Assembly (NCBI RefSeq): GCF_014472395.1
Contig: NZ_JACSZW010000003.1
Span: 248,001-312,000, forward strand
DNA from: Pedobacter sp. N36a
GTDB lineage: Bacteria; Bacteroidota; Bacteroidia; Sphingobacteriales; Sphingobacteriaceae
DNA: 64,000 nt
Direction: 5' to 3'
Shown here: positions 1-64,000 of the stretch, one piece after another
Layout of the letters: the number at the start of each line of letters is the position of its first letter
Position numbering within the stretch: the first letter of the stretch is position 1
The notes under the pieces: model-generated
What the model saw: the letters and a program-made list of their open reading frames with translations, nothing else
Told to the model about the DNA's origin: nothing
Databases searched by the model: none
Position numbers and translations under genes: made by a program

Positions 1-45
1 GTAGTAGGCGTAATTATTGGCTCACCAGAGTTTCAAAGAAAGTAA
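1..45 (+). CDS. C-terminal end of a DUF1800 family protein (partial)
   Basis: The first 14 codons are open from the window edge and read VVGVIIGSPEFQRK before a TAA at 43-45. Ending in a GSPEFQ(R/K) tail is typical of DUF1800 proteins, and DUF1800 genes very commonly sit directly upstream of DUF1501 genes, as here (gap of 34 bases). The rest of the gene lies outside the window. The family is exported and of unknown function. The assignment rests on the short tail plus the neighbour, so it is likely but not proven. Confidence 0.7.
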   Translation, partial: VVGVIIGSPEFQRK

Positions 46-79
46 TTCAGCTGAAATACAGCGATAAAATTAAGAAATC

Positions 80-1345
80 ATGACTTCAAGAAGAGGATTT
101 ATAAAAGGCGGCGGACTGGCATTATTTGGCATCGGATTGGGTGGGATTCCAGGTTTCCTGACTGAGGCAGTAGCCCATACCAAAGAACCAGGCTTGTTCA
201 ATAGAAAGAAAATAATGGTCTGTATTTTCCAGCGGGGAGCGATGGATGGTTTAATGGCTGTGACGCCATTTACAGATCAATACCTGCAGCAAGCGAGGCC
301 AAGTTTGTTTATGAGTGCTGCGAAAGCAGCAAAAAACACCCCTTTAATAGATCTTGATGGACATTTTGGACTGCATCCTTCCATGGCCGCTTTCGAATCT
401 GTATTTCGTGATCAGCGAATGGGGATTGTGCATGGGATTGGATCACCTAACAACACCAGGTCTCATTTTGATGCACAGGATTACATGGAATCAGGAACAC
501 CTTTTAAAAAAGGAACAGATAGTGGCTGGCTAAACCGGGCTGTGGGGTTATTGGGACATGATGGTGCCACGCCTTTTCAGGGTGTGAGCTTGACCTCCTC
601 TTTGCCGCGTTCCTTTTATGGAGAAAACCCAGCATTGGCCATCAGCAACCTCCAGGATTTTAATATACAGATGAGGGGGAATATGAACGGCGCCAATATG
701 GCCGCTAAAAGTTTCGAAGATTTATACGATCAAACCTCTTCAAACCTGCTTAAAGATACTGGAAAGGAAAGTTTTGAAGCGATAAAAATGCTGCATAAAA
801 CGGATGTGAAGAATTATAAACCGGCCAATAACGCCGTTTATCCAAATACCGCACTCGGTAATTCATTGAAGCAAATCGCACAGCTGATCAAGATGAATGT
901 AGGGATGGAAGTTGCTTTCGCAGAATCTGGAGGTTGGGATACCCACTTTAACCAAGGTACCGATACCGGGATTTTTGCTAGAAATGTGAACGACTTGAGC
1001 AATAGCATTATGGCTTTTTGGACTGATATGGGAACATTGCAAGATGATGTAACTGTAATGACGATGACCGAATTTGGCCGTACCGTGAAGCAAAATGGAA
1101 CTGGAGGAACAGACCATGGACGTGCTTCCTGCAATTTCATTCTGGGGAATGGTGTAAACGGTGGACTGGTACATGGAAATGTGCAGCCAATGGCGATAGA
1201 AAACCTGGAGGATGGCAGAGATCTGGCCGTTACCACTGATTTTAGAAGCGTATTTTCTGAGGTGGCAGACAAACATTTAAACCTTCATAACGATAAATTG
1301 CTGTTTCCGGATTGGGAAGGAAGTAAAATTGGCGTAATGCGTTAA
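80..1345 (+). CDS. DUF1501 family protein with Tat-type signal
   Basis: A 421-residue protein of the DUF1501 family, related to the alkaline phosphatase/sulfatase fold but with no established reaction. The N-terminus has a twin-arginine motif (SRRGFIKGG, residues 3-11) followed by a glycine-rich hydrophobic stretch, so export as a folded protein by Tat is predicted. Family-like motifs include QRGAMDGL near residue 52, SHFDAQDYMESG near 130, SGGWDTHFNQG near 285 and TMTEFGRTVKQNG near 330, with several His and Asp residues that could bind metal. It follows a DUF1800 gene by 34 bases, the usual two-gene arrangement. Start chosen at the ATG giving the Tat signal. Confidence 0.9.
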   Translation: MTSRRGFIKGGGLALFGIGLGGIPGFLTEAVAHTKEPGLFNRKKIMVCIFQRGAMDGLMAVTPFTDQYLQQARPSLFMSAAKAAKNTPLIDLDGHFGLHPSMAAFESVFRDQRMGIVHGIGSPNNTRSHFDAQDYMESGTPFKKGTDSGWLNRAVGLLGHDGATPFQGVSLTSSLPRSFYGENPALAISNLQDFNIQMRGNMNGANMAAKSFEDLYDQTSSNLLKDTGKESFEAIKMLHKTDVKNYKPANNAVYPNTALGNSLKQIAQLIKMNVGMEVAFAESGGWDTHFNQGTDTGIFARNVNDLSNSIMAFWTDMGTLQDDVTVMTMTEFGRTVKQNGTGGTDHGRASCNFILGNGVNGGLVHGNVQPMAIENLEDGRDLAVTTDFRSVFSEVADKHLNLHNDKLLFPDWEGSKIGVMR

Positions 1346-1474
1346 TAATCGCCGAAATCAGGTAAGAATTTAATATTTTATCATTATTTTGCCTTCATTA
1401 AGCGCAGTTCAGGAGTGCCTATACTGTTAATCTTCGGGCCTTTACCCGTAACCTGAACATGACCCCGATTTTTT

Positions 1475-2632
1475 ATGAAGAAAGAGTTTTTGTATTTGTT
1501 TTTAGCGTCGGCCATGGTCGCCTGCAATCAAAAAAGTGAAGATAAAAGTGCTGCCGGCAGTTCCGCAGATACTACAGTAAATACTGGGATGTCCGGTTCC
1601 AATCTAAGTGATTCTGCGTGTTGCAACTCCAACCTTCCTAAGCGATATGGCGCGGTTACGGGCATAGAAACACTGGCTAAGAACGAGAAAAACGGTCTGA
1701 ATTCACATGCAGGCATGAAATATATTCCTGCTGGTTCATTCCGAATGGGCGCTTCGGACAAAGAAGGTCGCAGGGATGAATATCCGGCACATGAAGTAAA
1801 AATGGATGGCTTCTGGATCGATGAGACGGAAGTGACCAATGCCCAGTTTGCCGCATTTGTGAAAGCTACAGGCTACGTCACTCAGGCAGAGCAAAAGCCG
1901 GATTGGGAAGAGATCAAAAAACAACTTCCTCCGGGAACACCAAAACCATCAGAAGACCAACTGCAGCCCGCATCTTTAACCTTTTCCCCGCCAAAGGGAC
2001 GTGTAGACATCAATGACGTTTCACAATGGTGGAGCTGGACACCTGGTGCCAGCTGGAAACATCCGCAAGGACCAAAAAGCGATATCAAAGGCAAAGAAAA
2101 CTATCCGGTAACGCAGGTTTCCTGGTTTGATGCCAATGCCTATGCCAAATGGGCGGGCAAAAGATTGCCTACAGAAGCAGAATGGGAATATGCAGGAAGA
2201 GGTGGTCTGAAAGATAAAAAGTACCCTTGGGGAGATGAAGATCTGACAACAGGAAAAGTAAAAGCCAATACCTGGCAGGGAGAATTCCCATATTCCGATA
2301 AAAAGACAGATGGTTACGGAAATGTAGCCCCTGTAAAATCATTTGCTGCCAATGGTTACGGCTTATATGATATGGCAGGAAATGTATGGGAATGGACTGC
2401 AGACTGGTATCGTGAAGACTATTATCAGCAGCAAAAAGGAGTAACTGTAAACCCACAAGGGCCAAAAGATAGTTATGATGCTGCGGAACCGGGGATACCT
2501 AAGAAAATTATCAGGGGAGGTTCATTTATGTGTCATTCTTCGTATTGCAAAGGATATCGAGTGACTTCAAAAATGAAGTCTTCTATGGATACAGGACTGG
2601 AGAATACCGGTTTCCGGTGTGTGGCCAAATGA
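1475..2632 (+). CDS. Formylglycine-generating enzyme-like lipoprotein (SUMF1/FGE-sulfatase domain)
   Basis: A 385-residue lipoprotein with a signal peptide and lipobox ending at Cys17 (AMVACNQ), then an FGE-sulfatase domain from about residue 70 to the end. FGE oxidises a cysteine in sulfatases to formylglycine. Close to the C-terminus it has GGSFMCHSSYCKGYR with Cys353 and Cys358, matching in position and spacing the two active-site cysteines of true FGE (human Cys336/Cys341). The closing GLENTGFRCVAK is also family-like. Many Bacteroidota SUMF1 proteins lack these cysteines, so their presence argues for a real modifying enzyme. No sulfatase gene is in the window, so the substrate must be elsewhere. 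It is the last plus-strand gene before the convergent DUF3472 gene. Confidence 0.88.
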   Translation: MKKEFLYLFLASAMVACNQKSEDKSAAGSSADTTVNTGMSGSNLSDSACCNSNLPKRYGAVTGIETLAKNEKNGLNSHAGMKYIPAGSFRMGASDKEGRRDEYPAHEVKMDGFWIDETEVTNAQFAAFVKATGYVTQAEQKPDWEEIKKQLPPGTPKPSEDQLQPASLTFSPPKGRVDINDVSQWWSWTPGASWKHPQGPKSDIKGKENYPVTQVSWFDANAYAKWAGKRLPTEAEWEYAGRGGLKDKKYPWGDEDLTTGKVKANTWQGEFPYSDKKTDGYGNVAPVKSFAANGYGLYDMAGNVWEWTADWYREDYYQQQKGVTVNPQGPKDSYDAAEPGIPKKIIRGGSFMCHSSYCKGYRVTSKMKSSMDTGLENTGFRCVAK

Positions 2633-2658
2633 TATTCTTGAGCCAGTCCTGATCACCT

Positions 2659-2677
2659 GCTGCCTACTTAAGGCAGC
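2659..2677. terminator. Hairpin between convergent genes
   Basis: GCTGCCT (2659-2665) pairs with AGGCAGC (2671-2677) over a five-base loop, in the short gap between the FGE-like gene and the convergent DUF3472 gene. The stem overlaps the stop codon of the latter. There is no strong T-tract on either side, so a terminator role is only a guess. Confidence 0.4.
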
Positions 2678-3984
2678 TTATTGAAATCTATTTCAGGGTG
2701 TGTTTTTCCTGTTGATTTCCTATGAAATGGCGTATTAATGGGAGTAAAGTCATTAAAGAATCCGCAATTTTTTAAGTAGAAAGAGGTTTGATCTGCTCCA
2801 CCGGTATAGTCTTTTCTATAGTTGATCCTTGCCGTAGCATCCGCAGTGAATTTCGCGTTAGTCACCTCATGCCATTTTCCCGAAGCATCAACTGCCCATT
2901 GGTTTTTATAGTCACCTCTGCGGGACTGATCACCTGTTGGCGGAGAGAAGTTTTCCAGGAAAGAATAGATGCCGCTCAGGTAAACTGCCGATTGCGGACG
3001 CTCAAAGCTGGCTACCAATTGCCAGTCGCCCTTGTCAAGATCCTTGAAATAAGCAGTATAAACTGTGGTTTTTTTCGCTGGATTAGGCTTGGCATGGGTT
3101 AAAAACGCATAGCTTTTACCTGCTTTCCAAGGGTATAGCATATAGCTTTGTCCGCCGGAACCCTCATTACCAAATTCTCCTGTTTTAGTGGTATTCCCTT
3201 TTTTCAGCAGCACAATCTTCATGCTGTCAGGAATAGATTTCGGATCATCCGTAGTAAATGGACTCCATACCGAAAAAAGTACCCTGCGTTCTGTAGGGGA
3301 ATTCACCTGCATCCCGAAATAACCACCGCCAAATCCATTGGCCATGTAATAGGTGCCTTGTTTATCTTCTCCATTAGGAACCATAATTTCATTATAGAAC
3401 CATTCTACCTTTCCTTTGGCTTCCGCGGGGATTTCGTAGTTTAAATGTACAGAAGGACCTCTTCGGCCCCAATGGAAGTAAGCACCTTCATTGTTTTTAA
3501 CGTATACCGCGCCTTTTGCTAAAACAGAGCCGCTGACCAGCAAGTCTGAGACTTCGGCAAACACTGATCCCGTTTTACTGACCCCTTTCAATTCAACTTT
3601 CACATAACCTGGGGCTTTAATTTCTACCTTACCTAAGGATATGATTTCAGTACCAATATTGTTCAGTTCTTTTTGAAAGGTCTTGCCAGCTGCGCTGATG
3701 CTGATTTTGCTGTTCCCGGAAGGAACACGCAGTTTAAGCGACAAATCTGCCGATCCGGCAGTTTCTACCCTAAAATAAATGGCGATCACATCTGCAGTAT
3801 TGCTCCAGTTGCTCAAGCCATCATTTTTGATTCTTGCAGTGCCGCCCTTCTCTACATATCCATTGCCTCCAAGGGGGATGCTGATGCTTTCAGACTCGAT
3901 TTCAGCCCTGCTTCCGGCAAAGGTCGCCGGAAGAATCAGCAGCTGAAAAGCAAGAAGGAAAAAGGTAAATTTCTTCATGTTCAT
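2668..3984 (-). CDS. DUF3472 domain secreted protein
   Basis: Recognised as a DUF3472 family protein, usually preceded by a DUF5077-type jelly-roll region, as appears here (residues about 25-150, then DUF3472 from about 150 to 435). The start at 3984 gives MNMKKFTFFLLAFQLLILP, a clean Sec signal peptide cut near TFAGS; an ATG at 3978 is equally possible. An upstream in-frame ATG would add 16 polar residues and spoil the signal. The family is exported, tends to occur with carbohydrate-active enzymes, and has no proven activity. It is divergent from the beta-galactosidase gene across a 161-base region that contains a LacI-type palindrome, which hints at shared control. Confidence 0.82.
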   Translation of the reverse strand: MNMKKFTFFLLAFQLLILPATFAGSRAEIESESISIPLGGNGYVEKGGTARIKNDGLSNWSNTADVIAIYFRVETAGSADLSLKLRVPSGNSKISISAAGKTFQKELNNIGTEIISLGKVEIKAPGYVKVELKGVSKTGSVFAEVSDLLVSGSVLAKGAVYVKNNEGAYFHWGRRGPSVHLNYEIPAEAKGKVEWFYNEIMVPNGEDKQGTYYMANGFGGGYFGMQVNSPTERRVLFSVWSPFTTDDPKSIPDSMKIVLLKKGNTTKTGEFGNEGSGGQSYMLYPWKAGKSYAFLTHAKPNPAKKTTVYTAYFKDLDKGDWQLVASFERPQSAVYLSGIYSFLENFSPPTGDQSRRGDYKNQWAVDASGKWHEVTNAKFTADATARINYRKDYTGGADQTSFYLKNCGFFNDFTPINTPFHRKSTGKTHPEIDFNKLP

Positions 3985-4063
3985 TGTTGTGTTTCTTGGT
4001 TTGTGTGTGGTTCGAAATATGAAATTAGGCAATGCGGAATTAAAAGAGGGATCAAAAATCAGT

Positions 4064-4073
4064 CAAACGTTTG
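4064..4073. promoter_or_regulatory. LacI/GalR-type operator candidate (5' of lacZ)
   Basis: CAAACGTTTG is a perfect 10-base palindrome centred on CG, in the divergent region between the DUF3472 gene and the beta-galactosidase gene. Extended on the right it reads CAAACGTTTGCG, one arm of the longer palindrome found 3.4 kb away at 7425-7440. LacI/GalR-family repressors typically bind such CG-centred palindromes (PurR-like ACGCAAACGT half pattern). No regulator of that family is encoded in the window. Confidence 0.6.
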
Positions 4074-4145
4074 CGTAGCCCATTTGGGGCCTTATCCGCT
4101 AAAATATAATTACGTTAGGCTTAGCAATACAATCTAAACACATAA

Positions 4146-7307
<3,162 letters not shown>

Positions 7308-7330
7308 ACATAGCACAGCTGGCAATAATT

Positions 7331-7372
7331 AAAAAGCGGCCTTTCGTATGGGTATTCGAAAGGCCGCTTTTT
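7331..7372 (+). terminator. Rho-independent terminator after lacZ
   Basis: AAAAAGCGGCCTTTCG (7331-7346) pairs perfectly with CGAAAGGCCGCTTTTT (7357-7372) over a ten-base loop and runs into a T-rich tail. A 16-bp stem with A/T ends can work in both directions. Confidence 0.92.
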
Positions 7373-7424
7373 TATGCGGTTTTGTTTTATAACCGGATGT
7401 TTTCTAGTCTATTAAAAAATATTT

Positions 7425-7440
7425 GCGCAAACGTTTGCGC
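7425..7440. promoter_or_regulatory. Perfect 16-bp LacI-type palindrome 3' of lacZ
   Basis: GCGCAAACGTTTGCGC is a perfect 16-base palindrome, resembling operators of the LacI/GalR/PurR family. It sits beyond the lacZ terminator, in the gap before the convergent holin-superfamily gene, not at an obvious promoter. Its core CAAACGTTTG recurs upstream of lacZ at 4064-4073. A distal operator allowing looping across lacZ is one reading. Confidence 0.6.
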
Positions 7441-7475
7441 CTGAGGGGGATCTTGCCTTTTTAAGCAGCTCCTTT

Positions 7476-7799
7476 TTAAAGGATGACACCAACGATAGCC
7501 ATCACAAAAGCGATGATTACTGCAGGTATAAATCCAGTGATTTCGAAATCATCAAACAGCTTGTCTGCTAATTTGATCATCACGGCCGTTACGATTAAAT
7601 GAACAAAGAAGGATAAAAATCCTAAAGTAACCACATTCAGTGGAACTCTTAATAACCAGCCTAAAGTTGCATTTAGTAAGCCAATCACTAGGGCAACAAG
7701 GATTGCAGTTCCGTAATTTTTAATTCTTACGCTAGGTAGAACGTAAGTCATTCCCAGTAAAATACCGGCATTGATTAAGAGAGTAATGATGAAATTCAT
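7476..7799 (-). CDS. Holin-superfamily (PF04020-type) small membrane protein
   Basis: A 107-residue, almost wholly hydrophobic protein with about four predicted membrane helices (residues about 3-22, 30-48, 54-78, 88-107). The motif RIKNYGTAILVALVIGLLNA and overall pattern match the 'phage holin family 4, superfamily IV' / YvlD-like proteins that are common in bacterial chromosomes. The name is historical and nothing here indicates a prophage or lysis role. Function unknown. It follows the SDR gene on the same strand with 48 bases between. Confidence 0.85.
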   Translation of the reverse strand: MNFIITLLINAGILLGMTYVLPSVRIKNYGTAILVALVIGLLNATLGWLLRVPLNVVTLGFLSFFVHLIVTAVMIKLADKLFDDFEITGFIPAVIIAFVMAIVGVIL

Positions 7800-7847
7800 A
7801 GCTTTAAATTTGAATGCTCAATGGGTCAAAAATCAATCCAAAATTGA

Positions 7848-8633
7848 TTAGGTCACCTTAGCTGTTCTGATATATTTAGAGAATTTTAAGGGGAAGAATC
7901 GCTTCAGCCAAACTCCTTTGACTTCTTTTCCTCCAATGTATACTTCTTCCTTTTTTAATTTAACGGCATTTACAATGAGCTGAGCGCAGGTTTCCGGCAG
8001 CATTCCTGCAGCCTGTGCCTCGTCCATTGTTCCCTGAGGAGTTCCCGCTGCAGTTAAAGCATTTAGCGTCACATTCGTTTTGATGAAACCTGGGCATACC
8101 AGGGTAATGTGAATCCCCTGATCGTATAATTCAGCTCTTAAAGAGTCGAAATAGCCATGTAAAGCATGTTTTGAGGCCGAATAGGCAGAGCGAAGCGGTG
8201 TGCCAAATTTGCCCACTAAACTGCTGATACAAGCGATATGTCCCCCGCCATTTGCGATCATTACCGGTAATACTGCCTTGCTCAGTGCTACTGTACCCCA
8301 GAAATTAACGTTCATCAGGCGCTGTTCTACAGCCAGGTCGGTTGCTAAAGCCAATCCCCGCTGACTAATCCCGCCGCTATTGATCAACAGATCAATCTTT
8401 CCAAAAATTCGGATGGCTTCTGTTGCTTTTTCCGCCAGACCAGCAGTATTTTCCAGGTCCAGAGACAATACATGGACATTGATCTTATTTTGACAGCCAC
8501 TTTTTACGCGGAACAACTCCTCCCTGTTGCGGGAAGAAATGATCAGTTTAGCGCCCAGCTGGCTATACGCATAAACCAATGCTTCGCCTATGCCGGATGA
8601 GGCTCCGGTGATCCATATCACTTTATCTTTCAT
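7848..8633 (-). CDS. Short-chain dehydrogenase/reductase (SDR)
   Basis: A 261-residue classical SDR. It has the Rossmann nucleotide motif TGASSGIG (about residues 9-16), INSGG in the NNAG position, the catalytic Ser in CISSLVGK and the YSASK catalytic Tyr/Lys pair near residue 156. The SSRNR segment after beta-2 would favour NADP(H). The sequence resembles the DHRS7-like group of SDRs, whose substrates are poorly known. It lies 28 bases downstream of hemW and is probably co-transcribed; no pathway link is evident. Confidence 0.88.
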   Translation of the reverse strand: MKDKVIWITGASSGIGEALVYAYSQLGAKLIISSRNREELFRVKSGCQNKINVHVLSLDLENTAGLAEKATEAIRIFGKIDLLINSGGISQRGLALATDLAVEQRLMNVNFWGTVALSKAVLPVMIANGGGHIACISSLVGKFGTPLRSAYSASKHALHGYFDSLRAELYDQGIHITLVCPGFIKTNVTLNALTAAGTPQGTMDEAQAAGMLPETCAQLIVNAVKLKKEEVYIGGKEVKGVWLKRFFPLKFSKYIRTAKVT

Positions 8634-8661
8634 TTCTGTTATGACGGTTTAATCTTTAATG

Positions 8662-9804
8662 TTAACGGTGATCCTCCGGAATTAAAAACAATTCCGAAGC
8701 AATATGATCTGCAAATAGTTTTCCATCTAAGGTTAAAGTTAAATGGTTGTTTTCATGGATCAGCCATTGTCGTTCAATAAATGGTTTGATGCTTTTAAGG
8801 GTATCCATATGGAATGCCTTGCCGAAATCGGCGTTTATTTTATCCAGACTAGTGCCCCACATGGTGCGTAAGGAAGTCATGATGTATTCATTGAAACGAT
8901 CGTACAGGTCTAAAATTTCAATAGTTTCCGGTAAGCGGCCTTCTCTGATGTCACTTAAATAAGCCGCATTATTGGCTACATTCAGGTAACGCGTATGGCC
9001 ATCAAAGCCGTGTGCAGAAGGGCCGATCCCCATATATGGAATGCCGCGCCAGTAATTGGTATTGTGAACGGCGTACTGACCTGGCTTGCTGAAATTAGAA
9101 ATTTCATAATGCTCAAAGCCACCTTCTTTTAGTTTATCAATTAATGTGATGAACTGCTCAGCGCTCTGCTCTTCATTGACCGGAGTTTGTTTGCCTCTTT
9201 TTATGGCACTGGCCAGTGCGGTCCGTGGTTCTACGGTTAAGGAATAAGCAGAAATATGCGGCGTTTGAAACTCGATCGCTTTATTGATGTTACTCAGCCA
9301 TTTTTGATCTGTCAATAGTGGATACCCGTAAATTAAGTCAATGCTCAAATTCTCAAACCCGGCATCCTGACTTCTTTTGATACAATCTTCTGCTTCCTGT
9401 GCATTGTGCGCGCGGTTCATCCAGATCAGGTCTTCTTCAAAGAAAGACTGGATACCAATGCTGAAACGGTTGACTGGCAATTGCCTCAGTTCCTTGATTT
9501 TTTTAGCATCCAGGTCGTCGGGATTGGCTTCAATAGTAATCTCGGCATTTGAAGCAATGGAAAAATGCTTGGTCAGGGTATTGAATATCTTCTCAAATGC
9601 TGCCGCAGGGAGTACCGAAGGCGTACCTCCGCCAAAGTAAATGCTGCCGATCTGATGCTCAGCAACCCGATCCTTTTTCTTAATGATTTCTGTGCAAATC
9701 GCATCAGTCATCTCATCAACGTATTTTAAAGAGGTGCTGAAATGGAAGTCGCAATAAGTACAGGCCTTTTTGCAAAATGGAATATGGATGTAAATACCGG
9801 ACAT
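8662..9804 (-). CDS. hemW: Radical SAM heme chaperone HemW
   Basis: A 380-residue radical SAM protein. The cluster-binding motif is CKKACTYCDF (Cys11, Cys15, Cys18) right at the N-terminus, followed by the glycine-rich GGGTPS and IEANPDD SAM-binding segments and a HemN-type C-terminal domain. True coproporphyrinogen dehydrogenase HemN has a further Cys as CxxxCxxCxC; here the last position is Phe (CDF), which marks HemW, a heme-binding chaperone rather than an oxidase. A consensus TAnnTTTG element on the minus strand ends four bases before the ATG, so the message may be almost leaderless. hemD is about 11 kb away. Confidence 0.92.
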   Translation of the reverse strand: MSGIYIHIPFCKKACTYCDFHFSTSLKYVDEMTDAICTEIIKKKDRVAEHQIGSIYFGGGTPSVLPAAAFEKIFNTLTKHFSIASNAEITIEANPDDLDAKKIKELRQLPVNRFSIGIQSFFEEDLIWMNRAHNAQEAEDCIKRSQDAGFENLSIDLIYGYPLLTDQKWLSNINKAIEFQTPHISAYSLTVEPRTALASAIKRGKQTPVNEEQSAEQFITLIDKLKEGGFEHYEISNFSKPGQYAVHNTNYWRGIPYMGIGPSAHGFDGHTRYLNVANNAAYLSDIREGRLPETIEILDLYDRFNEYIMTSLRTMWGTSLDKINADFGKAFHMDTLKSIKPFIERQWLIHENNHLTLTLDGKLFADHIASELFLIPEDHR

Positions 9805-9808
9805 CCGA

Positions 9809-9816
9809 CAAAAGTA
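9809..9816 (-). promoter_or_regulatory. Bacteroidota -7 element for hemW
   Basis: On the minus strand TACTTTTG matches the Bacteroidota primary-sigma -7 consensus TAnnTTTG and ends four bases before the hemW ATG. Because transcription normally starts a few bases after this element, the predicted leader is nil or 1-2 bases. No convincing -33 TTG was seen. Confidence 0.6.
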
Positions 9817-9958
9817 AGGTATAAAAATAAGATTTAGGTATTAGAGGTACATTCGATAAAGACACGAACTTTAAGTATATACTGCCCAATGTAATTAATG
9901 CTGAAAAATCCATAATTTAGCATTTTATAATACCCTTCTCCACATCAGGATCAATAGA

Positions 9959-10555
9959 ATGATAAATGAAAACTTTCACGATGAACAAAAATGGCTGTCT
10001 TCCTTAAAAGGAGGGGACAGAACTGCTTTTGATGTCATTTACAAGTTTTACGGCAACCGCATTTATTCTCGGGTCTTGTCTATGATCAAGCTAACCGAAG
10101 TGACAGATGAACTGGTACAGGATGTTTTTTTGAAAGTCTGGGAAAAAAGAGAAGATATCAATGAAAGCCTTTCTTTTCAAGGCTGGTTATATCGGATTGC
10201 CGAAAATATCGTACTGGATTATTACCGTAGACTGGCCCTGGACCTGAAGATGCGAAAGCATATGCTAGAGACCTATGCAGAACTCTACAATCAGACTGAA
10301 GACTATATTTTAAATAAGGAACGCAGTCAATTATTAGATAAAGCCCTTCAACAGCTGCCACCTCAGCGTCAGCTTATTTTTAGATTGTGTCGTTTAGAGG
10401 GAAAAAGTTATGAAGAAGCTGCGTCATTGTTAAACATTAGTACGTCAACGGTAAGTAACCAACTGGTTAAGGCGACAAAAAACATCAAAGACTATGTTTT
10501 TTTCAATTCAAAAGAGTTCATCATATTTATGGTTGCCCTTTACCTCAGAAGTTAG
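9959..10555 (+). CDS. ECF RNA polymerase sigma factor (FecI-like, Bacteroidota expansion family)
   Basis: A 198-residue sigma-70 factor of ECF type. Region 2 (about residues 25-90) contains YRIAENIVLDYYRR, and region 4 (about 125-175) contains LPPQRQLIFRLCRLEGKSYEEAASLL with a helix-turn-helix. It is followed 79 bases later by a FecR-type anti-sigma gene and then by SusC and SusD genes, the standard trans-envelope signalling layout in this phylum: the SusC N-terminal STN domain contacts FecR, which frees the sigma factor. Its likely target is the susC promoter downstream. Confidence 0.93.
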   Translation: MINENFHDEQKWLSSLKGGDRTAFDVIYKFYGNRIYSRVLSMIKLTEVTDELVQDVFLKVWEKREDINESLSFQGWLYRIAENIVLDYYRRLALDLKMRKHMLETYAELYNQTEDYILNKERSQLLDKALQQLPPQRQLIFRLCRLEGKSYEEAASLLNISTSTVSNQLVKATKNIKDYVFFNSKEFIIFMVALYLRS

Positions 10556-10634
10556 CCGTGATTCTGTCTTTTAAAGTTTTTTTATTTTATCAGTAGTGTG
10601 TTTTTGGTTTTCGTTCGTATAACGACTGTATAAA

Positions 10635-11819
10635 ATGAAAATGGAACCAAAAATCGACGAGATTTATCAACGCTTTTTAAAAAATGAAGCAACGGCAGCA
10701 GAAATAGAGCAATTATTTTTGTGTTTTGAGGCAGGTACTGATGTCCAATTGCAACAATCAATAGCTGGTTTTATGGCACAAGCTATTGAAGAACCTGCCG
10801 ATACAGAACGGAGGACACACCTTGAAAATCTTCAAATGAAGATAAATGCCAAGCTCGATGCAGCACAGGATGTTCAAGATTCCATTAGGCACCATTACTT
10901 CATTTCTAAACTATTTAGCTTACCAGCTTACCGGATAGCAGCAAGCTTGCTCATCATTGCTTGCTTAAGTTTTTCCGCATATTATTATCTAAATGAAAAG
11001 ACGCAGCAGGAACAGATCAAACCAGGAGGTAATTACGCTACGCTGCTGACAAAAACTGGTCAGGAAATAGACCTTAAAAAATCTTCAAATCAGGTTATCC
11101 AACGCGTTGCTGGAGTTACGATACGTAAAACTGCAGATGGGCAACTGGTATATACCGCATCACCAGTAGCTCAAAATTTTGAACTGGAATGGAATTCCAT
11201 CATTACACCTCTAGGCGGTCGTTATAAGATTGTACTTTCTGATGGTAGTTTAGTGATGTTGAATTCAGGTTCAAAACTAGAGTTTCCGGTTGGCTTTCGC
11301 GGTCAAGAACGCCGTGTTAAATTAATTGGAGAGGCTTACTTTGAGGTGGCTAAAGATGTTTCAAAACCTTTTATCGTGGTTTCCGGCAGGGGAAATGTTG
11401 AAGTTCTTGGAACCAAATTTAACATCAGCAATTATCCTGAAGATGGGGTTATAAAAACAACCTTGTTAGAAGGAAAGGTGAGATTTACGGACAATGTTTT
11501 ACAGAATAAAAAGATTTTGAGGCCTGGAGAACAGCTGAGTTTAAAAGGGGATGATATCCAGCTCTCTGAAGTAAATGCCGCTGATTTTATGGCTTGGAAA
11601 GACGGTAAATTCATTTTTAAAAATGAAGAATTATCAGTCATTATGCATCAGCTCAGCAGATGGTACAATATCGATGTTGATTATAATAGCTTGCCTGAAC
11701 GTCGTTTATACGCAAATATCAGTGCCAACGTTAGCCTCTCCGAAGTATTAAGAATGCTGTCTGTGACCAGCAACCTCAAATTTAATGTGGATGGAAGGAG
11801 GGTTTCTGTGATGAAATAA
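10635..11819 (+). CDS. FecR-type anti-sigma factor
   Basis: A 394-residue inner-membrane regulator. The N-terminal cytoplasmic part (about 1-90) would hold the sigma factor; one membrane helix follows (AYRIAASLLIIACLSFSAYYYL, about 96-117). The periplasmic part has the FecR domain (about 190-285, with TPLGGRYKIVLSDGS and LNSGSKLEFP) and a C-terminal DUF4974 domain (about 320-394, with FKNEELSVIMHQLSRWYN). It pairs with the preceding sigma factor and probably receives the substrate signal from the STN domain of the following SusC protein. A second ATG at 10641 is a possible alternative start. Confidence 0.93.
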   Translation: MKMEPKIDEIYQRFLKNEATAAEIEQLFLCFEAGTDVQLQQSIAGFMAQAIEEPADTERRTHLENLQMKINAKLDAAQDVQDSIRHHYFISKLFSLPAYRIAASLLIIACLSFSAYYYLNEKTQQEQIKPGGNYATLLTKTGQEIDLKKSSNQVIQRVAGVTIRKTADGQLVYTASPVAQNFELEWNSIITPLGGRYKIVLSDGSLVMLNSGSKLEFPVGFRGQERRVKLIGEAYFEVAKDVSKPFIVVSGRGNVEVLGTKFNISNYPEDGVIKTTLLEGKVRFTDNVLQNKKILRPGEQLSLKGDDIQLSEVNAADFMAWKDGKFIFKNEELSVIMHQLSRWYNIDVDYNSLPERRLYANISANVSLSEVLRMLSVTSNLKFNVDGRRVSVMK

Positions 11820-11873
11820 ATTTACCCGATTGCCTTCTACCTCAACTTTTCAAAAAACCTAAACAACAAATTA

Positions 11874-14800
11874 ATGAATATAAAAAAATATGTATCCGGG
11901 CACTCGCATGGTGTCTGCCTAAAATTGCTGCGGATACTTATGGTCCTAATCGTATTTTCCGGAATATACAGTTCGGCAAATGCACAATCCGCAACATACT
12001 CCTTCTCTTTTAAAAACGCAGCCCTCGATAAGGTCATTGAGGAAATTGCTAAACAAAGTGGTTATCAATTTATCTTTGATGCAAGCTACCTTCAGAAATC
12101 AAGTCCAACCACACTTGAAATCAAGTCAGCTGATATTAAAGAGGTGTTAAACACCGTTTTTAAAACACAAAATTTTAGTTACGAAATCTCTGGAAAAACA
12201 ATTATACTCAAACCAGTTCCTGCTAATCTTACTGAAGGGACTTACTACCAGGTAAAAGGACGTGTAATTGACAGCATTGGTGTATCCATACCGGGTGTGG
12301 TTGTCCGTGTAAAAGGACAACGCGAAAGTGTTCAGACCGATACTGATGGTAATTTTATGGTGGCAGTAAAAGAGCCTAACCATACCTTATTGTTTAATTA
12401 TATCGGTTATAAAGAAGAAGAATATGTAGCCGTTCCTTCAGTTGCTTTCACAAGTATTACTATTGTTTTAAAACCCAATACTTCGATGTTACAGGAAGTG
12501 TTTGTCAACGGTTTCCAAAAAATCAGTAAAGAAAGAAGCACAGCTGCCTATACAAATGTTAGTAATGAAGACTTGAACCGGAATCTAAACGTAGACTTGA
12601 TTTCAGCGCTGGAAGGAAAAGTAGCGGGTTTGATCACGATAAAAAATCCTACAGGAAAATCCGCAGATAAGCTGCTGTTAAGAGGGATCAGCACCTATTC
12701 CTCTACAGTTGGTACACAACCATTGTTGGTAATAGACGGTTTGCCTACTGAATATACTTTGGATGAAGTGAATCCATATGATATTGAGTCTGTTACTGTA
12801 CTTAAGGATGCTGCGGCAGCCTCCATTTATGGTGCCCGTTCTGCAAATGGGGTCATCATAATGACCACCAAACAAGCCAAGGGAAAAGGGCTGGAAATTA
12901 ATTTAAATGCAGACTTATTCATTACCGGGAAATCAGATGTGAGTAAGATGCATTATGCGGCTACCAGCGATCTGATCGATTGGGAAACGGCAGTATACAA
13001 AAAAACGCTGAGCGGTTTTTCTAATGTAGAAAGTATGTTCGATGGTTATGGGAAACTAACAAATGGAACCCTGAAATATTACTCTCCATTATATCAGCTG
13101 TATCGTTCACAGGCTTCAGGAGCATTGACTGCGGATCAGGTGAACAGTACTTTGGGGCAATGGCGTCAAAATGACTATATAAAAGATTACAGGGAAAATG
13201 TCTGGCAGAATGAAATCCGGCAGCGTTATAACTTGTCTTTGGGTTCTAGTACCGACAAGAGTAATACTTATTTATCCTTAAACTATGATCAGGGTAAAGG
13301 CCGTGTAATTAACAATATGAATAGGGCCTTCAACCTGAATATGAAGTCTACTTTTAGGGTGAAAAGCTGGTTAAATGCAACGATAGGTTTAAACGGTAAA
13401 TATGCAAATGATGAGACAACAGGTATAGAATATGACAATATGTTTCTACAAGAGCGTTATGCGCGTATTGTAGATGCTGATGGAAATAAAGTGCTGAGCG
13501 ATTATGTCAATCTGAGCGATGGTTTTTCCTCTTCCTCTGCAATTAACGGTGCTGTCATTAATGCTATTGCCGGAAATGCGGCATTTAAGCCATTTAACTT
13601 TAATCTGATAGATGCCCTGGCTGATGGAATTGACAAGCAGAAGTATCTTAACCTTCGTGCATTTTCTAATATAGAAGCTAAGCTCTATAAAGGGCTTACT
13701 TTTAATACTCAGGTTCAATACGAAACTTCAAGTACCAAACTTGATCGATATCATGCAGTTGATGGCTACAGAATGCGTTATATGTCCAATATGTTTATTG
13801 ATAAATCAATGACCAGCCATTTGGATGCCGGCGGACGTTATTACCAATTAGATAAATCGAGCAATAATTATACTTTCCGGAATCAGCTGAATTTTAACAG
13901 AGGCTTTGGTAAAAATGAAAATGAACATTATGTCGCCGCAATAGCTGGTTTTGAGATGAGACAAACGTTCAGCCCGGTAAGTAATGAGTCCCTGCACTTT
14001 GGTTATGATCCTCAAACTATTCAGTTCGTAAATCTTGATGATGATGTTCTGGTGGATGGTATTGCAAGTTATTTTAATGGAAACAGGACTATCGGTCGAC
14101 TGGGTACCAGTCAGATGGAAAGGAGACACCGTTATACTTCTCGCTACGCCAATATGAGCTACACTTTCCAAGGAAAATACAACGCAACTGCGAGTGTACG
14201 GATGGATAATTCTGACTTATTTGGTGTAGACTATAAAGATAAAAACAGGCCATTCTGGTCGGCAGGTTTGGCTTGGAATGCAAGTAGTGAAGAGTTTTTG
14301 AAAAAGCTGAGTTGGTTAAATACCCTGAAACTGAGGGCAACCTATGGAACAAATGGTAACGTAGATCAGAGTACCACTTCATTTATCGTAGCCAATAGAA
14401 AGAAAGATGCACTTTTGACTAATTTGAACTATTGGAACATTACCACCATGCCGAATCCAACGCTAAGGTGGGAAACAACTGCAACTACTAACTTCGGTAT
14501 TGATTATGCCGTATTTGGCAATCGTCTTCGCGGCAGCATCGACGTTTATAATCGTAAAAGTACAGATCTGCTGAATACAACGAAGTTGGACCCAACGGTT
14601 GGAACATTGGCACAGGTGGTAAATAGTGGTTCCTTAAGAAACCGTGGAATTGAATTTAGTGCATCAGGAGATTGGTTTAAAACCAAAGACTGGACCTTTA
14701 CTACAAATGTCACCTTTGCAATGAATAAAAATGAAGTGGTCAAAGTGAATAATCCTCAGACATCCATTGGTGTGTATGTAACTGCTCCAAATACATTTTT

Positions 14801-15473
14801 CATAGCTGGCGACGCGTTTAATAGTTTATATGCTTACAAATACGGAGGTATGGTTAATGGATATCCCTATGTTCTGGATGAGAATGGAAACCCTAATGTA
14901 ACATTTGATGCTTCAGGCAGCCCTACCGCTGTAAGACAGATTAACAACCTGAATGCATTGGTAAAGGTGGGACAGCTGGATCCAAAATATTCAGGATCAG
15001 TATCTCAGCGCATAAGTTATCAGGGTTTTGAATTAAGTACGATGTTCATTTTTTCAGGGGGCAATAAATTACGTAAAGACGTGAGTGCATTAGATGCATC
15101 AGATCTTAAGGATATTGATGTTGCAAACCGCTGGACGGAAACTTCAGACCTTCCGCGTTTATTCGTAGACTATGCCACGAACCAAAATAGCAATATGCAG
15201 ACGTTATCTACACTTTGGAAATATTCCGATAAACAGATTCTGGATGCGAGCTATGTTAAATTGAGAAATATTGCACTTTCCTATAATCTTCCACGTACAG
15301 TGAGCAGGAAGTTAGGTGTAGCATCTTTTAGGATAACGGGACAGGTTAACAATTTATGGTATTGGAGTGCAGCTGGTGATGATATCGATCCAGAGGCCTA
15401 TTCACTGAATTCCGGTGTAAGATCATTTGCGATTCCAAAATCATTCTTACTCGGTCTAAACGTAACTTTTTAA
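11874..15473 (+). CDS. SusC/RagA-type TonB-dependent outer membrane transporter with STN domain
   Basis: A 1199-residue SusC-like transporter. In order: signal peptide (cut near SSANAQ, residue 38), STN signalling domain (about 50-105), carboxypeptidase-regulatory-like domain (YQVKGRVIDSIGVSIPGV, about 125-210), plug domain (about 215-335, with LLVIDGLP and IYGARSANGVIIMTTK) and the large beta-barrel ending in a terminal aromatic residue (NVTF). The STN domain is what links such transporters to a FecR/sigma pair, exactly as found upstream. With the SusD lipoprotein it would import substrate by TonB energy. The substrate is not shown by sequence; the downstream metalloprotease points to peptides rather than glycans. 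Confidence 0.95.
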   Translation: MNIKKYVSGHSHGVCLKLLRILMVLIVFSGIYSSANAQSATYSFSFKNAALDKVIEEIAKQSGYQFIFDASYLQKSSPTTLEIKSADIKEVLNTVFKTQNFSYEISGKTIILKPVPANLTEGTYYQVKGRVIDSIGVSIPGVVVRVKGQRESVQTDTDGNFMVAVKEPNHTLLFNYIGYKEEEYVAVPSVAFTSITIVLKPNTSMLQEVFVNGFQKISKERSTAAYTNVSNEDLNRNLNVDLISALEGKVAGLITIKNPTGKSADKLLLRGISTYSSTVGTQPLLVIDGLPTEYTLDEVNPYDIESVTVLKDAAAASIYGARSANGVIIMTTKQAKGKGLEINLNADLFITGKSDVSKMHYAATSDLIDWETAVYKKTLSGFSNVESMFDGYGKLTNGTLKYYSPLYQLYRSQASGALTADQVNSTLGQWRQNDYIKDYRENVWQNEIRQRYNLSLGSSTDKSNTYLSLNYDQGKGRVINNMNRAFNLNMKSTFRVKSWLNATIGLNGKYANDETTGIEYDNMFLQERYARIVDADGNKVLSDYVNLSDGFSSSSAINGAVINAIAGNAAFKPFNFNLIDALADGIDKQKYLNLRAFSNIEAKLYKGLTFNTQVQYETSSTKLDRYHAVDGYRMRYMSNMFIDKSMTSHLDAGGRYYQLDKSSNNYTFRNQLNFNRGFGKNENEHYVAAIAGFEMRQTFSPVSNESLHFGYDPQTIQFVNLDDDVLVDGIASYFNGNRTIGRLGTSQMERRHRYTSRYANMSYTFQGKYNATASVRMDNSDLFGVDYKDKNRPFWSAGLAWNASSEEFLKKLSWLNTLKLRATYGTNGNVDQSTTSFIVANRKKDALLTNLNYWNITTMPNPTLRWETTATTNFGIDYAVFGNRLRGSIDVYNRKSTDLLNTTKLDPTVGTLAQVVNSGSLRNRGIEFSASGDWFKTKDWTFTTNVTFAMNKNEVVKVNNPQTSIGVYVTAPNTFFIAGDAFNSLYAYKYGGMVNGYPYVLDENGNPNVTFDASGSPTAVRQINNLNALVKVGQLDPKYSGSVSQRISYQGFELSTMFIFSGGNKLRKDVSALDASDLKDIDVANRWTETSDLPRLFVDYATNQNSNMQTLSTLWKYSDKQILDASYVKLRNIALSYNLPRTVSRKLGVASFRITGQVNNLWYWSAAGDDIDPEAYSLNSGVRSFAIPKSFLLGLNVTF

Positions 15474-15482
15474 ACATAAATC

Positions 15483-16907
15483 ATGAAATTATATATAAAA
15501 ATACTCTTGTTTTTGCCGGTATTACTATCAGTTTCCTGTAAGAAATATATAGAGATTACCCCTCGTGGATCAGCTGTGGTAGAAACAGCCCAGCAATTCT
15601 ACGAAATGGTTTCATTACCTAACCGCGGTTATGCCATAAACAATTTCCAGTACCTGGTTGACGACCAGTGGATGAAGGAAAGTGACGTGATCGGAAAGGC
15701 TAAAAACCTGAATATCGTTAATTTTACTTTTGATGAAACTGAAAACCGGGTAAACCTGCTTTCCAGTTCTTCCTTTTACAATCAGGCTTATGCCTACATC
15801 AACCGTTGGAATATGATCATCAGCCTGGTAGATGGTTCTACCGGTACGGATGCTACAAAAATGATCGCCAAATCTGAAGCAAAGGTGCATCGTGCCTTTG
15901 ATTATTTTATGTTGATTAATACCTATGCTAAAGCTTATGATCCGGCTACGGCTGCTACAGACGGAGGGATCTGTATCATGGATAAATTTAATCTGGAAGC
16001 AAAGCCGATAAAATCTACCGTAAAGGATGCGTATGATTTTATTCAAAAAGACCTGGATGAAGCCATTCCAAATCTACAGGAAAAGCCCTTGGATGAGAAC
16101 CATCCTTCGCTGGCATTCGCATGGGCCCTGAAAGCTAAAGTGCATTTGTTTAAAAGAGAATTTGCCGAGGCTAAAACAGCAGCATTGAAGTCTTTATCCT
16201 ACAAGAGCGATATTTTTGACCTGGTAGATTACACAGCAAAAGGAGGGCCTAATGTGCTGCCGGTTGTTGCTCCAAATAACCCAGAGGTATTAAATTATGC
16301 TTACATGACTGGGTATACAGAGATGAACTTTGCTTATGTGAATGTCATCAGTCCGGAATTAAGAACGCTGTTTGGTAACAATGATGCGCGTTTTAACTTG
16401 TTTTTTACTACGGTAAATGCTTCGTTTCTGGACGCAGGTTCAGGTACTGCGTATTTTAATATAGGATACAAAAAGTTCTTTTACCCTACGGTAGGAATGA
16501 AAACTACGGAAGTTTACCTGATGCTGGCTGAACTTTATGCCCGTGAAAATAATCGATCAGAGTCTATTGCTGCCTTAAATAAGATTCGGGTAAAGCGAAT
16601 CACTTCAGGCACCATCAACTTTGCTGTTCCTGCTACAGTGAAAGAAACCATGGATCTGGTCATTGCTGAGCGTCGTAGGGAATTACTGTTTGGTGTCAAC
16701 AGGTTTTTCGATTTGAAAAGATTTAACCTGGAACCGGAGTATGCAAAAACTATTGTGCGTGTATTTCCGATTGTCAATACCACAGAACCAAAGAAGACCT
16801 ATACCTTGAAACCGAACTCCAGGTTGTATATCATTCCTTTTGCTCAGGATGTACTGAAACAAAATCCTGGATTAAGGTTAAATACAGACGAAATCATTCC
16901 TTTTTAA
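15483..16907 (+). CDS. SusD/RagB-type substrate-binding lipoprotein
   Basis: A 474-residue SusD-family protein. The signal peptide ends in the lipobox LSVSC with Cys19. The N-terminal SusD-like domain (about 20-220) begins with KYIEITPRGSAVVET and includes AKVHRAFDYFMLINTYAKAYDP; the RagB/SusD domain follows, with YLMLAELYARENN and AERRRELLFGVNRFFDLKRFN near the end, typical of the family. It starts nine bases after the SusC stop. It should cap the SusC barrel at the cell surface and bind the imported substrate. Confidence 0.94.
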   Translation: MKLYIKILLFLPVLLSVSCKKYIEITPRGSAVVETAQQFYEMVSLPNRGYAINNFQYLVDDQWMKESDVIGKAKNLNIVNFTFDETENRVNLLSSSSFYNQAYAYINRWNMIISLVDGSTGTDATKMIAKSEAKVHRAFDYFMLINTYAKAYDPATAATDGGICIMDKFNLEAKPIKSTVKDAYDFIQKDLDEAIPNLQEKPLDENHPSLAFAWALKAKVHLFKREFAEAKTAALKSLSYKSDIFDLVDYTAKGGPNVLPVVAPNNPEVLNYAYMTGYTEMNFAYVNVISPELRTLFGNNDARFNLFFTTVNASFLDAGSGTAYFNIGYKKFFYPTVGMKTTEVYLMLAELYARENNRSESIAALNKIRVKRITSGTINFAVPATVKETMDLVIAERRRELLFGVNRFFDLKRFNLEPEYAKTIVRVFPIVNTTEPKKTYTLKPNSRLYIIPFAQDVLKQNPGLRLNTDEIIPF

Positions 16908-16925
16908 ATTTACAAAATCAGACAA

Positions 16926-19370
16926 ATGAAGTATGCTTTAAGCGTTATATGCTGCATGATATCCCTAACTGGATATGCGCAGCATACAACTGATAAAAAG
17001 ACAGACAGTAGCCATGTTAAGGCTACTGTATCTTATGAAAAATTAATTCCAAAAACCGCGTCGAGTAAACAAGGATTATTTGACGTAAAGTGCACTGATG
17101 ATAAATGGTACTTTGAAATTCCCGACAGTCTTTTGAACCGGTATATTCTTGCGGTTACCCGTTATGTGGCTATGCCGCAGGGAGCAGGTAGTTTTGGCGG
17201 TGAGAAAGCAAATGAACAAACGGTTTACTTTGAAAAAGGCAATGCCAATAAAATTTTTTTGCGTGCGGTAGTGTACCGACAGGACGTGAAAGATGAGAAA
17301 CAACAAATTTCTAAGGCCGTAACAGCTTCGCAGGTAAATCCGATTGTTGCAGCATTTGATATCAAATCTAAAAACCCGGTAACAGGTAATTCTGTGATCG
17401 AGGTTACTGATTTATTTCGTAAAGAAAGTACGGTATTGTCCATTTCTCCACAAGAAAAAACAGAGAAAAAACTGGGAAGCCTGGCAGATGACAGGTCATT
17501 TATAGAATCTATTCATACCTATCCCATCAATATCGAAATCAAAACAACAAAAACCTACAGTACTTCCGGCGTAGCCACCATCATGGCCGGAGCTTTAACT
17601 GGAGCCATCACACTTCAGTTAAATACCTCACTGGTATTGCTGCCTAAAGTACCGATGAGGAAGCGTATTTCTGATGAACGCGTCGGTTACTTCGCCAATA
17701 AGTACACCCTGTTTGATGAAAACAAGCAGGCGGCACAACCCCTGTATTTTGTGCAGCGTTACCGTCTGGAGCCAAAGGATAAAGACATCGCCAGATACAA
17801 AAAAGGAGCCCTCGTAGAACCAAAAAAACAGATCGTTTATTACATTGATCCCGCAACACCAAAAAAATGGCGTAAATACCTGATTGCAGGGGTCAACGAT
17901 TGGCAGAAAGCCTTTGAACAGGCCGGTTTTAAAAATGCTATTGTCGCAAAGGAATGGCCTGAAGCAGACACGACAATGAGCCTGGAAGATGCACGCTATT
18001 CTGTAATCCGTTATTACGCTTCTGAAACTCCAAATGCATATGGTCCCCGGATTAGTGATCCGCGGAGTGGTGAAATCATCGAAAGTCATGTGGGCTGGTA
18101 CCATAATGTGATGAAACTGGTACACAACTGGTATATGATTCAAGCCGGCCCCTTAGATCCCCGTGCGCGTAAAATGGAGTTTGAGGAGGAACTGATGGGT
18201 GAATTGATTCGTTTTGTATCCTCACACGAAATCGGACATACACTTGGTTTGAGGCACAATATGGGCGCCAGTAGTCAGACGCCAGTGGAGAAGCTGAGAG
18301 ACAAAAAATGGGTAGAAGCCAATGGACATACCGTGTCCATAATGGATTATGCACGCTTTAACTATGTTGCTCAGCCTGAAGACCACATTGGCCCAGCCGG
18401 AATCTATCCAAGAATAGGGATATATGATAAATGGGCGATCCAATGGGGTTACAAATATTTGTCTGGTGCTAAAGACGAGTTCGAAGAGCAGGTTGTTTTA
18501 AACAGAATGACCATCGATAGCCTGACTAAAAATCCGAAGCTATGGTTCGGTGGTGAGGGTAAAGGTGAAGACCCAAGAAGTCAGGCTGAAGACCTCAGTG
18601 ACAATAACATCGCAGCAAGTGAATATGGGATCAAAAACCTGCAGCGTGTGGTACCAAATCTGGTGAGCTGGACTTATGAGCCTGGAGCGGTATACGACAA
18701 CCTGAAGACCATGCATAAGGCTGTAATTTCCCAGTATTCACGTTATTTATATCATGTGATGAAGAATATAGGAAGCCGATATATTACACAGCGAAGTACT
18801 GATGAAAAGGGAATTGTCTATGCTGAGGTTCCAAAAGAGAGAGTGAAAAGTGTAATCGGATACCTGGACAGACAAGTATTTGAAGCGGCTTTATGGATGT
18901 ACCCAAAAGAAATTGCTGAACTTATCGATATCAAACCGGTAAATGAAATCATGGATCAGCAAAATCAGATGCTGAATATGCTGCTAAGTTCCGGACTGAT
19001 CTTTAACTTGGATCAGCGTGCCGCTACCTCTGCTGATCCATATACGGTACAGGAATACCTGAATGATCTGGAAAAAGCAGTCTGGAAAAATCTTTCTGCC
19101 GATCCTGTGCGCTCAAGCTATAGACGATCTCTGCAAAGAAGCTATCTGGAGAAGTTGAACAGTCTGATCAATCCAAAAGACGTCGCTGAGGGTAAGATGA
19201 TGTCGAACGCCCAGCGCAGTGATGTGCGTATTGCTGCCATTGCCCATGCTAAACATCTCCGTACAACGATAGCGGCTATGCCAGCAAGCGGAGCTTTAAA
19301 CCAGGAGCATCAAATAGATATGTTATCTGAAATAGATAAAATCATCGCAAGAACGAAGAAGGATAATTGA
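16926..19370 (+). CDS. Secreted zinc metalloprotease (DUF5118/DUF5117/DUF4953, metzincin-like)
   Basis: An 814-residue exported protease of the DUF4953 group. A signal peptide (MKYALSVICCMISLTGYAQ) is followed by DUF5118- and DUF5117-like regions (about 35-300) and the catalytic part. The zinc site is HEIGHTLGLRH at residues 434-444, which fits HExxHxxGxxH with ligands His434, His438, His444 and catalytic Glu435, and SIMDY about 30 residues on looks like the methionine turn of metzincins. It starts 18 bases after the SusD stop, so it belongs to the same operon. Proteins of this group often accompany SusC/SusD pairs; substrate and location (periplasm or surface) are unproven. Confidence 0.9.
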   Translation: MKYALSVICCMISLTGYAQHTTDKKTDSSHVKATVSYEKLIPKTASSKQGLFDVKCTDDKWYFEIPDSLLNRYILAVTRYVAMPQGAGSFGGEKANEQTVYFEKGNANKIFLRAVVYRQDVKDEKQQISKAVTASQVNPIVAAFDIKSKNPVTGNSVIEVTDLFRKESTVLSISPQEKTEKKLGSLADDRSFIESIHTYPINIEIKTTKTYSTSGVATIMAGALTGAITLQLNTSLVLLPKVPMRKRISDERVGYFANKYTLFDENKQAAQPLYFVQRYRLEPKDKDIARYKKGALVEPKKQIVYYIDPATPKKWRKYLIAGVNDWQKAFEQAGFKNAIVAKEWPEADTTMSLEDARYSVIRYYASETPNAYGPRISDPRSGEIIESHVGWYHNVMKLVHNWYMIQAGPLDPRARKMEFEEELMGELIRFVSSHEIGHTLGLRHNMGASSQTPVEKLRDKKWVEANGHTVSIMDYARFNYVAQPEDHIGPAGIYPRIGIYDKWAIQWGYKYLSGAKDEFEEQVVLNRMTIDSLTKNPKLWFGGEGKGEDPRSQAEDLSDNNIAASEYGIKNLQRVVPNLVSWTYEPGAVYDNLKTMHKAVISQYSRYLYHVMKNIGSRYITQRSTDEKGIVYAEVPKERVKSVIGYLDRQVFEAALWMYPKEIAELIDIKPVNEIMDQQNQMLNMLLSSGLIFNLDQRAATSADPYTVQEYLNDLEKAVWKNLSADPVRSSYRRSLQRSYLEKLNSLINPKDVAEGKMMSNAQRSDVRIAAIAHAKHLRTTIAAMPASGALNQEHQIDMLSEIDKIIARTKKDN

Positions 19371-19416
19371 TTATAAGATGATGGTAAATTCATCAACAAT
19401 AAATAAAAAGATACAT

Positions 19417-19935
19417 ATGAAAAGATTGACGAACGTTCTTATTACGTTATTGGCTGTGATCAGCTTTCAGGGAAAAGCACAGGATACAGTACTAAATGCT
19501 GCAGCTCAAAAACAGGAAGCCGCTAAAATTGCAGTGGTTGAAAGCTACCTTGGCATCAGCAATAGTTTAATCCTGTCCGACTCCCTTGAAACTGCAAAAA
19601 ATGCGACAGCTTTTTTAAGGAGCCTGGAAAAGTTCAGGTTTAAAAAATTGACTTTAGAGGAAATGAATGCGGGAACTACCACAAGGGCTGAAATCCGTGT
19701 ATTGGCTGCAAAAATCGCAGAAACAACGAATATAAACACGCAGCGTAAAATATTTTTAGAGCTCTCTACAAAGATGTGGGGAATTGCTAAAAATGTACAG
19801 CCCTCTGGCTTGCCACTGTACCAGCAGGTGTGTCCTATGACAGGAGCTACATGGATCAGTAAAGATCAGGAGATTAAAAATCCTTATTATCCTAAGAATA
19901 TGCTGACTTGTGGCGAGATCAAGGAGCGGATATAA
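19417..19935 (+). CDS. DUF3347 domain protein, likely exported
   Basis: A 172-residue protein with a signal peptide (MKRLTNVLITLLAVISFQGKA). The body matches DUF3347: a helical N-terminal part, then CPMTGATWISKDQEI, NPYYPKNM and TCGEIKE at the C-terminus, a pattern otherwise found at the ends of CusB-like and copper-related proteins. The CPM and TCG cysteines could bind metal or form a disulfide. The ATG at 19417 is preferred; an upstream in-frame ATG at 19378 would add 13 polar residues and hide the signal peptide. It closes the sigma/FecR/SusCD/protease operon. A metal-handling or protease-partner role is inference. Confidence 0.8.
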   Translation: MKRLTNVLITLLAVISFQGKAQDTVLNAAAQKQEAAKIAVVESYLGISNSLILSDSLETAKNATAFLRSLEKFRFKKLTLEEMNAGTTTRAEIRVLAAKIAETTNINTQRKIFLELSTKMWGIAKNVQPSGLPLYQQVCPMTGATWISKDQEIKNPYYPKNMLTCGEIKERI

Positions 19936-20038
19936 GACAGTTCATTTACATAAACACAACCGATTGAAGGTTCATCTTTTAAAAGGATTTACTCAGATCA
20001 GTTTCTTAGCTAAAAAGAGCTCTTAAAGAGGGTGCAAA

Positions 20039-20191
20039 GTGGTCGGGAAGAGACCTGATGTTCTTTAGATGTAGGAGGGGGTTCGGTTAGGGTTTGGATA
20101 GCAGAGACTAAGCAACCCTACGCGAACCCTACGCGAACCCCCTCCGAACCCTATTATAAGGCAGGTCTCTTCCCGAACACTACCCGACCAC
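20039..20191. repeat. Imperfect inverted repeat made of 11-bp GGGTTCG-type units
   Basis: The left arm starts GTGGTCGGGAAGAGACCTG (20039) and the right arm, read on the minus strand from 20191, starts GTGGTCGGG, then an extra TAGTGTTCGGG, then AAGAGACCTG. Both arms go on to an AGGGGGTTCG block and end in AGGGTT at the loop; the right arm again has an extra 11-base unit (CGCGTAGGGTT, present twice in tandem). So the arms match except for whole 11-bp unit differences. The single-stranded product would fold into one long hairpin with a loop of about 20 bases. No transposase or target-site duplication was found. It may be a mobile intergenic repeat of the REP/BIME kind or a regulatory hairpin. 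Confidence 0.8.
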
Positions 20192-20290
20192 TACCACAGA
20201 AGTAAAGTAAAATTGCTCCAACCAATTTATGGCCGTTTATTATCGGATCATAGCCATTTCTTCTATCCCTCTGGCAGGATCTGAAAACCG

Positions 20291-20323
20291 TTGGAAAACT
20301 AATGCATATTTAAGCTAAATTTG
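20291..20323 (+). promoter_or_regulatory. Bacteroidota promoter for the DUF4271 gene
   Basis: TTG at 20291-20293 and TAAATTTG at 20316-20323, separated by 22 bases, match the -33 TTG / -7 TAnnTTTG promoter of this phylum. The -7 element ends five bases before the ATG at 20329, so the transcript is predicted to be nearly leaderless. Confidence 0.7.
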
Positions 20324-20328
20324 CGGCA

Positions 20329-21312
20329 ATGAATTTAAATCGCATCCTTCTGCTGCTGTTCTTTTATTGTATGACTGGCTTTTCCAATGGTGATGCCCAG
20401 ACAGCTGATATTGCTGCGGATACGCTGCAGGTCAGAACGGCCTATCCAAGGAGAATTGTAAAGGATGCGGCTTACCTGGCCAGGCAAAAATTTGTGACCG
20501 ATTCGATCATGACCCATACCTGGCTGCTGCCCGATTCCCTGATCGATAAAAACATCATTATCGACAGCATTGTGAAAGCAAATACGACCGGCCATACCGA
20601 CCTGCTCCACCGTTACCAGGAAATTGGAAATGCGAAGCAGGTTTCCGCCTTCCGTACCGGCAAAGCACTGCCCAAAGGAGAGCGCTGGGTACTTGCAGTT
20701 ATCGTAGTTTTACTCGCCATATTCGCCGCGTTAAAAATTTCTTTCTCCAAACAATTGCAAAGTATCGTCCAGTCTTTCTTTAGTAATCGGGTACTCAACA
20801 ACCTGAATAGGGAAGATAATTTGTTTACCTCATGGCCTTTTCTCCTCCTGTTCGTACAGTTCGGATTTACCCTAGGCATGTTTTTTTACCTGGTATCACA
20901 GTACTATCACCTCGCTTTTGTGAGCAGCGGTTTTCAGTTTTATGCTAGTATTTCTATCCTGATTATCGTTTTATACGTCCTGAAAATTCTCATTTTACGT
21001 CTTTTAGGCTATCTTTTTGAGGTGCAAAAAGCCGTAAATGAATATGTTTCCATATTATATTTGAGTTACTTTAATCTTTCTTTAGTTTTCATCCCACTGG
21101 TAATTGCGTTTGCCTTATCTCCTTTAAGGTATGGAGCTTACTATGTGGTAGCTTCTTTTGTACTTCTCGCAATTATCTTTATTTTTCAGTTTATTAGGGC
21201 AGGGATAAATATTTTATCTCATTATAGATTTTCTAAAGTGTATTTGTTTTTGTACTTTTGTGCCCTCGAAATTTGCCCTATATTAATATTAATCAAGGCA
21301 ATAGGATTTTAA
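20329..21312 (+). CDS. DUF4271 integral membrane protein
   Basis: A 327-residue protein with an N-terminal signal peptide or membrane anchor, a polar region of about 90 residues, then about five to six membrane helices from residue 120 onward (for example WVLAVIVVLLAIFAAL, FLLLFVQFGFTLGMFFYLV, YASISILIIVLYVLKILIL). It matches DUF4271, a family confined to Bacteroidota and of unknown function. It directly precedes hemD with 17 bases between, an arrangement often kept in this phylum. Probably inner membrane. Confidence 0.85.
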   Translation: MNLNRILLLLFFYCMTGFSNGDAQTADIAADTLQVRTAYPRRIVKDAAYLARQKFVTDSIMTHTWLLPDSLIDKNIIIDSIVKANTTGHTDLLHRYQEIGNAKQVSAFRTGKALPKGERWVLAVIVVLLAIFAALKISFSKQLQSIVQSFFSNRVLNNLNREDNLFTSWPFLLLFVQFGFTLGMFFYLVSQYYHLAFVSSGFQFYASISILIIVLYVLKILILRLLGYLFEVQKAVNEYVSILYLSYFNLSLVFIPLVIAFALSPLRYGAYYVVASFVLLAIIFIFQFIRAGINILSHYRFSKVYLFLYFCALEICPILILIKAIGF

Positions 21313-21329
21313 AGCGGTAATTAGGTAAA

Positions 21330-22100
21330 ATGCAAGAAAAGACAGAAGATAGGTTACGTAAAGTGAAAAGTATACTGATCACCTTACCAAAGCCGGAAAC
21401 AGAGAAGTCTCCTTATTTTGATTTGGCAAAGAAGTACAACCTGAAAATTGATTTTAGATCATTCATTCATGTTGAAGGTATTCCAGCCAGAGATTTCAGA
21501 AAAGACAAAATCACCCTGAGTGATTTTACTGCAGTAGTGTTTACCAGTAGAAATGCTGTGGACCATTTTTTCAGAATTTGTGAAGAGATGAGGTATGACG
21601 TACCTGCTGACTTGAAATATTTCTGTATTTCAGAATCTACCGCTTTGTACCTCCAGAAATATATTCAATATAGAAAACGTAAAATCTTCTTCGGCAAGCA
21701 AACTGCAGCTGATTTAGCCGAAGTATTGAAAAAACACTCGAATGATAAATTCCTGTATCCATGTTCTGATATGGCTACTGAAGATACCATGAACTTCTTA
21801 CAGAAGAATGGTTATGACTTTACCCCGGCAGTATTGTTCAGAACCGTGGTGTCTGATCTTTCCGATCTTGCTGAAGTGTTTTATGATGTGATCGGATTCT
21901 TTAGTCCGTCCAGTATTCAGTCTTTATTCAACAATTTCCCGGATTATAAACAGAACAATACCCGCTTTGCAGCGTTTGGTTTAAACACCTCTAAAGCCAT
22001 CAGCGACGCTGGTTTAATCGTTGACATTGCAGCGCCTTCACCGGAAGCTCCATCTATGATTATGGCCATCGAAAATTACATCAAAAAGTCTAATAAATAG
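21330..22100 (+). CDS. hemD: Uroporphyrinogen-III synthase
   Basis: A 256-residue HemD-family protein, which cyclises and inverts ring D of hydroxymethylbilane to make uroporphyrinogen III in heme synthesis. The family is poorly conserved, but the sequence has the expected two alternating alpha/beta domains, with FTAVVFTSRNAVDHFF (about residues 68-83) and the C-terminal VIGFFSPSSIQSLFNNFP segment (about 187-204) equivalent to the usual 'FTSxxAV' and 'FxSPSxV' motifs. It is preceded by a DUF4271 gene and closed by a good terminator. No other heme-synthesis genes adjoin it. Confidence 0.87.
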   Translation: MQEKTEDRLRKVKSILITLPKPETEKSPYFDLAKKYNLKIDFRSFIHVEGIPARDFRKDKITLSDFTAVVFTSRNAVDHFFRICEEMRYDVPADLKYFCISESTALYLQKYIQYRKRKIFFGKQTAADLAEVLKKHSNDKFLYPCSDMATEDTMNFLQKNGYDFTPAVLFRTVVSDLSDLAEVFYDVIGFFSPSSIQSLFNNFPDYKQNNTRFAAFGLNTSKAISDAGLIVDIAAPSPEAPSMIMAIENYIKKSNK

Positions 22101-22107
22101 TCATACC

Positions 22108-22152
22108 GCCTAAATTGTACGCTCTAGCGCAATTTAGGCTTTTTTTTTTTTG
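22108..22152 (+). terminator. Terminator after hemD
   Basis: GCCTAAATTG (22108-22117) pairs with CAATTTAGGC (22130-22139); an inner CGC/GCG stem closes a TCTA loop. A run of about 13 T follows. Confidence 0.93.
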
Positions 22153-22321
22153 AGGGTTACTGCTATTTAATTTCAAGTAGAAAGTACTTTACGACAGCTA
22201 TTTGCTGAGTCCGAATGAACGGAATTCTATGTTCATTATTATCCCCCTTTGTATTTTTATGGCTTAATACTTGTTAATGTGAATCTTAATATATAAAATT
22301 GCTATAAAATTGCGGGAATAT

Positions 22322-23683
22322 ATGAGGAGAAACATCTACTTTTTGGGATTTATAGCCACAATACTTCTAGCCAGCTGCGGAAAAGGCGGTCAGGGGGAGT
22401 TAGTAGGGGTATACAATAAGAAGTTTAAAAACAACCGGGTGCCTTTAGGTATGGTATACGTACCACCAGGAAGGACCTTGATTGGGATGTCTGATGAAGA
22501 CATTAACAACTCTCAGACCTCTCCGAGTCGTATGACTTCCTTTAGCGCGTTCTTTATGGACCAGACAGAGATTTCCAATGCAGAATACCGACAGTTCGTG
22601 AACTGGGTAAGGGATTCTGTGGCGGTCACCACCTTGGGCCCAACTGTTGCCGCTAATTTCTATAAACCTGTTCCTGCAAATGCCGGCCCAACTTCTGCCT
22701 CTGATCGTTACATCGACTGGAAAAAAGTGGGCAATGGTTCCCTGCTGTGGAGCCGCAAAAATGGTGGCTTTGGCGCCCGATTAACCGATATGTATTATAC
22801 CGGTGCGGATGCTTTACCCGGCAGAACCGAAATTGATGTGAGAAAGCTGAGATACGCCTACAGCTATAAAAGTACTGATCTGGAAGCCGAAGGCCGTAAA
22901 GATCCAAGTAAAAAAAGACAGGATTTCATCGTGACTTATACCGATCTTCCTGATCCAGATAAATCAAACCAGTTTCCTTCTGTAAATGTGTACCCAGATA
23001 CCCTGGTTTGGAAAGTAGATTATTCTTATTCCCAGAATGATCCGATGGTGAAAACTTATTTTAACCACCCTTCTTATGATGATTATCCGGTAGTAGGGGT
23101 GAGCTGGGAACAGGCCACTGCATTTTGCGTATGGCGTACCCGCTTCTATGAATCTGTGGCTGTAGCGAGAAAACAACCGCTGAATTCAAGACCAGAATAC
23201 CAGCTGCCTAGTGATGCACAATTCGAATATGCAGCCAGAGGTGGTAATGTGAAAACAAAATACCCTTGGGGCGGTCCTTATATCCGCAATACCAAAGGAT
23301 GTATGCAGGCTAACTTTAAAGTTGGACGAGGAAATTATTCAGATGACGGCGGTTTATATACTGTAAACGTGAAATCTTATTTCCCGAACGATTATGGCTT
23401 GTACAATATGGCTGGAAACGTTGCCGAATGGACGGTTACTGCCTATAATCAGTCGGCAGCTCCTTTACTGCTCGATTTTAACCCAAACTTTACTTACGTT
23501 GCAAAAACGACAGACAGCAAATACCTGAAACGCAAAGTGGTAAGAGGAGGCTCCTGGAAAGATATCGGATTTTTCCTTCAAAACTCCGTAGGTACCTATG
23601 AATATCAGGATCAGGCTAGATCTTACATCGGATTCAGGTGTATTTCCGCCTATCCGGGATCTGACATCCGAAACAGAAATTAA
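22322..23683 (+). CDS. gldK: Type IX secretion/gliding lipoprotein GldK
   Basis: A 453-residue lipoprotein with lipobox LLASC (Cys19) and an SUMF1/FGE-like domain from about residue 45. It is the first gene of gldKLMN, the core of the type IX secretion system, where GldK (PorK) forms a periplasmic ring with GldN attached to the outer membrane. The catalytic cysteine pair of formylglycine-generating enzyme is absent: the equivalent stretch is VVRGGSWKDIGFFLQ, so it is structural, not enzymatic. The ATG at 22322 is chosen over a TTG four codons upstream because it begins the signal peptide (MRRNIYFLGF). Confidence 0.94.
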   Translation: MRRNIYFLGFIATILLASCGKGGQGELVGVYNKKFKNNRVPLGMVYVPPGRTLIGMSDEDINNSQTSPSRMTSFSAFFMDQTEISNAEYRQFVNWVRDSVAVTTLGPTVAANFYKPVPANAGPTSASDRYIDWKKVGNGSLLWSRKNGGFGARLTDMYYTGADALPGRTEIDVRKLRYAYSYKSTDLEAEGRKDPSKKRQDFIVTYTDLPDPDKSNQFPSVNVYPDTLVWKVDYSYSQNDPMVKTYFNHPSYDDYPVVGVSWEQATAFCVWRTRFYESVAVARKQPLNSRPEYQLPSDAQFEYAARGGNVKTKYPWGGPYIRNTKGCMQANFKVGRGNYSDDGGLYTVNVKSYFPNDYGLYNMAGNVAEWTVTAYNQSAAPLLLDFNPNFTYVAKTTDSKYLKRKVVRGGSWKDIGFFLQNSVGTYEYQDQARSYIGFRCISAYPGSDIRNRN

Positions 23684-23715
23684 CATCTTAAACATATACC
23701 AATCATCCTACAAAA

Positions 23716-24525
23716 ATGGTAGCAAAACGTAAATTCGATAAAATGCACCTGGCTATATCGCTAGGCGCCAGCGTTGTTATTCTTGGCGCGCTTTTTAAAA
23801 TTCTTCACCTTGGAGGCGTATGGGGTAATTACATGATCGGAATTGGATTAGGAGTAGAAGCAATCTTATTTGCTTTGACCGGATTCATCCAGCCAGAACC
23901 AGAACCAGCCTGGGAAAGAGTATACCCTGAATTAAGAGATGATTATGATGGTGAATTGCCGAAAGCTTCTTCCAGAGCAACCGCACAGCCAGCCGCATTC
24001 TCTTCTACTGCAGCATTGGATAAAATGCTGGCAGATGCAAAAGTAGGTCCTGAATTGATCGAAAGCCTTGGCAATGGCCTGCGTACATTTGGTGATAAAG
24101 TTGCGGCGATCTCTAATGTAGCGGACGCTTCTACTGCAACGACAGAATTTGCAGGAAAAATTAAAACAGCTTCAGCAAGCTTTGACTCGCTGAACGGTGC
24201 TTTCTCTAAAGCAACTACTCAATTGGTGGAAATCGGCGAAAGTGCCGGTGCTTCTAAATCATACCACGAACAAGTGAATGCCCTGGCTAAAAATCTGGCT
24301 TCCCTGAACGCCGTTTATGAATTGGAATTGCAGGATTCCAGTGCCCACCTAAAATCAATGAACAAATTCTATCAAAACATCGCCTTGACGATGGATAACT
24401 TTAGTGGTTCTATGGAAGACTCTAAACAATTTAAGGACGAAGTTGGGAAACTGGCTAAGAACTTAGGTTCTTTAAATGCAATCTATGGTAACATGTTATC
24501 GGCAATGAATCAGCCACGTGTTTAA
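23716..24525 (+). CDS. gldL: Type IX secretion motor protein GldL
   Basis: A 269-residue inner-membrane protein. Two membrane helices lie at the N-terminus (about 11-30 LAISLGASVVILGALFKILH and 36-58), the second carrying a buried Glu in GLGVEAILFALTG, which fits the proton-channel role proposed for GldL. The rest is a cytoplasmic helical tail with repeat-like segments NALAKNLASLNAVYE (about 195-209) and GKLAKNLGSLNAIYG (about 243-257). With GldM it forms the proton-driven rotary motor that powers type IX secretion. Spacing to gldK is 32 bases and to gldM 45 bases. Confidence 0.95.
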   Translation: MVAKRKFDKMHLAISLGASVVILGALFKILHLGGVWGNYMIGIGLGVEAILFALTGFIQPEPEPAWERVYPELRDDYDGELPKASSRATAQPAAFSSTAALDKMLADAKVGPELIESLGNGLRTFGDKVAAISNVADASTATTEFAGKIKTASASFDSLNGAFSKATTQLVEIGESAGASKSYHEQVNALAKNLASLNAVYELELQDSSAHLKSMNKFYQNIALTMDNFSGSMEDSKQFKDEVGKLAKNLGSLNAIYGNMLSAMNQPRV

Positions 24526-24570
24526 TCCGTGTTTAATTAGTGATCATTTCATCATCAGACTGAATTAAAA

Positions 24571-26109
24571 ATGGCCGGAGGAAAACAAACAACGAGGCAG
24601 AAGATGATCAATATCATGTATTTGGTATTGTTAGCTATGCTTGCCTTGAACGTATCAGATACGATATTGAATGCTTTTAAGAACATCAATGACAGTTTGC
24701 AGACGTCAAAAAATAACGTCAGCAGCAGCATCGACCAATTGTTCGCAGCATTTCAAAATACAAAGCTTAAAGAAGAGCCTGCAAGGGCACAGCCCATTTG
24801 GGAGAATGCCAACAAAGCAAAAACTTATGCGAATGAACTGAACGACTACATTCAGAAATTGAAAGATCAGTTTGTAGTAGAAGGTAAAGGAATTGATCCG
24901 GAAACTGGTGATTTAACCGAGCGTTCGAATCTGGACATTGCTCAGGGCATCATGATCAACCAGAAAAAGGGTGATGAACTGCAAAAGAAAATCAATGAAA
25001 CCCGTGAAAAGTTAATCTCTTTATTACCAGAGAAAGACCGTGCACACGTGACTTTCTCATTGGAAGCTAAAAATGCAGAGAAAGCGATTAATGGAAAGAA
25101 AAACTGGGCCGACATTAACTTCGGTGAGGGTACGCCGTTAACAGCGGCCAACACGATTCTGACTAAAATACAGTCGGATGTGAAAAATGCCGAAGCGGAA
25201 GTAGTGAAGAAATTATTCGGAGACATGGATAAGGCATTGGTCAATTTAGATCAGTTTGATGCGGTTGCAGTAGCACCAAGTTCTTATGTGATCCAGGGAC
25301 AGCCCTATACTGCACAGGTGTTTTTAACTGCCAGCGATTCCAGATCTACTCCTGAAATTTCCGTAAACTCCAGCCCACTGTCTGTAAAAGATGGTAAAGG
25401 TACTTATACCGGTAACACGGGTAGTGTAGGTGTTTTCAAATGGTCTGGTACAATCCGTGTAAAACAAACAGATGGTAAAGTCGTAGAATATAGAACTCCT
25501 GAGCAATCTTATCAGGTAGCAAAACCTTCTGCAACGGTATCTCCTGATAAAATGAACGTGATTTATGCGGGAATCCCCAATCCGTTTTCTGTTTCTGCAG
25601 CAGGCTTTCCACTGGAAAGTGTAAAGGCAAACATGGACGGTGGTACGATCTCTGGCGGCAATGGTAAGTTTACAGTGAATGTAAGCGGCGCCCAGGTCGG
25701 AAAAGAATTGAACATCAACGTTTCAGCAAGCACAGGCGGTAAAACTTTAAACCTGGGATCTCAGAAATTCCGAGTGAAAGCATTGCCAACACCTAAAGCT
25801 TTTGTAAAAGGAAAATCTGGTGGTAGTGTAGACCTGGAGTGGCTGGAAAATGCTGGCCTGCTGGATACACAGCTGGATGATTTCGTTTTCGATGTAAAAT
25901 ATAAAGTGATCAGATTTGCGGCTACATTTATCAACCCGAGATCTGATGCGGTAACGATACAAAATAGTGGTGCAGGATTTAGTGGTCAGGTAAAAGGAGC
26001 TTTAAATTCCATTAAACCAGGAGCTACAGTAGTGTTTAAAGACATTGTGTGTGAAGGCCCAGATGGTCGTCAGCGCGTGTTGGATGGCATCACATTTAGT
26101 GCAAAATAG
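24571..26109 (+). CDS. gldM: Type IX secretion motor protein GldM
   Basis: A 512-residue protein with a short N-terminal cytoplasmic segment and one membrane helix (MINIMYLVLLAMLALNVSDTIL, about 12-33), then a helical domain (about 35-225) and beta-rich periplasmic domains to the end. The start MAGGKQTTRQKMINIMYLVLLAM is highly typical. GldM (PorM) spans the periplasm as a dimer and transmits torque from the GldL motor to the GldK/GldN ring. Eight bases separate its stop from the gldN start. Confidence 0.95.
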   Translation: MAGGKQTTRQKMINIMYLVLLAMLALNVSDTILNAFKNINDSLQTSKNNVSSSIDQLFAAFQNTKLKEEPARAQPIWENANKAKTYANELNDYIQKLKDQFVVEGKGIDPETGDLTERSNLDIAQGIMINQKKGDELQKKINETREKLISLLPEKDRAHVTFSLEAKNAEKAINGKKNWADINFGEGTPLTAANTILTKIQSDVKNAEAEVVKKLFGDMDKALVNLDQFDAVAVAPSSYVIQGQPYTAQVFLTASDSRSTPEISVNSSPLSVKDGKGTYTGNTGSVGVFKWSGTIRVKQTDGKVVEYRTPEQSYQVAKPSATVSPDKMNVIYAGIPNPFSVSAAGFPLESVKANMDGGTISGGNGKFTVNVSGAQVGKELNINVSASTGGKTLNLGSQKFRVKALPTPKAFVKGKSGGSVDLEWLENAGLLDTQLDDFVFDVKYKVIRFAATFINPRSDAVTIQNSGAGFSGQVKGALNSIKPGATVVFKDIVCEGPDGRQRVLDGITFSAK

Positions 26110-26117
26110 GATTGATT

Positions 26118-27002
26118 ATGAAGAACATTGTAAGTATTTCGGCATTTTTGTTATTCGGATTGACCGTATCCGCACAGGTGATAAAAAGCCCGGATACAGC
26201 AAAGGCGACAGTAAAGAAAGCTAAGATAAAAACACCGCCTAAAGATGGCTTTTCGGCAAGAAGAGACGTGGATAGTGCCGTGATGGTTCCCTTTGCCGAT
26301 GTCAGAGAAGAGGATGTATTTTACTCCAAAAGAATCTGGCGCGAGATCGATTTAAGAGATACTATTAACTCGGTATTGAAAGCAGAAAATGCAAGATTGA
26401 TCGATGTGCTGTTAGAGGCCATCACCAATGAGGAATTGACGGCTTATTCTCCGAAAGATACCACTGCCGGGAAATTGCTGGAAGACAATGATTCTTTCAA
26501 AATTGCATTGACTACACAGCAGGCTCTGCAAAATATGCGCGGCGTTACAGAAGGGACACCTGATGCAACGACCGGTAAAATTGCAGAACCAAGTTTGAAA
26601 AGATTCAGACCTGACGAATTTCTGAAATACCGAATTAAAGAAGATTGGATTTTAGATACAAAACGTTCAGTTTTTGAACCTAGAATTGTGGGTATTGCCC
26701 CAATGAAAATGGTAGAAGGCAACTGGCAGCCAGTTTTCTGGATCTATTATGATGATGTGAGAGAATTGCTGACTAAGAAAAAACTAATGAACCCTGGAAA
26801 TGATGCTTCGGTATTGACTTTCGATGATTTCTTTGTGAGGCGTTTATTCTCTAGTTATGTAGTGAAAGAAACGAACCCTGGAAATAAAACGATTGTGGAT
26901 ATGCTGGGCTTAACCGACATCAAAGATCCAAGAAAACTATACGAATCGGAAAAGATTAAGAAATCTATTGCAGACTTTGAACAGAGTCTTTGGGAATATT
27001 AA
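26118..27002 (+). CDS. gldN: Type IX secretion ring protein GldN
   Basis: A 294-residue exported protein with a signal peptide (MKNIVSISAFLLFGLTVSAQ). The body has the GldN/PorN pattern, including DVDSAVMVPFADVREEDVFY, VFWIYYDDVREL and DDFFVRRLFSSYVVKE. It partners GldK in the periplasmic ring of the type IX secretion system. The ATG at 26118 is preferred over a TTG two codons upstream. It is the last gene of the gldKLMN unit, closed by a strong terminator shared with the convergent uvrC operon. Confidence 0.95.
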   Translation: MKNIVSISAFLLFGLTVSAQVIKSPDTAKATVKKAKIKTPPKDGFSARRDVDSAVMVPFADVREEDVFYSKRIWREIDLRDTINSVLKAENARLIDVLLEAITNEELTAYSPKDTTAGKLLEDNDSFKIALTTQQALQNMRGVTEGTPDATTGKIAEPSLKRFRPDEFLKYRIKEDWILDTKRSVFEPRIVGIAPMKMVEGNWQPVFWIYYDDVRELLTKKKLMNPGNDASVLTFDDFFVRRLFSSYVVKETNPGNKTIVDMLGLTDIKDPRKLYESEKIKKSIADFEQSLWEY

Positions 27003-27020
27003 TCCGCCTCGTTTAAAATA

Positions 27021-27055
27021 AAAAAACCGGTCTTATGATAAAGACCGGTTTTTTT
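27021..27055. terminator. Bidirectional terminator between gldN and uvrC
   Basis: AAAAAACCGGTCTT (27021-27034) pairs with AAGACCGGTTTTTT (27041-27054) over a six-base loop. Flanking A and T runs make it fit both converging operons. Confidence 0.93.
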
Positions 27056-27106
27056 ATACGCCAATATTTTTAGGCTTCCATTTGACCAGAACCGACTCGG
27101 AGTAGT

Positions 27107-28915
27107 TTAAGGCTGAGCAGGCTTCTTGAAGTAATTGGTTAAAGCCAATACCTGTGCTTTATTCAGTATTTTCTGTAATTCTGTAACGTCTGCTTCCCTG
27201 ATCTTTTTCACCGATTTAAAGTGACGTAAGAGCTTGTCGGCAGTAGTCTTTCCAATTCCTTCTATGTCCTCCAGTTCAGTTTTTAAAGTGCCCTGGTCGC
27301 GTTTCTTGCGGTGGAAGGTAATCCCAAACCTGTGCGCTTCATCGCGGAGCTGCTGGATCAGTTTCAGGCTTTCCGATTTCTTGTCCAGGTACAAAGGATA
27401 AGGATCATTAGGGAAGAACAATTCTTCCAATCTTTTGGCAATACCCACGATTGCAACCTTATGTTCTATACCCAGCTTTTTCAAGCTGCTCAGAGCAGAG
27501 GATAGCTGGCCTTTACCACCGTCAATGATGATGAGTTGAGGCAAAGTACCATCTTCTTCTAACATGCGCTTATATCGCCTGTAAACCGCTTCCTCCATGG
27601 TGGCAAAGTCATTGGGCCCTTCCACGGTTTTCACGTTGAAATGGCGGTAGTCTTTTTTCGAAGGTTTTGCATCTTTAAACACCACAATTGCCGATACCGG
27701 ATAGGCACCCTGAAAGTTGGAGTTGTCAAAACATTCGATATGTTGAGGCAGTTCGCTCAATCCAAGATCCTTTTGCAGCTGTGTTAGAATGCGGTCTGTT
27801 CTTAAATCGGGGTTCAGCTGCTCATACTGGTTCAGCTTCTCTTTTTTGAAAAACAGTACGTTTTTCTGAGAAAGGTCCAGCAGACTTTTCTTCTCGCCCA
27901 ATTTGGGAACGGTAAACTTGATGTTTTTATCCTCTAATGCGATTTCAAAAGGAATCACAATCTCTTTCGAGGTACTGTTGAATTTGGTACGGAATTCCGT
28001 AATGGCGAGGGTCAATAGCTCTTCATCAGTTTCATCCAGTTTCTTTTTGATCTCTATAGTCTGGGTCTGAATGATACTGCCATTCATTACTTTCAGGTAA
28101 TTTACAAAAGCATACCGTTCATCGGAAGCAATGCTTACGACATCAATATTGGTGATAGAACTGCTTACTACGGTAGATTTGCTCTGGTATTTCTCGAGCA
28201 CCACCAGCTTTTTCTGGTATTGATGGGCCAGCTCAAAATTCAGGTCTGCAGCTGCATCTTTGACGATTTGCTTCACTCCTTTGATCACACTGCCGATCTT
28301 TCCGTTCAGAATGTCTTTAATTTCTTCAATATTTCTGTCGTAATCTGCGGCTTCCTGATAGGCCTGACAAGGCCCTTTACAATTTCCGATCTGATATTCC
28401 AGGCAGACTTTGAACTTGCCATCATTGATGTTCTTCTCTGTCAGCGGCAAATTACAGGTGCGGAGGCTATAGGTTTCCTTAATGACGTCAAGAATAGTGT
28501 GCATCATGCCTACAGAGGCATAAGGGCCAAAATAGGTAGAACCATCCTTCACCATATTCCGTGTCCAGAATACTCTCGGAAAGGGTTCTTTCTTGATGAT
28601 GATCCAGGGATAGGTCTTATCATCCTTCAGCATAATGTTGTAACGTGGCTGATGCTTTTTGATCAGGCTGTTTTCCAGCAGCCAGGCATCAATCTCGGTA
28701 TCTACAATAGTAAAGGTGATTTTCCTGATTTTAGAGACCAGCACCCTGGTTTTTCCATTGAGCTGCTTGTCCTGAATAAAATAAGAACCCACCCGGTTTC
28801 TCAGGTCTTTGGCTTTGCCTATATATATTAAAGTATCTTCCGCATCCCAATACTGGTATACACCAGGTTTATGGGGAATGTCGGCCAATACTTTTTTATA
28901 CTCAAAAGTACTCAT
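27107..28915 (-). CDS. uvrC: Excinuclease ABC subunit C
   Basis: A 602-residue UvrC, the dual-incision nuclease of nucleotide excision repair, close to the usual 600 residues. The N-terminal GIY-YIG nuclease domain begins HKPGVYQYWDAEDTLIYIGK; the four-Cys-type region (about 155-185, CNLPLTEKN, CLEYQIGNCKGPC) matches the family; a UvrB-binding UVR segment lies near 200-240; the RNase H-like C-terminal nuclease has CFDNSNFQGAYPV and IIDGGKGQLSSA; a helix-hairpin-helix pair (LEDIEGIGKTTADKLL) ends the protein. It is 23 bases downstream of the penicillin-binding protein gene on the same strand. Confidence 0.96.
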   Translation of the reverse strand: MSTFEYKKVLADIPHKPGVYQYWDAEDTLIYIGKAKDLRNRVGSYFIQDKQLNGKTRVLVSKIRKITFTIVDTEIDAWLLENSLIKKHQPRYNIMLKDDKTYPWIIIKKEPFPRVFWTRNMVKDGSTYFGPYASVGMMHTILDVIKETYSLRTCNLPLTEKNINDGKFKVCLEYQIGNCKGPCQAYQEAADYDRNIEEIKDILNGKIGSVIKGVKQIVKDAAADLNFELAHQYQKKLVVLEKYQSKSTVVSSSITNIDVVSIASDERYAFVNYLKVMNGSIIQTQTIEIKKKLDETDEELLTLAITEFRTKFNSTSKEIVIPFEIALEDKNIKFTVPKLGEKKSLLDLSQKNVLFFKKEKLNQYEQLNPDLRTDRILTQLQKDLGLSELPQHIECFDNSNFQGAYPVSAIVVFKDAKPSKKDYRHFNVKTVEGPNDFATMEEAVYRRYKRMLEEDGTLPQLIIIDGGKGQLSSALSSLKKLGIEHKVAIVGIAKRLEELFFPNDPYPLYLDKKSESLKLIQQLRDEAHRFGITFHRKKRDQGTLKTELEDIEGIGKTTADKLLRHFKSVKKIREADVTELQKILNKAQVLALTNYFKKPAQP

Positions 28916-28938
28916 GAAAATCGCTTTTTAATGAAAAG

Positions 28939-31161
28939 CTAGAAACCTAGCTTTTCGTCAAGTTCAGTGGGTTGTTCCTGCTGCTGATATTGGTTACAAT
29001 CGAAGGTAATGGTGGTTCCATTTTTCGGCGGTTCAAAATCAGCTTTGCTTATATTCAAGGTCTTACTTGCGTATACACGTTTCATAAAACCAGCATAGAT
29101 CGGCAATGCGGTCACGGCACCAGAACCCTGTCTGGTACTGATAAAGTGGAAGGCACGGTCTTCACAGCCTGTCCATACGCCTGCAGTCAGCTGTGGCGTA
29201 ATGGCCATAAACCAACCATCAGAGTTGGCATTCGTAGTACCGGTTTTTCCACCGATAGGTCCGTTTACGCCATATTTGCCCGTTAAGCTCCATCCTGTTC
29301 CGTTGGTGATCACACCGCGTAGCATTCTGGTCATCACATAAGCCACTTCTTCATTCAGTGCAGGCACTGGAATCGGGGTATCATTGTAAAGCACAACGCC
29401 GTTTTTATCTTGTATTTTTAAGATGTAAGTCGGTTTTTTCCAGATCCCTTTATTGGCAAATACACTGTAAGCACCCGTCATATCATAAACTGAAGCATCA
29501 AAAGAGCCCAAAGCAATAGAAGGTGAAGCAGGTACTTCAGAAGTAATTCCCATTTTTTTCGCTAAAGTAGCTACGGCAACCGGACCTACTTGTTTCATCA
29601 GGTAAGCTGCAATATAATTCTGCGACAGTGCCAATGCTTTTTGCAAAGTGAGATAGCCAGGAACGGTTCCTGAAGATCTTGGTGTCCATGGCGGACTACC
29701 TGGAGTCTCAATCGTTACTGGTTCGTTCAGTACGCTGAAACAAGGAGAATATCCGTTTTCAATGGCTACGGCATAAGTGAAAGGTTTCGCTGTGGACCCC
29801 ACTTGTCTGGTTCCCATCTTTACCTGGTCATATTTAAAATGCTCATAATTGATGCCACCAACCCATGCTTTCACATATCCGGATTGTGGATCCATCGCCA
29901 TCATCGCATTTCTCAATAACAATTTATAGTATTTTACAGAGTCGATTGGCTTCATCAGCGTATCGATATTGCCTTTCCAGGTGAAGATGCTCAGTCTGGT
30001 AGGGGTATTGAAATCCGCTTTAATCTCTGCCTCGCTTTTTCCTTCCAGCTGTAAAGATTTGTACCTGTCGGATCTTCTTACACCTTGTTCAATCTGCATT
30101 TCTTTGCCTTTGAAAGGGTTTTTGCCTTTCCAGCTGTCGTAGAAGGAAGCTTGCAGGATCTTCATGTATTCTTTTTGCGCCTCTTCTGCATACACCTGCA
30201 TCTCGTAGTTGATGGTGGTGGTGATTTTTAGCCCATCTCTGTCCAGATCATAAGGTGTGCCGTCTGATTTTAAGATCGAGCGCTCCAAGAAGAGTTTTTT
30301 AATATCACTTTTCACTACTGCTCTGAAATAAGGTGCAATACCATCATTTACGGTCGCTGCACTGAAGCGCAGTCCTAATGGTTTTTCTACTTGTTTCTCA
30401 TAATCCTGTTCGGTGAGGAGATCCGCTTTTACCATCAAGCCCATAATGGTATTTCTACGGGCCAATGAGCGTTCTGGATTACGGGTAGGAGAGTATCTGG
30501 TAATTCCCTTTAGTATTCCTACCAATGTAGCGGCCTGACTCACGGTTAATTTATCCGGCGTAGTGTCAAAATATACTCGCGCTGCAGATTTAATACCATA
30601 AGCCTGGTTTCCGAAATCTACCGTATTTAAATACATCACAATGATTTCTTCTTTGGTATAATTGCGTTCTAATTTTACCGCAATCACCCATTCCTGGAAT
30701 TTCTGTAGGATACGCTTAGCGAAGTTCTTTTGTCTTCCTTCCTCAGAAAAAAGATTCAGGGCCAGCTGCTGAGTAATGGTACTTCCTCCTTGTTTCTTGC
30801 CAATAATAGCATAAAGAAAAATGGTGAATGTACGTTTAAAGTCGATTCCAGAATGTTCTTTAAATCGAATATCTTCTGTTGCAATTAAGGCATTGATGAC
30901 ATTCGGAGAAATCTTGTCGTAAGTAACATTAGATCTGTTTTGTACAAAGTAAGTGCCCAGGATTTTGCCATCTTCTGTGATGACTTCTGAGGCCTGATTG
31001 CTTTTTGGATGTTCGATGTCTCTGAAAGAAGGAAGTTCACCAAACAAACCAAAACCAACGGAGATGATAAAAAGAGCGAATAAAACGATTCCTGCAATTA
31101 AGAGCTTCCAGATGTTGAAATTATACCTTCTGATGTCTTCTTGCGAAAGTGGTTTGTTCAT
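28939..31161 (-). CDS. Class A penicillin-binding protein (PBP1A type)
   Basis: A 740-residue bifunctional peptidoglycan synthase. One N-terminal membrane helix (WKLLIAGIVLFALFIISVGF, about 18-37) is followed by a GT51 glycosyltransferase domain (about 60-240; ATEDIRFKEHSGID holds the catalytic Glu, and GGSTITQQLALNLF follows). The transpeptidase domain (about 415-690) has the active Ser in GSTAKPF near residue 455, SQNY as the SxN motif and GGKTGTT as the KTG motif. It makes glycan strands and cross-links them in the periplasm. It starts two bases after the porW/sprE stop. Confidence 0.95.
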   Translation of the reverse strand: MNKPLSQEDIRRYNFNIWKLLIAGIVLFALFIISVGFGLFGELPSFRDIEHPKSNQASEVITEDGKILGTYFVQNRSNVTYDKISPNVINALIATEDIRFKEHSGIDFKRTFTIFLYAIIGKKQGGSTITQQLALNLFSEEGRQKNFAKRILQKFQEWVIAVKLERNYTKEEIIVMYLNTVDFGNQAYGIKSAARVYFDTTPDKLTVSQAATLVGILKGITRYSPTRNPERSLARRNTIMGLMVKADLLTEQDYEKQVEKPLGLRFSAATVNDGIAPYFRAVVKSDIKKLFLERSILKSDGTPYDLDRDGLKITTTINYEMQVYAEEAQKEYMKILQASFYDSWKGKNPFKGKEMQIEQGVRRSDRYKSLQLEGKSEAEIKADFNTPTRLSIFTWKGNIDTLMKPIDSVKYYKLLLRNAMMAMDPQSGYVKAWVGGINYEHFKYDQVKMGTRQVGSTAKPFTYAVAIENGYSPCFSVLNEPVTIETPGSPPWTPRSSGTVPGYLTLQKALALSQNYIAAYLMKQVGPVAVATLAKKMGITSEVPASPSIALGSFDASVYDMTGAYSVFANKGIWKKPTYILKIQDKNGVVLYNDTPIPVPALNEEVAYVMTRMLRGVITNGTGWSLTGKYGVNGPIGGKTGTTNANSDGWFMAITPQLTAGVWTGCEDRAFHFISTRQGSGAVTALPIYAGFMKRVYASKTLNISKADFEPPKNGTTITFDCNQYQQQEQPTELDEKLGF

Positions 31162-31163
31162 TG

Positions 31164-33950
31164 TTAATAGTTGTTTTTATAAAATTCAAGGTATTTGTTC
31201 AATAGGTCCTTGCTGCTGATTTTATCAAAGTTTTCTTTGCTGATGATAAAGCTTTTGTACAGGTTCGCAGGAACTTTCATGATCTGTTTTAACTGTGGAT
31301 TTATACCCTCTGCATATGTTCTTGCGTCGTCGAAAGTACCAAAGTTTCCTACAAATATAAGCTGATCATTGTCAAATTCCTTCAATTGATGACGGAGATT
31401 GTTTTCTGCGTAGTTTCCACGGTTGAATTGACCGATGCCAAAACGGGAAGAACTGAGGGTTAAAGACCCCTCAGCCACATGTACCACGTAATAATATAAT
31501 TTAGAGCTGGCGGTATTAAAAATTCCTTCCGCTTTAACTACTGGTGCCGGTGTAACCGGTTTTTCAACCGCTGCCTCCTTAACTGGAGATACTTCTTTAA
31601 CAGGATGAGCGGCTACTGGATTTTGCGGGGCAACCGGATTTTGCTCCTTAGCCTTAGCCGGTTCTTTAGCTTGGAATTGCTGCGCAAAGAATTTTGGTTC
31701 ATTGGCATCAAAATCAGCCAAAGCAATGGCTCTTTTCCTGAATTCTTCTAAATGCTGACTGATATAACCCAGGTGTTCTTTTACCAATGGCACAATCAGC
31801 TGATCATTAGGATAGTTTGCTTTAATCTTTTCAAAAGCAGTAATCAATTGCTCTACATGGGAAGTTCTGCCGATGGCGATGGCCTTCAGGTAAGCAAATT
31901 GCGGCGCTAAGTAGTTATCGGGATTACTTTGCAGCACTTCATCTACTGTTAAGATCACGCTGGCAAAGTCTTTTTTCTCATAGGTATCAAACAGGTCATT
32001 GTACTGCTTGTTCACCTGTACTTCCATTTCTGATTGTTTCAGCGAGAAGGAAGGATCAAGAATGGTTTTTGCATACGATGAGCTGGCAAAGTCTTTCAAT
32101 ACAATCTGTTTATACTGCTCCGCTTTGGTTAGATCTATGGTTTTATTCGCTAAAAACAGGCCGTAATTGATAGAAGCCAGGCGATCATTGTTAGGGAAGC
32201 GTTTGAGTAAAATCTCATAGACTTCTGCAGCTTCTTTAGGACTGTTGAGCTCTTGAAGGTAAAAGTTAGCGATCTCATCATAGGCTTCCATTATTTTCTG
32301 GTCAGATTTTGCCAATAATTCCGGGGTAGTTGGAAGGTCGGCCAGCAATGTTTTGAGTTTGGAGGCAGAATCTGGTAAAGCCTGACCGATTTGGTCTGGG
32401 TTAACCACTGCATTATTGGTGGCGTAGTTTTTACTGATGTCCTGATTGCTTTCCTGAGCTGATGATTTGATGCTCTGACGCCAGTAGAGTTCTAATTTAC
32501 GGTTGCCCCATTTTTTTTTAAAGTCGTTAAAACCGGTACTGATCGCAGTAGGATTAGCAAAGTAAAAATTACTGGATACCGGTGTTTTCTGACGGACGTC
32601 ATTTCCGGTGGAGAAAGGATTTGCGGGGATATTATTTACAACCTGGGTTGTTTTTTCTGATTTAACCACGGGATTCAGCACTAAGCGCAATTTTGCCAAA
32701 CGCTCTGTTTCCGGCAGCTTAGCCAGGGACTGCAGTGTATCCTGTAGGGAAATCAGCTCATAACGGTCGGTCAGGTATTGCAGGTTTTGATTTTTCTTAA
32801 CGATCTGCTCATAATCCGGATAAGTTTTTGGCAGGGTGTTTACTGTGCTGTCGTAATATATTTTGGCGTTAAGGTAATCATGGAAATGCTTGAAATTCAG
32901 GTCGGCAATCTTTAAATAAGAAAGGCCTTTCTGGTACATGTTCTTCGTACTGTTGCGAACCGATAGTTTATAGTATTTATCGGCTTCTATGTAATTTTGG
33001 TCTCTGGCATAGCTTTCTGCCACCTGGTAAAAAATCTGATCGTGGTAATCCTCATTTTTATCGTCTTTGAGCATTGCCAGCAGCAGCTGCTGCCTATGGA
33101 TCGTTACGCCACTCAGGAAGGCCCTGAGTTTAATGCGATTTAAGTTGGCATTGAAATACATTTCAAAAGGAGCATTACTTTTTTCCACTTTTCGGTAATA
33201 GCGCAAAGCTTCATGGTAATTTTCCTGCTTTTCATACAGTTGTGCCAGGATGTAATTCCACCTGATGCGCTGTGGCTTGGAAGGACCGGCCTGGATGGCT
33301 TGCTGCAATACTTCAATCGCATCTGCAGCCATGCGCTGGTGGATATAGATTTGCGCAATGGTAGCCAAGGGTTCTGCCTTATTGCTTTTTAAGCCCGAAA
33401 TTGTATTGGATAAGGTGTCCAGGACTTTTGCCGCTTCACTGTATTTACCCAATTGCATTAAACTTCTTGCTTTCCAGTCTAAGGCCTGTACACGGCTTTT
33501 TGTAAGGTTAGGATAGGTTTTTGCGGTATAATCAAAATATTCTTCGGCATTAAAGTAGTTTTTTTTATAGAAGTTGGCTTTGCCGAGCAGGAGGTAAGCA
33601 TCGTCCTGATAGTTGCCATAGGTTTTTTCCAGAAGCAGGACGCGGGCTTTTTTGATGATTTCCTCCATATCTGGCATGCTGCTGCCGGCTTGGTCATTGT
33701 AAATGTCGTAAGCCTCAGGATTGATATAGATGGGTAGTACCTCATCATAGTTATCTGCATAACTTTCTGCAAGTTCCACCTGATGCTGGTTGAGCATCAC
33801 ATTGGCATTGTATATATAGTTATATCGGGAAGTCAGGTTTTGCATGGCCCTGCTTGCGGCAGTGTCTTTATTGGTACTGCATGCGTAAAGCAGGCAGGAA
33901 CAGAAGATAACTAAGGTTACCTTTAGAGAGTTGATTGCGTAATTTTCCAA
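31164..33950 (-). CDS. porW: Type IX secretion lipoprotein PorW/SprE, TPR-rich
   Basis: A 928-residue lipoprotein with lipobox LLYAC (Cys24). The following SRYNYIYNANVMLNQ and DNYDEVLPIY segments are typical of PorW/SprE. Many tetratricopeptide-like repeats fill residues about 95-400 and 545-720; a Pro/Ala/Lys/Val-rich linker (about 755-815) leads to a SPOR-like C-terminal domain (about 820-925). PorW/SprE is needed for type IX secretion and gliding and links the trans-envelope core to the translocon. No ATG or GTG lies between the upstream stop and the lipobox; the TTG at 33950 is the only usable start. Naming rests on N-terminal pattern and architecture. Confidence 0.83.
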   Translation of the reverse strand: MENYAINSLKVTLVIFCSCLLYACSTNKDTAASRAMQNLTSRYNYIYNANVMLNQHQVELAESYADNYDEVLPIYINPEAYDIYNDQAGSSMPDMEEIIKKARVLLLEKTYGNYQDDAYLLLGKANFYKKNYFNAEEYFDYTAKTYPNLTKSRVQALDWKARSLMQLGKYSEAAKVLDTLSNTISGLKSNKAEPLATIAQIYIHQRMAADAIEVLQQAIQAGPSKPQRIRWNYILAQLYEKQENYHEALRYYRKVEKSNAPFEMYFNANLNRIKLRAFLSGVTIHRQQLLLAMLKDDKNEDYHDQIFYQVAESYARDQNYIEADKYYKLSVRNSTKNMYQKGLSYLKIADLNFKHFHDYLNAKIYYDSTVNTLPKTYPDYEQIVKKNQNLQYLTDRYELISLQDTLQSLAKLPETERLAKLRLVLNPVVKSEKTTQVVNNIPANPFSTGNDVRQKTPVSSNFYFANPTAISTGFNDFKKKWGNRKLELYWRQSIKSSAQESNQDISKNYATNNAVVNPDQIGQALPDSASKLKTLLADLPTTPELLAKSDQKIMEAYDEIANFYLQELNSPKEAAEVYEILLKRFPNNDRLASINYGLFLANKTIDLTKAEQYKQIVLKDFASSSYAKTILDPSFSLKQSEMEVQVNKQYNDLFDTYEKKDFASVILTVDEVLQSNPDNYLAPQFAYLKAIAIGRTSHVEQLITAFEKIKANYPNDQLIVPLVKEHLGYISQHLEEFRKRAIALADFDANEPKFFAQQFQAKEPAKAKEQNPVAPQNPVAAHPVKEVSPVKEAAVEKPVTPAPVVKAEGIFNTASSKLYYYVVHVAEGSLTLSSSRFGIGQFNRGNYAENNLRHQLKEFDNDQLIFVGNFGTFDDARTYAEGINPQLKQIMKVPANLYKSFIISKENFDKISSKDLLNKYLEFYKNNY

Positions 33951-34061
33951 AAAAGATAGATTGAGTTAAAGCTTATAAACAACAAAATATATACAAAAGT
34001 ATTTTATTCAGCCATAAGTTCTTAACAATTTAGTTTTTATTTGCATCAGATTTTTAATCCT

Positions 34062-34283
34062 ATGGAGCCAAACGAAGAGAAAAAGAACGTTAATAATTTC
34101 GCGAAGTATGCTGCGATCAGCTTTCAAATGCTGGCCACAATAGGGCTTTTTGCGTTTGCAGGCTATAAAATTGATGAATACCAGCACAGTAAGCAGCCGA
34201 TCTATGCGGCAATTTTAGGGCTTTTAGGCGTAGTGGTCTCCTTGTATCAGGTTGTAAAACAACTGAATAAAAACTCAAACTGA
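34062..34283 (+). CDS. AtpZ/AtpI family protein
   Basis: A 73-residue membrane protein with two helices (about 18-37 and 49-68). The pattern NFAKYAAISFQMLATIGLFAFAGYKID matches AtpZ/AtpI proteins, which sit at the head of ATP synthase operons and are linked to Mg2+/Ca2+ transport or c-ring assembly. The ATG at 34062 is chosen; an in-frame TTG at 34041 overlaps a promoter-like TTTATTTG and would add seven unlikely residues. It precedes the atp genes by about 50 bases. Confidence 0.87.
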   Translation: MEPNEEKKNVNNFAKYAAISFQMLATIGLFAFAGYKIDEYQHSKQPIYAAILGLLGVVVSLYQVVKQLNKNSN

Positions 34284-34307
34284 TTATTTTTAACCGTTGT
34301 AAATTCC

Positions 34308-34315
34308 TACTTTTG
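34308..34315 (+). promoter_or_regulatory. -7 element ahead of the second ATP synthase operon gene
   Basis: TACTTTTG matches TAnnTTTG and lies 19 bases before the TTG start at 34335. It could give an internal promoter for the atp genes. No clear -33 TTG at the right distance. Confidence 0.5.
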
Positions 34316-34334
34316 TAAAAAAACAGATACTGAT

Positions 34335-34724
34335 TTGAGTTTAACCCGGTTTACCCTTTATTATTTAGCGTTTTGCGCCGTTCTCGGTGGCATCGCATAT
34401 GCACTTCCTTCTCTATTTCCAGATCAGTTGATCTTAGTACCTAAATTCTGGCTGGTGTTTGGCTTTTTAGCCGGCATTACTTACATCGCTTATGGTGTGG
34501 CAGATTTGGGCTTAAAACGCAATCCCGACGTTGGTGTCATGGCCATAATGGGGTCGATTGCATTGAAGATGATTTTCGCCATGACTTTTGTACTGATTTA
34601 CAGCCTTAAAAGCAAGGAAAACGGGTTTGTTTTCGTGCTGAACTTTTTTTCTTTATATTTATTGTTCAGCCTCTTTGAAATATACTGTTTGTTACGTAAC
34701 TTGCGCCACCAAAATAAAAAGTAA
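34335..34724 (+). CDS. Small membrane protein in the ATP synthase operon (AtpI-like position)
   Basis: A 129-residue protein with about four membrane helices (about 8-26, 36-56, 69-90, 97-118). It is placed between the AtpZ-like gene and atpB, where subunit-I-type proteins are usual, and the four-helix layout fits, but sequence similarity to AtpI is not obvious. The start is a TTG at 34335; no ATG is available upstream before a stop. Its likely role is in ATP synthase assembly, inferred from context only. Confidence 0.65.
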   Translation: MSLTRFTLYYLAFCAVLGGIAYALPSLFPDQLILVPKFWLVFGFLAGITYIAYGVADLGLKRNPDVGVMAIMGSIALKMIFAMTFVLIYSLKSKENGFVFVLNFFSLYLLFSLFEIYCLLRNLRHQNKK

Positions 34725-34738
34725 AAATCTGCGAGTAA

Positions 34739-35893
34739 ATGGATTGTAGCCACGTTTTTGAGTTTAAAGTGAAGAGGTTAATTGTTGTTTTTACGCTGTT
34801 TTTAGCGTTTTTTTCTGTTACGCCTGCGGCTTTCGCACAGGTTGACACAGCACAAGTAACAGAAGGTTCTCATGCCCAGCCGGCAGCTGAGAAAAAGTTT
34901 GACATTGGTAAGTTTGCACTACACCACATTGCGGATTCGCATAGCTGGCATGTAATCGGACATACCTATATCGACCTTCCGGTAATTTTGTACACCAAAG
35001 CTGGTGTTGTAAACTTCAGTTCTGCTGATTTCACCACGCTGGAGGACGGAAAAGTTGTTCGCGATGATGAAGCTAAAGTAGTTGTAGAGCGAAATGGACA
35101 ACGCTTTGTGAAGATGCACGAAAAAATCTATTATGCATCTGACGTTGCGAATGAGCACGGTCAGTTTGTAAATTTAGATGAGAAGCATCATGCCACAAAT
35201 GCACGCCCGCTGGACTTGTCCATTACCAAAAATGTTTGCACCTTGTTTTTATCTATCATCATTATTTTAGTTGTGTTCCTGAACGTAGCTAAAGGATATA
35301 GAACAAACAAAGGCAAATCGCCAAAAGGAATCCAGTCCTGGATGGAGCCCATCATCTTGTTTGTACGTGATGATATCGCTATTCCAAACTTAGGTCATAA
35401 ATACGAGCGCTTTATGCCGTACTTATTAACCGTGTTTTTCTTTATCTGGTTTAACAACATGTTGGGCTTAGTTCCATTCTTACCTGGTGGTGCCAATTTA
35501 ACTGGTAACATCGCTGTAACGATGATTCTTGCACTGGCTACGTTCTGCCTAACGGTGTTTAACGGTAATAAATATTACTGGAAACACATCTTTATGCCAG
35601 ATGTACCATGGTGGATGTATATCGTAATGGTTCCGGTAGAGTTGTTCGGTATTTTTACCAAGCCTATCGCCCTGATGATTCGTTTGTTTGCTAACATTAC
35701 TGCAGGACACATCTTGGTGTTGTCATTGATCTGCCTAGTGTTTGTATTTAACAGCTTATACATTGCGCCAATTTCTATCGCCTTCGCTGTATTCATCGGC
35801 GGAATCGAGTTACTGGTTGCATTTATCCAGGCATTTATTTTTACGATCCTGTCTGCTCTGTTTATCGGAATGGCAATTGACGATCACCACTAA
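34739..35893 (+). CDS. atpB: ATP synthase F0 subunit a
   Basis: A 384-residue subunit a, much longer than the 271 residues in E. coli. It has an N-terminal signal-like segment (VKRLIVVFTLFLAFFSVTPAAFA) and an extra extracytoplasmic stretch of about 120 residues before the first true membrane helix (about 164-183), both usual in Bacteroidota. The essential arginine is Arg315 in ALMIRLFANITAGHIL, which faces the c-ring carboxylate in proton transfer. A GTG at 34769 would give a tidier signal peptide and is a possible alternative start. Followed by atpE after 37 bases. Confidence 0.94.
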   Translation: MDCSHVFEFKVKRLIVVFTLFLAFFSVTPAAFAQVDTAQVTEGSHAQPAAEKKFDIGKFALHHIADSHSWHVIGHTYIDLPVILYTKAGVVNFSSADFTTLEDGKVVRDDEAKVVVERNGQRFVKMHEKIYYASDVANEHGQFVNLDEKHHATNARPLDLSITKNVCTLFLSIIIILVVFLNVAKGYRTNKGKSPKGIQSWMEPIILFVRDDIAIPNLGHKYERFMPYLLTVFFFIWFNNMLGLVPFLPGGANLTGNIAVTMILALATFCLTVFNGNKYYWKHIFMPDVPWWMYIVMVPVELFGIFTKPIALMIRLFANITAGHILVLSLICLVFVFNSLYIAPISIAFAVFIGGIELLVAFIQAFIFTILSALFIGMAIDDHH

Positions 35894-35909
35894 TTAGAAT
35901 AATTTTTAA

Positions 35910-36143
<234 letters not shown>

Positions 36144-36152
36144 AAATTAAAC

Positions 36153-36178
36153 GGTGCCAGATAGCGATATCTGGTACC
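36153..36178 (+). promoter_or_regulatory. Intra-operon hairpin between atpE and atpF
   Basis: GGTGCCAGATA (36153-36163) pairs with TATCTGGTACC (36168-36178) over a GCGA tetraloop, with one G-U pair. No T-tract follows, so it is not a simple terminator. It could stabilise the atpE message or partly reduce read-through, raising subunit c output over later genes. Confidence 0.6.
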
Positions 36179-36220
36179 ATTTATTGTTAAAAAAGAACAA
36201 AATATTTTATACATATACAG

Positions 36221-36715
36221 ATGGAATTATTATTACCTGAATTCGGCCTAGTTATCTTTCAATCCATTGCTTTCTTATTGCTAATGTTCCTATTGGCAAA
36301 GTTTGCCTGGAAACCTATTCTAGCCGCAATTAAAGAACGCGAAAAATCGATTGACGAAGCATTAAGTAAAGCTGAATTAGCCAAACAAGAGATGGCTCGT
36401 TTGACTTCTCAAAATGAAGAGTTAATGAAATCTGCGCGTGCGGAACGTGATTTGATCTTGAAAGAAGCAAAAACGCTTAAGGATAGCATCATCAATGAAG
36501 CAAAAACTGCTGCACAAACTGAAGGTGCTAAATTAATTGAGAAAGCTAAGATTGAAATTGAGAACTCAAAGAAAGCTGCATTAGCGGAATTGAAGCACCA
36601 GGTTTCTTCTTTATCTTTAGATATCGCAGAGCGTGTATTGCGCAATCAATTGCAAGACAAAGCTACTCAACAGGATTTAGTTGCTAATCTTTTAAAAGAT
36701 GTTGAATTAAACTAA
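36221..36715 (+). CDS. atpF: ATP synthase F0 subunit b
   Basis: A 164-residue subunit b with one N-terminal membrane helix (FGLVIFQSIAFLLLMFLLAKF, about 7-27) and a long charged helix (about 35-145) rich in Glu, Lys and Ala that forms the peripheral stalk dimer. The pattern AWKPILAAIKEREKSIDEAL is typical. It links F0 subunit a to the delta subunit on F1. Thirty-one bases separate it from atpH. Confidence 0.95.
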   Translation: MELLLPEFGLVIFQSIAFLLLMFLLAKFAWKPILAAIKEREKSIDEALSKAELAKQEMARLTSQNEELMKSARAERDLILKEAKTLKDSIINEAKTAAQTEGAKLIEKAKIEIENSKKAALAELKHQVSSLSLDIAERVLRNQLQDKATQQDLVANLLKDVELN

Positions 36716-36746
36716 TCAATAGTTTATTTAGCCAAATTAGATAAAA

Positions 36747-37295
36747 ATGTTAGAAAATAAAGCAGCATCGAGATACGCCAAATCAATGATTGACCTTGCA
36801 CAGGAGCAAAACTCTTTGGAAGAAATCAAAAATGATATGGTGCTTTTAGATCAGGTGATTGATCAGAATCCAGAATTGGAAGCTATCCTGAATAACCCTA
36901 TCGTTCCTTTGGACAAGAAAGCCGGGATTTTAGAAGATATTTTTGGCGCCAAAGTAAATGTGGTAACCAAAGCTTTCTTTAAACTGGTAGTGAGCAAAGG
37001 ACGTTCAGCGATTTTATTCGGAATGGCAAAATCTTTTATTCAGCAATACAATGCCATTAAAGGAATTGTGACTGCTGAAGTAACTTCGGCAATCGAGCTG
37101 ACTGACGCAAACAGGACAGAGATTGTGGCTTTAGTGAAAAAAGAAGTAGGCGCTAATGAAGTGGTGATTAAAGAAAAAGTTAATGACAAACTGATTGGCG
37201 GATTTATTTTGAAAGTTGGAGACAAGCAATTTGATGCCAGTATCGCCAACGGTTTGAATAAACTTAAAAAAGAATTTGCTCAAGGGATTGTTTAA
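36747..37295 (+). CDS. atpH: ATP synthase F1 subunit delta
   Basis: A 182-residue OSCP/delta subunit. It starts with ASRYAKSMIDLAQEQ and ends with GGFILKVGDKQFDASIANGL, the conserved C-terminal segment of the family. It joins the peripheral stalk to the top of F1. Length is normal for the family. It lies between atpF and atpA, in the usual order. Confidence 0.95.
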   Translation: MLENKAASRYAKSMIDLAQEQNSLEEIKNDMVLLDQVIDQNPELEAILNNPIVPLDKKAGILEDIFGAKVNVVTKAFFKLVVSKGRSAILFGMAKSFIQQYNAIKGIVTAEVTSAIELTDANRTEIVALVKKEVGANEVVIKEKVNDKLIGGFILKVGDKQFDASIANGLNKLKKEFAQGIV

Positions 37296-37347
37296 CTTGA
37301 GTATTTAAAATAAGAAGATAACATATACTAAGAAATAATATAAAATT

Positions 37348-38922
37348 ATGGTAGAGGTAAGACCAGACGAAGTATCGGCAATTATCAGGCAACAATTGGC
37401 GGGCTTTAAATCAGAAGCAGAACTTGAAGAAGTTGGTACCGTATTGCAGGTGGGTGATGGTATTGCCCGTGTTTATGGTTTAACTAAAGTTCAATCCGGT
37501 GAGTTAGTTGAATTTGAAAACGGCTTACAAGGTATTGTTTTGAACCTTGAAGAAGATAATGTTGGTGTGGTTTTATTAGGCCCATCTGACACGATCAAAG
37601 AAGGTGATACGATTAAACGTACTAAGAAAATTGCCTCTATTAAAGTTGGTGAAGGTATGTTAGGTCGTGTAGTTAACACGATGGGTGAGCCAATCGATGG
37701 TAAAGGACCTATCATTGGACAGACGTATGAAATGCCTATCGAGCGTAAAGCTCCAGGTGTAATCTACCGTCAGCCAGTTACAGAACCTTTACAAACAGGT
37801 ATCAAAGCGATTGATGGAATGATTCCAATCGGTCGTGGTCAGCGTGAGTTGGTTATTGGTGACCGTCAGATTGGTAAAACTGCGGTTTGTATCGATACTA
37901 TCATCAACCAAAAAGAATTTTATGAAGCAGGTAACCCTGTTTACTGTATATATGTAGCTTGTGGTCAAAAAGCAAGTACTGTAGCAAATATCGTACGTAC
38001 ATTAGAAGAAAACGGTGCAATGCCCTATACGGTTGTTGTTGCTGCTTCGGCTGCTGAACCTGCTCCATTGCAGTTTTACGCGCCTTTCTCTGGTGCTGCG
38101 ATTGGTGAGTTTTTCCGTGATACAGGTAGACCAGCATTAATTGTTTATGATGATTTGTCTAAACAAGCTGTGGCTTACCGTGAGGTATCTTTATTACTTC
38201 GTCGTCCACCGGGCCGTGAGGCTTATCCTGGTGACGTGTTCTACCTTCACAGTCGTTTGTTAGAGCGTGCTGCTAAGATCAACTCAAATGATGAGATCGC
38301 ACAAGCAATGAATGACCTTCCAGAATCATTAAAAGGTATCGTTAAAGGTGGTGGTTCATTAACTGCACTTCCAATTATCGAAACTCAGGCGGGTGACGTT
38401 TCTGCTTATATCCCTACGAACGTAATTTCAATTACTGACGGACAGATTTTCTTAGAAACCAACTTGTTCAACGCAGGTATTCGTCCAGCGATTAACGTAG
38501 GTATCTCGGTCTCACGTGTAGGTGGTAATGCACAGATCAAATCAATGAAAAAAGTTGCTGGTACTTTGAAATTAGACCAGGCTCAATACCGTGAGTTAGA
38601 GGCTTTCTCTAAATTCGGTTCTGACTTAGACGCAGCTACTAAATCTGTACTTGATAAAGGTTCACGTAACGTTGAAATCCTTAAACAAGGTCAGTTCTCT
38701 CCAGTAACAGTAGAGAAACAAGTAGCGATCATTTACATTGGTACTAAAAACTTAATGCGTTCAGTTCCTATCAATAAAGTAAAGGAATTTGAAGCTGAGT
38801 ACTTACAACAATTGGAATTACGTCATCCAGATACTTTGAAAGCTTTAAAAGCTGGTAAATTTGATGATGCAATTACCGGAGTATTGGAAACTGTAGCAAA
38901 AGAGCTTTCCAGCAAATACTAA
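37348..38922 (+). CDS. atpA: ATP synthase F1 subunit alpha
   Basis: A 524-residue alpha subunit. The N-terminal beta-barrel (about 25-95), the nucleotide-binding domain and the C-terminal helical domain are all present. The P-loop is GDRQIGKT at residues 171-178 and [14 protein letters not shown] lies near 380. It forms the F1 hexamer with beta, whose gene is not in this operon. Codon use looks biased toward few codons, as expected for a highly expressed gene. Confidence 0.97.
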
Positions 38923-38950
38923 ATTACTCTTGACTGAAGAATAAAAAAGA

Positions 38951-39835
38951 ATGGCTAATTTAAAAGAAGTAAGAATTCGTATATCATCGGTGCAATCTAC
39001 ACAGCAGATCACCAAAGCCATGAAAATGGTTTCGGCTGCGAAGTTGAAGCGTGCGACCAATGCGATTGTTCAGCTACGTCCGTATGCTACAAAGTTGAAA
39101 GAAATCCTAGGAAATCTTTCAGCGAGCTTAGAAGGATCATCGTCTCCGTTTATTCAGGAACGTGAACCAAATAAGGTATTGATTGTAGTGGTTTCTTCTA
39201 ACCGTGGTTTAGCTGGTGCCTTTAACATGAATGTGATTAAAGAAACCAACAATTTAATCTCGGAAAAATATAGCGAACAATACAAAAAAGGTAATGTGAG
39301 TATCGTCGCTATCGGTAAGAAAGCACATGATTTCTATGAGAAACGTGGATACAATGTTATCGGAAATAATAATGAAGTATATGCTGCGCTTACTTTTGAA
39401 AATGTAACCAAGATCACCAATGCGATCATGGCAGGCTTTGAAAAAGGCGATTTCGATAAAGTAGAGCTAGTATACAATAGGTTTAAAAATGCGGCCGTTC
39501 AGATCTTAACGACTGAGCAGTTATTGCCACTTCCTAAAACTGAAATTGCCGAAGGTGCAGCCGCTGCTCAGGCAGTAGACTACATCATGGAGCCTTCTCA
39601 GGAGGAAATTGTATCGCAGCTGATCCCTAAATCGATCAAAACTCAAGTATACAAAGCAGTATTGGATTCTCATGCTTCTGAGCATGGTGCCCGTATGACT
39701 TCAATGGATAAAGCAACTGAAAATGCCGGTGATTTGATTAAAGCGTTAAAACTTTCTTACAATCAGGCGCGTCAGGCAGCGATTACTACAGAGCTTACAG
39801 AGATTGTAAGTGGTGCAGCAGCACTAAACGGGTAG
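38951..39835 (+). CDS. atpG: ATP synthase F1 subunit gamma
   Basis: A 294-residue gamma subunit, the central rotor shaft of F1. The N-terminal helix has IRISSVQSTQQITKAMKMVSAAKL and the C-terminal helix has SYNQARQAAITTELTEIVSGAAAL, both hallmark segments. It is the last gene of the operon: a strong terminator follows at 39855-39888, and neither atpD nor atpC follows. Confidence 0.96.
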   Translation: MANLKEVRIRISSVQSTQQITKAMKMVSAAKLKRATNAIVQLRPYATKLKEILGNLSASLEGSSSPFIQEREPNKVLIVVVSSNRGLAGAFNMNVIKETNNLISEKYSEQYKKGNVSIVAIGKKAHDFYEKRGYNVIGNNNEVYAALTFENVTKITNAIMAGFEKGDFDKVELVYNRFKNAAVQILTTEQLLPLPKTEIAEGAAAAQAVDYIMEPSQEEIVSQLIPKSIKTQVYKAVLDSHASEHGARMTSMDKATENAGDLIKALKLSYNQARQAAITTELTEIVSGAAALNG

Positions 39836-39854
39836 TCCTCCATTTAAATCTACT

Positions 39855-39888
39855 AAAGCCCTTATCCACACGGATAAGGGCTTTTTTT
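39855..39888 (+). terminator. Terminator after atpG
   Basis: AAAGCCCTTATCC (39855-39867) pairs with GGATAAGGGCTTT (39872-39884) over a four-base loop, followed by more T. Confidence 0.93.
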
Positions 39889-39961
39889 GTTTAGACTGAT
39901 TACGTTTTATGAGAGATTGAAATTTATCCGGATGTTATACCACTTTTTGTATAATAAATAT

Positions 39962-39969
39962 TATTTTTG
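39962..39969 (+). promoter_or_regulatory. -7 element for the small membrane protein at 39989
   Basis: TATTTTTG matches TAnnTTTG, 19 bases before the chosen ATG. No good -33 element at the usual distance. Confidence 0.45.
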
Positions 39970-39988
39970 TGGCATAAATAGAAAGACT

Positions 39989-40204
39989 ATGGAACAAAGA
40001 CCAATACACAATACTCCTAGCATGAAAAGAGCTAATGAGACATCCATCTATAAATTAATGGCTGTAGGAATTGTAATTAGCGTTGTAGGCGTTTATTTGC
40101 GTTTTGCTGGCGATTCAATGACCTTATCATTGGTATCTTGGGCGATCTTGTTTATCGGTGCATTCATCGCTTGTAAAGGCGTATTCAAAATATTAGCAGC
40201 TTAG
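39989..40204 (+). CDS. Small two-helix membrane protein, unknown function
   Basis: A 71-residue protein with a polar N-terminus (MEQRPIHNTPSMKRANETS) and two membrane helices (about 23-41 and 46-67). I do not recognise the family. The ATG at 39989 is chosen because a TAnnTTTG element lies just upstream of it; longer in-frame starts would overlap that promoter and the atpG terminator region. A second ATG 11 codons in is possible. It has its own terminator and so is a single-gene unit. Confidence 0.65.
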   Translation: MEQRPIHNTPSMKRANETSIYKLMAVGIVISVVGVYLRFAGDSMTLSLVSWAILFIGAFIACKGVFKILAA

Positions 40205-40222
40205 TTTTTAAGCCGCATTCCT

Positions 40223-40262
40223 AAAAAATCCTCAGTAGCCTTCGGTTGCTGAGGATTTTTTT
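40223..40262 (+). terminator. Terminator after the small membrane protein gene
   Basis: AAAAAATCCTCAG (40223-40235) pairs with CTGAGGATTTTTT (40249-40261); the stem continues inward with a TAGCC/GGTTG partial match around a short loop. Confidence 0.9.
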
Positions 40263-40349
40263 ATGCGTCACATTTTGATGACCGGCAGGCTGCTATAGGT
40301 TACCTTCCTGGAGAGGCTGTATTAAGAGGAAAGATTTAATACGTCCCCT

Positions 40350-41201
40350 ATGAAAAGACATGTAGTTTATGGGCTTGCAGTGCTCTTATTTGCAGCCTGC
40401 AGCCAAGATAAAAAGTCTCATGAACCCGATGCTGATGCCACTTCCAATGAGCTGATGATTACAGATAGTTCTTCTGCACCGAAAATCATTAAGACCGCCG
40501 ACATGCGCTTCCGCGTGAAAGATGTACAGCAAGCCAAAGAGAAACTCGGCAACCTGATCAAGGCCGAAGGTGGAACACTCGCTGAATTCTCCATCCATAG
40601 CGATGTATACCAGTCGGAGAAAGTACGTTATTCTACAGATTCTTTATTGGAGCTGACCTCTTACCGTACGGAAGGTTCGATTGTAGCCAAAGTACCCGCA
40701 GATAAATTAGATGATTTTACCAATAAGGTGGCAGGAATGGCCGTTTTTGTAGACCAGCAATCCATGAAGTTTGATGATCTGAGTCTTTCTTACCTATCCA
40801 ATCAACTGAAAAACCAGAATAGGATAGCGGCCGTTAGTCAGTTGAATAAACACGCCAACAAGAAAAGTAATCCTGTGGAAACTGCATTAGAGTTAAAGGA
40901 TACTTATGTAGATCAGAAATTGGAGAATATGCGGATCAATGACCGTGTGCAATACAGTGACATCACGCTTGCTTTTTATCAGGACAATACGGTAAAAAAA
41001 TTGGTCGTAGGTAATGATCATTTATCAGATTACCGTCCTTCTTTTCTTAGAAGACTAGGATTGAATATCCAAAATGGATGGGTCATCTTTATGGAGTTCT
41101 TATTGATTCTGGCCAACTTATGGATGTTGATCCTGGTAGCTGCAGTCGCTTTTATCGCGTTTAAGCAATACCGCAAAAGAAACAGAAAAGCGACTATTTA
41201 A
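40350..41201 (+). CDS. DUF4349 lipoprotein
   Basis: A 283-residue protein with lipobox FAACS (Cys17), a DUF4349 domain (about 45-260) starting IIKTADMRFRVKDVQ, a helical coiled middle (about 145-195) and a C-terminal membrane helix (about 246-270) with a basic tail (KQYRKRNRKA). The family is envelope-located and of unknown function. The gene overlaps the 3' end of the convergent ruvC gene by eight bases. Confidence 0.85.
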   Translation: MKRHVVYGLAVLLFAACSQDKKSHEPDADATSNELMITDSSSAPKIIKTADMRFRVKDVQQAKEKLGNLIKAEGGTLAEFSIHSDVYQSEKVRYSTDSLLELTSYRTEGSIVAKVPADKLDDFTNKVAGMAVFVDQQSMKFDDLSLSYLSNQLKNQNRIAAVSQLNKHANKKSNPVETALELKDTYVDQKLENMRINDRVQYSDITLAFYQDNTVKKLVVGNDHLSDYRPSFLRRLGLNIQNGWVIFMEFLLILANLWMLILVAAVAFIAFKQYRKRNRKATI

Positions 41202-41757
41202 GTCGCTTTTTATTGTCTTTAGCAAAAGCCTCCCAGCCAGAATATGATTTTCCGCTGCCAGAGTTGCTCACTCTTTGAAAGGAATGACATACGGCTACGG
41301 CCAATCCATCCGTTGCATCTAGAAATTGTGGACTCTCTTTAAATTTAAGCAGGGTTTGCAGCATAGCTGCAACCTGTTCTTTTCCCGCACTTCCGCTGCC
41401 GGTAATCGATTGCTTGATCTTACGTGGGGCATATTCCGTAATCGGAATATTTCTGGACAGGGCTGCTGCCATAGCCACACCTTGTGCACGACCTAGCTTC
41501 AGCATCACCTGGATGTTTTTTCCATAGAAGGGCGCCTCCAGTGCCATCGCATCTGGTTTATACTCGTCAATGAGCACAACGGTCTTTTCAAAAATACGCT
41601 GTAGTTTTAGGAAATGGTCGTCTAAATGATCCATCCGGACGATCCCCATGCTGATCAATTCGATCTTACTTCCCTTTTCCAAAATCACCCCATAGCCCAT
41701 AATCGAAGTGCCCGGATCTATACCGATGATCACCCTTTCCTTTTTTTCCACCAACAT
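41194..41757 (-). CDS. ruvC: Crossover junction endodeoxyribonuclease RuvC
   Basis: A 187-residue Holliday junction resolvase. The acidic catalytic set is visible: Asp14 in IGIDPGTSIMGYG, a Glu in ALEAPFYGKN, and the DATDGLAVAVCH segment at the C-terminus. The C-terminal extension beyond about residue 165 (SNSGSGKSYSGWEAFAKDN) is longer than in E. coli. It resolves junctions made by RuvAB; ruvA and ruvB are not in the window. Its 3' end overlaps the convergent DUF4349 gene. Confidence 0.95.
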   Translation of the reverse strand: MLVEKKERVIIGIDPGTSIMGYGVILEKGSKIELISMGIVRMDHLDDHFLKLQRIFEKTVVLIDEYKPDAMALEAPFYGKNIQVMLKLGRAQGVAMAAALSRNIPITEYAPRKIKQSITGSGSAGKEQVAAMLQTLLKFKESPQFLDATDGLAVAVCHSFQRVSNSGSGKSYSGWEAFAKDNKKRLK

Positions 41758-41776
41758 AGAACAATATTAAGCATAT

Positions 41777-42778
41777 TTGCAGAGAGTAAAAGCAAAAAAG
41801 TTGACATCACAGTACAAAAAAATAGTTTCTTATATTCTTAAAGCCGGAATTGTTCTTTTCGCATTTTGGTTTGTGTACAGCAAGCTGACAGCGAACAGGA
41901 ACCTACAGGATTTCAAAAATCTGCTCAGTAAATTGCCGCAATGGGAAATTATCACCGTTATGGGGGTAGTCTTGCTGCTGATGCTGCTGAACTGGGGACT
42001 GGAAGCTGTAAAATGGAAAAGACTAATCTCCAGTGTGGAGAAAATCTCTCTCTGGAAAGCAATAGCTTCCGTTTTTTGTGGTTTAACCTGGGCCGTATTT
42101 ACCCCCAATCGGATTGGAGAATACGGCGGACGTGTGTTCTTCCTATCCCCTAAAAGGCGGGTAATTGGGGTAGTCGCTATGGCCGTTGGGAACATCGGGC
42201 AAATGGTACTGACCAATGTTTTTGGTGCGATTGCCTTCTGCGTTTTCGTGTATCGCTTCGTGAAAATAGATCCATTGCTGTTTTATGCATTGTCATTTTT
42301 CGCATTGGTCTTTTGCTTATTTTTCCTGATCTTTTATTTTAACATCAGATGGCTGAATGGATTATTACTTTCCATGAGGTTTACTAGAAAATATAAAAAG
42401 TTTTATAGCATCCTGGCGAGATACCAAAAGAAAGAACTGCTGAAAATTCTGACGCTTTGTTTTTTAAGGTACCTCGTTTTTAGTACACAGTATTTTATCC
42501 TGTTCTTCTGGCTGATTCCGAACCTCCATTATATGGAAATTTTGATGATGGTGAGTATCCTGTTCTTTGTACAGTCTACTTTACCTTCTTTAGACCTTTT
42601 TGATATTGGGGTAAGAACGGCTACCGCTTCTTATTTCTTTAGCTCGATCACGGATCAGGAAGTGGCAGTCATTGCATGTACGGCCAGTATTTGGCTGATA
42701 AATATTATTATTCCTGCTATATTAGGCACTTATTTCGTATTTAAACTTAACTTTTTTGGAAATTCACAGCGCAGCTAG
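41777..42778 (+). CDS. Flippase-like / lysylphosphatidylglycerol synthase TM-domain protein
   Basis: A 333-residue membrane protein with about eight helices and the UPF0104/AglD-like layout, including LTWAVFTPNRIGEYGGRVFFL, the conserved glycine/charged loop of this family. Relatives either flip lipid-linked molecules or carry the membrane part of MprF. The start is uncertain: the TTG at 41777 lies inside a CATATTTG promoter-like sequence, and a second TTG at 41801 is perhaps more likely. Its 3' end overlaps the next glycosyltransferase gene by 23 bases, so the two probably act together on an envelope glycan or lipid. Confidence 0.78.
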   Translation: MQRVKAKKLTSQYKKIVSYILKAGIVLFAFWFVYSKLTANRNLQDFKNLLSKLPQWEIITVMGVVLLLMLLNWGLEAVKWKRLISSVEKISLWKAIASVFCGLTWAVFTPNRIGEYGGRVFFLSPKRRVIGVVAMAVGNIGQMVLTNVFGAIAFCVFVYRFVKIDPLLFYALSFFALVFCLFFLIFYFNIRWLNGLLLSMRFTRKYKKFYSILARYQKKELLKILTLCFLRYLVFSTQYFILFFWLIPNLHYMEILMMVSILFFVQSTLPSLDLFDIGVRTATASYFFSSITDQEVAVIACTASIWLINIIIPAILGTYFVFKLNFFGNSQRS

Positions 42779-43892
42779 TTTTATTGCTTCCATTTTAACG
42801 GTCATCTATGTATTCGTTGTATTTACCTTTATTAGGGGCTGGAATAAACTGAGCTATTATCGACCGCAGAAAACCGCACTTAAAACTAAGGTATCCATTT
42901 TGGTGGCTGCCAGAAATGAAGCGGAAATCATCAGGAAAACCCTCGATGATTTATGCGCCCAGTCGTATGACAAAGCACTTACAGAAATCATTTTTATAGA
43001 TGATCATTCTACCGACGATACCGCCGAAATCATTGCCTCTTATGCTTCGAAAGGGGTAAAGCTGATTCGCCTGAACGAAGACCCTGCACTCAATTCTTAT
43101 AAGAAAAAAGCCATTCAAACAGCCATCGGCCAATCTACCGGCGACCTCATCATGACTACTGATGCCGATTGCAGGATGGGTAAAGACTGGTTGAAGACCA
43201 TCATCAGCTTTTATGAAGAGAAAGACTATAAAATGATTTCCTCACCAGTGGCTTATTTTGAAGAAAAAACTTTCTTTGAACGTGCACAGGCATTGGAATT
43301 TTTATACCTGATCGGTTTGGGGGCCTCTACTATCGGCAATAAAAAACCTTCTACCTGTAATGGGGCTAATCTGGCTTATGAAAAAGCAGCTTTTTATGAA
43401 GTTGGCGGTTTCAAAGGGATTGATGACCTGGCTTCAGGAGATGATGAATTATTGCTGCATAAAATGGCGGCACGTTACGACCATCATATCGGCTTCTTGA
43501 AAAACGAGGATGCCGTAGTTTATACCCATGCTAAGCCAACGCTTGGTGAATTTATTCAGCAAAGAAAACGCTGGGCTTCGAAAAGTACACGTTATAAAAA
43601 CAAAGCGATTATTGTGCTCGGTGTGGCCATCTGGCTGTTTAATGTGAGCATCTTACTGAATATCGGCATTGGCTTATTTGATGGCTACTATTTCGGTCTG
43701 GCAGTAACGCAGCTGCTGATCAAGATCTTCCTGGAATTTATATTTTTATATCAGGTCACCGGCTTCGCTAAAAGAAGGGAATTATTGGTATTATTACCGA
43801 TTCTCAATTTAATGCACATCGTTTATCTGGTTTACATTGGGGTAGCCGGAAACTCAGGTAAATACAATTGGAAAGGCAGAATGGTCAAATAA
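42756..43892 (+). CDS. Membrane glycosyltransferase, family 2
   Basis: A 378-residue GT2 enzyme. An N-terminal membrane helix is followed by the GT-A domain (about 45-260): VSILVAARNEAEIIRKTLDDL, IFIDDHSTDDT, TTDADCRMG as the metal-binding DxD-type site, and QRKRWASKSTR as the Q(Q/R)xRW motif of processive or polyprenyl-linked enzymes. Two to three C-terminal membrane helices follow. It begins with TTG inside the upstream flippase-like gene, suggesting translational coupling. Substrate unknown. Confidence 0.85.
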   Translation: MEIHSAASFIASILTVIYVFVVFTFIRGWNKLSYYRPQKTALKTKVSILVAARNEAEIIRKTLDDLCAQSYDKALTEIIFIDDHSTDDTAEIIASYASKGVKLIRLNEDPALNSYKKKAIQTAIGQSTGDLIMTTDADCRMGKDWLKTIISFYEEKDYKMISSPVAYFEEKTFFERAQALEFLYLIGLGASTIGNKKPSTCNGANLAYEKAAFYEVGGFKGIDDLASGDDELLLHKMAARYDHHIGFLKNEDAVVYTHAKPTLGEFIQQRKRWASKSTRYKNKAIIVLGVAIWLFNVSILLNIGIGLFDGYYFGLAVTQLLIKIFLEFIFLYQVTGFAKRRELLVLLPILNLMHIVYLVYIGVAGNSGKYNWKGRMVK

Positions 43893-44983
43893 TGGAACAG
43901 CAGGATAGTCCGTCGAAACAGGTATGGAAGCGGTTTAGGCACAATAGAATGGCTTTTTTCGGACTATTGTTTATTCTATTGATGATGATTCTGGGCATTT
44001 TAGGCTATTTGATTACCCCGGATCAGACACCTTATGCGAATACGATGCATTTGCAGCTCAGCAATAAAAAACCAGGACGGAGCTTTGACTTTCTGGTCAT
44101 CAGCAGAAATCCCGCGATAAAAAAGGTGAATTTCCTGGAAAAGATGCTATCCGGACAAGAATGTGATTATAAAAGTATTCCAGTTACTTCCTATCGGGAA
44201 GCTGGAAATAAGGTCTATGCCCGGGAATATATTGGCGACGATGAACAGGCAGAAGAGGCGATTTATCCTTTACTAGAAGGTAAAAACAGATATAGTCAGA
44301 CTTTTTGGCTGGGAACCGATGTCTATGGCCGGGATTTATTGAGCAGATTGATGATTGGGATTCGCGTGTCTTTATCTGTGGGACTGATGGCAGTGCTCAT
44401 TTCTCTTTTTATCGGCATCAGTTTAGGAGCGCTTGCCGGTTATTTTGGAGGTAAAACAGATGCCGCAATTAGCTGGTTCATGAACGTAATCTGGTCGCTC
44501 CCATCCTTATTATTGGTGATTGCGATATCTTTTGCACTCGGAAAAGGATTCTGGCAAATCTTTATCGCCGTTGGCTTATCGACCTGGGTGGATGTTGCCC
44601 GACTGGTAAGAGGTCAGGTGATGGCCCTTAAAAATGTGGAGTTTGTGGAAGCAGCAAGGGCACTCGGATTTTCTACACCAAGGATCATCATCAAACATAT
44701 TTTACCCAATATTGCCGGACCAATTCTGGTACTGGCCTCCGCAAATTTCGCTGCAGCTATTTTATTGGAAAGCGGACTGAGTTTTCTTGGATTTGGTGCA
44801 CAAGCCCCAATGCCCAGCTGGGGAAGTATGATCAAAGAACATTATGGATACATCATTATGGATGCAGCCTATCTTGCCATCCTTCCTGGTGTGGCCATCA
44901 TGGTAACTGTTTACGCCTTTAATCTGCTGGCCATCGGTCTGAGAGATGCATTTGATGTGAAATCGCAGAATATTTCTGTGTAA
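43892..44983 (+). CDS. OppC/DppC-type ABC transporter permease
   Basis: A 363-residue permease. The first helix (about 21-43) is followed by an insert of about 110 polar residues, then the binding-protein-dependent transport domain (about 160-355) with five helices and the EAA-like loop EAARALGFSTPRIIIKHILPN. WLGTDVYGRDLLSRLMIGIRVSL is the standard OppC entry. Its ATG overlaps the preceding stop codon (TAATG). No ATPase, OppB partner or binding protein is nearby, so partners must be encoded elsewhere. An oligopeptide or dipeptide role is the family default, not shown here. Confidence 0.87.
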   Translation: MEQQDSPSKQVWKRFRHNRMAFFGLLFILLMMILGILGYLITPDQTPYANTMHLQLSNKKPGRSFDFLVISRNPAIKKVNFLEKMLSGQECDYKSIPVTSYREAGNKVYAREYIGDDEQAEEAIYPLLEGKNRYSQTFWLGTDVYGRDLLSRLMIGIRVSLSVGLMAVLISLFIGISLGALAGYFGGKTDAAISWFMNVIWSLPSLLLVIAISFALGKGFWQIFIAVGLSTWVDVARLVRGQVMALKNVEFVEAARALGFSTPRIIIKHILPNIAGPILVLASANFAAAILLESGLSFLGFGAQAPMPSWGSMIKEHYGYIIMDAAYLAILPGVAIMVTVYAFNLLAIGLRDAFDVKSQNISV

Positions 44984-45003
44984 TTTATGCTCCTGCTTTT
45001 TAT

Positions 45004-45011
45004 TAACTTTG
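45004..45011 (+). promoter_or_regulatory. -7 element for rnhB
   Basis: TAACTTTG matches TAnnTTTG and ends four bases before the rnhB ATG at 45016. The predicted transcript would have almost no leader. Confidence 0.6.
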
Positions 45012-45015
45012 TGGA

Positions 45016-45627
45016 ATGCTGTTAAACTGTTACCAGAACGAATTAGTAGAAGCCGGTTGTGATGAAGCGGGCAGAGGATGCCTTGCAGGCCCTGTTTTTG
45101 CCGCTGCCGTGATCTTGCCGAAAGATTTTAAGGCAGCTGAACTGAACGACTCTAAAAAATTGAACCATAAACAGCGTGAAGCATTAAGGATCATCATTGA
45201 AAAGGAAGCGATTGCCTGGGCAGTAGCCGAGGTAGACCACCTGGAGATTGATAAAATCAATATTTTAAATGCTTCTTTCCTGGCCATGCACAGGGCGATT
45301 GAAAAGTTAACGAGGAGACCGGAATACCTGGTCATAGATGGCAATCGCTTTAAAACCTATCCTGAAATTCCGCATGCCTGTATCGTGAAAGGAGACGGTA
45401 AATACCTAAACATTGCTGCTGCTTCAATTCTGGCAAAAACACATCGTGATGCGTTTATGGATCAGATTGCTGAAGAATACCCGGTATATCAATGGAAACA
45501 AAATAAAGGGTATCCAACTATTGTTCACCGCAACGCAGCTTTGGCGCATGGCTTATCACCATACCATCGTAAAACTTTCAGTATTTCCAGACCCCAGTTG
45601 GCACTGTTTTCCGAAAGCGAAGGATAA
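45016..45627 (+). CDS. rnhB: Ribonuclease HII
   Basis: A 203-residue RNase HII, which cuts RNA in RNA-DNA hybrids and at single ribonucleotides in DNA. The active-site motif [19 protein letters not shown] is at the N-terminus, with the further acidic residues in VIDGNRF and the [17 protein letters not shown] motif. Length is normal for the family. An ATG four bases after a TAnnTTTG element is the start. Confidence 0.96.
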
Positions 45628-45645
45628 TTCGTATTTTCACATAAT

Positions 45646-46848
45646 TTGAAAGCATTACTACTCACCAACAGAATACCCTTTCCGCCCAATAGTGGCTATC
45701 CGATTGTGGTGTATAACACCATAAAAGGCCTGTTGAATCTGGGGGTGGAAATCACTTTGTTTAGTCTCAACCCTAAGAAGTATCAGGTAGATATTGAAGA
45801 TATTTATGATCCTTTATTTGAACGGATCAATTTTCATTCCTTTGATCTGGATACCGGCGTCAATGTATATGGGGCACTGCTGAATATTTTTTCCAATCAA
45901 TCTTACAATGTTTCGCGTTATTATGACGAGGATGCTGCCCGTTTACTCGCTGATATTTTGCGTGAAAATGATTTCGACATTATTCAGTTTGAGGGACTTT
46001 TTGTAGTGCCTTACCTGGATGTAGTGAAAGAAAATAGTAAGGCAAAGGTGATTTATCGTGCTCATAATATTGAGTTCGATGTATGGGAGCGTATTGCATT
46101 GACGGAGAAATTTACGCCAAGAAGGAGTTATCTCCAGTTTCTTGCGCGTCGGTTGAAAAGTTATGAAACGGAGCAGATCAATCGTTTCCACCAGGTTTTT
46201 GCCATTTCCGAGCCTGACAGGCAGAGCATTTTAAGGTTCGGCTCGGCAACAGCATTGGAAGTTTTCCCAGTGGCACTGGATTTTGAGAAGTATGTGACGG
46301 ATCCTTCGAAAACCAGTTTCCCTACCTTGTTTCATTTAGGTGCTATGGACTGGCGCCCCAATAAAGAAGGATTGGAATGGTTTCTGGATGAGATCTGGCC
46401 GGATATTGAGAAGTTGAATTCTGAACTTCGTTTTTATATCGCCGGGAAAAATATGCAGGAGCAATTTTTTGAATACGATTCTGATAACCTGGTGGTAGAA
46501 GGAGAGGTCTTTGATGCAATAGAATTTATCAATTCAAAAGCCATCATGATTGTACCCCTGCTGTCTGGAAGTGGGATGCGTGTGAAAATTATTGAAGGGA
46601 TGGCGATGCGAAAATGTGTCATCGCTACCAGTATGGCCGCAGAAGGAATTCGCTGTGAACATGGAAAAGATATCCTCATTGCGGATACCGCAGATGAGTT
46701 TTACAGGGCCATCCTGCAATGCATCACCAACCCGAAGAAATGGAAAGAAATTGGGGAAAACGCAAGGAAAACTGTGGAAAGAGACCATGATATTAAAATC
46801 ATCGCTGAAAGAATGCTGAATATCTACCAAAAATTACTTACTGTTTAA
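45646..46848 (+). CDS. Glycosyltransferase, GT4 type
   Basis: A 400-residue GT-B fold enzyme. The N-terminal Rossmann domain begins KALLLTNRIPFPPNSGYPIV; the C-terminal domain has LFHLGAMDWRPNKEG, FYIAGKN, and the nucleotide-sugar site IMIVPLLSGSGMRVKIIEGMA (E-x7-E-like region). A cytoplasmic transferase of surface glycans is likely; donor and acceptor are unknown. The start codon is TTG at 45646, supported because KxLLLTNR is the expected family start and no ATG is available. It follows rnhB by 18 bases. Confidence 0.88.
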   Translation: MKALLLTNRIPFPPNSGYPIVVYNTIKGLLNLGVEITLFSLNPKKYQVDIEDIYDPLFERINFHSFDLDTGVNVYGALLNIFSNQSYNVSRYYDEDAARLLADILRENDFDIIQFEGLFVVPYLDVVKENSKAKVIYRAHNIEFDVWERIALTEKFTPRRSYLQFLARRLKSYETEQINRFHQVFAISEPDRQSILRFGSATALEVFPVALDFEKYVTDPSKTSFPTLFHLGAMDWRPNKEGLEWFLDEIWPDIEKLNSELRFYIAGKNMQEQFFEYDSDNLVVEGEVFDAIEFINSKAIMIVPLLSGSGMRVKIIEGMAMRKCVIATSMAAEGIRCEHGKDILIADTADEFYRAILQCITNPKKWKEIGENARKTVERDHDIKIIAERMLNIYQKLLTV

Positions 46849-46856
46849 TTTTTACG

Positions 46857-46864
46857 TACTTTTG
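46857..46864 (+). promoter_or_regulatory. -7 element of the gcvT promoter
   Basis: TACTTTTG matches TAnnTTTG. It lies about 150 bases before the gcvT ATG and would give a long leader that includes a hairpin (46869-46916). Confidence 0.5.
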
Positions 46865-46868
46865 CCCA

Positions 46869-46916
46869 GTTTTTGGCTGGTTAAAGGGGATAAATGTGGA
46901 TAAAGCAACCAAAAAC
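46869..46916 (+). other. Possible structured leader hairpin of gcvT
   Basis: GTTTTTGG (46869-46876) can pair with CCAAAAAC (46909-46916) directly after the predicted transcription start. A palindrome TCAGCGCTGA follows at 46971-46980. Neither fits the glycine riboswitch. The function is unclear. Confidence 0.35.
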
Positions 46917-47012
46917 CTAAACAACTTAGAAAACAATAATAAACGATGAAATCTGCCCGCATTAGGTAGGTCAGCGCTGATCGTTCATAAACGCTAAAAA
47001 ACAAATATTCTA

Positions 47013-48092
47013 ATGAAAAATACCGCATTAACAGAAAAACACATTTCATTAGGTGCCAAAATGGTGCCTTTCGCAGGTTACAATATGCCAGTTCAGTATG
47101 AAGGTATCAATGCCGAACACGCAACCGTAAGAGGATCTGTGGGCGTTTTTGATGTAAGTCACATGGGTGAATTCATCGTAAAAGGTGAAAATGCACTGGA
47201 TCTTATTCAAAGAGTAACCAGCAATGATGCTTCAAAATTATATGACGGTAAAGTACAATATTCTTGTCTGCCGAATGAAGATGGTGGTATTGTAGACGAT
47301 TTATTGGTTTACAGAATAGATGAAGCTGCTTATATGTTGGTGGTCAATGCTTCTAACATTGAGAAAGACTGGAACTGGATTCAAAAATTCAATGATAAAG
47401 GCGTAGAAATGCACAACATTTCTGACCAGACTTCTCTTTTAGCAATTCAAGGTCCTAAAGCTGCTGAAGCATTACAGCGCTTAACAGACGTTGATCTTGC
47501 TTCTATGGAATATTACAACTTCGTAAAAGCAACTTTTGCAGGTATTGAAAATGTAATCATTTCTGCAACTGGTTATACTGGTGCTGGTGGTTTTGAGATC
47601 TATTTCGACAATGCAAATGCAGCAGCGATCTGGGATGCGATTTTCGAAGCTGGCGAGGCATTCGGTATTAAGCCAATTGGTTTAGGTGCTCGTGATACAC
47701 TGCGTTTGGAAATGGGTTTCTGTTTGTATGGAAATGACATCGATGATACCACTTCTCCAATTGAAGCAGGTCTAGGATGGATTACTAAATTCAGCAAAAA
47801 ATTCACCAATTCTGAAGCATTACAAGCGCAGAAAGAAGCTGGTGTTGCCCGTAAATTAATCGGTTTTGAGATGATCGACAGAGGTATTCCTCGTCATGAT
47901 TACGAGATCGTTGATGCAGAAGGTAAGGTAACCGGAAGAGTAACTTCAGGTACGCAAGCACCATCTTTACAGAAAGCAATCGGTATGGGTTATATTGATA
48001 AAGCACTGGCCAAAGAAGGTACAGAGATTTTTATCCATATCCGTAACAACAAAATTAAAGCGAAAGTGGTAAAATTCCCTTTCGCAAAATAA
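47013..48092 (+). CDS. gcvT: Glycine cleavage system T protein (aminomethyltransferase)
   Basis: A 359-residue GcvT that moves the methylene group of glycine from lipoyl-H protein to tetrahydrofolate, releasing ammonia. Typical segments are [14 protein letters not shown] near the N-terminus, [26 protein letters not shown] and [22 protein letters not shown]. The GcvT_C domain occupies about 270-355. Length is normal. gcvP and gcvH are not adjacent, so the system is dispersed in this genome. It begins 49 bases before a ComB-like gene. Confidence 0.96.
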
Positions 48093-48140
48093 GTAACATC
48101 AATTCAGCAATAGAAAACAATTAGCGAGATTCCATTACCC

Positions 48141-48857
48141 ATGCAGAAAAGTTTAGAAGTTTGTTTAACACCAGCATTATTAGATCTTTATTCAATAGAA
48201 GACCGTGTAGTGGTGGTCATAGATGTGCTGAGGGCTACCTCTTCAATGGTATATGGAATTGATAATGGTGCCAGTGCAATCATTCCTGTTGCACAGGTAG
48301 AAGATTGTCTGAACTATGCGGATAAAGGTTTTCTATTGGCTGCAGAGCGAAATGGAGAAGTGGTTGAAGGCTATGACTTCGGCAATTCTCCATTTTCTTA
48401 TTCCCATGAAAAAGTAAATGGGAAAACAATTGTACTGACCACCACAAATGGTACGAAAGCATTACACCTGGCTCAAAAAAGAGCACACCAGGTGGTGATC
48501 GGTTCGTTTTTAAACCTGGAAGCACTTTGTAACTGGCTTCGTATACAGGATAAAGGCGTGTTATTGCTTTGTGCAGGCTGGAAAGATAAATTCAACCTGG
48601 AAGACACGCTGTTTGCCGGTGCTGTGGTAAAGGAATTGCGTAAAGATTTTACCTATTTTGACGATTCCTGCGTTGCCGCTGAGGATCTTTATGACCTGGC
48701 AAAAGACGATTTAAGAAGCTATCTTCATAAATCATCACATAGCCATAGACTGGCTGAACTGAACATTGAAGAAGATGTGAAATTCTGTCTGCAGCTTAAT
48801 ATTTGCAGTACTATTCCGGTTTTAGTTGGTGATGCGCTGGTGGCACTGGAAGCTTAA
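48141..48857 (+). CDS. 2-phosphosulfolactate phosphatase family protein (ComB-like)
   Basis: A 238-residue ComB-family protein. The signature VVVVIDVLRATSSMVYGIDNGA is near the N-terminus (about 22-43), with NSPFSY and TTTNGTKAL following, and CAAEDLY-like DSCVAAEDLYDLA near 175. In methanogens ComB removes phosphate from phosphosulfolactate on the way to coenzyme M. Bacterial homologues are frequent but their substrate is not settled. No ComA or ComC homologue is nearby. It follows gcvT and could be co-transcribed. Confidence 0.85.
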   Translation: MQKSLEVCLTPALLDLYSIEDRVVVVIDVLRATSSMVYGIDNGASAIIPVAQVEDCLNYADKGFLLAAERNGEVVEGYDFGNSPFSYSHEKVNGKTIVLTTTNGTKALHLAQKRAHQVVIGSFLNLEALCNWLRIQDKGVLLLCAGWKDKFNLEDTLFAGAVVKELRKDFTYFDDSCVAAEDLYDLAKDDLRSYLHKSSHSHRLAELNIEEDVKFCLQLNICSTIPVLVGDALVALEA

Positions 48858-48873
48858 TTCCGAATCGGAAATC

Positions 48874-49668
48874 CTATTCAGGAAATCCCAGCTTAAAATT
48901 TAGGATCAGCTCCTGCAAACTTTCATTAGTTTGAATGGTTTTTAAAGTCTGTTCGTAAGCCAGCCAGTAAATGGTTTCTGCTTTCTTCATATCGAAAGTA
49001 CTGATATCCCCCATACCTGTTGGCTCTACCATTGCATTACAGAACGCAGCTTTCTGCTCTGTATCTTTATTTATAGACATCACACCTGCTCTTTTCATGA
49101 GGGTAGAGATGTTGGTAATTTTATCAACTTTGGTCAGGTGATTACAGGAGGAGCCGATGATATAATCGCAGCTGCTCATGAGTGGTTCAATTGGGAAGTT
49201 ATTCAAAATCCCTCCATCTACGTACATCTGGTTCTCTATCATGATGGGCCTGAAAATACCGGGAATACAGCTGGAAGCAAGTACGGCTCTGATCAGCGGT
49301 CCATTAGTGAAATATACCAGTTTTCCCTCACTGAAATTCGTTGCGGCAATGGTGAGTGGAATTTTTAGGTTTTCCATCCTGTCTACGGGAAGGTGTTCTT
49401 TTAGCAATTCTTCTACATGCTCAATATTGATGAGTCCGAGGGAGCCCAAGGCTGGTCGGATGAAACGGAATAGTTTTGCCTTAATGAAGATATCTAGGCC
49501 GGCCTCCGGATCTATCCCGGAAGCAAAAAAAGCACCTGCAATTGAACCCGCACTGGTTCCGCTGATGTGACTGAACACAATTCCTGCATTTTTTAAAGCT
49601 TTTAAAACACCCAGATGAGCGATGCCTCTAATCCCTCCGCCTGATAATACTATTCCTACCTTAACCAT
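48874..49668 (-). CDS. Patatin-like phospholipase
   Basis: A 264-residue patatin-family protein of the RssA-like type. It has the oxyanion motif SGGGIRGIAHLG (residues 9-20), the nucleophile Ser in ISGTSAGSIAG (GxSxG) and the catalytic Asp in VDGGILNNFP (DGG). All three elements of the Ser-Asp dyad lipase fold are present, so activity on lipids is likely; the substrate is unknown. No signal peptide was seen, so it is probably cytoplasmic. It is convergent with the ComB-like gene, 16 bases apart. Confidence 0.92.
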   Translation of the reverse strand: MVKVGIVLSGGGIRGIAHLGVLKALKNAGIVFSHISGTSAGSIAGAFFASGIDPEAGLDIFIKAKLFRFIRPALGSLGLINIEHVEELLKEHLPVDRMENLKIPLTIAATNFSEGKLVYFTNGPLIRAVLASSCIPGIFRPIMIENQMYVDGGILNNFPIEPLMSSCDYIIGSSCNHLTKVDKITNISTLMKRAGVMSINKDTEQKAAFCNAMVEPTGMGDISTFDMKKAETIYWLAYEQTLKTIQTNESLQELILNFKLGFPE

Positions 49669-49714
49669 ATTACTCGTTTCTTTGCTGTTTAGAATTGCTA
49701 ATTCTTTTCTATTG

Positions 49715-50743
49715 CTATTTAGGCTTATATTTTGATAAGTTCAATATTTTTTGAGGATCTTTTTCTGCCATTAACTGTTGAAGCGAGACTTCTTTATTTT
49801 CCTCCATATATTTTCTGACCATCTGCCAACCCATCCATACGCCTAATTTTGGTGCGGATTCCTGTTTGTCGCCTAATCCCGGTGTAAAAGGACCTTCCCC
49901 TAAAAACACCTGAATCTTTTGGTAGTCAGTCTCGAATAATAGATTGTTCTGCAATAAATAGGCCCAGATGTCTACTTCGTAAGTTTTACACCAATCTATT
50001 TGTGCTTTTGTGTAGCCAATCTTTACCGCATCTGGTACTGCATCCGGCAATACCTGGTCCATAAAATATAAGATTTTTCCGTTTTGAATCATTTTGGACA
50101 AAAGGGTCCGGTCTTCGTCTTTTGCGGGGAATAAATCTTCGCGGGCATAAGTTTCCGTTACTCTGGGTACCACATATTCCGGACTGAAACGGCGGGAAAG
50201 ATAGGCGGGTACGCTTTGAACGATCGCTCCATAAAACTTGCTGTTTTTTCCAAGAAACATATCCAATCCGATACCCATATAATCGTCTCCGATTGGGGTT
50301 TGTACCGCAAATCCAGAAACAAAAGAAATCATTCTGGGGATTTTTACATCAGGATAGTAATGCTTTATATATTTAAAAGTCTGTGTCAGGTCTTTTTCAA
50401 TGTGGTCCATGTTTTTGAAAACACTGTCGGCTTCTTTATTGAGGTCCGTATAGGCCTGATCTTTATAAAGGGTAGTTAAAATTTCGGGACTGGTGTAACT
50501 GCCATCTCCCACCATACGGTGAACGTAGTCCTGGTAAAAAGCCCCGTATTTTTTCTGCAGCAGCTCATCAGTTTTTTGCAGGTCTGCGGACTTGCCCTGA
50601 TAGAGGTCTCTGTCGAAACGTTCTACTTTCAAGTCTAGTTTTATATCGCTTACATCCGGCTTACTGGCCTGCTTACATGAAAAAAAAGCAAGCATAGAAA
50701 GAAAAAATAGATAGATTTGGCTGGGTTTTACGTTATATGTCAT
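49715..50743 (-). CDS. gldB: Gliding motility lipoprotein GldB
   Basis: A 342-residue lipoprotein with lipobox AFFSC (Cys23) and the GldB pattern: LKVERFDRDLYQGK, PKMISFVSG-like IPRMISFVSGF, GDDYMGIGLDMFLGKNSKFY and the C-terminal LGVWMGWQMVRKYMEEN. GldB is required for gliding in Flavobacterium and is widely kept in the phylum, including in species not known to glide; its exact job is unknown. The usual partner gldC is not adjacent. The ATG at 50743 is chosen because a TAnnTTTG element overlaps the upstream ATG at 50764. Confidence 0.9.
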   Translation of the reverse strand: MTYNVKPSQIYLFFLSMLAFFSCKQASKPDVSDIKLDLKVERFDRDLYQGKSADLQKTDELLQKKYGAFYQDYVHRMVGDGSYTSPEILTTLYKDQAYTDLNKEADSVFKNMDHIEKDLTQTFKYIKHYYPDVKIPRMISFVSGFAVQTPIGDDYMGIGLDMFLGKNSKFYGAIVQSVPAYLSRRFSPEYVVPRVTETYAREDLFPAKDEDRTLLSKMIQNGKILYFMDQVLPDAVPDAVKIGYTKAQIDWCKTYEVDIWAYLLQNNLLFETDYQKIQVFLGEGPFTPGLGDKQESAPKLGVWMGWQMVRKYMEENKEVSLQQLMAEKDPQKILNLSKYKPK

Positions 50744-50749
50744 TAATAG

Positions 50750-50783
50750 CAAATATATGTACATCCCATATTAAAATTGCAAA
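50750..50783 (-). promoter_or_regulatory. Promoter of gldB
   Basis: On the minus strand TTTG (50783-50780), 22 bases, then TATATTTG (50757-50750) match the -33/-7 Bacteroidota promoter. The -7 element ends six bases before the ATG at 50743. Confidence 0.65.
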
Positions 50784-50882
50784 ACAAATTGACTGAAAAT
50801 GGATCCCTCTCATCATACATTTTAATGCAGCAATAAATTGGCTGATGAGCGCTTCATAGGATTGAAAACAAATAATATAATA

Positions 50883-51554
50883 ATGAAAAATACATATCTT
50901 ACTTTATTCTTACTTCTTTTAACGGGACAACTTTTCGCACAACAGGGTGGATCGCCATATTACGGGTTCAGATTAGGTTTAACTGCACATCCAACTTTAG
51001 GATGGGTGAAACCGGAAGTCGGGAAATCAGAAGGGCTGGCTTTAGGTTTTTCTTACGGTTTGTTGGGTGATTTTAATTTCGCAGAAAACTATTCATTTGC
51101 CACAGGATTGACCATCACCACAATTAATGGTAAAAGTACGGAAGTGAATGTACGTCCTTACCATGATGCTACAGATGGTAGTAACATGGCTTATGATTTA
51201 AGGTATAGAATGCAATACATCGAAATTCCGTTGACGATAAAGTTGAAAACCAATAAAATTGGTGAGTTAAGATGGTATGGGCAATTCGGTATTTCCAATG
51301 ATTTTAATATTGGAGCAAAGCAGAATGCCCAGATGTTAGGTAAGAAAGTGGAGAATGATAGAAACATTTCTGACTATAGTAAATTTTACCGTGCCGGTAT
51401 GGTCGTTGCCGCAGGTGGAGAATATGACCTGGACGATCGTACCAGTCTGGCCATCGGTTTAACCTTCAATAACGGCTTAACGAATATTGTAAAGGATGGC
51501 GATCGCAGGGCGAAAAACCATTTTATTGGCCTGAACGTAGGCGTTTTCTTTTAA
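50883..51554 (+). CDS. Outer membrane beta-barrel (porin-family) protein
   Basis: A 223-residue protein with a signal peptide (MKNTYLTLFLLLLTGQLFAQ) and alternating beta-strand segments ending in aromatic NVGVFF, typical of small outer-membrane barrels (YGFRLGLTAHPTLGW, FSYGLLGDFNFAENYSFATG, YIEIPLTIKLKTN). It resembles the broad OMP_b-brl_2 / PorT-like group in layout, but I cannot place it more exactly. The ATG at 50883 starts the signal peptide; an upstream in-frame start would add 15 polar residues. It precedes nadE by 32 bases and is divergent from gldB. Confidence 0.8.
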   Translation: MKNTYLTLFLLLLTGQLFAQQGGSPYYGFRLGLTAHPTLGWVKPEVGKSEGLALGFSYGLLGDFNFAENYSFATGLTITTINGKSTEVNVRPYHDATDGSNMAYDLRYRMQYIEIPLTIKLKTNKIGELRWYGQFGISNDFNIGAKQNAQMLGKKVENDRNISDYSKFYRAGMVVAAGGEYDLDDRTSLAIGLTFNNGLTNIVKDGDRRAKNHFIGLNVGVFF

Positions 51555-51586
51555 GGAATTACAAATCAGATTATAAGTACAGACAC

Positions 51587-53227
51587 ATGAATATCGCACT
51601 GGCACAACTCAATTACCATATTGGGAACTTTGAACACAATACCAAAAAGATCATAGACAGTATCGAGCAAGCAAAAGCAAAAGGCGCCGACCTGGTTGTT
51701 TTTGCAGAATTAGCCGTTTGCGGCTATCCTGCCAGGGATTTTTTAGAGTTCGATGAGTTTATTCAATTGTGCGAAACTGCAGCTTTAGAAATCGCCAGCA
51801 AATGCCATGGTATCGCCTGTATTATCGGACTGCCCGTAAAGAATGATATTCTGGCTGGTAAAGACCTTTACAATGCGGCTTATTTTATTGAAGATGGCCA
51901 CATTAAAAATATCGTAAAAAAAGCCTTATTGCCTACTTATGATGTTTTTGATGAATACCGATACTTTGAACCAGCCAATCATTTCGAATGTATTCGTTTT
52001 AAAGGGCAGAAAATTGCATTGACTATTTGTGAAGATTTGTGGAATATCAACAACAATCCCTTATATGCTTCTTCGCCAATGGACGAGCTGATTCGTCAGA
52101 AACCAGACCTAATGATCAACATTGCGGCTTCTCCGTTTTCTTATTGTCATGATGAGGAAAGGGTCGTAGTACTGTCTGATAACGCCAAGAAATATAAGCT
52201 GCCATTGCTGTATGTGAACCAGGTAGGAGCGCAGACGGAGATTATTTTTGATGGGGGTTCTATGGTATTTGATAAAAAAGGACAGCTTGTGGATGAAATG
52301 CCTTATTTCAAAGAGGAACTAAGGCTTTATGAATTGGAAAATGGTCATTTCAAAAATCATTCCCCAATCGAGCATGTAGCTGCACCTGATATTGAGCAGA
52401 TTCATGACGCGCTCGTATTGGGTATTAAAGATTATTTTGAAAAATCGGGTTTCAGTAAAGCGGTATTGGGACTTTCCGGGGGAATTGACTCCGCAATTGT
52501 TTGCGCTTTAGCTTGCAGAGCACTCGGATCAGAGAATGTGATGGCAGTTTTGATGCCTTCGAAATATTCTTCCGATCATTCTATTGATGATGCTTTAGCT
52601 TTGGTAAAAAACATTGGCTGTAAACAGGAGATCATACCCATTGCCGCAGCAGCAGATGCTTTTGATCAAATGATGGCACCCGCTTTTCAAGGGTTGCCTT
52701 TCAACCTGACGGAAGAAAATATTCAGGCCAGATGCAGGGGAATTATTGTGATGGCGATGTCCAATAAATTCGGCTACATCTTGTTAAATACTTCCAATAA
52801 AAGTGAATGTGCAGTAGGTTATGGCACTTTATATGGAGATATGTGTGGTGCAATTGGGGTAATTGGAGATGTTTACAAAATTCAGGTGTATGAATTGGCG
52901 CACTATATCAATAAAGATGGCATCGTGATCCCAGAGAATTCGATCGTTAAACCACCATCTGCAGAGTTGAGACCCGGACAAAAAGATTCGGACTCCCTGC
53001 CAGATTATGATATTCTTGATAAAATTCTTTTCCAGTATATTGAGCTGAAACAAAGCTCTGCTGCGATTATCGCACAAGGTTATGATGAAGCTTTAGTCAG
53101 AAGGATTCTGAAAATGGTGAATAATGCGGAATTTAAGCGTTATCAAACGCCGCCGATTTTAAGGGTATCGCCTAAAGCATTTGGAATGGGGAGAAGGATG
53201 CCGATTGTAGGAAAGTACCTTTCTTAG
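51587..53227 (+). CDS. nadE: Glutamine-dependent NAD+ synthetase
   Basis: A 546-residue two-domain enzyme that makes NAD from deamido-NAD, ATP and glutamine. The N-terminal nitrilase-like glutaminase (about 1-265) shows its triad: Glu in VFAELAVCGYP, Lys in VKKALLPTYDVFDEYRYF and Cys in LTICEDLWN. The C-terminal synthetase has the PP-loop LGLSGGIDSAIVCALA (about 293-308). Length is normal for the bacterial two-domain form. A strong terminator follows. Confidence 0.96.
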   Translation: MNIALAQLNYHIGNFEHNTKKIIDSIEQAKAKGADLVVFAELAVCGYPARDFLEFDEFIQLCETAALEIASKCHGIACIIGLPVKNDILAGKDLYNAAYFIEDGHIKNIVKKALLPTYDVFDEYRYFEPANHFECIRFKGQKIALTICEDLWNINNNPLYASSPMDELIRQKPDLMINIAASPFSYCHDEERVVVLSDNAKKYKLPLLYVNQVGAQTEIIFDGGSMVFDKKGQLVDEMPYFKEELRLYELENGHFKNHSPIEHVAAPDIEQIHDALVLGIKDYFEKSGFSKAVLGLSGGIDSAIVCALACRALGSENVMAVLMPSKYSSDHSIDDALALVKNIGCKQEIIPIAAAADAFDQMMAPAFQGLPFNLTEENIQARCRGIIVMAMSNKFGYILLNTSNKSECAVGYGTLYGDMCGAIGVIGDVYKIQVYELAHYINKDGIVIPENSIVKPPSAELRPGQKDSDSLPDYDILDKILFQYIELKQSSAAIIAQGYDEALVRRILKMVNNAEFKRYQTPPILRVSPKAFGMGRRMPIVGKYLS

Positions 53228-53266
53228 CGCCGCTGTTTTCCCAGCAGATGAGCTCTACTGGCGAAC

Positions 53267-53304
53267 AAAAAAACCTTAGCTGTTTAAATAGCTAAGGTTT
53301 TTTT
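53267..53304 (+). terminator. Bidirectional terminator between nadE and lnt
   Basis: AAAAAAACCTTAGCT (53267-53281) pairs with AGCTAAGGTTTTTTT (53290-53304) over an eight-base loop. It fits both nadE and the convergent lnt gene. Confidence 0.93.
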
Positions 53305-53351
53305 GATTGATTTTAGTTTAATATTTGAAATCAATACTTGAACTGATATTT

Positions 53352-54974
53352 TTAAACGGTTTTTTTTACCCATTTCCGGTAAGGGATAATTAAGGCCAGT
53401 AGGATAGCGATTAAAGAAAATAGTTTTGCAATCAGATCGCCGTTTTCTACGTAGAAAGTCAGGTCGCTGTTCAGGTTAATGTCTGCTTTTAAAGCAGTGC
53501 GTGTCCACCATTTGCTTTGTTTTATAATGTTTCCTTTCTGATCAATAAATCCGGAGATTCCGGTATTCGCAGAACGGACTACCCAGCGTCTGGTTTCAAT
53601 TGCCCGTAATTTCGCGTATAACAGATGCTGATCTTTTCCGGAGGTATTTCCCCACCAGCCATCATTGGTGATGATAGCGATGAACTGAGCGCCTTCTTTT
53701 ACAGATTCACCAACCCAGTCTCCCCATAAAGATTCGTAACAGATCACAGGAGCTACGCCAATACCGCTTTGTGCATAGAATACACCCGGATGGTCTTGCC
53801 ATCCCCAGCCACCAGCAGTACCACCTAGCTGGGCAAAAACAGGGGTTAAAAAGGCCAGTGTTTTTGGAAAAGGCATTTTTTCTACGCCTGGTACTAATTT
53901 CGATTTATGGTAAAACTGTACATTAGCCGAGTTTTCCACCTGCATCGCTGCATTGAAATTGTCGAAGTACCTACCGCTATTTGGATCCAGTTTGGAGCTG
54001 ATCGTCTGTTTATCATTATACACCTTAATACTTTCAATTCCGGTGATCAATGTGCCGTTTTTATACTTAGAAATAAAATCCTGAAGCTGGATGAAATCAG
54101 GATTACTTCTGATCCTGTCTTCATCGCTGTAGTTAGGAATTGCAGTTTCAGGCCAGATGAAATATTCAGTATTCACTTGTCCTATAGCATCAGACAGCTG
54201 GGTTAGCGTCTGCATCTGCTCCTGTGCAGAAATACCACCTAATTTTTGATAAGGATCAATGTTTGGCTGAACGGTCACTACATTAACCGGCACCTTTTTC
54301 TCTTCATAAGTAGAATACCTGATCAATGATGCCGCAATTGGGATTAAAATCACCGCTGCCCATACCATGACCGGTCTGAATTTTAAGTAAGCTTTTTGTG
54401 TTTTCCAGGCTTGATAAGCCTCAAAAGCGAGAATATTAGTTAACAAGATCCATAGAGAACCGCCATAGACCCCAGTATATTCATACCATTGTACCAATTG
54501 GTGACTGGTGGCAAAGCCGTTGCCCAATGTCATCCATGGAAAGGCCAGGTCCCAGGTTTGGTGGAGGTATTCCATGGCGATCCAGAAGCTGATTAATCCG
54601 GTATAAGCTATCCATTTGCTGGAATATCGACTTAAACGGTAATACAGCCAGAAAGCGAAAGTCATCAGTAATGCACCTAGTCCGTAAGGAATCAGCGAAA
54701 TCAGGAAGGCGACAAATGGATTATTATAGGCACTAACTGCATTGTAAACCCAGTAAATACAGGCCGTGTTCCAAATTAGAAAGGTGAGTCCGGCGGTTAA
54801 GAAAACTTGTTTTCCTTTTTTCTCTTTGCTGTTATTGCTGATTTGTGTAATGGCGATGAGTAAAGGGACCATGCCAACTAACAGAAGAGGGGCAGTGAAT
54901 GGAATCGGCGGCCAGGCCAGCCACATTAAAAAAGCGCTGAGTAATGCAAGGAGCGTCGTGTTTTTTGAATTCAT
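53352..54974 (-). CDS. lnt: Apolipoprotein N-acyltransferase
   Basis: A 540-residue Lnt, the last enzyme of lipoprotein maturation, which adds the third acyl chain. Several N-terminal membrane helices (about 5-210) precede the periplasmic nitrilase-like domain (about 230-500). The triad is visible: Glu in FIWPETAIPNY, Lys in the KLVPGVEKMPFP region and Cys in PVICYESLWGDWV. A last helix is at about 510-530. With lspA in the same window it would process the many lipoproteins of this region. A hairpin of unclear role lies just upstream. Confidence 0.94.
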   Translation of the reverse strand: MNSKNTTLLALLSAFLMWLAWPPIPFTAPLLLVGMVPLLIAITQISNNSKEKKGKQVFLTAGLTFLIWNTACIYWVYNAVSAYNNPFVAFLISLIPYGLGALLMTFAFWLYYRLSRYSSKWIAYTGLISFWIAMEYLHQTWDLAFPWMTLGNGFATSHQLVQWYEYTGVYGGSLWILLTNILAFEAYQAWKTQKAYLKFRPVMVWAAVILIPIAASLIRYSTYEEKKVPVNVVTVQPNIDPYQKLGGISAQEQMQTLTQLSDAIGQVNTEYFIWPETAIPNYSDEDRIRSNPDFIQLQDFISKYKNGTLITGIESIKVYNDKQTISSKLDPNSGRYFDNFNAAMQVENSANVQFYHKSKLVPGVEKMPFPKTLAFLTPVFAQLGGTAGGWGWQDHPGVFYAQSGIGVAPVICYESLWGDWVGESVKEGAQFIAIITNDGWWGNTSGKDQHLLYAKLRAIETRRWVVRSANTGISGFIDQKGNIIKQSKWWTRTALKADINLNSDLTFYVENGDLIAKLFSLIAILLALIIPYRKWVKKTV

Positions 54975-55001
54975 CGGATAATTAATGGAGGTATGGTAAG
55001 G

Positions 55002-55036
55002 AAGCTGTCGGCGGGTGCCGACAGCTTTATTTTTTT
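55002..55036. terminator. Hairpin between the PH-SHOCT gene and lnt
   Basis: AAGCTGTCGGC (55002-55012) pairs perfectly with GCCGACAGCTT (55017-55027) over a GGGT loop. The T-tract (55030-55036) lies on the plus-strand side, although both flanking genes run on the minus strand. It can still end the PH-SHOCT transcript weakly or act in the lnt leader. Confidence 0.75.
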
Positions 55037-55046
55037 AGCGGTCCAA

Positions 55047-55727
55047 TTAAAAGCTGTCCAGGATGCTTGCTTTTTTCGCTTCATATTCTTCCAGAGTAAT
55101 CAATTGTTTATCATACAATGTTTTCAATTTCCTTAGTTTTAGCGTGGTTTCATCTTCAGGTTCTTCAACCGGAGCAGGCGCTGCATAAGGAGTTGGGGGT
55201 ATATAAGGAGCTGGTGCCGGAGTATGGGGGATAAAAGCTAAGGGCTCTTCCTCTACAACAGGAGTTGGTGCTGTATTTACGGTTACCGGAGAGGTTGAAG
55301 AACGTCTTTCTTCCAGTTCTACCTGTCTTTGCTGTTCTTTGTATTCTTCCAATTGCTCGTGTGCAGCCTGATATAATTTACGGGCCTGAACTTTAGGAAT
55401 GTATTCCGTAATGATGTTCTCACCGTGAGTAGGCACACAGATAAATTTAGAACCAAAGATCTCCTCTTTAAAAGAAACCTCTTTAATGGTTTTCCAGGAG
55501 ATGTCTTTGAAATTCATGGTGATCCCAAAATTGCCAGGCTCACAATAGAAAATACGTTTATTACTCACCACAATACAGGTAGGAAGAATGTTCACTGCCG
55601 GTCTTTTTTGTACCGCCATATAAATCAGCTCTTCATTTGCACTGAGCATATCATTTAATTTTCCTAAAACCTTTTCAACAGCTTTAGGGTCCTGTTCATC
55701 ACTTAAAAATCTATCAATTAAAATCAT
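55047..55727 (-). CDS. PH-domain protein with C-terminal SHOCT domain
   Basis: A 226-residue protein in three parts: a YokE-like bacterial PH domain (about 35-130, with CIVVSNKRIFYCEPGNFG), a Pro/Ala-rich low-complexity linker (about 150-190) and a SHOCT domain at the end (LRKLKTLYDKQLITLEEYEAKKASIL). SHOCT is a short helical domain often joined to others and linked to oligomer formation. No signal peptide or membrane helix, so cytoplasmic. The function is unknown. A relic reading frame lies between its start and rsmI. Confidence 0.82.
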   Translation of the reverse strand: MILIDRFLSDEQDPKAVEKVLGKLNDMLSANEELIYMAVQKRPAVNILPTCIVVSNKRIFYCEPGNFGITMNFKDISWKTIKEVSFKEEIFGSKFICVPTHGENIITEYIPKVQARKLYQAAHEQLEEYKEQQRQVELEERRSSTSPVTVNTAPTPVVEEEPLAFIPHTPAPAPYIPPTPYAAPAPVEEPEDETTLKLRKLKTLYDKQLITLEEYEAKKASILDSF

Positions 55728-55792
55728 ACTAATTCTTTTTATAATGCTATCAAAAATTGAACCTGAAATCTTCTTCTTTTCCTGGCCTGCTG

Positions 55793-55902
55793 TTATTTAA
55801 CCTGGAATTGTTTTTCTTTTAATCCGATCTCTTTTTCCAGTTTAGCAATTGCTTTTTTAGCGTGTAGTTAGCCCAAATTGTCAAGGACAGCCAACCTAAA
55901 CA
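55793..55902 (-). pseudogene. Frameshifted relic reading frame, or slippage gene, between rsmI and the PH-SHOCT gene
   Basis: On the minus strand one frame reads CLGWLSLTIWANYTLKK up to a run of six A; the -1 frame continues AIAKLEKEIGLKEKQFQVK to a stop at 55795-55793. The joined product looks like a membrane-anchored charged helix. The switch point is A_AAA_AAG (55858-55852), placed in frame as a -1 slippage heptamer. The zero frame ends at 55819. No ATG is present; the frame opens after a TAG at 55903-55905, with one TTG at 55884. A degraded gene is the simplest reading. Confidence 0.4.
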
Positions 55903-55914
55903 CTAGATTTCTGT

Positions 55915-56634
55915 TTAATCTTCCGAATCGTCGTTCTTGTCATATTTAGACTTCTTCACTTCTACTTTTCCTGCGATACAGATCACAAATTCGCCTTTCA
56001 GAATATTATTCTCAAAATGTTCTTTGATTTCCGATAAGGTCCCCCTTACCGTTTCTTCGTACATTTTTGTCAGCTCCCTGCTTACGGAAGCCTGACGGTC
56101 TTCACCACAATATTCTGCAAATTCTTCTAGTGTTTTAAGTAACCTATGCGGACTTTCATACAATATAATCGTACGGTCTTCTTCTGCCAGTTTCTTAAAA
56201 CGTGTTTGTCTGCCTTTTTTTACCGGCAGAAATCCTTCAAAAATAAAGGTGTCGGAAGGAAGTCCGGAGTTCACCAGTGCAGGTACAAAAGCAGTTGCGC
56301 CCGGCAAACATTCTACCGCAAGGTCATTTTTTATGGCTTCTCTCACCAGGAAAAAACCTGGGTCAGAGATAGCTGGAGTCCCTGCATCAGAGATCAGTGC
56401 CACATTTTTTCCTTCTTTTAGAAATTTGATGATCTCAGAAGTGGCCTGATGTTCATTGTGCTGGTGGTGAGAATACGCCTTTTTTTCGATCCCAAAATGT
56501 TTCAGCATTGGTGCACTCGTACGTGTATCTTCGGCCAGAATTACATCTGCCTCTTTTAAAATCCTTATCGCCCTGAAGGTCATATCTTCAAGGTTGCCAA
56601 TCGGCGTGGGAACAAGAAATAATTTGCCTTCCAT
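55915..56634 (-). CDS. rsmI: 16S rRNA (cytidine-1402-2'-O)-methyltransferase
   Basis: A 239-residue RsmI of the tetrapyrrole-methylase fold, which 2'-O-methylates C1402 of 16S rRNA in the ribosomal P site. Typical segments are VPTPIGNLEDMTFRAIRIL, ILAEDTRTS, ALISDAGTPAISDPG and CLPGATAFVPALVNSGLP, with FEGFLPVKKG and YESPHRLLKTL. The C-terminus ends in a charged tail (KKSKYDKNDDSED). It is divergent from serS. Confidence 0.95.
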   Translation of the reverse strand: MEGKLFLVPTPIGNLEDMTFRAIRILKEADVILAEDTRTSAPMLKHFGIEKKAYSHHQHNEHQATSEIIKFLKEGKNVALISDAGTPAISDPGFFLVREAIKNDLAVECLPGATAFVPALVNSGLPSDTFIFEGFLPVKKGRQTRFKKLAEEDRTIILYESPHRLLKTLEEFAEYCGEDRQASVSRELTKMYEETVRGTLSEIKEHFENNILKGEFVICIAGKVEVKKSKYDKNDDSED

Positions 56635-56731
56635 AGTATTTTTTTCATCAGCTCAGCCAAAATAGGGGCCATGTTGAAGGATATTATTCCTACAGATGCC
56701 TTATCTGGGTTCGCAATGACGTTTAAGTTAT

Positions 56732-56739
56732 TATCTTTG
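56732..56739 (+). promoter_or_regulatory. -7 element for serS
   Basis: TATCTTTG matches TAnnTTTG, 16 bases before the serS ATG. No clear -33 TTG. Confidence 0.55.
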
Positions 56740-56755
56740 TTTAAAATATAAAATA

Positions 56756-58027
56756 ATGCTGCAAGTTAACTATATCCGCGAAAATAGAGACAAAGTTTTA
56801 GAACGACTGAGTGTTCGTAAATTCAAGCAACCAGAATTGGTTGATGAAATTATTAAAATTGATGAAGAGCGTAGACAAGCTCAAACCGCCTTAGATTCAC
56901 TTTCTGCAATTGCTAATTCCAGTGCTAAACAAATTGGTGAGCTGATGCGTAATGGAAAAAAAGAGGAAGCGGAAGTATTAAAGTCGGAGACTACAGCAAA
57001 TAAAGAGCAAATCAAAAACCTTTCAGAGGTATTGACTGCTGCAGAAGAGCAATTGTTTCAATTGATGGTACAATTGCCTAACCTGCCACATGACTCTGTG
57101 GCTACAGGTAATACTGCGGAAGAAAATGAAGAAATATTTATCCATGGTGAGCCTGCAGTATTGGACAAAAATGCAGTACCACATTGGGAACTGACCAGCA
57201 AATATGACATCATTGATTTTGAACTGGGTACAAAAATTACCGGTGCAGGATTCCCAGTATATAAAGGAAAAGGTGCACGCTTACAAAGAGCGCTGATCAA
57301 TTATTTCCTGGATAAAGCGGTAGATGCTGGTTACAGAGAAATGCAGGTGCCATTATTGGTGAATGAAGCTTCAGGTTTTGGAACTGGACAATTACCGGAT
57401 AAAGAAGGTCAAATGTACCATTCAGGTGTGGATAACCTTTACCTGATCCCTACTGCTGAAGTACCGGTAACAAATTTATACCGTGATGTAATTTTGAAAG
57501 AGGAAGAACTTCCGATTAAAAATACCGCATATACCCCATGTTTCCGTCGCGAGGCTGGATCTTATGGTGCACACGTAAGAGGTTTAAACCGCTTGCACCA
57601 GTTTGATAAAGTGGAATTGGTACAGGTAGTACACCCGGATCACTCTTATGAAACATTAGAACAAATGAGTGCTTATGTACAAGATTTGTTAAAGGATTTA
57701 GGCCTTCATTTCCGTGTTTTACGTTTATGTGGAGGAGATATGGGCTTTGCTGCAGCCATGACTTACGATATGGAAGTATGGAGTGCTGCACAGCAGCGCT
57801 GGTTAGAGGTTTCTTCTGTTTCAAACTTTGAAACTTATCAGAGTACCCGATTAAAATTAAGATTTAAAGGCGCTGCCGGTAAAACACAGTTGGCGCATAC
57901 TTTAAATGGAAGTGCCCTGGCATTACCACGTATTGTGGCTTGTATCCTGGAAAACAACCAAACTGATAAAGGCGTTAAAATTCCTGAGGTATTGGTGAAA
58001 TACACAGGATTCGAATACATTGATTAG
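56756..58027 (+). CDS. serS: Seryl-tRNA synthetase
   Basis: A 423-residue class II synthetase. The N-terminal coiled-coil tRNA-binding arm (about 1-110) is followed by the catalytic domain with motif 2 FRREAGSYGAHVRGLNRLHQF-type sequence (about 262-282) and motif 3 near HTLNGSALALPRIVACILEN (about 381-400). It charges tRNA-Ser in the cytoplasm. Length is normal. The gene has its own promoter and terminator. Confidence 0.96.
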   Translation: MLQVNYIRENRDKVLERLSVRKFKQPELVDEIIKIDEERRQAQTALDSLSAIANSSAKQIGELMRNGKKEEAEVLKSETTANKEQIKNLSEVLTAAEEQLFQLMVQLPNLPHDSVATGNTAEENEEIFIHGEPAVLDKNAVPHWELTSKYDIIDFELGTKITGAGFPVYKGKGARLQRALINYFLDKAVDAGYREMQVPLLVNEASGFGTGQLPDKEGQMYHSGVDNLYLIPTAEVPVTNLYRDVILKEEELPIKNTAYTPCFRREAGSYGAHVRGLNRLHQFDKVELVQVVHPDHSYETLEQMSAYVQDLLKDLGLHFRVLRLCGGDMGFAAAMTYDMEVWSAAQQRWLEVSSVSNFETYQSTRLKLRFKGAAGKTQLAHTLNGSALALPRIVACILENNQTDKGVKIPEVLVKYTGFEYID

Positions 58028-58093
58028 TGCTGGTGAATGAACAAATAGCTTTTGATAAAAGCTCCATCAGTTTGTCTACAATAAATTGGGCAA

Positions 58094-58128
58094 AAAAAAA
58101 CCTTCTCCATAACGGAGAAGGTTTTTTT
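58094..58128. terminator. Bidirectional terminator between serS and the small membrane protein gene
   Basis: AAAAAAACCTTCTCC (58094-58108) pairs with GGAGAAGGTTTTTTT (58114-58128) over ATAAC. Confidence 0.93.
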
Positions 58129-58149
58129 ATTCATCGGTAGATGATACTA

Positions 58150-58464
58150 TTATAAGATTAAGATTAACAACAGAATGATAATGATGATCGCTCCAACAGA
58201 AAGATAAACACCACCACCTAAAGCTTTAGATTGTTTCTTTAGTTCTTTAAGTTCTTTACGAAGTTCTTTTTTCTCTGTTCTGGACAAATTAGATTTATCC
58301 ATTGATTTGATTTCCTCTACACGTTCTGTAATTCTTTTCAATTGAACCTGCTGTTCAGCGGTCATTTCCGTTTTTGGATGGTTAGATTTTTCTGCCGCAA
58401 CAACAGTGTTTGCGCTAACGCCCAGCATAAAGATCAAGGCTAACGAGTAAATGAATTTTTTCAT
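58150..58464 (-). CDS. Small exported coiled-coil protein with C-terminal membrane helix
   Basis: A 104-residue protein with a signal peptide (MKKFIYSLALIFMLGVSANTVVAA), a highly charged helical middle rich in Lys and Glu (about 35-80, with RTEKKELRKELKELKKQ) and a C-terminal hydrophobic helix of Ile and Leu (about 88-104) ending the protein. I do not recognise a named family. The start at 58464 begins the signal peptide; a longer in-frame start would overlap the upstream terminator hairpin. Likely inner-membrane with the charged part in the periplasm. Function unknown. Confidence 0.75.
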   Translation of the reverse strand: MKKFIYSLALIFMLGVSANTVVAAEKSNHPKTEMTAEQQVQLKRITERVEEIKSMDKSNLSRTEKKELRKELKELKKQSKALGGGVYLSVGAIIIIILLLILIL

Positions 58465-58503
58465 GTGATATAGGGTTATGTGTCTTACTATTGTATGACA
58501 AAC

Positions 58504-58537
58504 AAAAAACCTACCAAAAAATAATGGTAGGTTTTTT
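58504..58537. terminator. Hairpin terminator between the small membrane protein and SIMPL genes
   Basis: AAAAAACCTACC (58504-58515) pairs with GGTAGGTTTTTT (58526-58537). Read on the minus strand it would end the SIMPL-gene transcript about 130 bases after its stop. Confidence 0.85.
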
Positions 58538-58668
58538 ATCAAGGATTTCCTGCTTAAAAAAACGTTGTTTTTAGTATGCCTGAGGCATATAGCAAAATAT
58601 ATTTTAATTTGTTATAGGGCCTCTGATCAGCAGGGAAAGACTAAAAGTGTGTATTCCTGTGGTCAGCA

Positions 58669-59370
58669 TTATCTGATCTCAAACACGGTATTCATGGTGT
58701 AAGTCAGTTTTATTTTCTTGAAGTCGATCTCCGGAGCTGGTGCTCCAGCCATATCTGCGCTTTCTGATTTCATCATCATCACATTACGATACATTGGCTG
58801 AGGGTAAGATTCGTTGTTTAATTCCTGAATATCGATTACACCACCTAATTTATCCCCAATTGCTTCTACAAGGTAGATCGCTTTTGCTTTTGCAGCCTGC
58901 AATGCTTTAATTTTTAATTCTTTTTTTAACGCTTCAATTTTTGAATAGTCATAGCTATCAATATTGGTATAAGCGATTCCTTTTGGATCTACATCACCAA
59001 TGATTTCATTGAACTTATTCAGGTCGCTTACTTTCAAACGGTATTGTTTGCTCACCAGGAAATCAGGATTTTTCTTTTTCTCGGCAACGGTATAACCTGA
59101 TAAATTGTTAATCGTTAAATTCTCTTTTGAAATACCAGCAGCCTGAATCGCATTATACAATTGAGTTTCTAAGGTGGTAATTTCTACTTTTTTCTTGCTG
59201 TTGTTATCTTTTAAATATTCTTTTAAAGAGATGCTGATGTAAATAATATCTGGAGTCACTTCTGTTTCTGCAGATCCGCTCACACTAATTTTTTTTCTTA
59301 GGTCTACTTGTTGAGCCATGGCACTTAAACTGAATAAGGCAACGAAGGCAAGGGCAAATAACTTTTTCAT
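58669..59370 (-). CDS. SIMPL-domain (DUF541) exported protein
   Basis: A 233-residue protein with a signal peptide (MKKLFALAFVALFSLSAMAQQ) and a SIMPL/DUF541 domain (about 25-230): KISVSGSAETEVTPDIIYISISL near the start, AKAKAIYLVEAIGDKLGGVIDI in the middle and YTMNTVFEIR at the end. SIMPL proteins are periplasmic or surface proteins that form oligomers and whose role is not settled. The ATG at 59370 begins the signal peptide; an upstream in-frame start would add 25 residues. It appears to be a single-gene unit. Confidence 0.88.
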   Translation of the reverse strand: MKKLFALAFVALFSLSAMAQQVDLRKKISVSGSAETEVTPDIIYISISLKEYLKDNNSKKKVEITTLETQLYNAIQAAGISKENLTINNLSGYTVAEKKKNPDFLVSKQYRLKVSDLNKFNEIIGDVDPKGIAYTNIDSYDYSKIEALKKELKIKALQAAKAKAIYLVEAIGDKLGGVIDIQELNNESYPQPMYRNVMMMKSESADMAGAPAPEIDFKKIKLTYTMNTVFEIR

Positions 59371-59533
59371 AATAGTTGTTTTTCTTTTTGTGTATTTGAT
59401 AAGAAGATGTAAATAGTTGGTCAATTCCATATCAACCAAGCACACAATTTACAAAATTGCACTTAACTCATTCATTATGAGTTGTATTTTTTGTTAAAAT
59501 TCTTTGCTTAAAAAATCGATTAGAATAAAAAAA

Positions 59534-59557
59534 CCCGTAAAACATTTGCTTTACGGG
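59534..59557 (-). terminator. Terminator after lspA
   Basis: CCCGTAAA (59534-59541) pairs with TTTACGGG (59550-59557). On the minus strand a run of seven T follows, so it ends the ileS-traR-lspA transcript. Confidence 0.88.
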
Positions 59558-59577
59558 CTGATTAGATTTATAAGGTT

Positions 59578-60180
59578 TTAATCTTCTGCAATTTCATTGT
59601 TCAGACCAATTTCTTCATTTATCTCTTCCTTAAAATAAGTTTTCTGATAAATCAGGATCAGGATTACCCCGATAGAAATCGCTGCATCCGCAAGGTTAAA
59701 CACCGGTCTGAAGAAGATATAATCTTCACCACCCCATATTGGCACCCATTTAGGAAACACGCCCTCTACCAGCGGGAAGTAAAACATATCTACTACTCTT
59801 CCATGAAACCAACCTGCGTAACCGTAGATTTTTCCATAAAACACGGAGTCAATGATATTGCCCAATGCGCCGGAAAAGATCAGGGCTACATTCATAATTA
59901 ATCCTCTGTGGTATTTTCTTTGGATCAGGTAATGTAAACCATATCCAATACCTGCTACCGCTGCAATTCTGAATAAAGAAAGGGATAGTTTACCAAATTC
60001 ACCGCCAAATTCAAGGCCAAAAGCCATTCCATTGTTCTCAGTGAAGTGGATGATACACCAATCTCCAATAATTTTGAACTCCTGTCCCAAGTACATATTG
60101 GTTTTAACCCATGTCTTGATCAGCTGATCAGCCAGCAATATTAAAAATATAATCAGTAAAGGTTTAGTATATCCCTTCAT
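59578..60180 (-). CDS. lspA: Lipoprotein signal peptidase
   Basis: A 200-residue signal peptidase II, slightly longer than the E. coli enzyme (164), with an extra loop before the last helix. Four membrane helices are visible. The catalytic aspartates are in ALGNIIDSVFYG and VFNLADAAISIG. It cuts lipoprotein precursors before the lipidated cysteine in the inner membrane. The start ATG shares one base with the stop of the TraR/DksA gene (TAATG), so the two are coupled. Confidence 0.95.
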   Translation of the reverse strand: MKGYTKPLLIIFLILLADQLIKTWVKTNMYLGQEFKIIGDWCIIHFTENNGMAFGLEFGGEFGKLSLSLFRIAAVAGIGYGLHYLIQRKYHRGLIMNVALIFSGALGNIIDSVFYGKIYGYAGWFHGRVVDMFYFPLVEGVFPKWVPIWGGEDYIFFRPVFNLADAAISIGVILILIYQKTYFKEEINEEIGLNNEIAED

Positions 60181-60563
60181 TAGCTCTGCTTCAATTTAGC
60201 TTCCATACTTAGCGTAGCATGAGGCACTGCGCGTAAACGTTCTTTCTGAATCAGTTTACCAGTCTCACGGCAAATGCCATACGTTTTGTTCTCAATACGT
60301 ACCAATGCCGCTTCTAAGTTTTCAATGAATTTCTTCTGACGTGCTGCCAGCTGGTTCAATTGTTCTTTCTCTAAAGTTGCAGAGCCATCTTCTAATGTTT
60401 TATAGGTTCCTGAAGTATCTTCAGTTCCGTTAGAGTTCGGGCTACTTAATGAGCTGGTTAGTGAAAGAAATTCTTCTCTCGCCATACGTAGTTTTCCTTG
60501 AATAAGTTCTTTAAACTCTTGAAGTTCACTATCTGAATACCGTGTTTTTATAGCTTTTTCCAT
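60180..60563 (-). CDS. TraR/DksA family protein with degenerate zinc finger
   Basis: A 127-residue DksA/TraR-like protein: an N-terminal coiled coil (about 10-95) and a C-terminal finger region. DksA-type proteins reach into the RNA polymerase secondary channel and, with ppGpp, adjust transcription. The finger has only one of four usual cysteines: YGICRETGKLIQKERL then VPHATLSMEAK, where the second pair is replaced. This degenerate form is common in Bacteroidota and the fold may be held without zinc. It sits between ileS and lspA, overlapping the latter by one base and four bases from ileS. Confidence 0.9.
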   Translation of the reverse strand: MEKAIKTRYSDSELQEFKELIQGKLRMAREEFLSLTSSLSSPNSNGTEDTSGTYKTLEDGSATLEKEQLNQLAARQKKFIENLEAALVRIENKTYGICRETGKLIQKERLRAVPHATLSMEAKLKQS

Positions 60564-60567
60564 AATA

Positions 60568-63500
60568 TTATTGTTTTGCGATCGAAATATCTAGTTCAAC
60601 ATCATCAATGACGATTTTGTTTCCACCTTCTAATTTATCTATTAAATTAATTTTATCTGCTAAAATTTCTGAACAAATGTAGGTTTTATTTTGAGCAACT
60701 GCATTTGCAATCAGATTATGGTTTTGTAAAGAGACTGTAATGCGATCGGTAACCTCAAAGTTTAATTCTTTTCGTAGATTTTGAATTCTATTAATCAGCT
60801 CACGAGACAAACCTTCCTGCTTCAATTCGTCAGTTATGGTGACATCTAAAGCAACAGTCAGGCTGCCGAGATTGGTCACTTGCCATCCCGGAATATCTTC
60901 CGCAATGATCTCCACATCAGTCAATTGAACAATGTACTCGGTGTTTGGAACCAGGTACTCACCAGTAGCCTCAAAACCAGTTAATTCCTCCGGACTCATG
61001 TTCGTGATCAGCTCAGCCACCATTTTCATTTCCTTACCTACCTTAGGTCCTAAGGCTTTAAAGTTAGGTTTGATTTTTTTCTTGATGAAACCTGCAGCAT
61101 CCGTAATATATTCAATCGTTTTGATGTTTGTTTCCGACAAAATCAGCTCTTTCACCAATTCCACCTGCTCCGCAAATTTCTTGTCCAATACCGGAATTAA
61201 GATTTTTGCCAATGGCTGACGTACATTAATGCTGCTTTTTTTACGTAGGGAAAGTACCATCGAAGAGATGTTTTGTGCCAGTTCCATGCGTTCATTTAGT
61301 CCTGTATCGATCAGAGAATGATCTGCTTCATTCCATAAGGTCAAATGCACAGATTCGGTAGCATTGTTTTGAACAGTTACCGATAAGTTCTGATACAGCC
61401 AATCTGCGAAGAATGGTGCTACCGGCGACATGATCTGGGCGATGCTCGTTAAACAGGTATATAAAGTTTCGTAAGCAGCTTTTTTATCTGCGGTCATCTC
61501 ACCTTTCCAGAAACGGCGACGGGATAAACGGATGTACCAGTTACTCAAATGCTCATCCACAAATGTCTGAATCGCTCTTGAAGCCTTTGTTGGCTCATAA
61601 CTCTGGTAACTCTCATCTACTTCCGCAATCAGCGTCTGCAATAAGGATAGGATCCAGCGGTCTAACTCACTGCGTTCTGCAATTGGTGTCTGGTTTTCCT
61701 CATCGATCACAAACTTATCAATGTTCGCATATAAAGCGAAGAAAGAATAGGTGTTGTAAAGGGTTCCGAAAAACTTACGGCGAACCTCGTCAATACCATC
61801 GGTGTTAAATTTAAGGTTATCCCAAGGTGAAGCATTGCTGATCATGTACCAACGCGTTGCATCCGCACTATACGTATCGATTGTAGCAAAAGGATCCACA
61901 CCATTGCCCAATCGTTTAGACATTTTGTTGCCGTTTTTGTCTAGTACCAATCCATTGGAAACCACGTTTTTAAATGCTACACCTGGATTGCCTACTTTCT
62001 CATTGATCGCTTTAATCTCCTCGCTAGACTCGCTTAACATCACTGCAATGGCATGTAAAGTAAAAAACCAGCCACGCGTTTGATCTACACCTTCGGCAAT
62101 AAAATCAGCAGGATAGGAATTTGTAAATTCTTCTTTGTTTTCAAAAGGGAAATGCCATTGTGCATAAGGCATGGCACCGCTATCAAACCAAACATCAATC
62201 AGGTCTAATTCACGCAGCATTCTTTCGCCGTTATCCGCCGTCAGGATAACATCATCTACATAAGGACGGTGCATATCTTTCAACTCAAAACCAGCTTCCA
62301 TGTAGCCTGCAGCAACGGATTTCTGAATTTCTGCATTCAGTTCCTCGATAGAACCGATACATTTTTCTTGCTTGCCATCTTCTGTACGCCAGATTGGTAA
62401 AGGAGTACCCCAATAGCGCGAGCGCGAAAGGTTCCAGTCTACCAGGTTTTCCAGCCAGTTGCCAAAACGCCCTGTTCCTGTGGCCTCAGGTTTCCAGTTA
62501 ATAGTTTTATTTAAAGCCACCATTTTCTCTTTTACTGCTGTTGTTCTGATGAACCAGCTGTCTAAAGGATAATAAAGGATCGGCTTGTCAGTTCTCCAGC
62601 AGTGCGGGTAACTGTGTTCATATTTTTTAACGTCGAATGCTTTGTTGTCTTCTTTTAATTTGATGGCAATCAGCACATCTGTAGGTTTAAAATCAACAGC
62701 AGCACGTTCTTCGTCTGAATAGTATTCTTCTTTTACATAACGACCGGCGAAATCAGTCACCTCTTTCACAAACTTACCTTGTTTGTCTACTAAAGGCGCA
62801 TCATTCCCATTTTCATCTTTCACCAGTACGGAAGGAACACCTGCCTCTTTGGCGATACGAAAATCGTCTGCACCAAAAATAGAAGCAGTGTGAACGATAC
62901 CTGTACCGTCTTCTGTAGTTACAAAATCACCAGGAATTACGCGGAAAGCATTTGTTTCCAGGTCATCATTGGTCACATAAGGCATCAATTGATGGTAATG
63001 TAGGCCAATCAGATCTTTACCTGTAAATTCTTTAACGATAGTCCATGGAACCAGTTTATCACCAGCTTTATAATCTTCCAAAGCAATTGCTGCGGCATCC
63101 GCTTTAAAGTGTTTTCCTACCAGATCTTTGGCAAGAACCACACTTACCGGAAGGAAAGTATAAGGGTTGAAAGTTTTCACTTTCACATAGGTGATTTTTT
63201 CGCCGACGGCCAATGCACAGTTAGAAGGCAAGGTCCATGGCGTTGTGGTCCAGGCGATAATTGCGGTTTCTTCCTGCTCATTTTCAAAAAGATCTGCCAT
63301 CAATGGATGCTGCTGATCCTTTTTAAGGAAAAACTGAGCGGTGATCGAGGTGTCTTTCAACATCTTGTAGGTACCTGGCTGGTTCAGCTCATGTGAGCTT
63401 AAGCCTGTTCCTGCAGCAGGAGAGTAGGGCTGTACGGTATATCCTTTGTACAAAAGACCTTTGTCGTAGAACGATTTTAAGATCGACCATAAAGACTCAA

Positions 63501-63963
63501 TATATTCGCTTTCATAAGTGATATAAGGATTTTCAAGGTCTACCCAATAGCCCATTTTTTCGGTTAAGTCATTCCATACATCTGTGTATTTCATCACCTC
63601 CTCTTTACAAGCAGTATTGTATTCTTCCACGGAAATTTTCTTTCCGATGTCTTCTTTAGTAATGCCTAATTTCTTTTCTACAGCAAGCTCAATAGGCAAT
63701 CCATGGGTATCCCATCCGCCTTTACGCTTTACCTGAAAGCCTTTTAATGTTTTATAACGGCAAAAAATATCTTTAATCGCACGTGCCATCACATGGTGGA
63801 TCCCAGGCATTCCATTTGCAGAAGGCGGGCCTTCATAAAAGGTGAATGGGTTCGATTTTGAACGCGTTGAAATACTCTTCTCAAAGATGTTTTCCGCTTT
63901 CCAAAATTCAAGTATTTCTTTTCCTATTTTAGCTAGTTCCAGCTGTTTAAATTCCCTATACAT
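60568..63963 (-). CDS. ileS: Isoleucyl-tRNA synthetase
   Basis: An 1131-residue class I synthetase of the long (type 2 / eukaryote-like) form usual in Bacteroidota. The HIGH motif appears as GMPGIHHVM (about residues 52-60) and the KMSKS motif as GNKMSKRLG (about 680). An editing (CP1) domain lies between, with TTTPWTLPSNCAL. The C-terminal anticodon-binding region follows. ATG at 63963 is preferred over a TTG one codon upstream. The gene is complete; its promoter probably crosses the window edge, where CAAAGTT (63994-64000) could be part of a TAnnTTTG element on the minus strand. Confidence 0.95.
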   Translation of the reverse strand: MYREFKQLELAKIGKEILEFWKAENIFEKSISTRSKSNPFTFYEGPPSANGMPGIHHVMARAIKDIFCRYKTLKGFQVKRKGGWDTHGLPIELAVEKKLGITKEDIGKKISVEEYNTACKEEVMKYTDVWNDLTEKMGYWVDLENPYITYESEYIESLWSILKSFYDKGLLYKGYTVQPYSPAAGTGLSSHELNQPGTYKMLKDTSITAQFFLKKDQQHPLMADLFENEQEETAIIAWTTTPWTLPSNCALAVGEKITYVKVKTFNPYTFLPVSVVLAKDLVGKHFKADAAAIALEDYKAGDKLVPWTIVKEFTGKDLIGLHYHQLMPYVTNDDLETNAFRVIPGDFVTTEDGTGIVHTASIFGADDFRIAKEAGVPSVLVKDENGNDAPLVDKQGKFVKEVTDFAGRYVKEEYYSDEERAAVDFKPTDVLIAIKLKEDNKAFDVKKYEHSYPHCWRTDKPILYYPLDSWFIRTTAVKEKMVALNKTINWKPEATGTGRFGNWLENLVDWNLSRSRYWGTPLPIWRTEDGKQEKCIGSIEELNAEIQKSVAAGYMEAGFELKDMHRPYVDDVILTADNGERMLRELDLIDVWFDSGAMPYAQWHFPFENKEEFTNSYPADFIAEGVDQTRGWFFTLHAIAVMLSESSEEIKAINEKVGNPGVAFKNVVSNGLVLDKNGNKMSKRLGNGVDPFATIDTYSADATRWYMISNASPWDNLKFNTDGIDEVRRKFFGTLYNTYSFFALYANIDKFVIDEENQTPIAERSELDRWILSLLQTLIAEVDESYQSYEPTKASRAIQTFVDEHLSNWYIRLSRRRFWKGEMTADKKAAYETLYTCLTSIAQIMSPVAPFFADWLYQNLSVTVQNNATESVHLTLWNEADHSLIDTGLNERMELAQNISSMVLSLRKKSSINVRQPLAKILIPVLDKKFAEQVELVKELILSETNIKTIEYITDAAGFIKKKIKPNFKALGPKVGKEMKMVAELITNMSPEELTGFEATGEYLVPNTEYIVQLTDVEIIAEDIPGWQVTNLGSLTVALDVTITDELKQEGLSRELINRIQNLRKELNFEVTDRITVSLQNHNLIANAVAQNKTYICSEILADKINLIDKLEGGNKIVIDDVELDISIAKQ

Positions 63964-64000
63964 CAATCAAGTATCTCCAAAAAATTAAAGTTGCAAAGTT

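Follow-up and report, generated by a model that had tools for sequence, protein, structure and literature searches.

A conserved SusCD–metzincin–DUF3347 operon of Bacteroidota with a copper-associated sixth gene

Analysis of a 64,000-nucleotide stretch of the Pedobacter sp. N36a genome (the window) revealed an operon in which a SusC/SusD pair is joined by an ECF sigma factor, a FecR-type anti-sigma factor, a metzincin-type metalloprotease (zincin) and a DUF3347 protein. The SusCD–zincin–DUF3347 operon is a real evolutionary unit, and the six-gene set, found again in several genera, is far beyond chance. Operons combining SusCD with a metzincin and FecI/FecR are already known as a type; this one is a conserved variant in which the sixth gene is copper-associated. 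We read it as a SusCD uptake operon with surface signalling, which imports a peptide or protein ligand that probably carries copper or another soft metal, and assign this reading a probability of roughly 0.48.

Six plus-strand ORFs lie within positions 9959–19935, separated by gaps of only 79, 54, 9, 18 and 7 bp, and Pfam and NCBIfam searches confirmed the originally predicted gene families (Table 1). The window SusC scored 556 bits against TIGR04056 (cut-off 368), the SusD was above the cut-offs for SusD_RagB and SusD-like_3, and the DUF3347 protein scored 52.5 bits against PF11827 (curated cut-off 25.5). The annotated start of the DUF3347 gene is probably too early; translation from the ATG at 19417 yields a cleaner signal. 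The host genome (5.25 Mb) encodes five PF16313 zincins and three DUF3347 proteins. Defence-system models matched the sigma factor alone, weakly (20 bits), and none of the three other proteins tested. Consensus scans gave 19 promoter-like sites (28.3 in shuffled sequence) and 13 terminator-like sites (8.4, sd 2.9, in shuffled sequence), and neither was used as evidence.

Table 1 Genes of the operon, in window coordinates
Gene product	Position	Strand	Assignment and sequence features
ECF sigma factor	9959..10555	+	TIGR02985, Bacteroidota FecI-like
FecR-type anti-sigma factor	10635..11819	+	PF04773 + PF16344 (FecR + FecR_C)
SusC TonB-dependent transporter	11874..15473	+	N-terminal STN, carboxypeptidase-like domain, plug, barrel; TIGR04056/TIGR04057
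SusD lid lipoprotein	15483..16907	+	Clade loop GG(I/V)C-x-M (C164, M166), H207
Metzincin-type metalloprotease	16926..19370	+	DUF5118-DUF5117-DUF4953 (PF17162+PF17148+PF16313), N-terminal signal sequence, HExxHxxGxxH, SIMDY
DUF3347 protein	19378..19935 (probable true start 19417)	+	PF11827, CPM...MLTCG

Across 148 genomes, the 16 top-scoring zincins (that of the window among them) and two split zincins, identified by 70–72% identity, coincide in location with the 18 best DUF3347 matches, which were clear of the next (128.8 versus 86 bits). The 17 other loci mapped in the genus all carry SusC, SusD, zincin and DUF3347, with sigma–FecR upstream in 16; the sole exception (L049) is the second operon copy of its genome. 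The zincin is split into two ORFs at L054 and L055. The SusD clade is present in 49 of 399 genomes of the window's family at 60% identity or more, with the next match at 36%. Zincin and DUF3347 were found at 33/33 further family loci, and thus accompany the SusCD clade at all 51 loci of the family (window, 17 and 33).

A non-exhaustive scan of named genomes with SusD peptide patterns yielded 37 loci at 52% identity or more, spanning Sphingobacteriaceae, Flavobacteriaceae (with Capnocytophaga) and Chitinophagaceae, with zincin in 36 and DUF3347 in 29; the closest SusD it found was that of Pedobacter sp. MC2016-24 (92%), and 16 loci with SusD identity of 33% or less (L128–L143) were left out. 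As 14 of the 37 have a SusD identical to one already counted, the non-redundant total is 51 + 23 = 74 loci from three families, of which 73 have the zincin and 66 have DUF3347. The original prediction depended on the protease and DUF3347 genes being co-conserved with this SusCD clade, and these counts bear it out. DUF3347 is absent at L087, L126 and six Chitinophagaceae loci; at L087, the small Cys-containing protein encoded ahead of SusC had no above-cut-off family match. Thirteen Prevotella-type loci (SusD 45–49%), kept outside the 74, have the zincin in 10 and DUF3347 in none. The three without zincin (L110, L115, L121) are on short or cut contigs, while loci on long enough contigs encode SusC, SusD, in most cases a further ~260-aa protein, and the zincin, with no adjacent sigma/FecR; an ExbB-like gene follows the operon at L111 and L119.

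TonB-driven import and the STN–FecR–sigma signalling chain are well known for these families, and the STN, FecR and ECF sigma components are all present in the window operon. A profile built from the genus SusCs was used to look for the STN domain in 98 SusC rows, 14 of which repeat a genome. Both STN and sigma/FecR were present in 78 rows (65 non-redundant), and neither in 17, of which 12 are informative (10 Prevotella-type, L087 and L126); in the other five, SusC is cut by a contig end (L093, L096, L221) or there is too little upstream sequence (L110, L115). The three discordant rows are L049, the second copy, with STN only, and L055 and L220, with shortened SusC ORFs, the remainder in L220 lying in a second ORF. 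The STN domain is gained or lost jointly with sigma/FecR, in support of the proposal that the SusCD–protease unit regulates itself.

The window zincin carries HEIGHTLGLRH and SIMDY, and the HExxHxxGxxH residues and SIMDY Met-turn are invariant in 26 aligned zincins, window included. Its predicted structure has a mean pLDDT of 82, with residues 253–513 weakly matching the karilysin catalytic domain (Z 7.5, rmsd 3.8 over 148 residues). Foldseek with the model returned nothing at E ≤ 0.001, and a sequence search of solved structures returned only EcxA, at E = 0.08. Fold matches to the whole zincin were mostly helical repeats, which were not taken as relatives, with karilysin lower down.

By simple pattern tests, the signal sequence ends in XAQ in 41/47 clade zincins, with a lipobox-like pattern in 0/47, and in 29/30 operon DUF3347 proteins, one of which (L102) is lipobox-like. 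A Gln in position +1 agrees with the "Q-rule" described for signal peptidase I substrates of Bacteroidota, and the signal sequences of both proteins look to be of this type. Genes of the gldKLMN type are present at 22310–27002 of the window, so type 9 secretion is probably present in the cell; at E ≤ 0.001 the window zincin gave no match to a type-9 sorting-domain family. Because the signals look to be of the signal-peptidase-I type and no surface-export signal was found, zincin and DUF3347 are probably periplasmic and would act after import. The order of events would thereby be reversed from that originally envisaged, in which a secreted protease makes peptides that SusCD then imports.

The DUF3347 protein is predicted to form a helical bundle with C-terminal strands, with CPM...MLTCG in the C-terminal part. 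CPM...W.S...NPYYPKNMLxCG is retained in nearly all operon copies; the few that deviate include L100, which has lost CPM, and L049, which has CPK. In an alignment of 31 sequences (26 of 30 operon copies and five from downstream copper genes, numbered from the 19417 start), C139, W146, C165 and G166 are invariant, and P140, M141 and M162 are conserved at 90% or more. Fold relatives proposed by VIA-align (best Z 9.9) were helical bundles of a generic kind (receptors and cytochrome b562 fusions, for example) and were rejected; Foldseek gave none at E ≤ 0.001, and a sequence search of solved structures nothing at E ≤ 1.

DUF3347 is a copper-cluster family and not an odd extra of this operon. A multicopper oxidase relative scoring above 900 bits was found within the fetched flanks (up to 6 kb) of 16/20 non-clade DUF3347 loci, which are no independent random sample, being hand-picked from the higher rows, one per genome and with some rows skipped, before their context was seen, with 17 from the window's genus and identical DUF3347s in L177 and L179. 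One other DUF3347 gene of the window genome adjoins genes for HMBD-CusB and for an efflux protein of the outer membrane, and the remaining one adjoins citrate synthase, with no copper genes. Members of the DUF3347–multicopper oxidase–CusAB clusters share the operon motif, CPM...ML/M-xCG, but the aligned copies read NPYYG where operon copies mostly read NPYYPKN. In the DUF3347 tree, the operon copies form one side of a branch with support of 98/91, and the copper-cluster copies lie on the other. The SusD + zincin tree (quick method, midpoint root) requires three changes in DUF3347 presence, read as one gain and two losses, and DUF3347 was apparently recruited into the operon once.

Copper genes lie directly downstream of 10 of the 66 DUF3347-bearing operons: a multicopper oxidase and a second DUF3347 protein in eight loci (Flavobacterium, Mucilaginibacter), and a HYC_CC_PP protein and a CusA/CzcA-family permease in two Algibacter loci. 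Family search identified these genes in L125, L097 and L094; at the remaining loci they were recognised by resemblance to those. The multicopper oxidase of L125 falls below the NCBIfam CopA cut-off (381 versus 479 bits). Some of the second DUF3347 proteins may have an HMA-like N-terminus, which in L125 gave weak matches below cut-off; the tree did not support the idea that these proteins are recent duplicates of the operon DUF3347. The statistical case for copper adjacency is modest. The comparison with 0/28 other zincin loci gives a Fisher p of 0.030, and p = 0.16 if control locus L194 is counted (1/29); the 29 controls were hand-picked, L194 was fetched with prior knowledge of a nearby DUF3347 match, and related loci are not independent, so that the effective number is perhaps four events. 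Four control loci with an RND permease of weak CusA resemblance (135–139 bits) were not counted, nor were Prevotella-type loci L112 and L117, with a CusA relative (1317–1321 bits) on the opposite strand ~3 kb past the zincin. No copper gene was found near any of the 17 other genus loci or among the tested neighbours of the window operon.

The strongest rival, though on balance an unlikely one, is plain peptide nutrition, in which oligopeptides taken up by SusCD are trimmed by the zincin, and DUF3347 either plays no part in metal handling or does no more than sequester incidental metal. The best solved-structure matches to the window SusC were PDB 8YPT and 8YPU, with 8YPT also best for SusD. 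RagA and BT_2264 are among the solved SusC relatives, below entries labelled only "SusC homolog", and RagB is among the weak matches to SusD, all consistent with such a role, as are the near-universal protease and the genus copies lacking nearby copper genes. The RagAB pair of Porphyromonas gingivalis and BT_2263/BT_2264 resemble the present system in being SusC/SusD pairs, but we know of no built-in metzincin or DUF3347 in either. RagAB is described as a peptide SusCD importing peptides already cut by gingipains (PMC11817032). Against plain nutrition stand the copper context of DUF3347 elsewhere, its conserved Cys/Met motif and the copper genes directly downstream of some operons. DUF3347 genes generally neighbour genes for copper handling, so what is imported may be a peptide or protein that carries metal and not plain food. 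The original interpretation is supported in part; read as plain peptide nutrition, it would leave the DUF3347 copper-cluster link out of account.

The close pairing of the last two genes would fit a different role for DUF3347, as a dedicated zincin partner (a folding helper, inhibitor or metal loader), its copper context reflecting a separate use of the domain. Zincin–DUF3347 spacing is −26 to +58 bp in 78/79 loci (14 of the 79 being second records of the same SusD sequence), with an exact 4-bp overlap in 19, and at L053 the two genes are swapped in order yet still adjacent. In distance correlations over 28 loci, a measure that shared descent by itself raises, DUF3347 correlated most highly with the zincin (r = 0.93; 0.90 with SusD), and the sigma gene was the most loosely co-inherited of the six (r = 0.43–0.67 with the others). 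The spacing and the zincin and SusD correlations also speak for the preferred reading. However, Chitinophagaceae and Prevotella-type zincins belonging to this clade do without DUF3347, and a DUF3347 gene was found at only 1/29 non-clade zincin loci, two genes from the zincin and within a copper cluster. We consider a dedicated partnership distinctly improbable.

A role in copper stress defence, in which the operon senses and degrades polypeptides of the surface or periplasm that are damaged by or loaded with copper, with uptake secondary, would account for the copper-efflux and multicopper oxidase genes downstream of some loci, but is very unlikely, as SusCD–TonB systems import and are not known to export, and the operon encodes FecI/FecR as its regulators and no copper-responsive one. 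Least credible is a glycan system with hydrolases encoded elsewhere, despite a GH2 beta-galactosidase gene at 4146–7307, 2.6 kb upstream of the window operon with three opposite-strand ORFs between, and solved SusCs scoring above RagA that include importers of levan (PDB 5t3r) and dextran (PDB 8aa4): none of the six operon proteins matched a glycoside hydrolase or other carbohydrate-active enzyme in Pfam or NCBIfam, as predicted for glycoside hydrolases, and the constant enzyme is a protease.

Under the preferred reading of metal-carrying polypeptide uptake, SusD would capture the ligand and SusC would import it using TonB energy. The STN domain of SusC would report occupancy to FecR, freeing the sigma factor to raise operon expression. 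The periplasmic metzincin would cleave the imported polypeptide, and DUF3347, with its Cys/Met motif, would bind metal set free or carried in.

The SusD sequence gives a hint of a candidate metal site. The clade loop reads TDGG(I/V)C-x-M, and in an alignment of 49 SusDs (the window and 48 of the 50 clade loci from named genomes) C164 is conserved in 42, M166 in 47 and H207 in all 49. Among 36 non-clade SusDs, column 164 is a gap in 29 and Pro in seven, and H207 is present in three. C164 is replaced in seven clade SusDs, by Val or Ile in four Mucilaginibacter loci with copper genes and by Ala in three from Prevotella. Because the loop is common to Prevotella and Chitinophagaceae, it predates DUF3347 on this tree. 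In a narrower version of the metal reading, the SusCD would serve copper alone, obtaining it from peptides or proteins loaded with the metal; SusD would provide a C-x-M/His site, the metzincin would destroy the carrier in the periplasm, and DUF3347 would accept the copper and feed cuproenzymes or the copper-handling genes that sometimes lie alongside; we regard this as a tentative and somewhat doubtful possibility.

SusCD systems are regarded as importers of sugars and peptides. A Sus-like system of Capnocytophaga canimorsus reportedly captures iron (Manfredi, 2015), in contrast to the copper proposed here. A TonB-driven outer-membrane route for copper is described for OprC and CrtA/BfrG (PMC11213822, PMC12914433), with the OprC motif given as CxxxM-HxM (PMC11213822). 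These transporters are not SusCDs, and in a comparison of 48 SusCs none of the Cys residues of the window SusC reached 85% conservation, so this SusC has no conserved counterpart of the OprC site. Among the matches listed, whose titles and abstracts cover subscription journals thinly, no description of a copper SusCD or of this operon was found, and the domain names DUF4953, DUF5117 and DUF5118 were not found in the literature searched. The operon had been put forward as undescribed, which can hold only for this combination of genes; the SusCD, metzincin and FecI/FecR layout is common in the genus. Other genus loci with SusCD and DUF4953 (for example L057, L062, L063, L194–L203) share the sigma–FecR–SusC–SusD–zincin order, but have a different SusCD clade and zincins ~45–53% identical to this one, and in L062 the zincin is followed by a gene for a TlpA-like thioredoxin instead of DUF3347.

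A link between a conserved SusCD and a copper-associated domain would point to a further use of these transporters, the acquisition of metal from peptides or proteins. The operon would also offer a functional handle on the DUF3347 family, mentioned by one paper in the literature searched, and on the DUF4953/DUF5117/DUF5118 zincins. Its interest is moderate, and would rise if the copper role is true.

Thiol-redox genes recur beside the zincins, the PF16313 metzincin-type metalloproteases. At L056, one of the loci fetched from other genomes, DsbD_N and DsbD-TM/thioredoxin genes are followed by a paralogous zincin, and gene order and sizes at L065 resemble those of L056. At L062, which belongs to another SusCD clade, a TlpA-like thioredoxin gene lies directly 3' of the zincin. 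In two genomes the zincin of the clade reads as a pair of overlapping ORFs (L054 and L055), either because the gene is disrupted or because the sequence contains an error.

Downstream of the operon in the window, a long imperfect inverted repeat contains direct CCTACGCGAA repeats, and positions 20010-20200 folded as DNA gave -45.8 kcal/mol, versus -21.9 in shuffles (z -7.1). Candidate identities for the inverted repeat are a terminator and a repeat element. The gldKLMN-type set beyond it is a type 9 secretion core.

The Capnocytophaga sputigena locus L126 carries the clade's SusCD pair without zincin, sigma factor, FecR or STN, adjoining a gene for a 226-aa lipoprotein-like product with an HRCDIAVGAPL stretch. 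At the Prevotella-type loci L111-L120 an additional gene separates SusD from the zincin; its product is about 255-272 aa long, and a search of the L113 copy returned no Pfam match. Several zincins of Prevotella-type loci have Cys-containing N-termini. In two such loci, L112 and L117, a CusA-like RND permease is encoded on the opposite strand, ~3 kb past the zincin.

Coordinates of features in the window and in fetched loci
Locus	Coordinates	Feature	Remark
Window	20030-20185	Inverted repeat	3' of operon
Window	22310-27002	gldKLMN-type genes	Close downstream of operon; families FGE-sulfatase, GldL, GldM, GldN
L054	5441-7893	Two-ORF zincin	
L055	5328-7374	Two-ORF zincin	
L056	7591-12426	DsbD-type genes, zincin	
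L065	7557-12384	L056-like gene set	
L112	18031-21414	CusA-like RND permease locus	Prevotella-type
L117	18086-21445	CusA-like RND permease locus	Prevotella-type
L126	5933-11392	Reduced SusCD locus	

At L194 (genome G025), a non-clade SusCD-zincin operon is followed, two genes on, by genes for a Cys-rich protein, an HMA-like DUF3347 protein and a multicopper oxidase. Other zincin operons, beyond the clade, may thus be copper-linked too.
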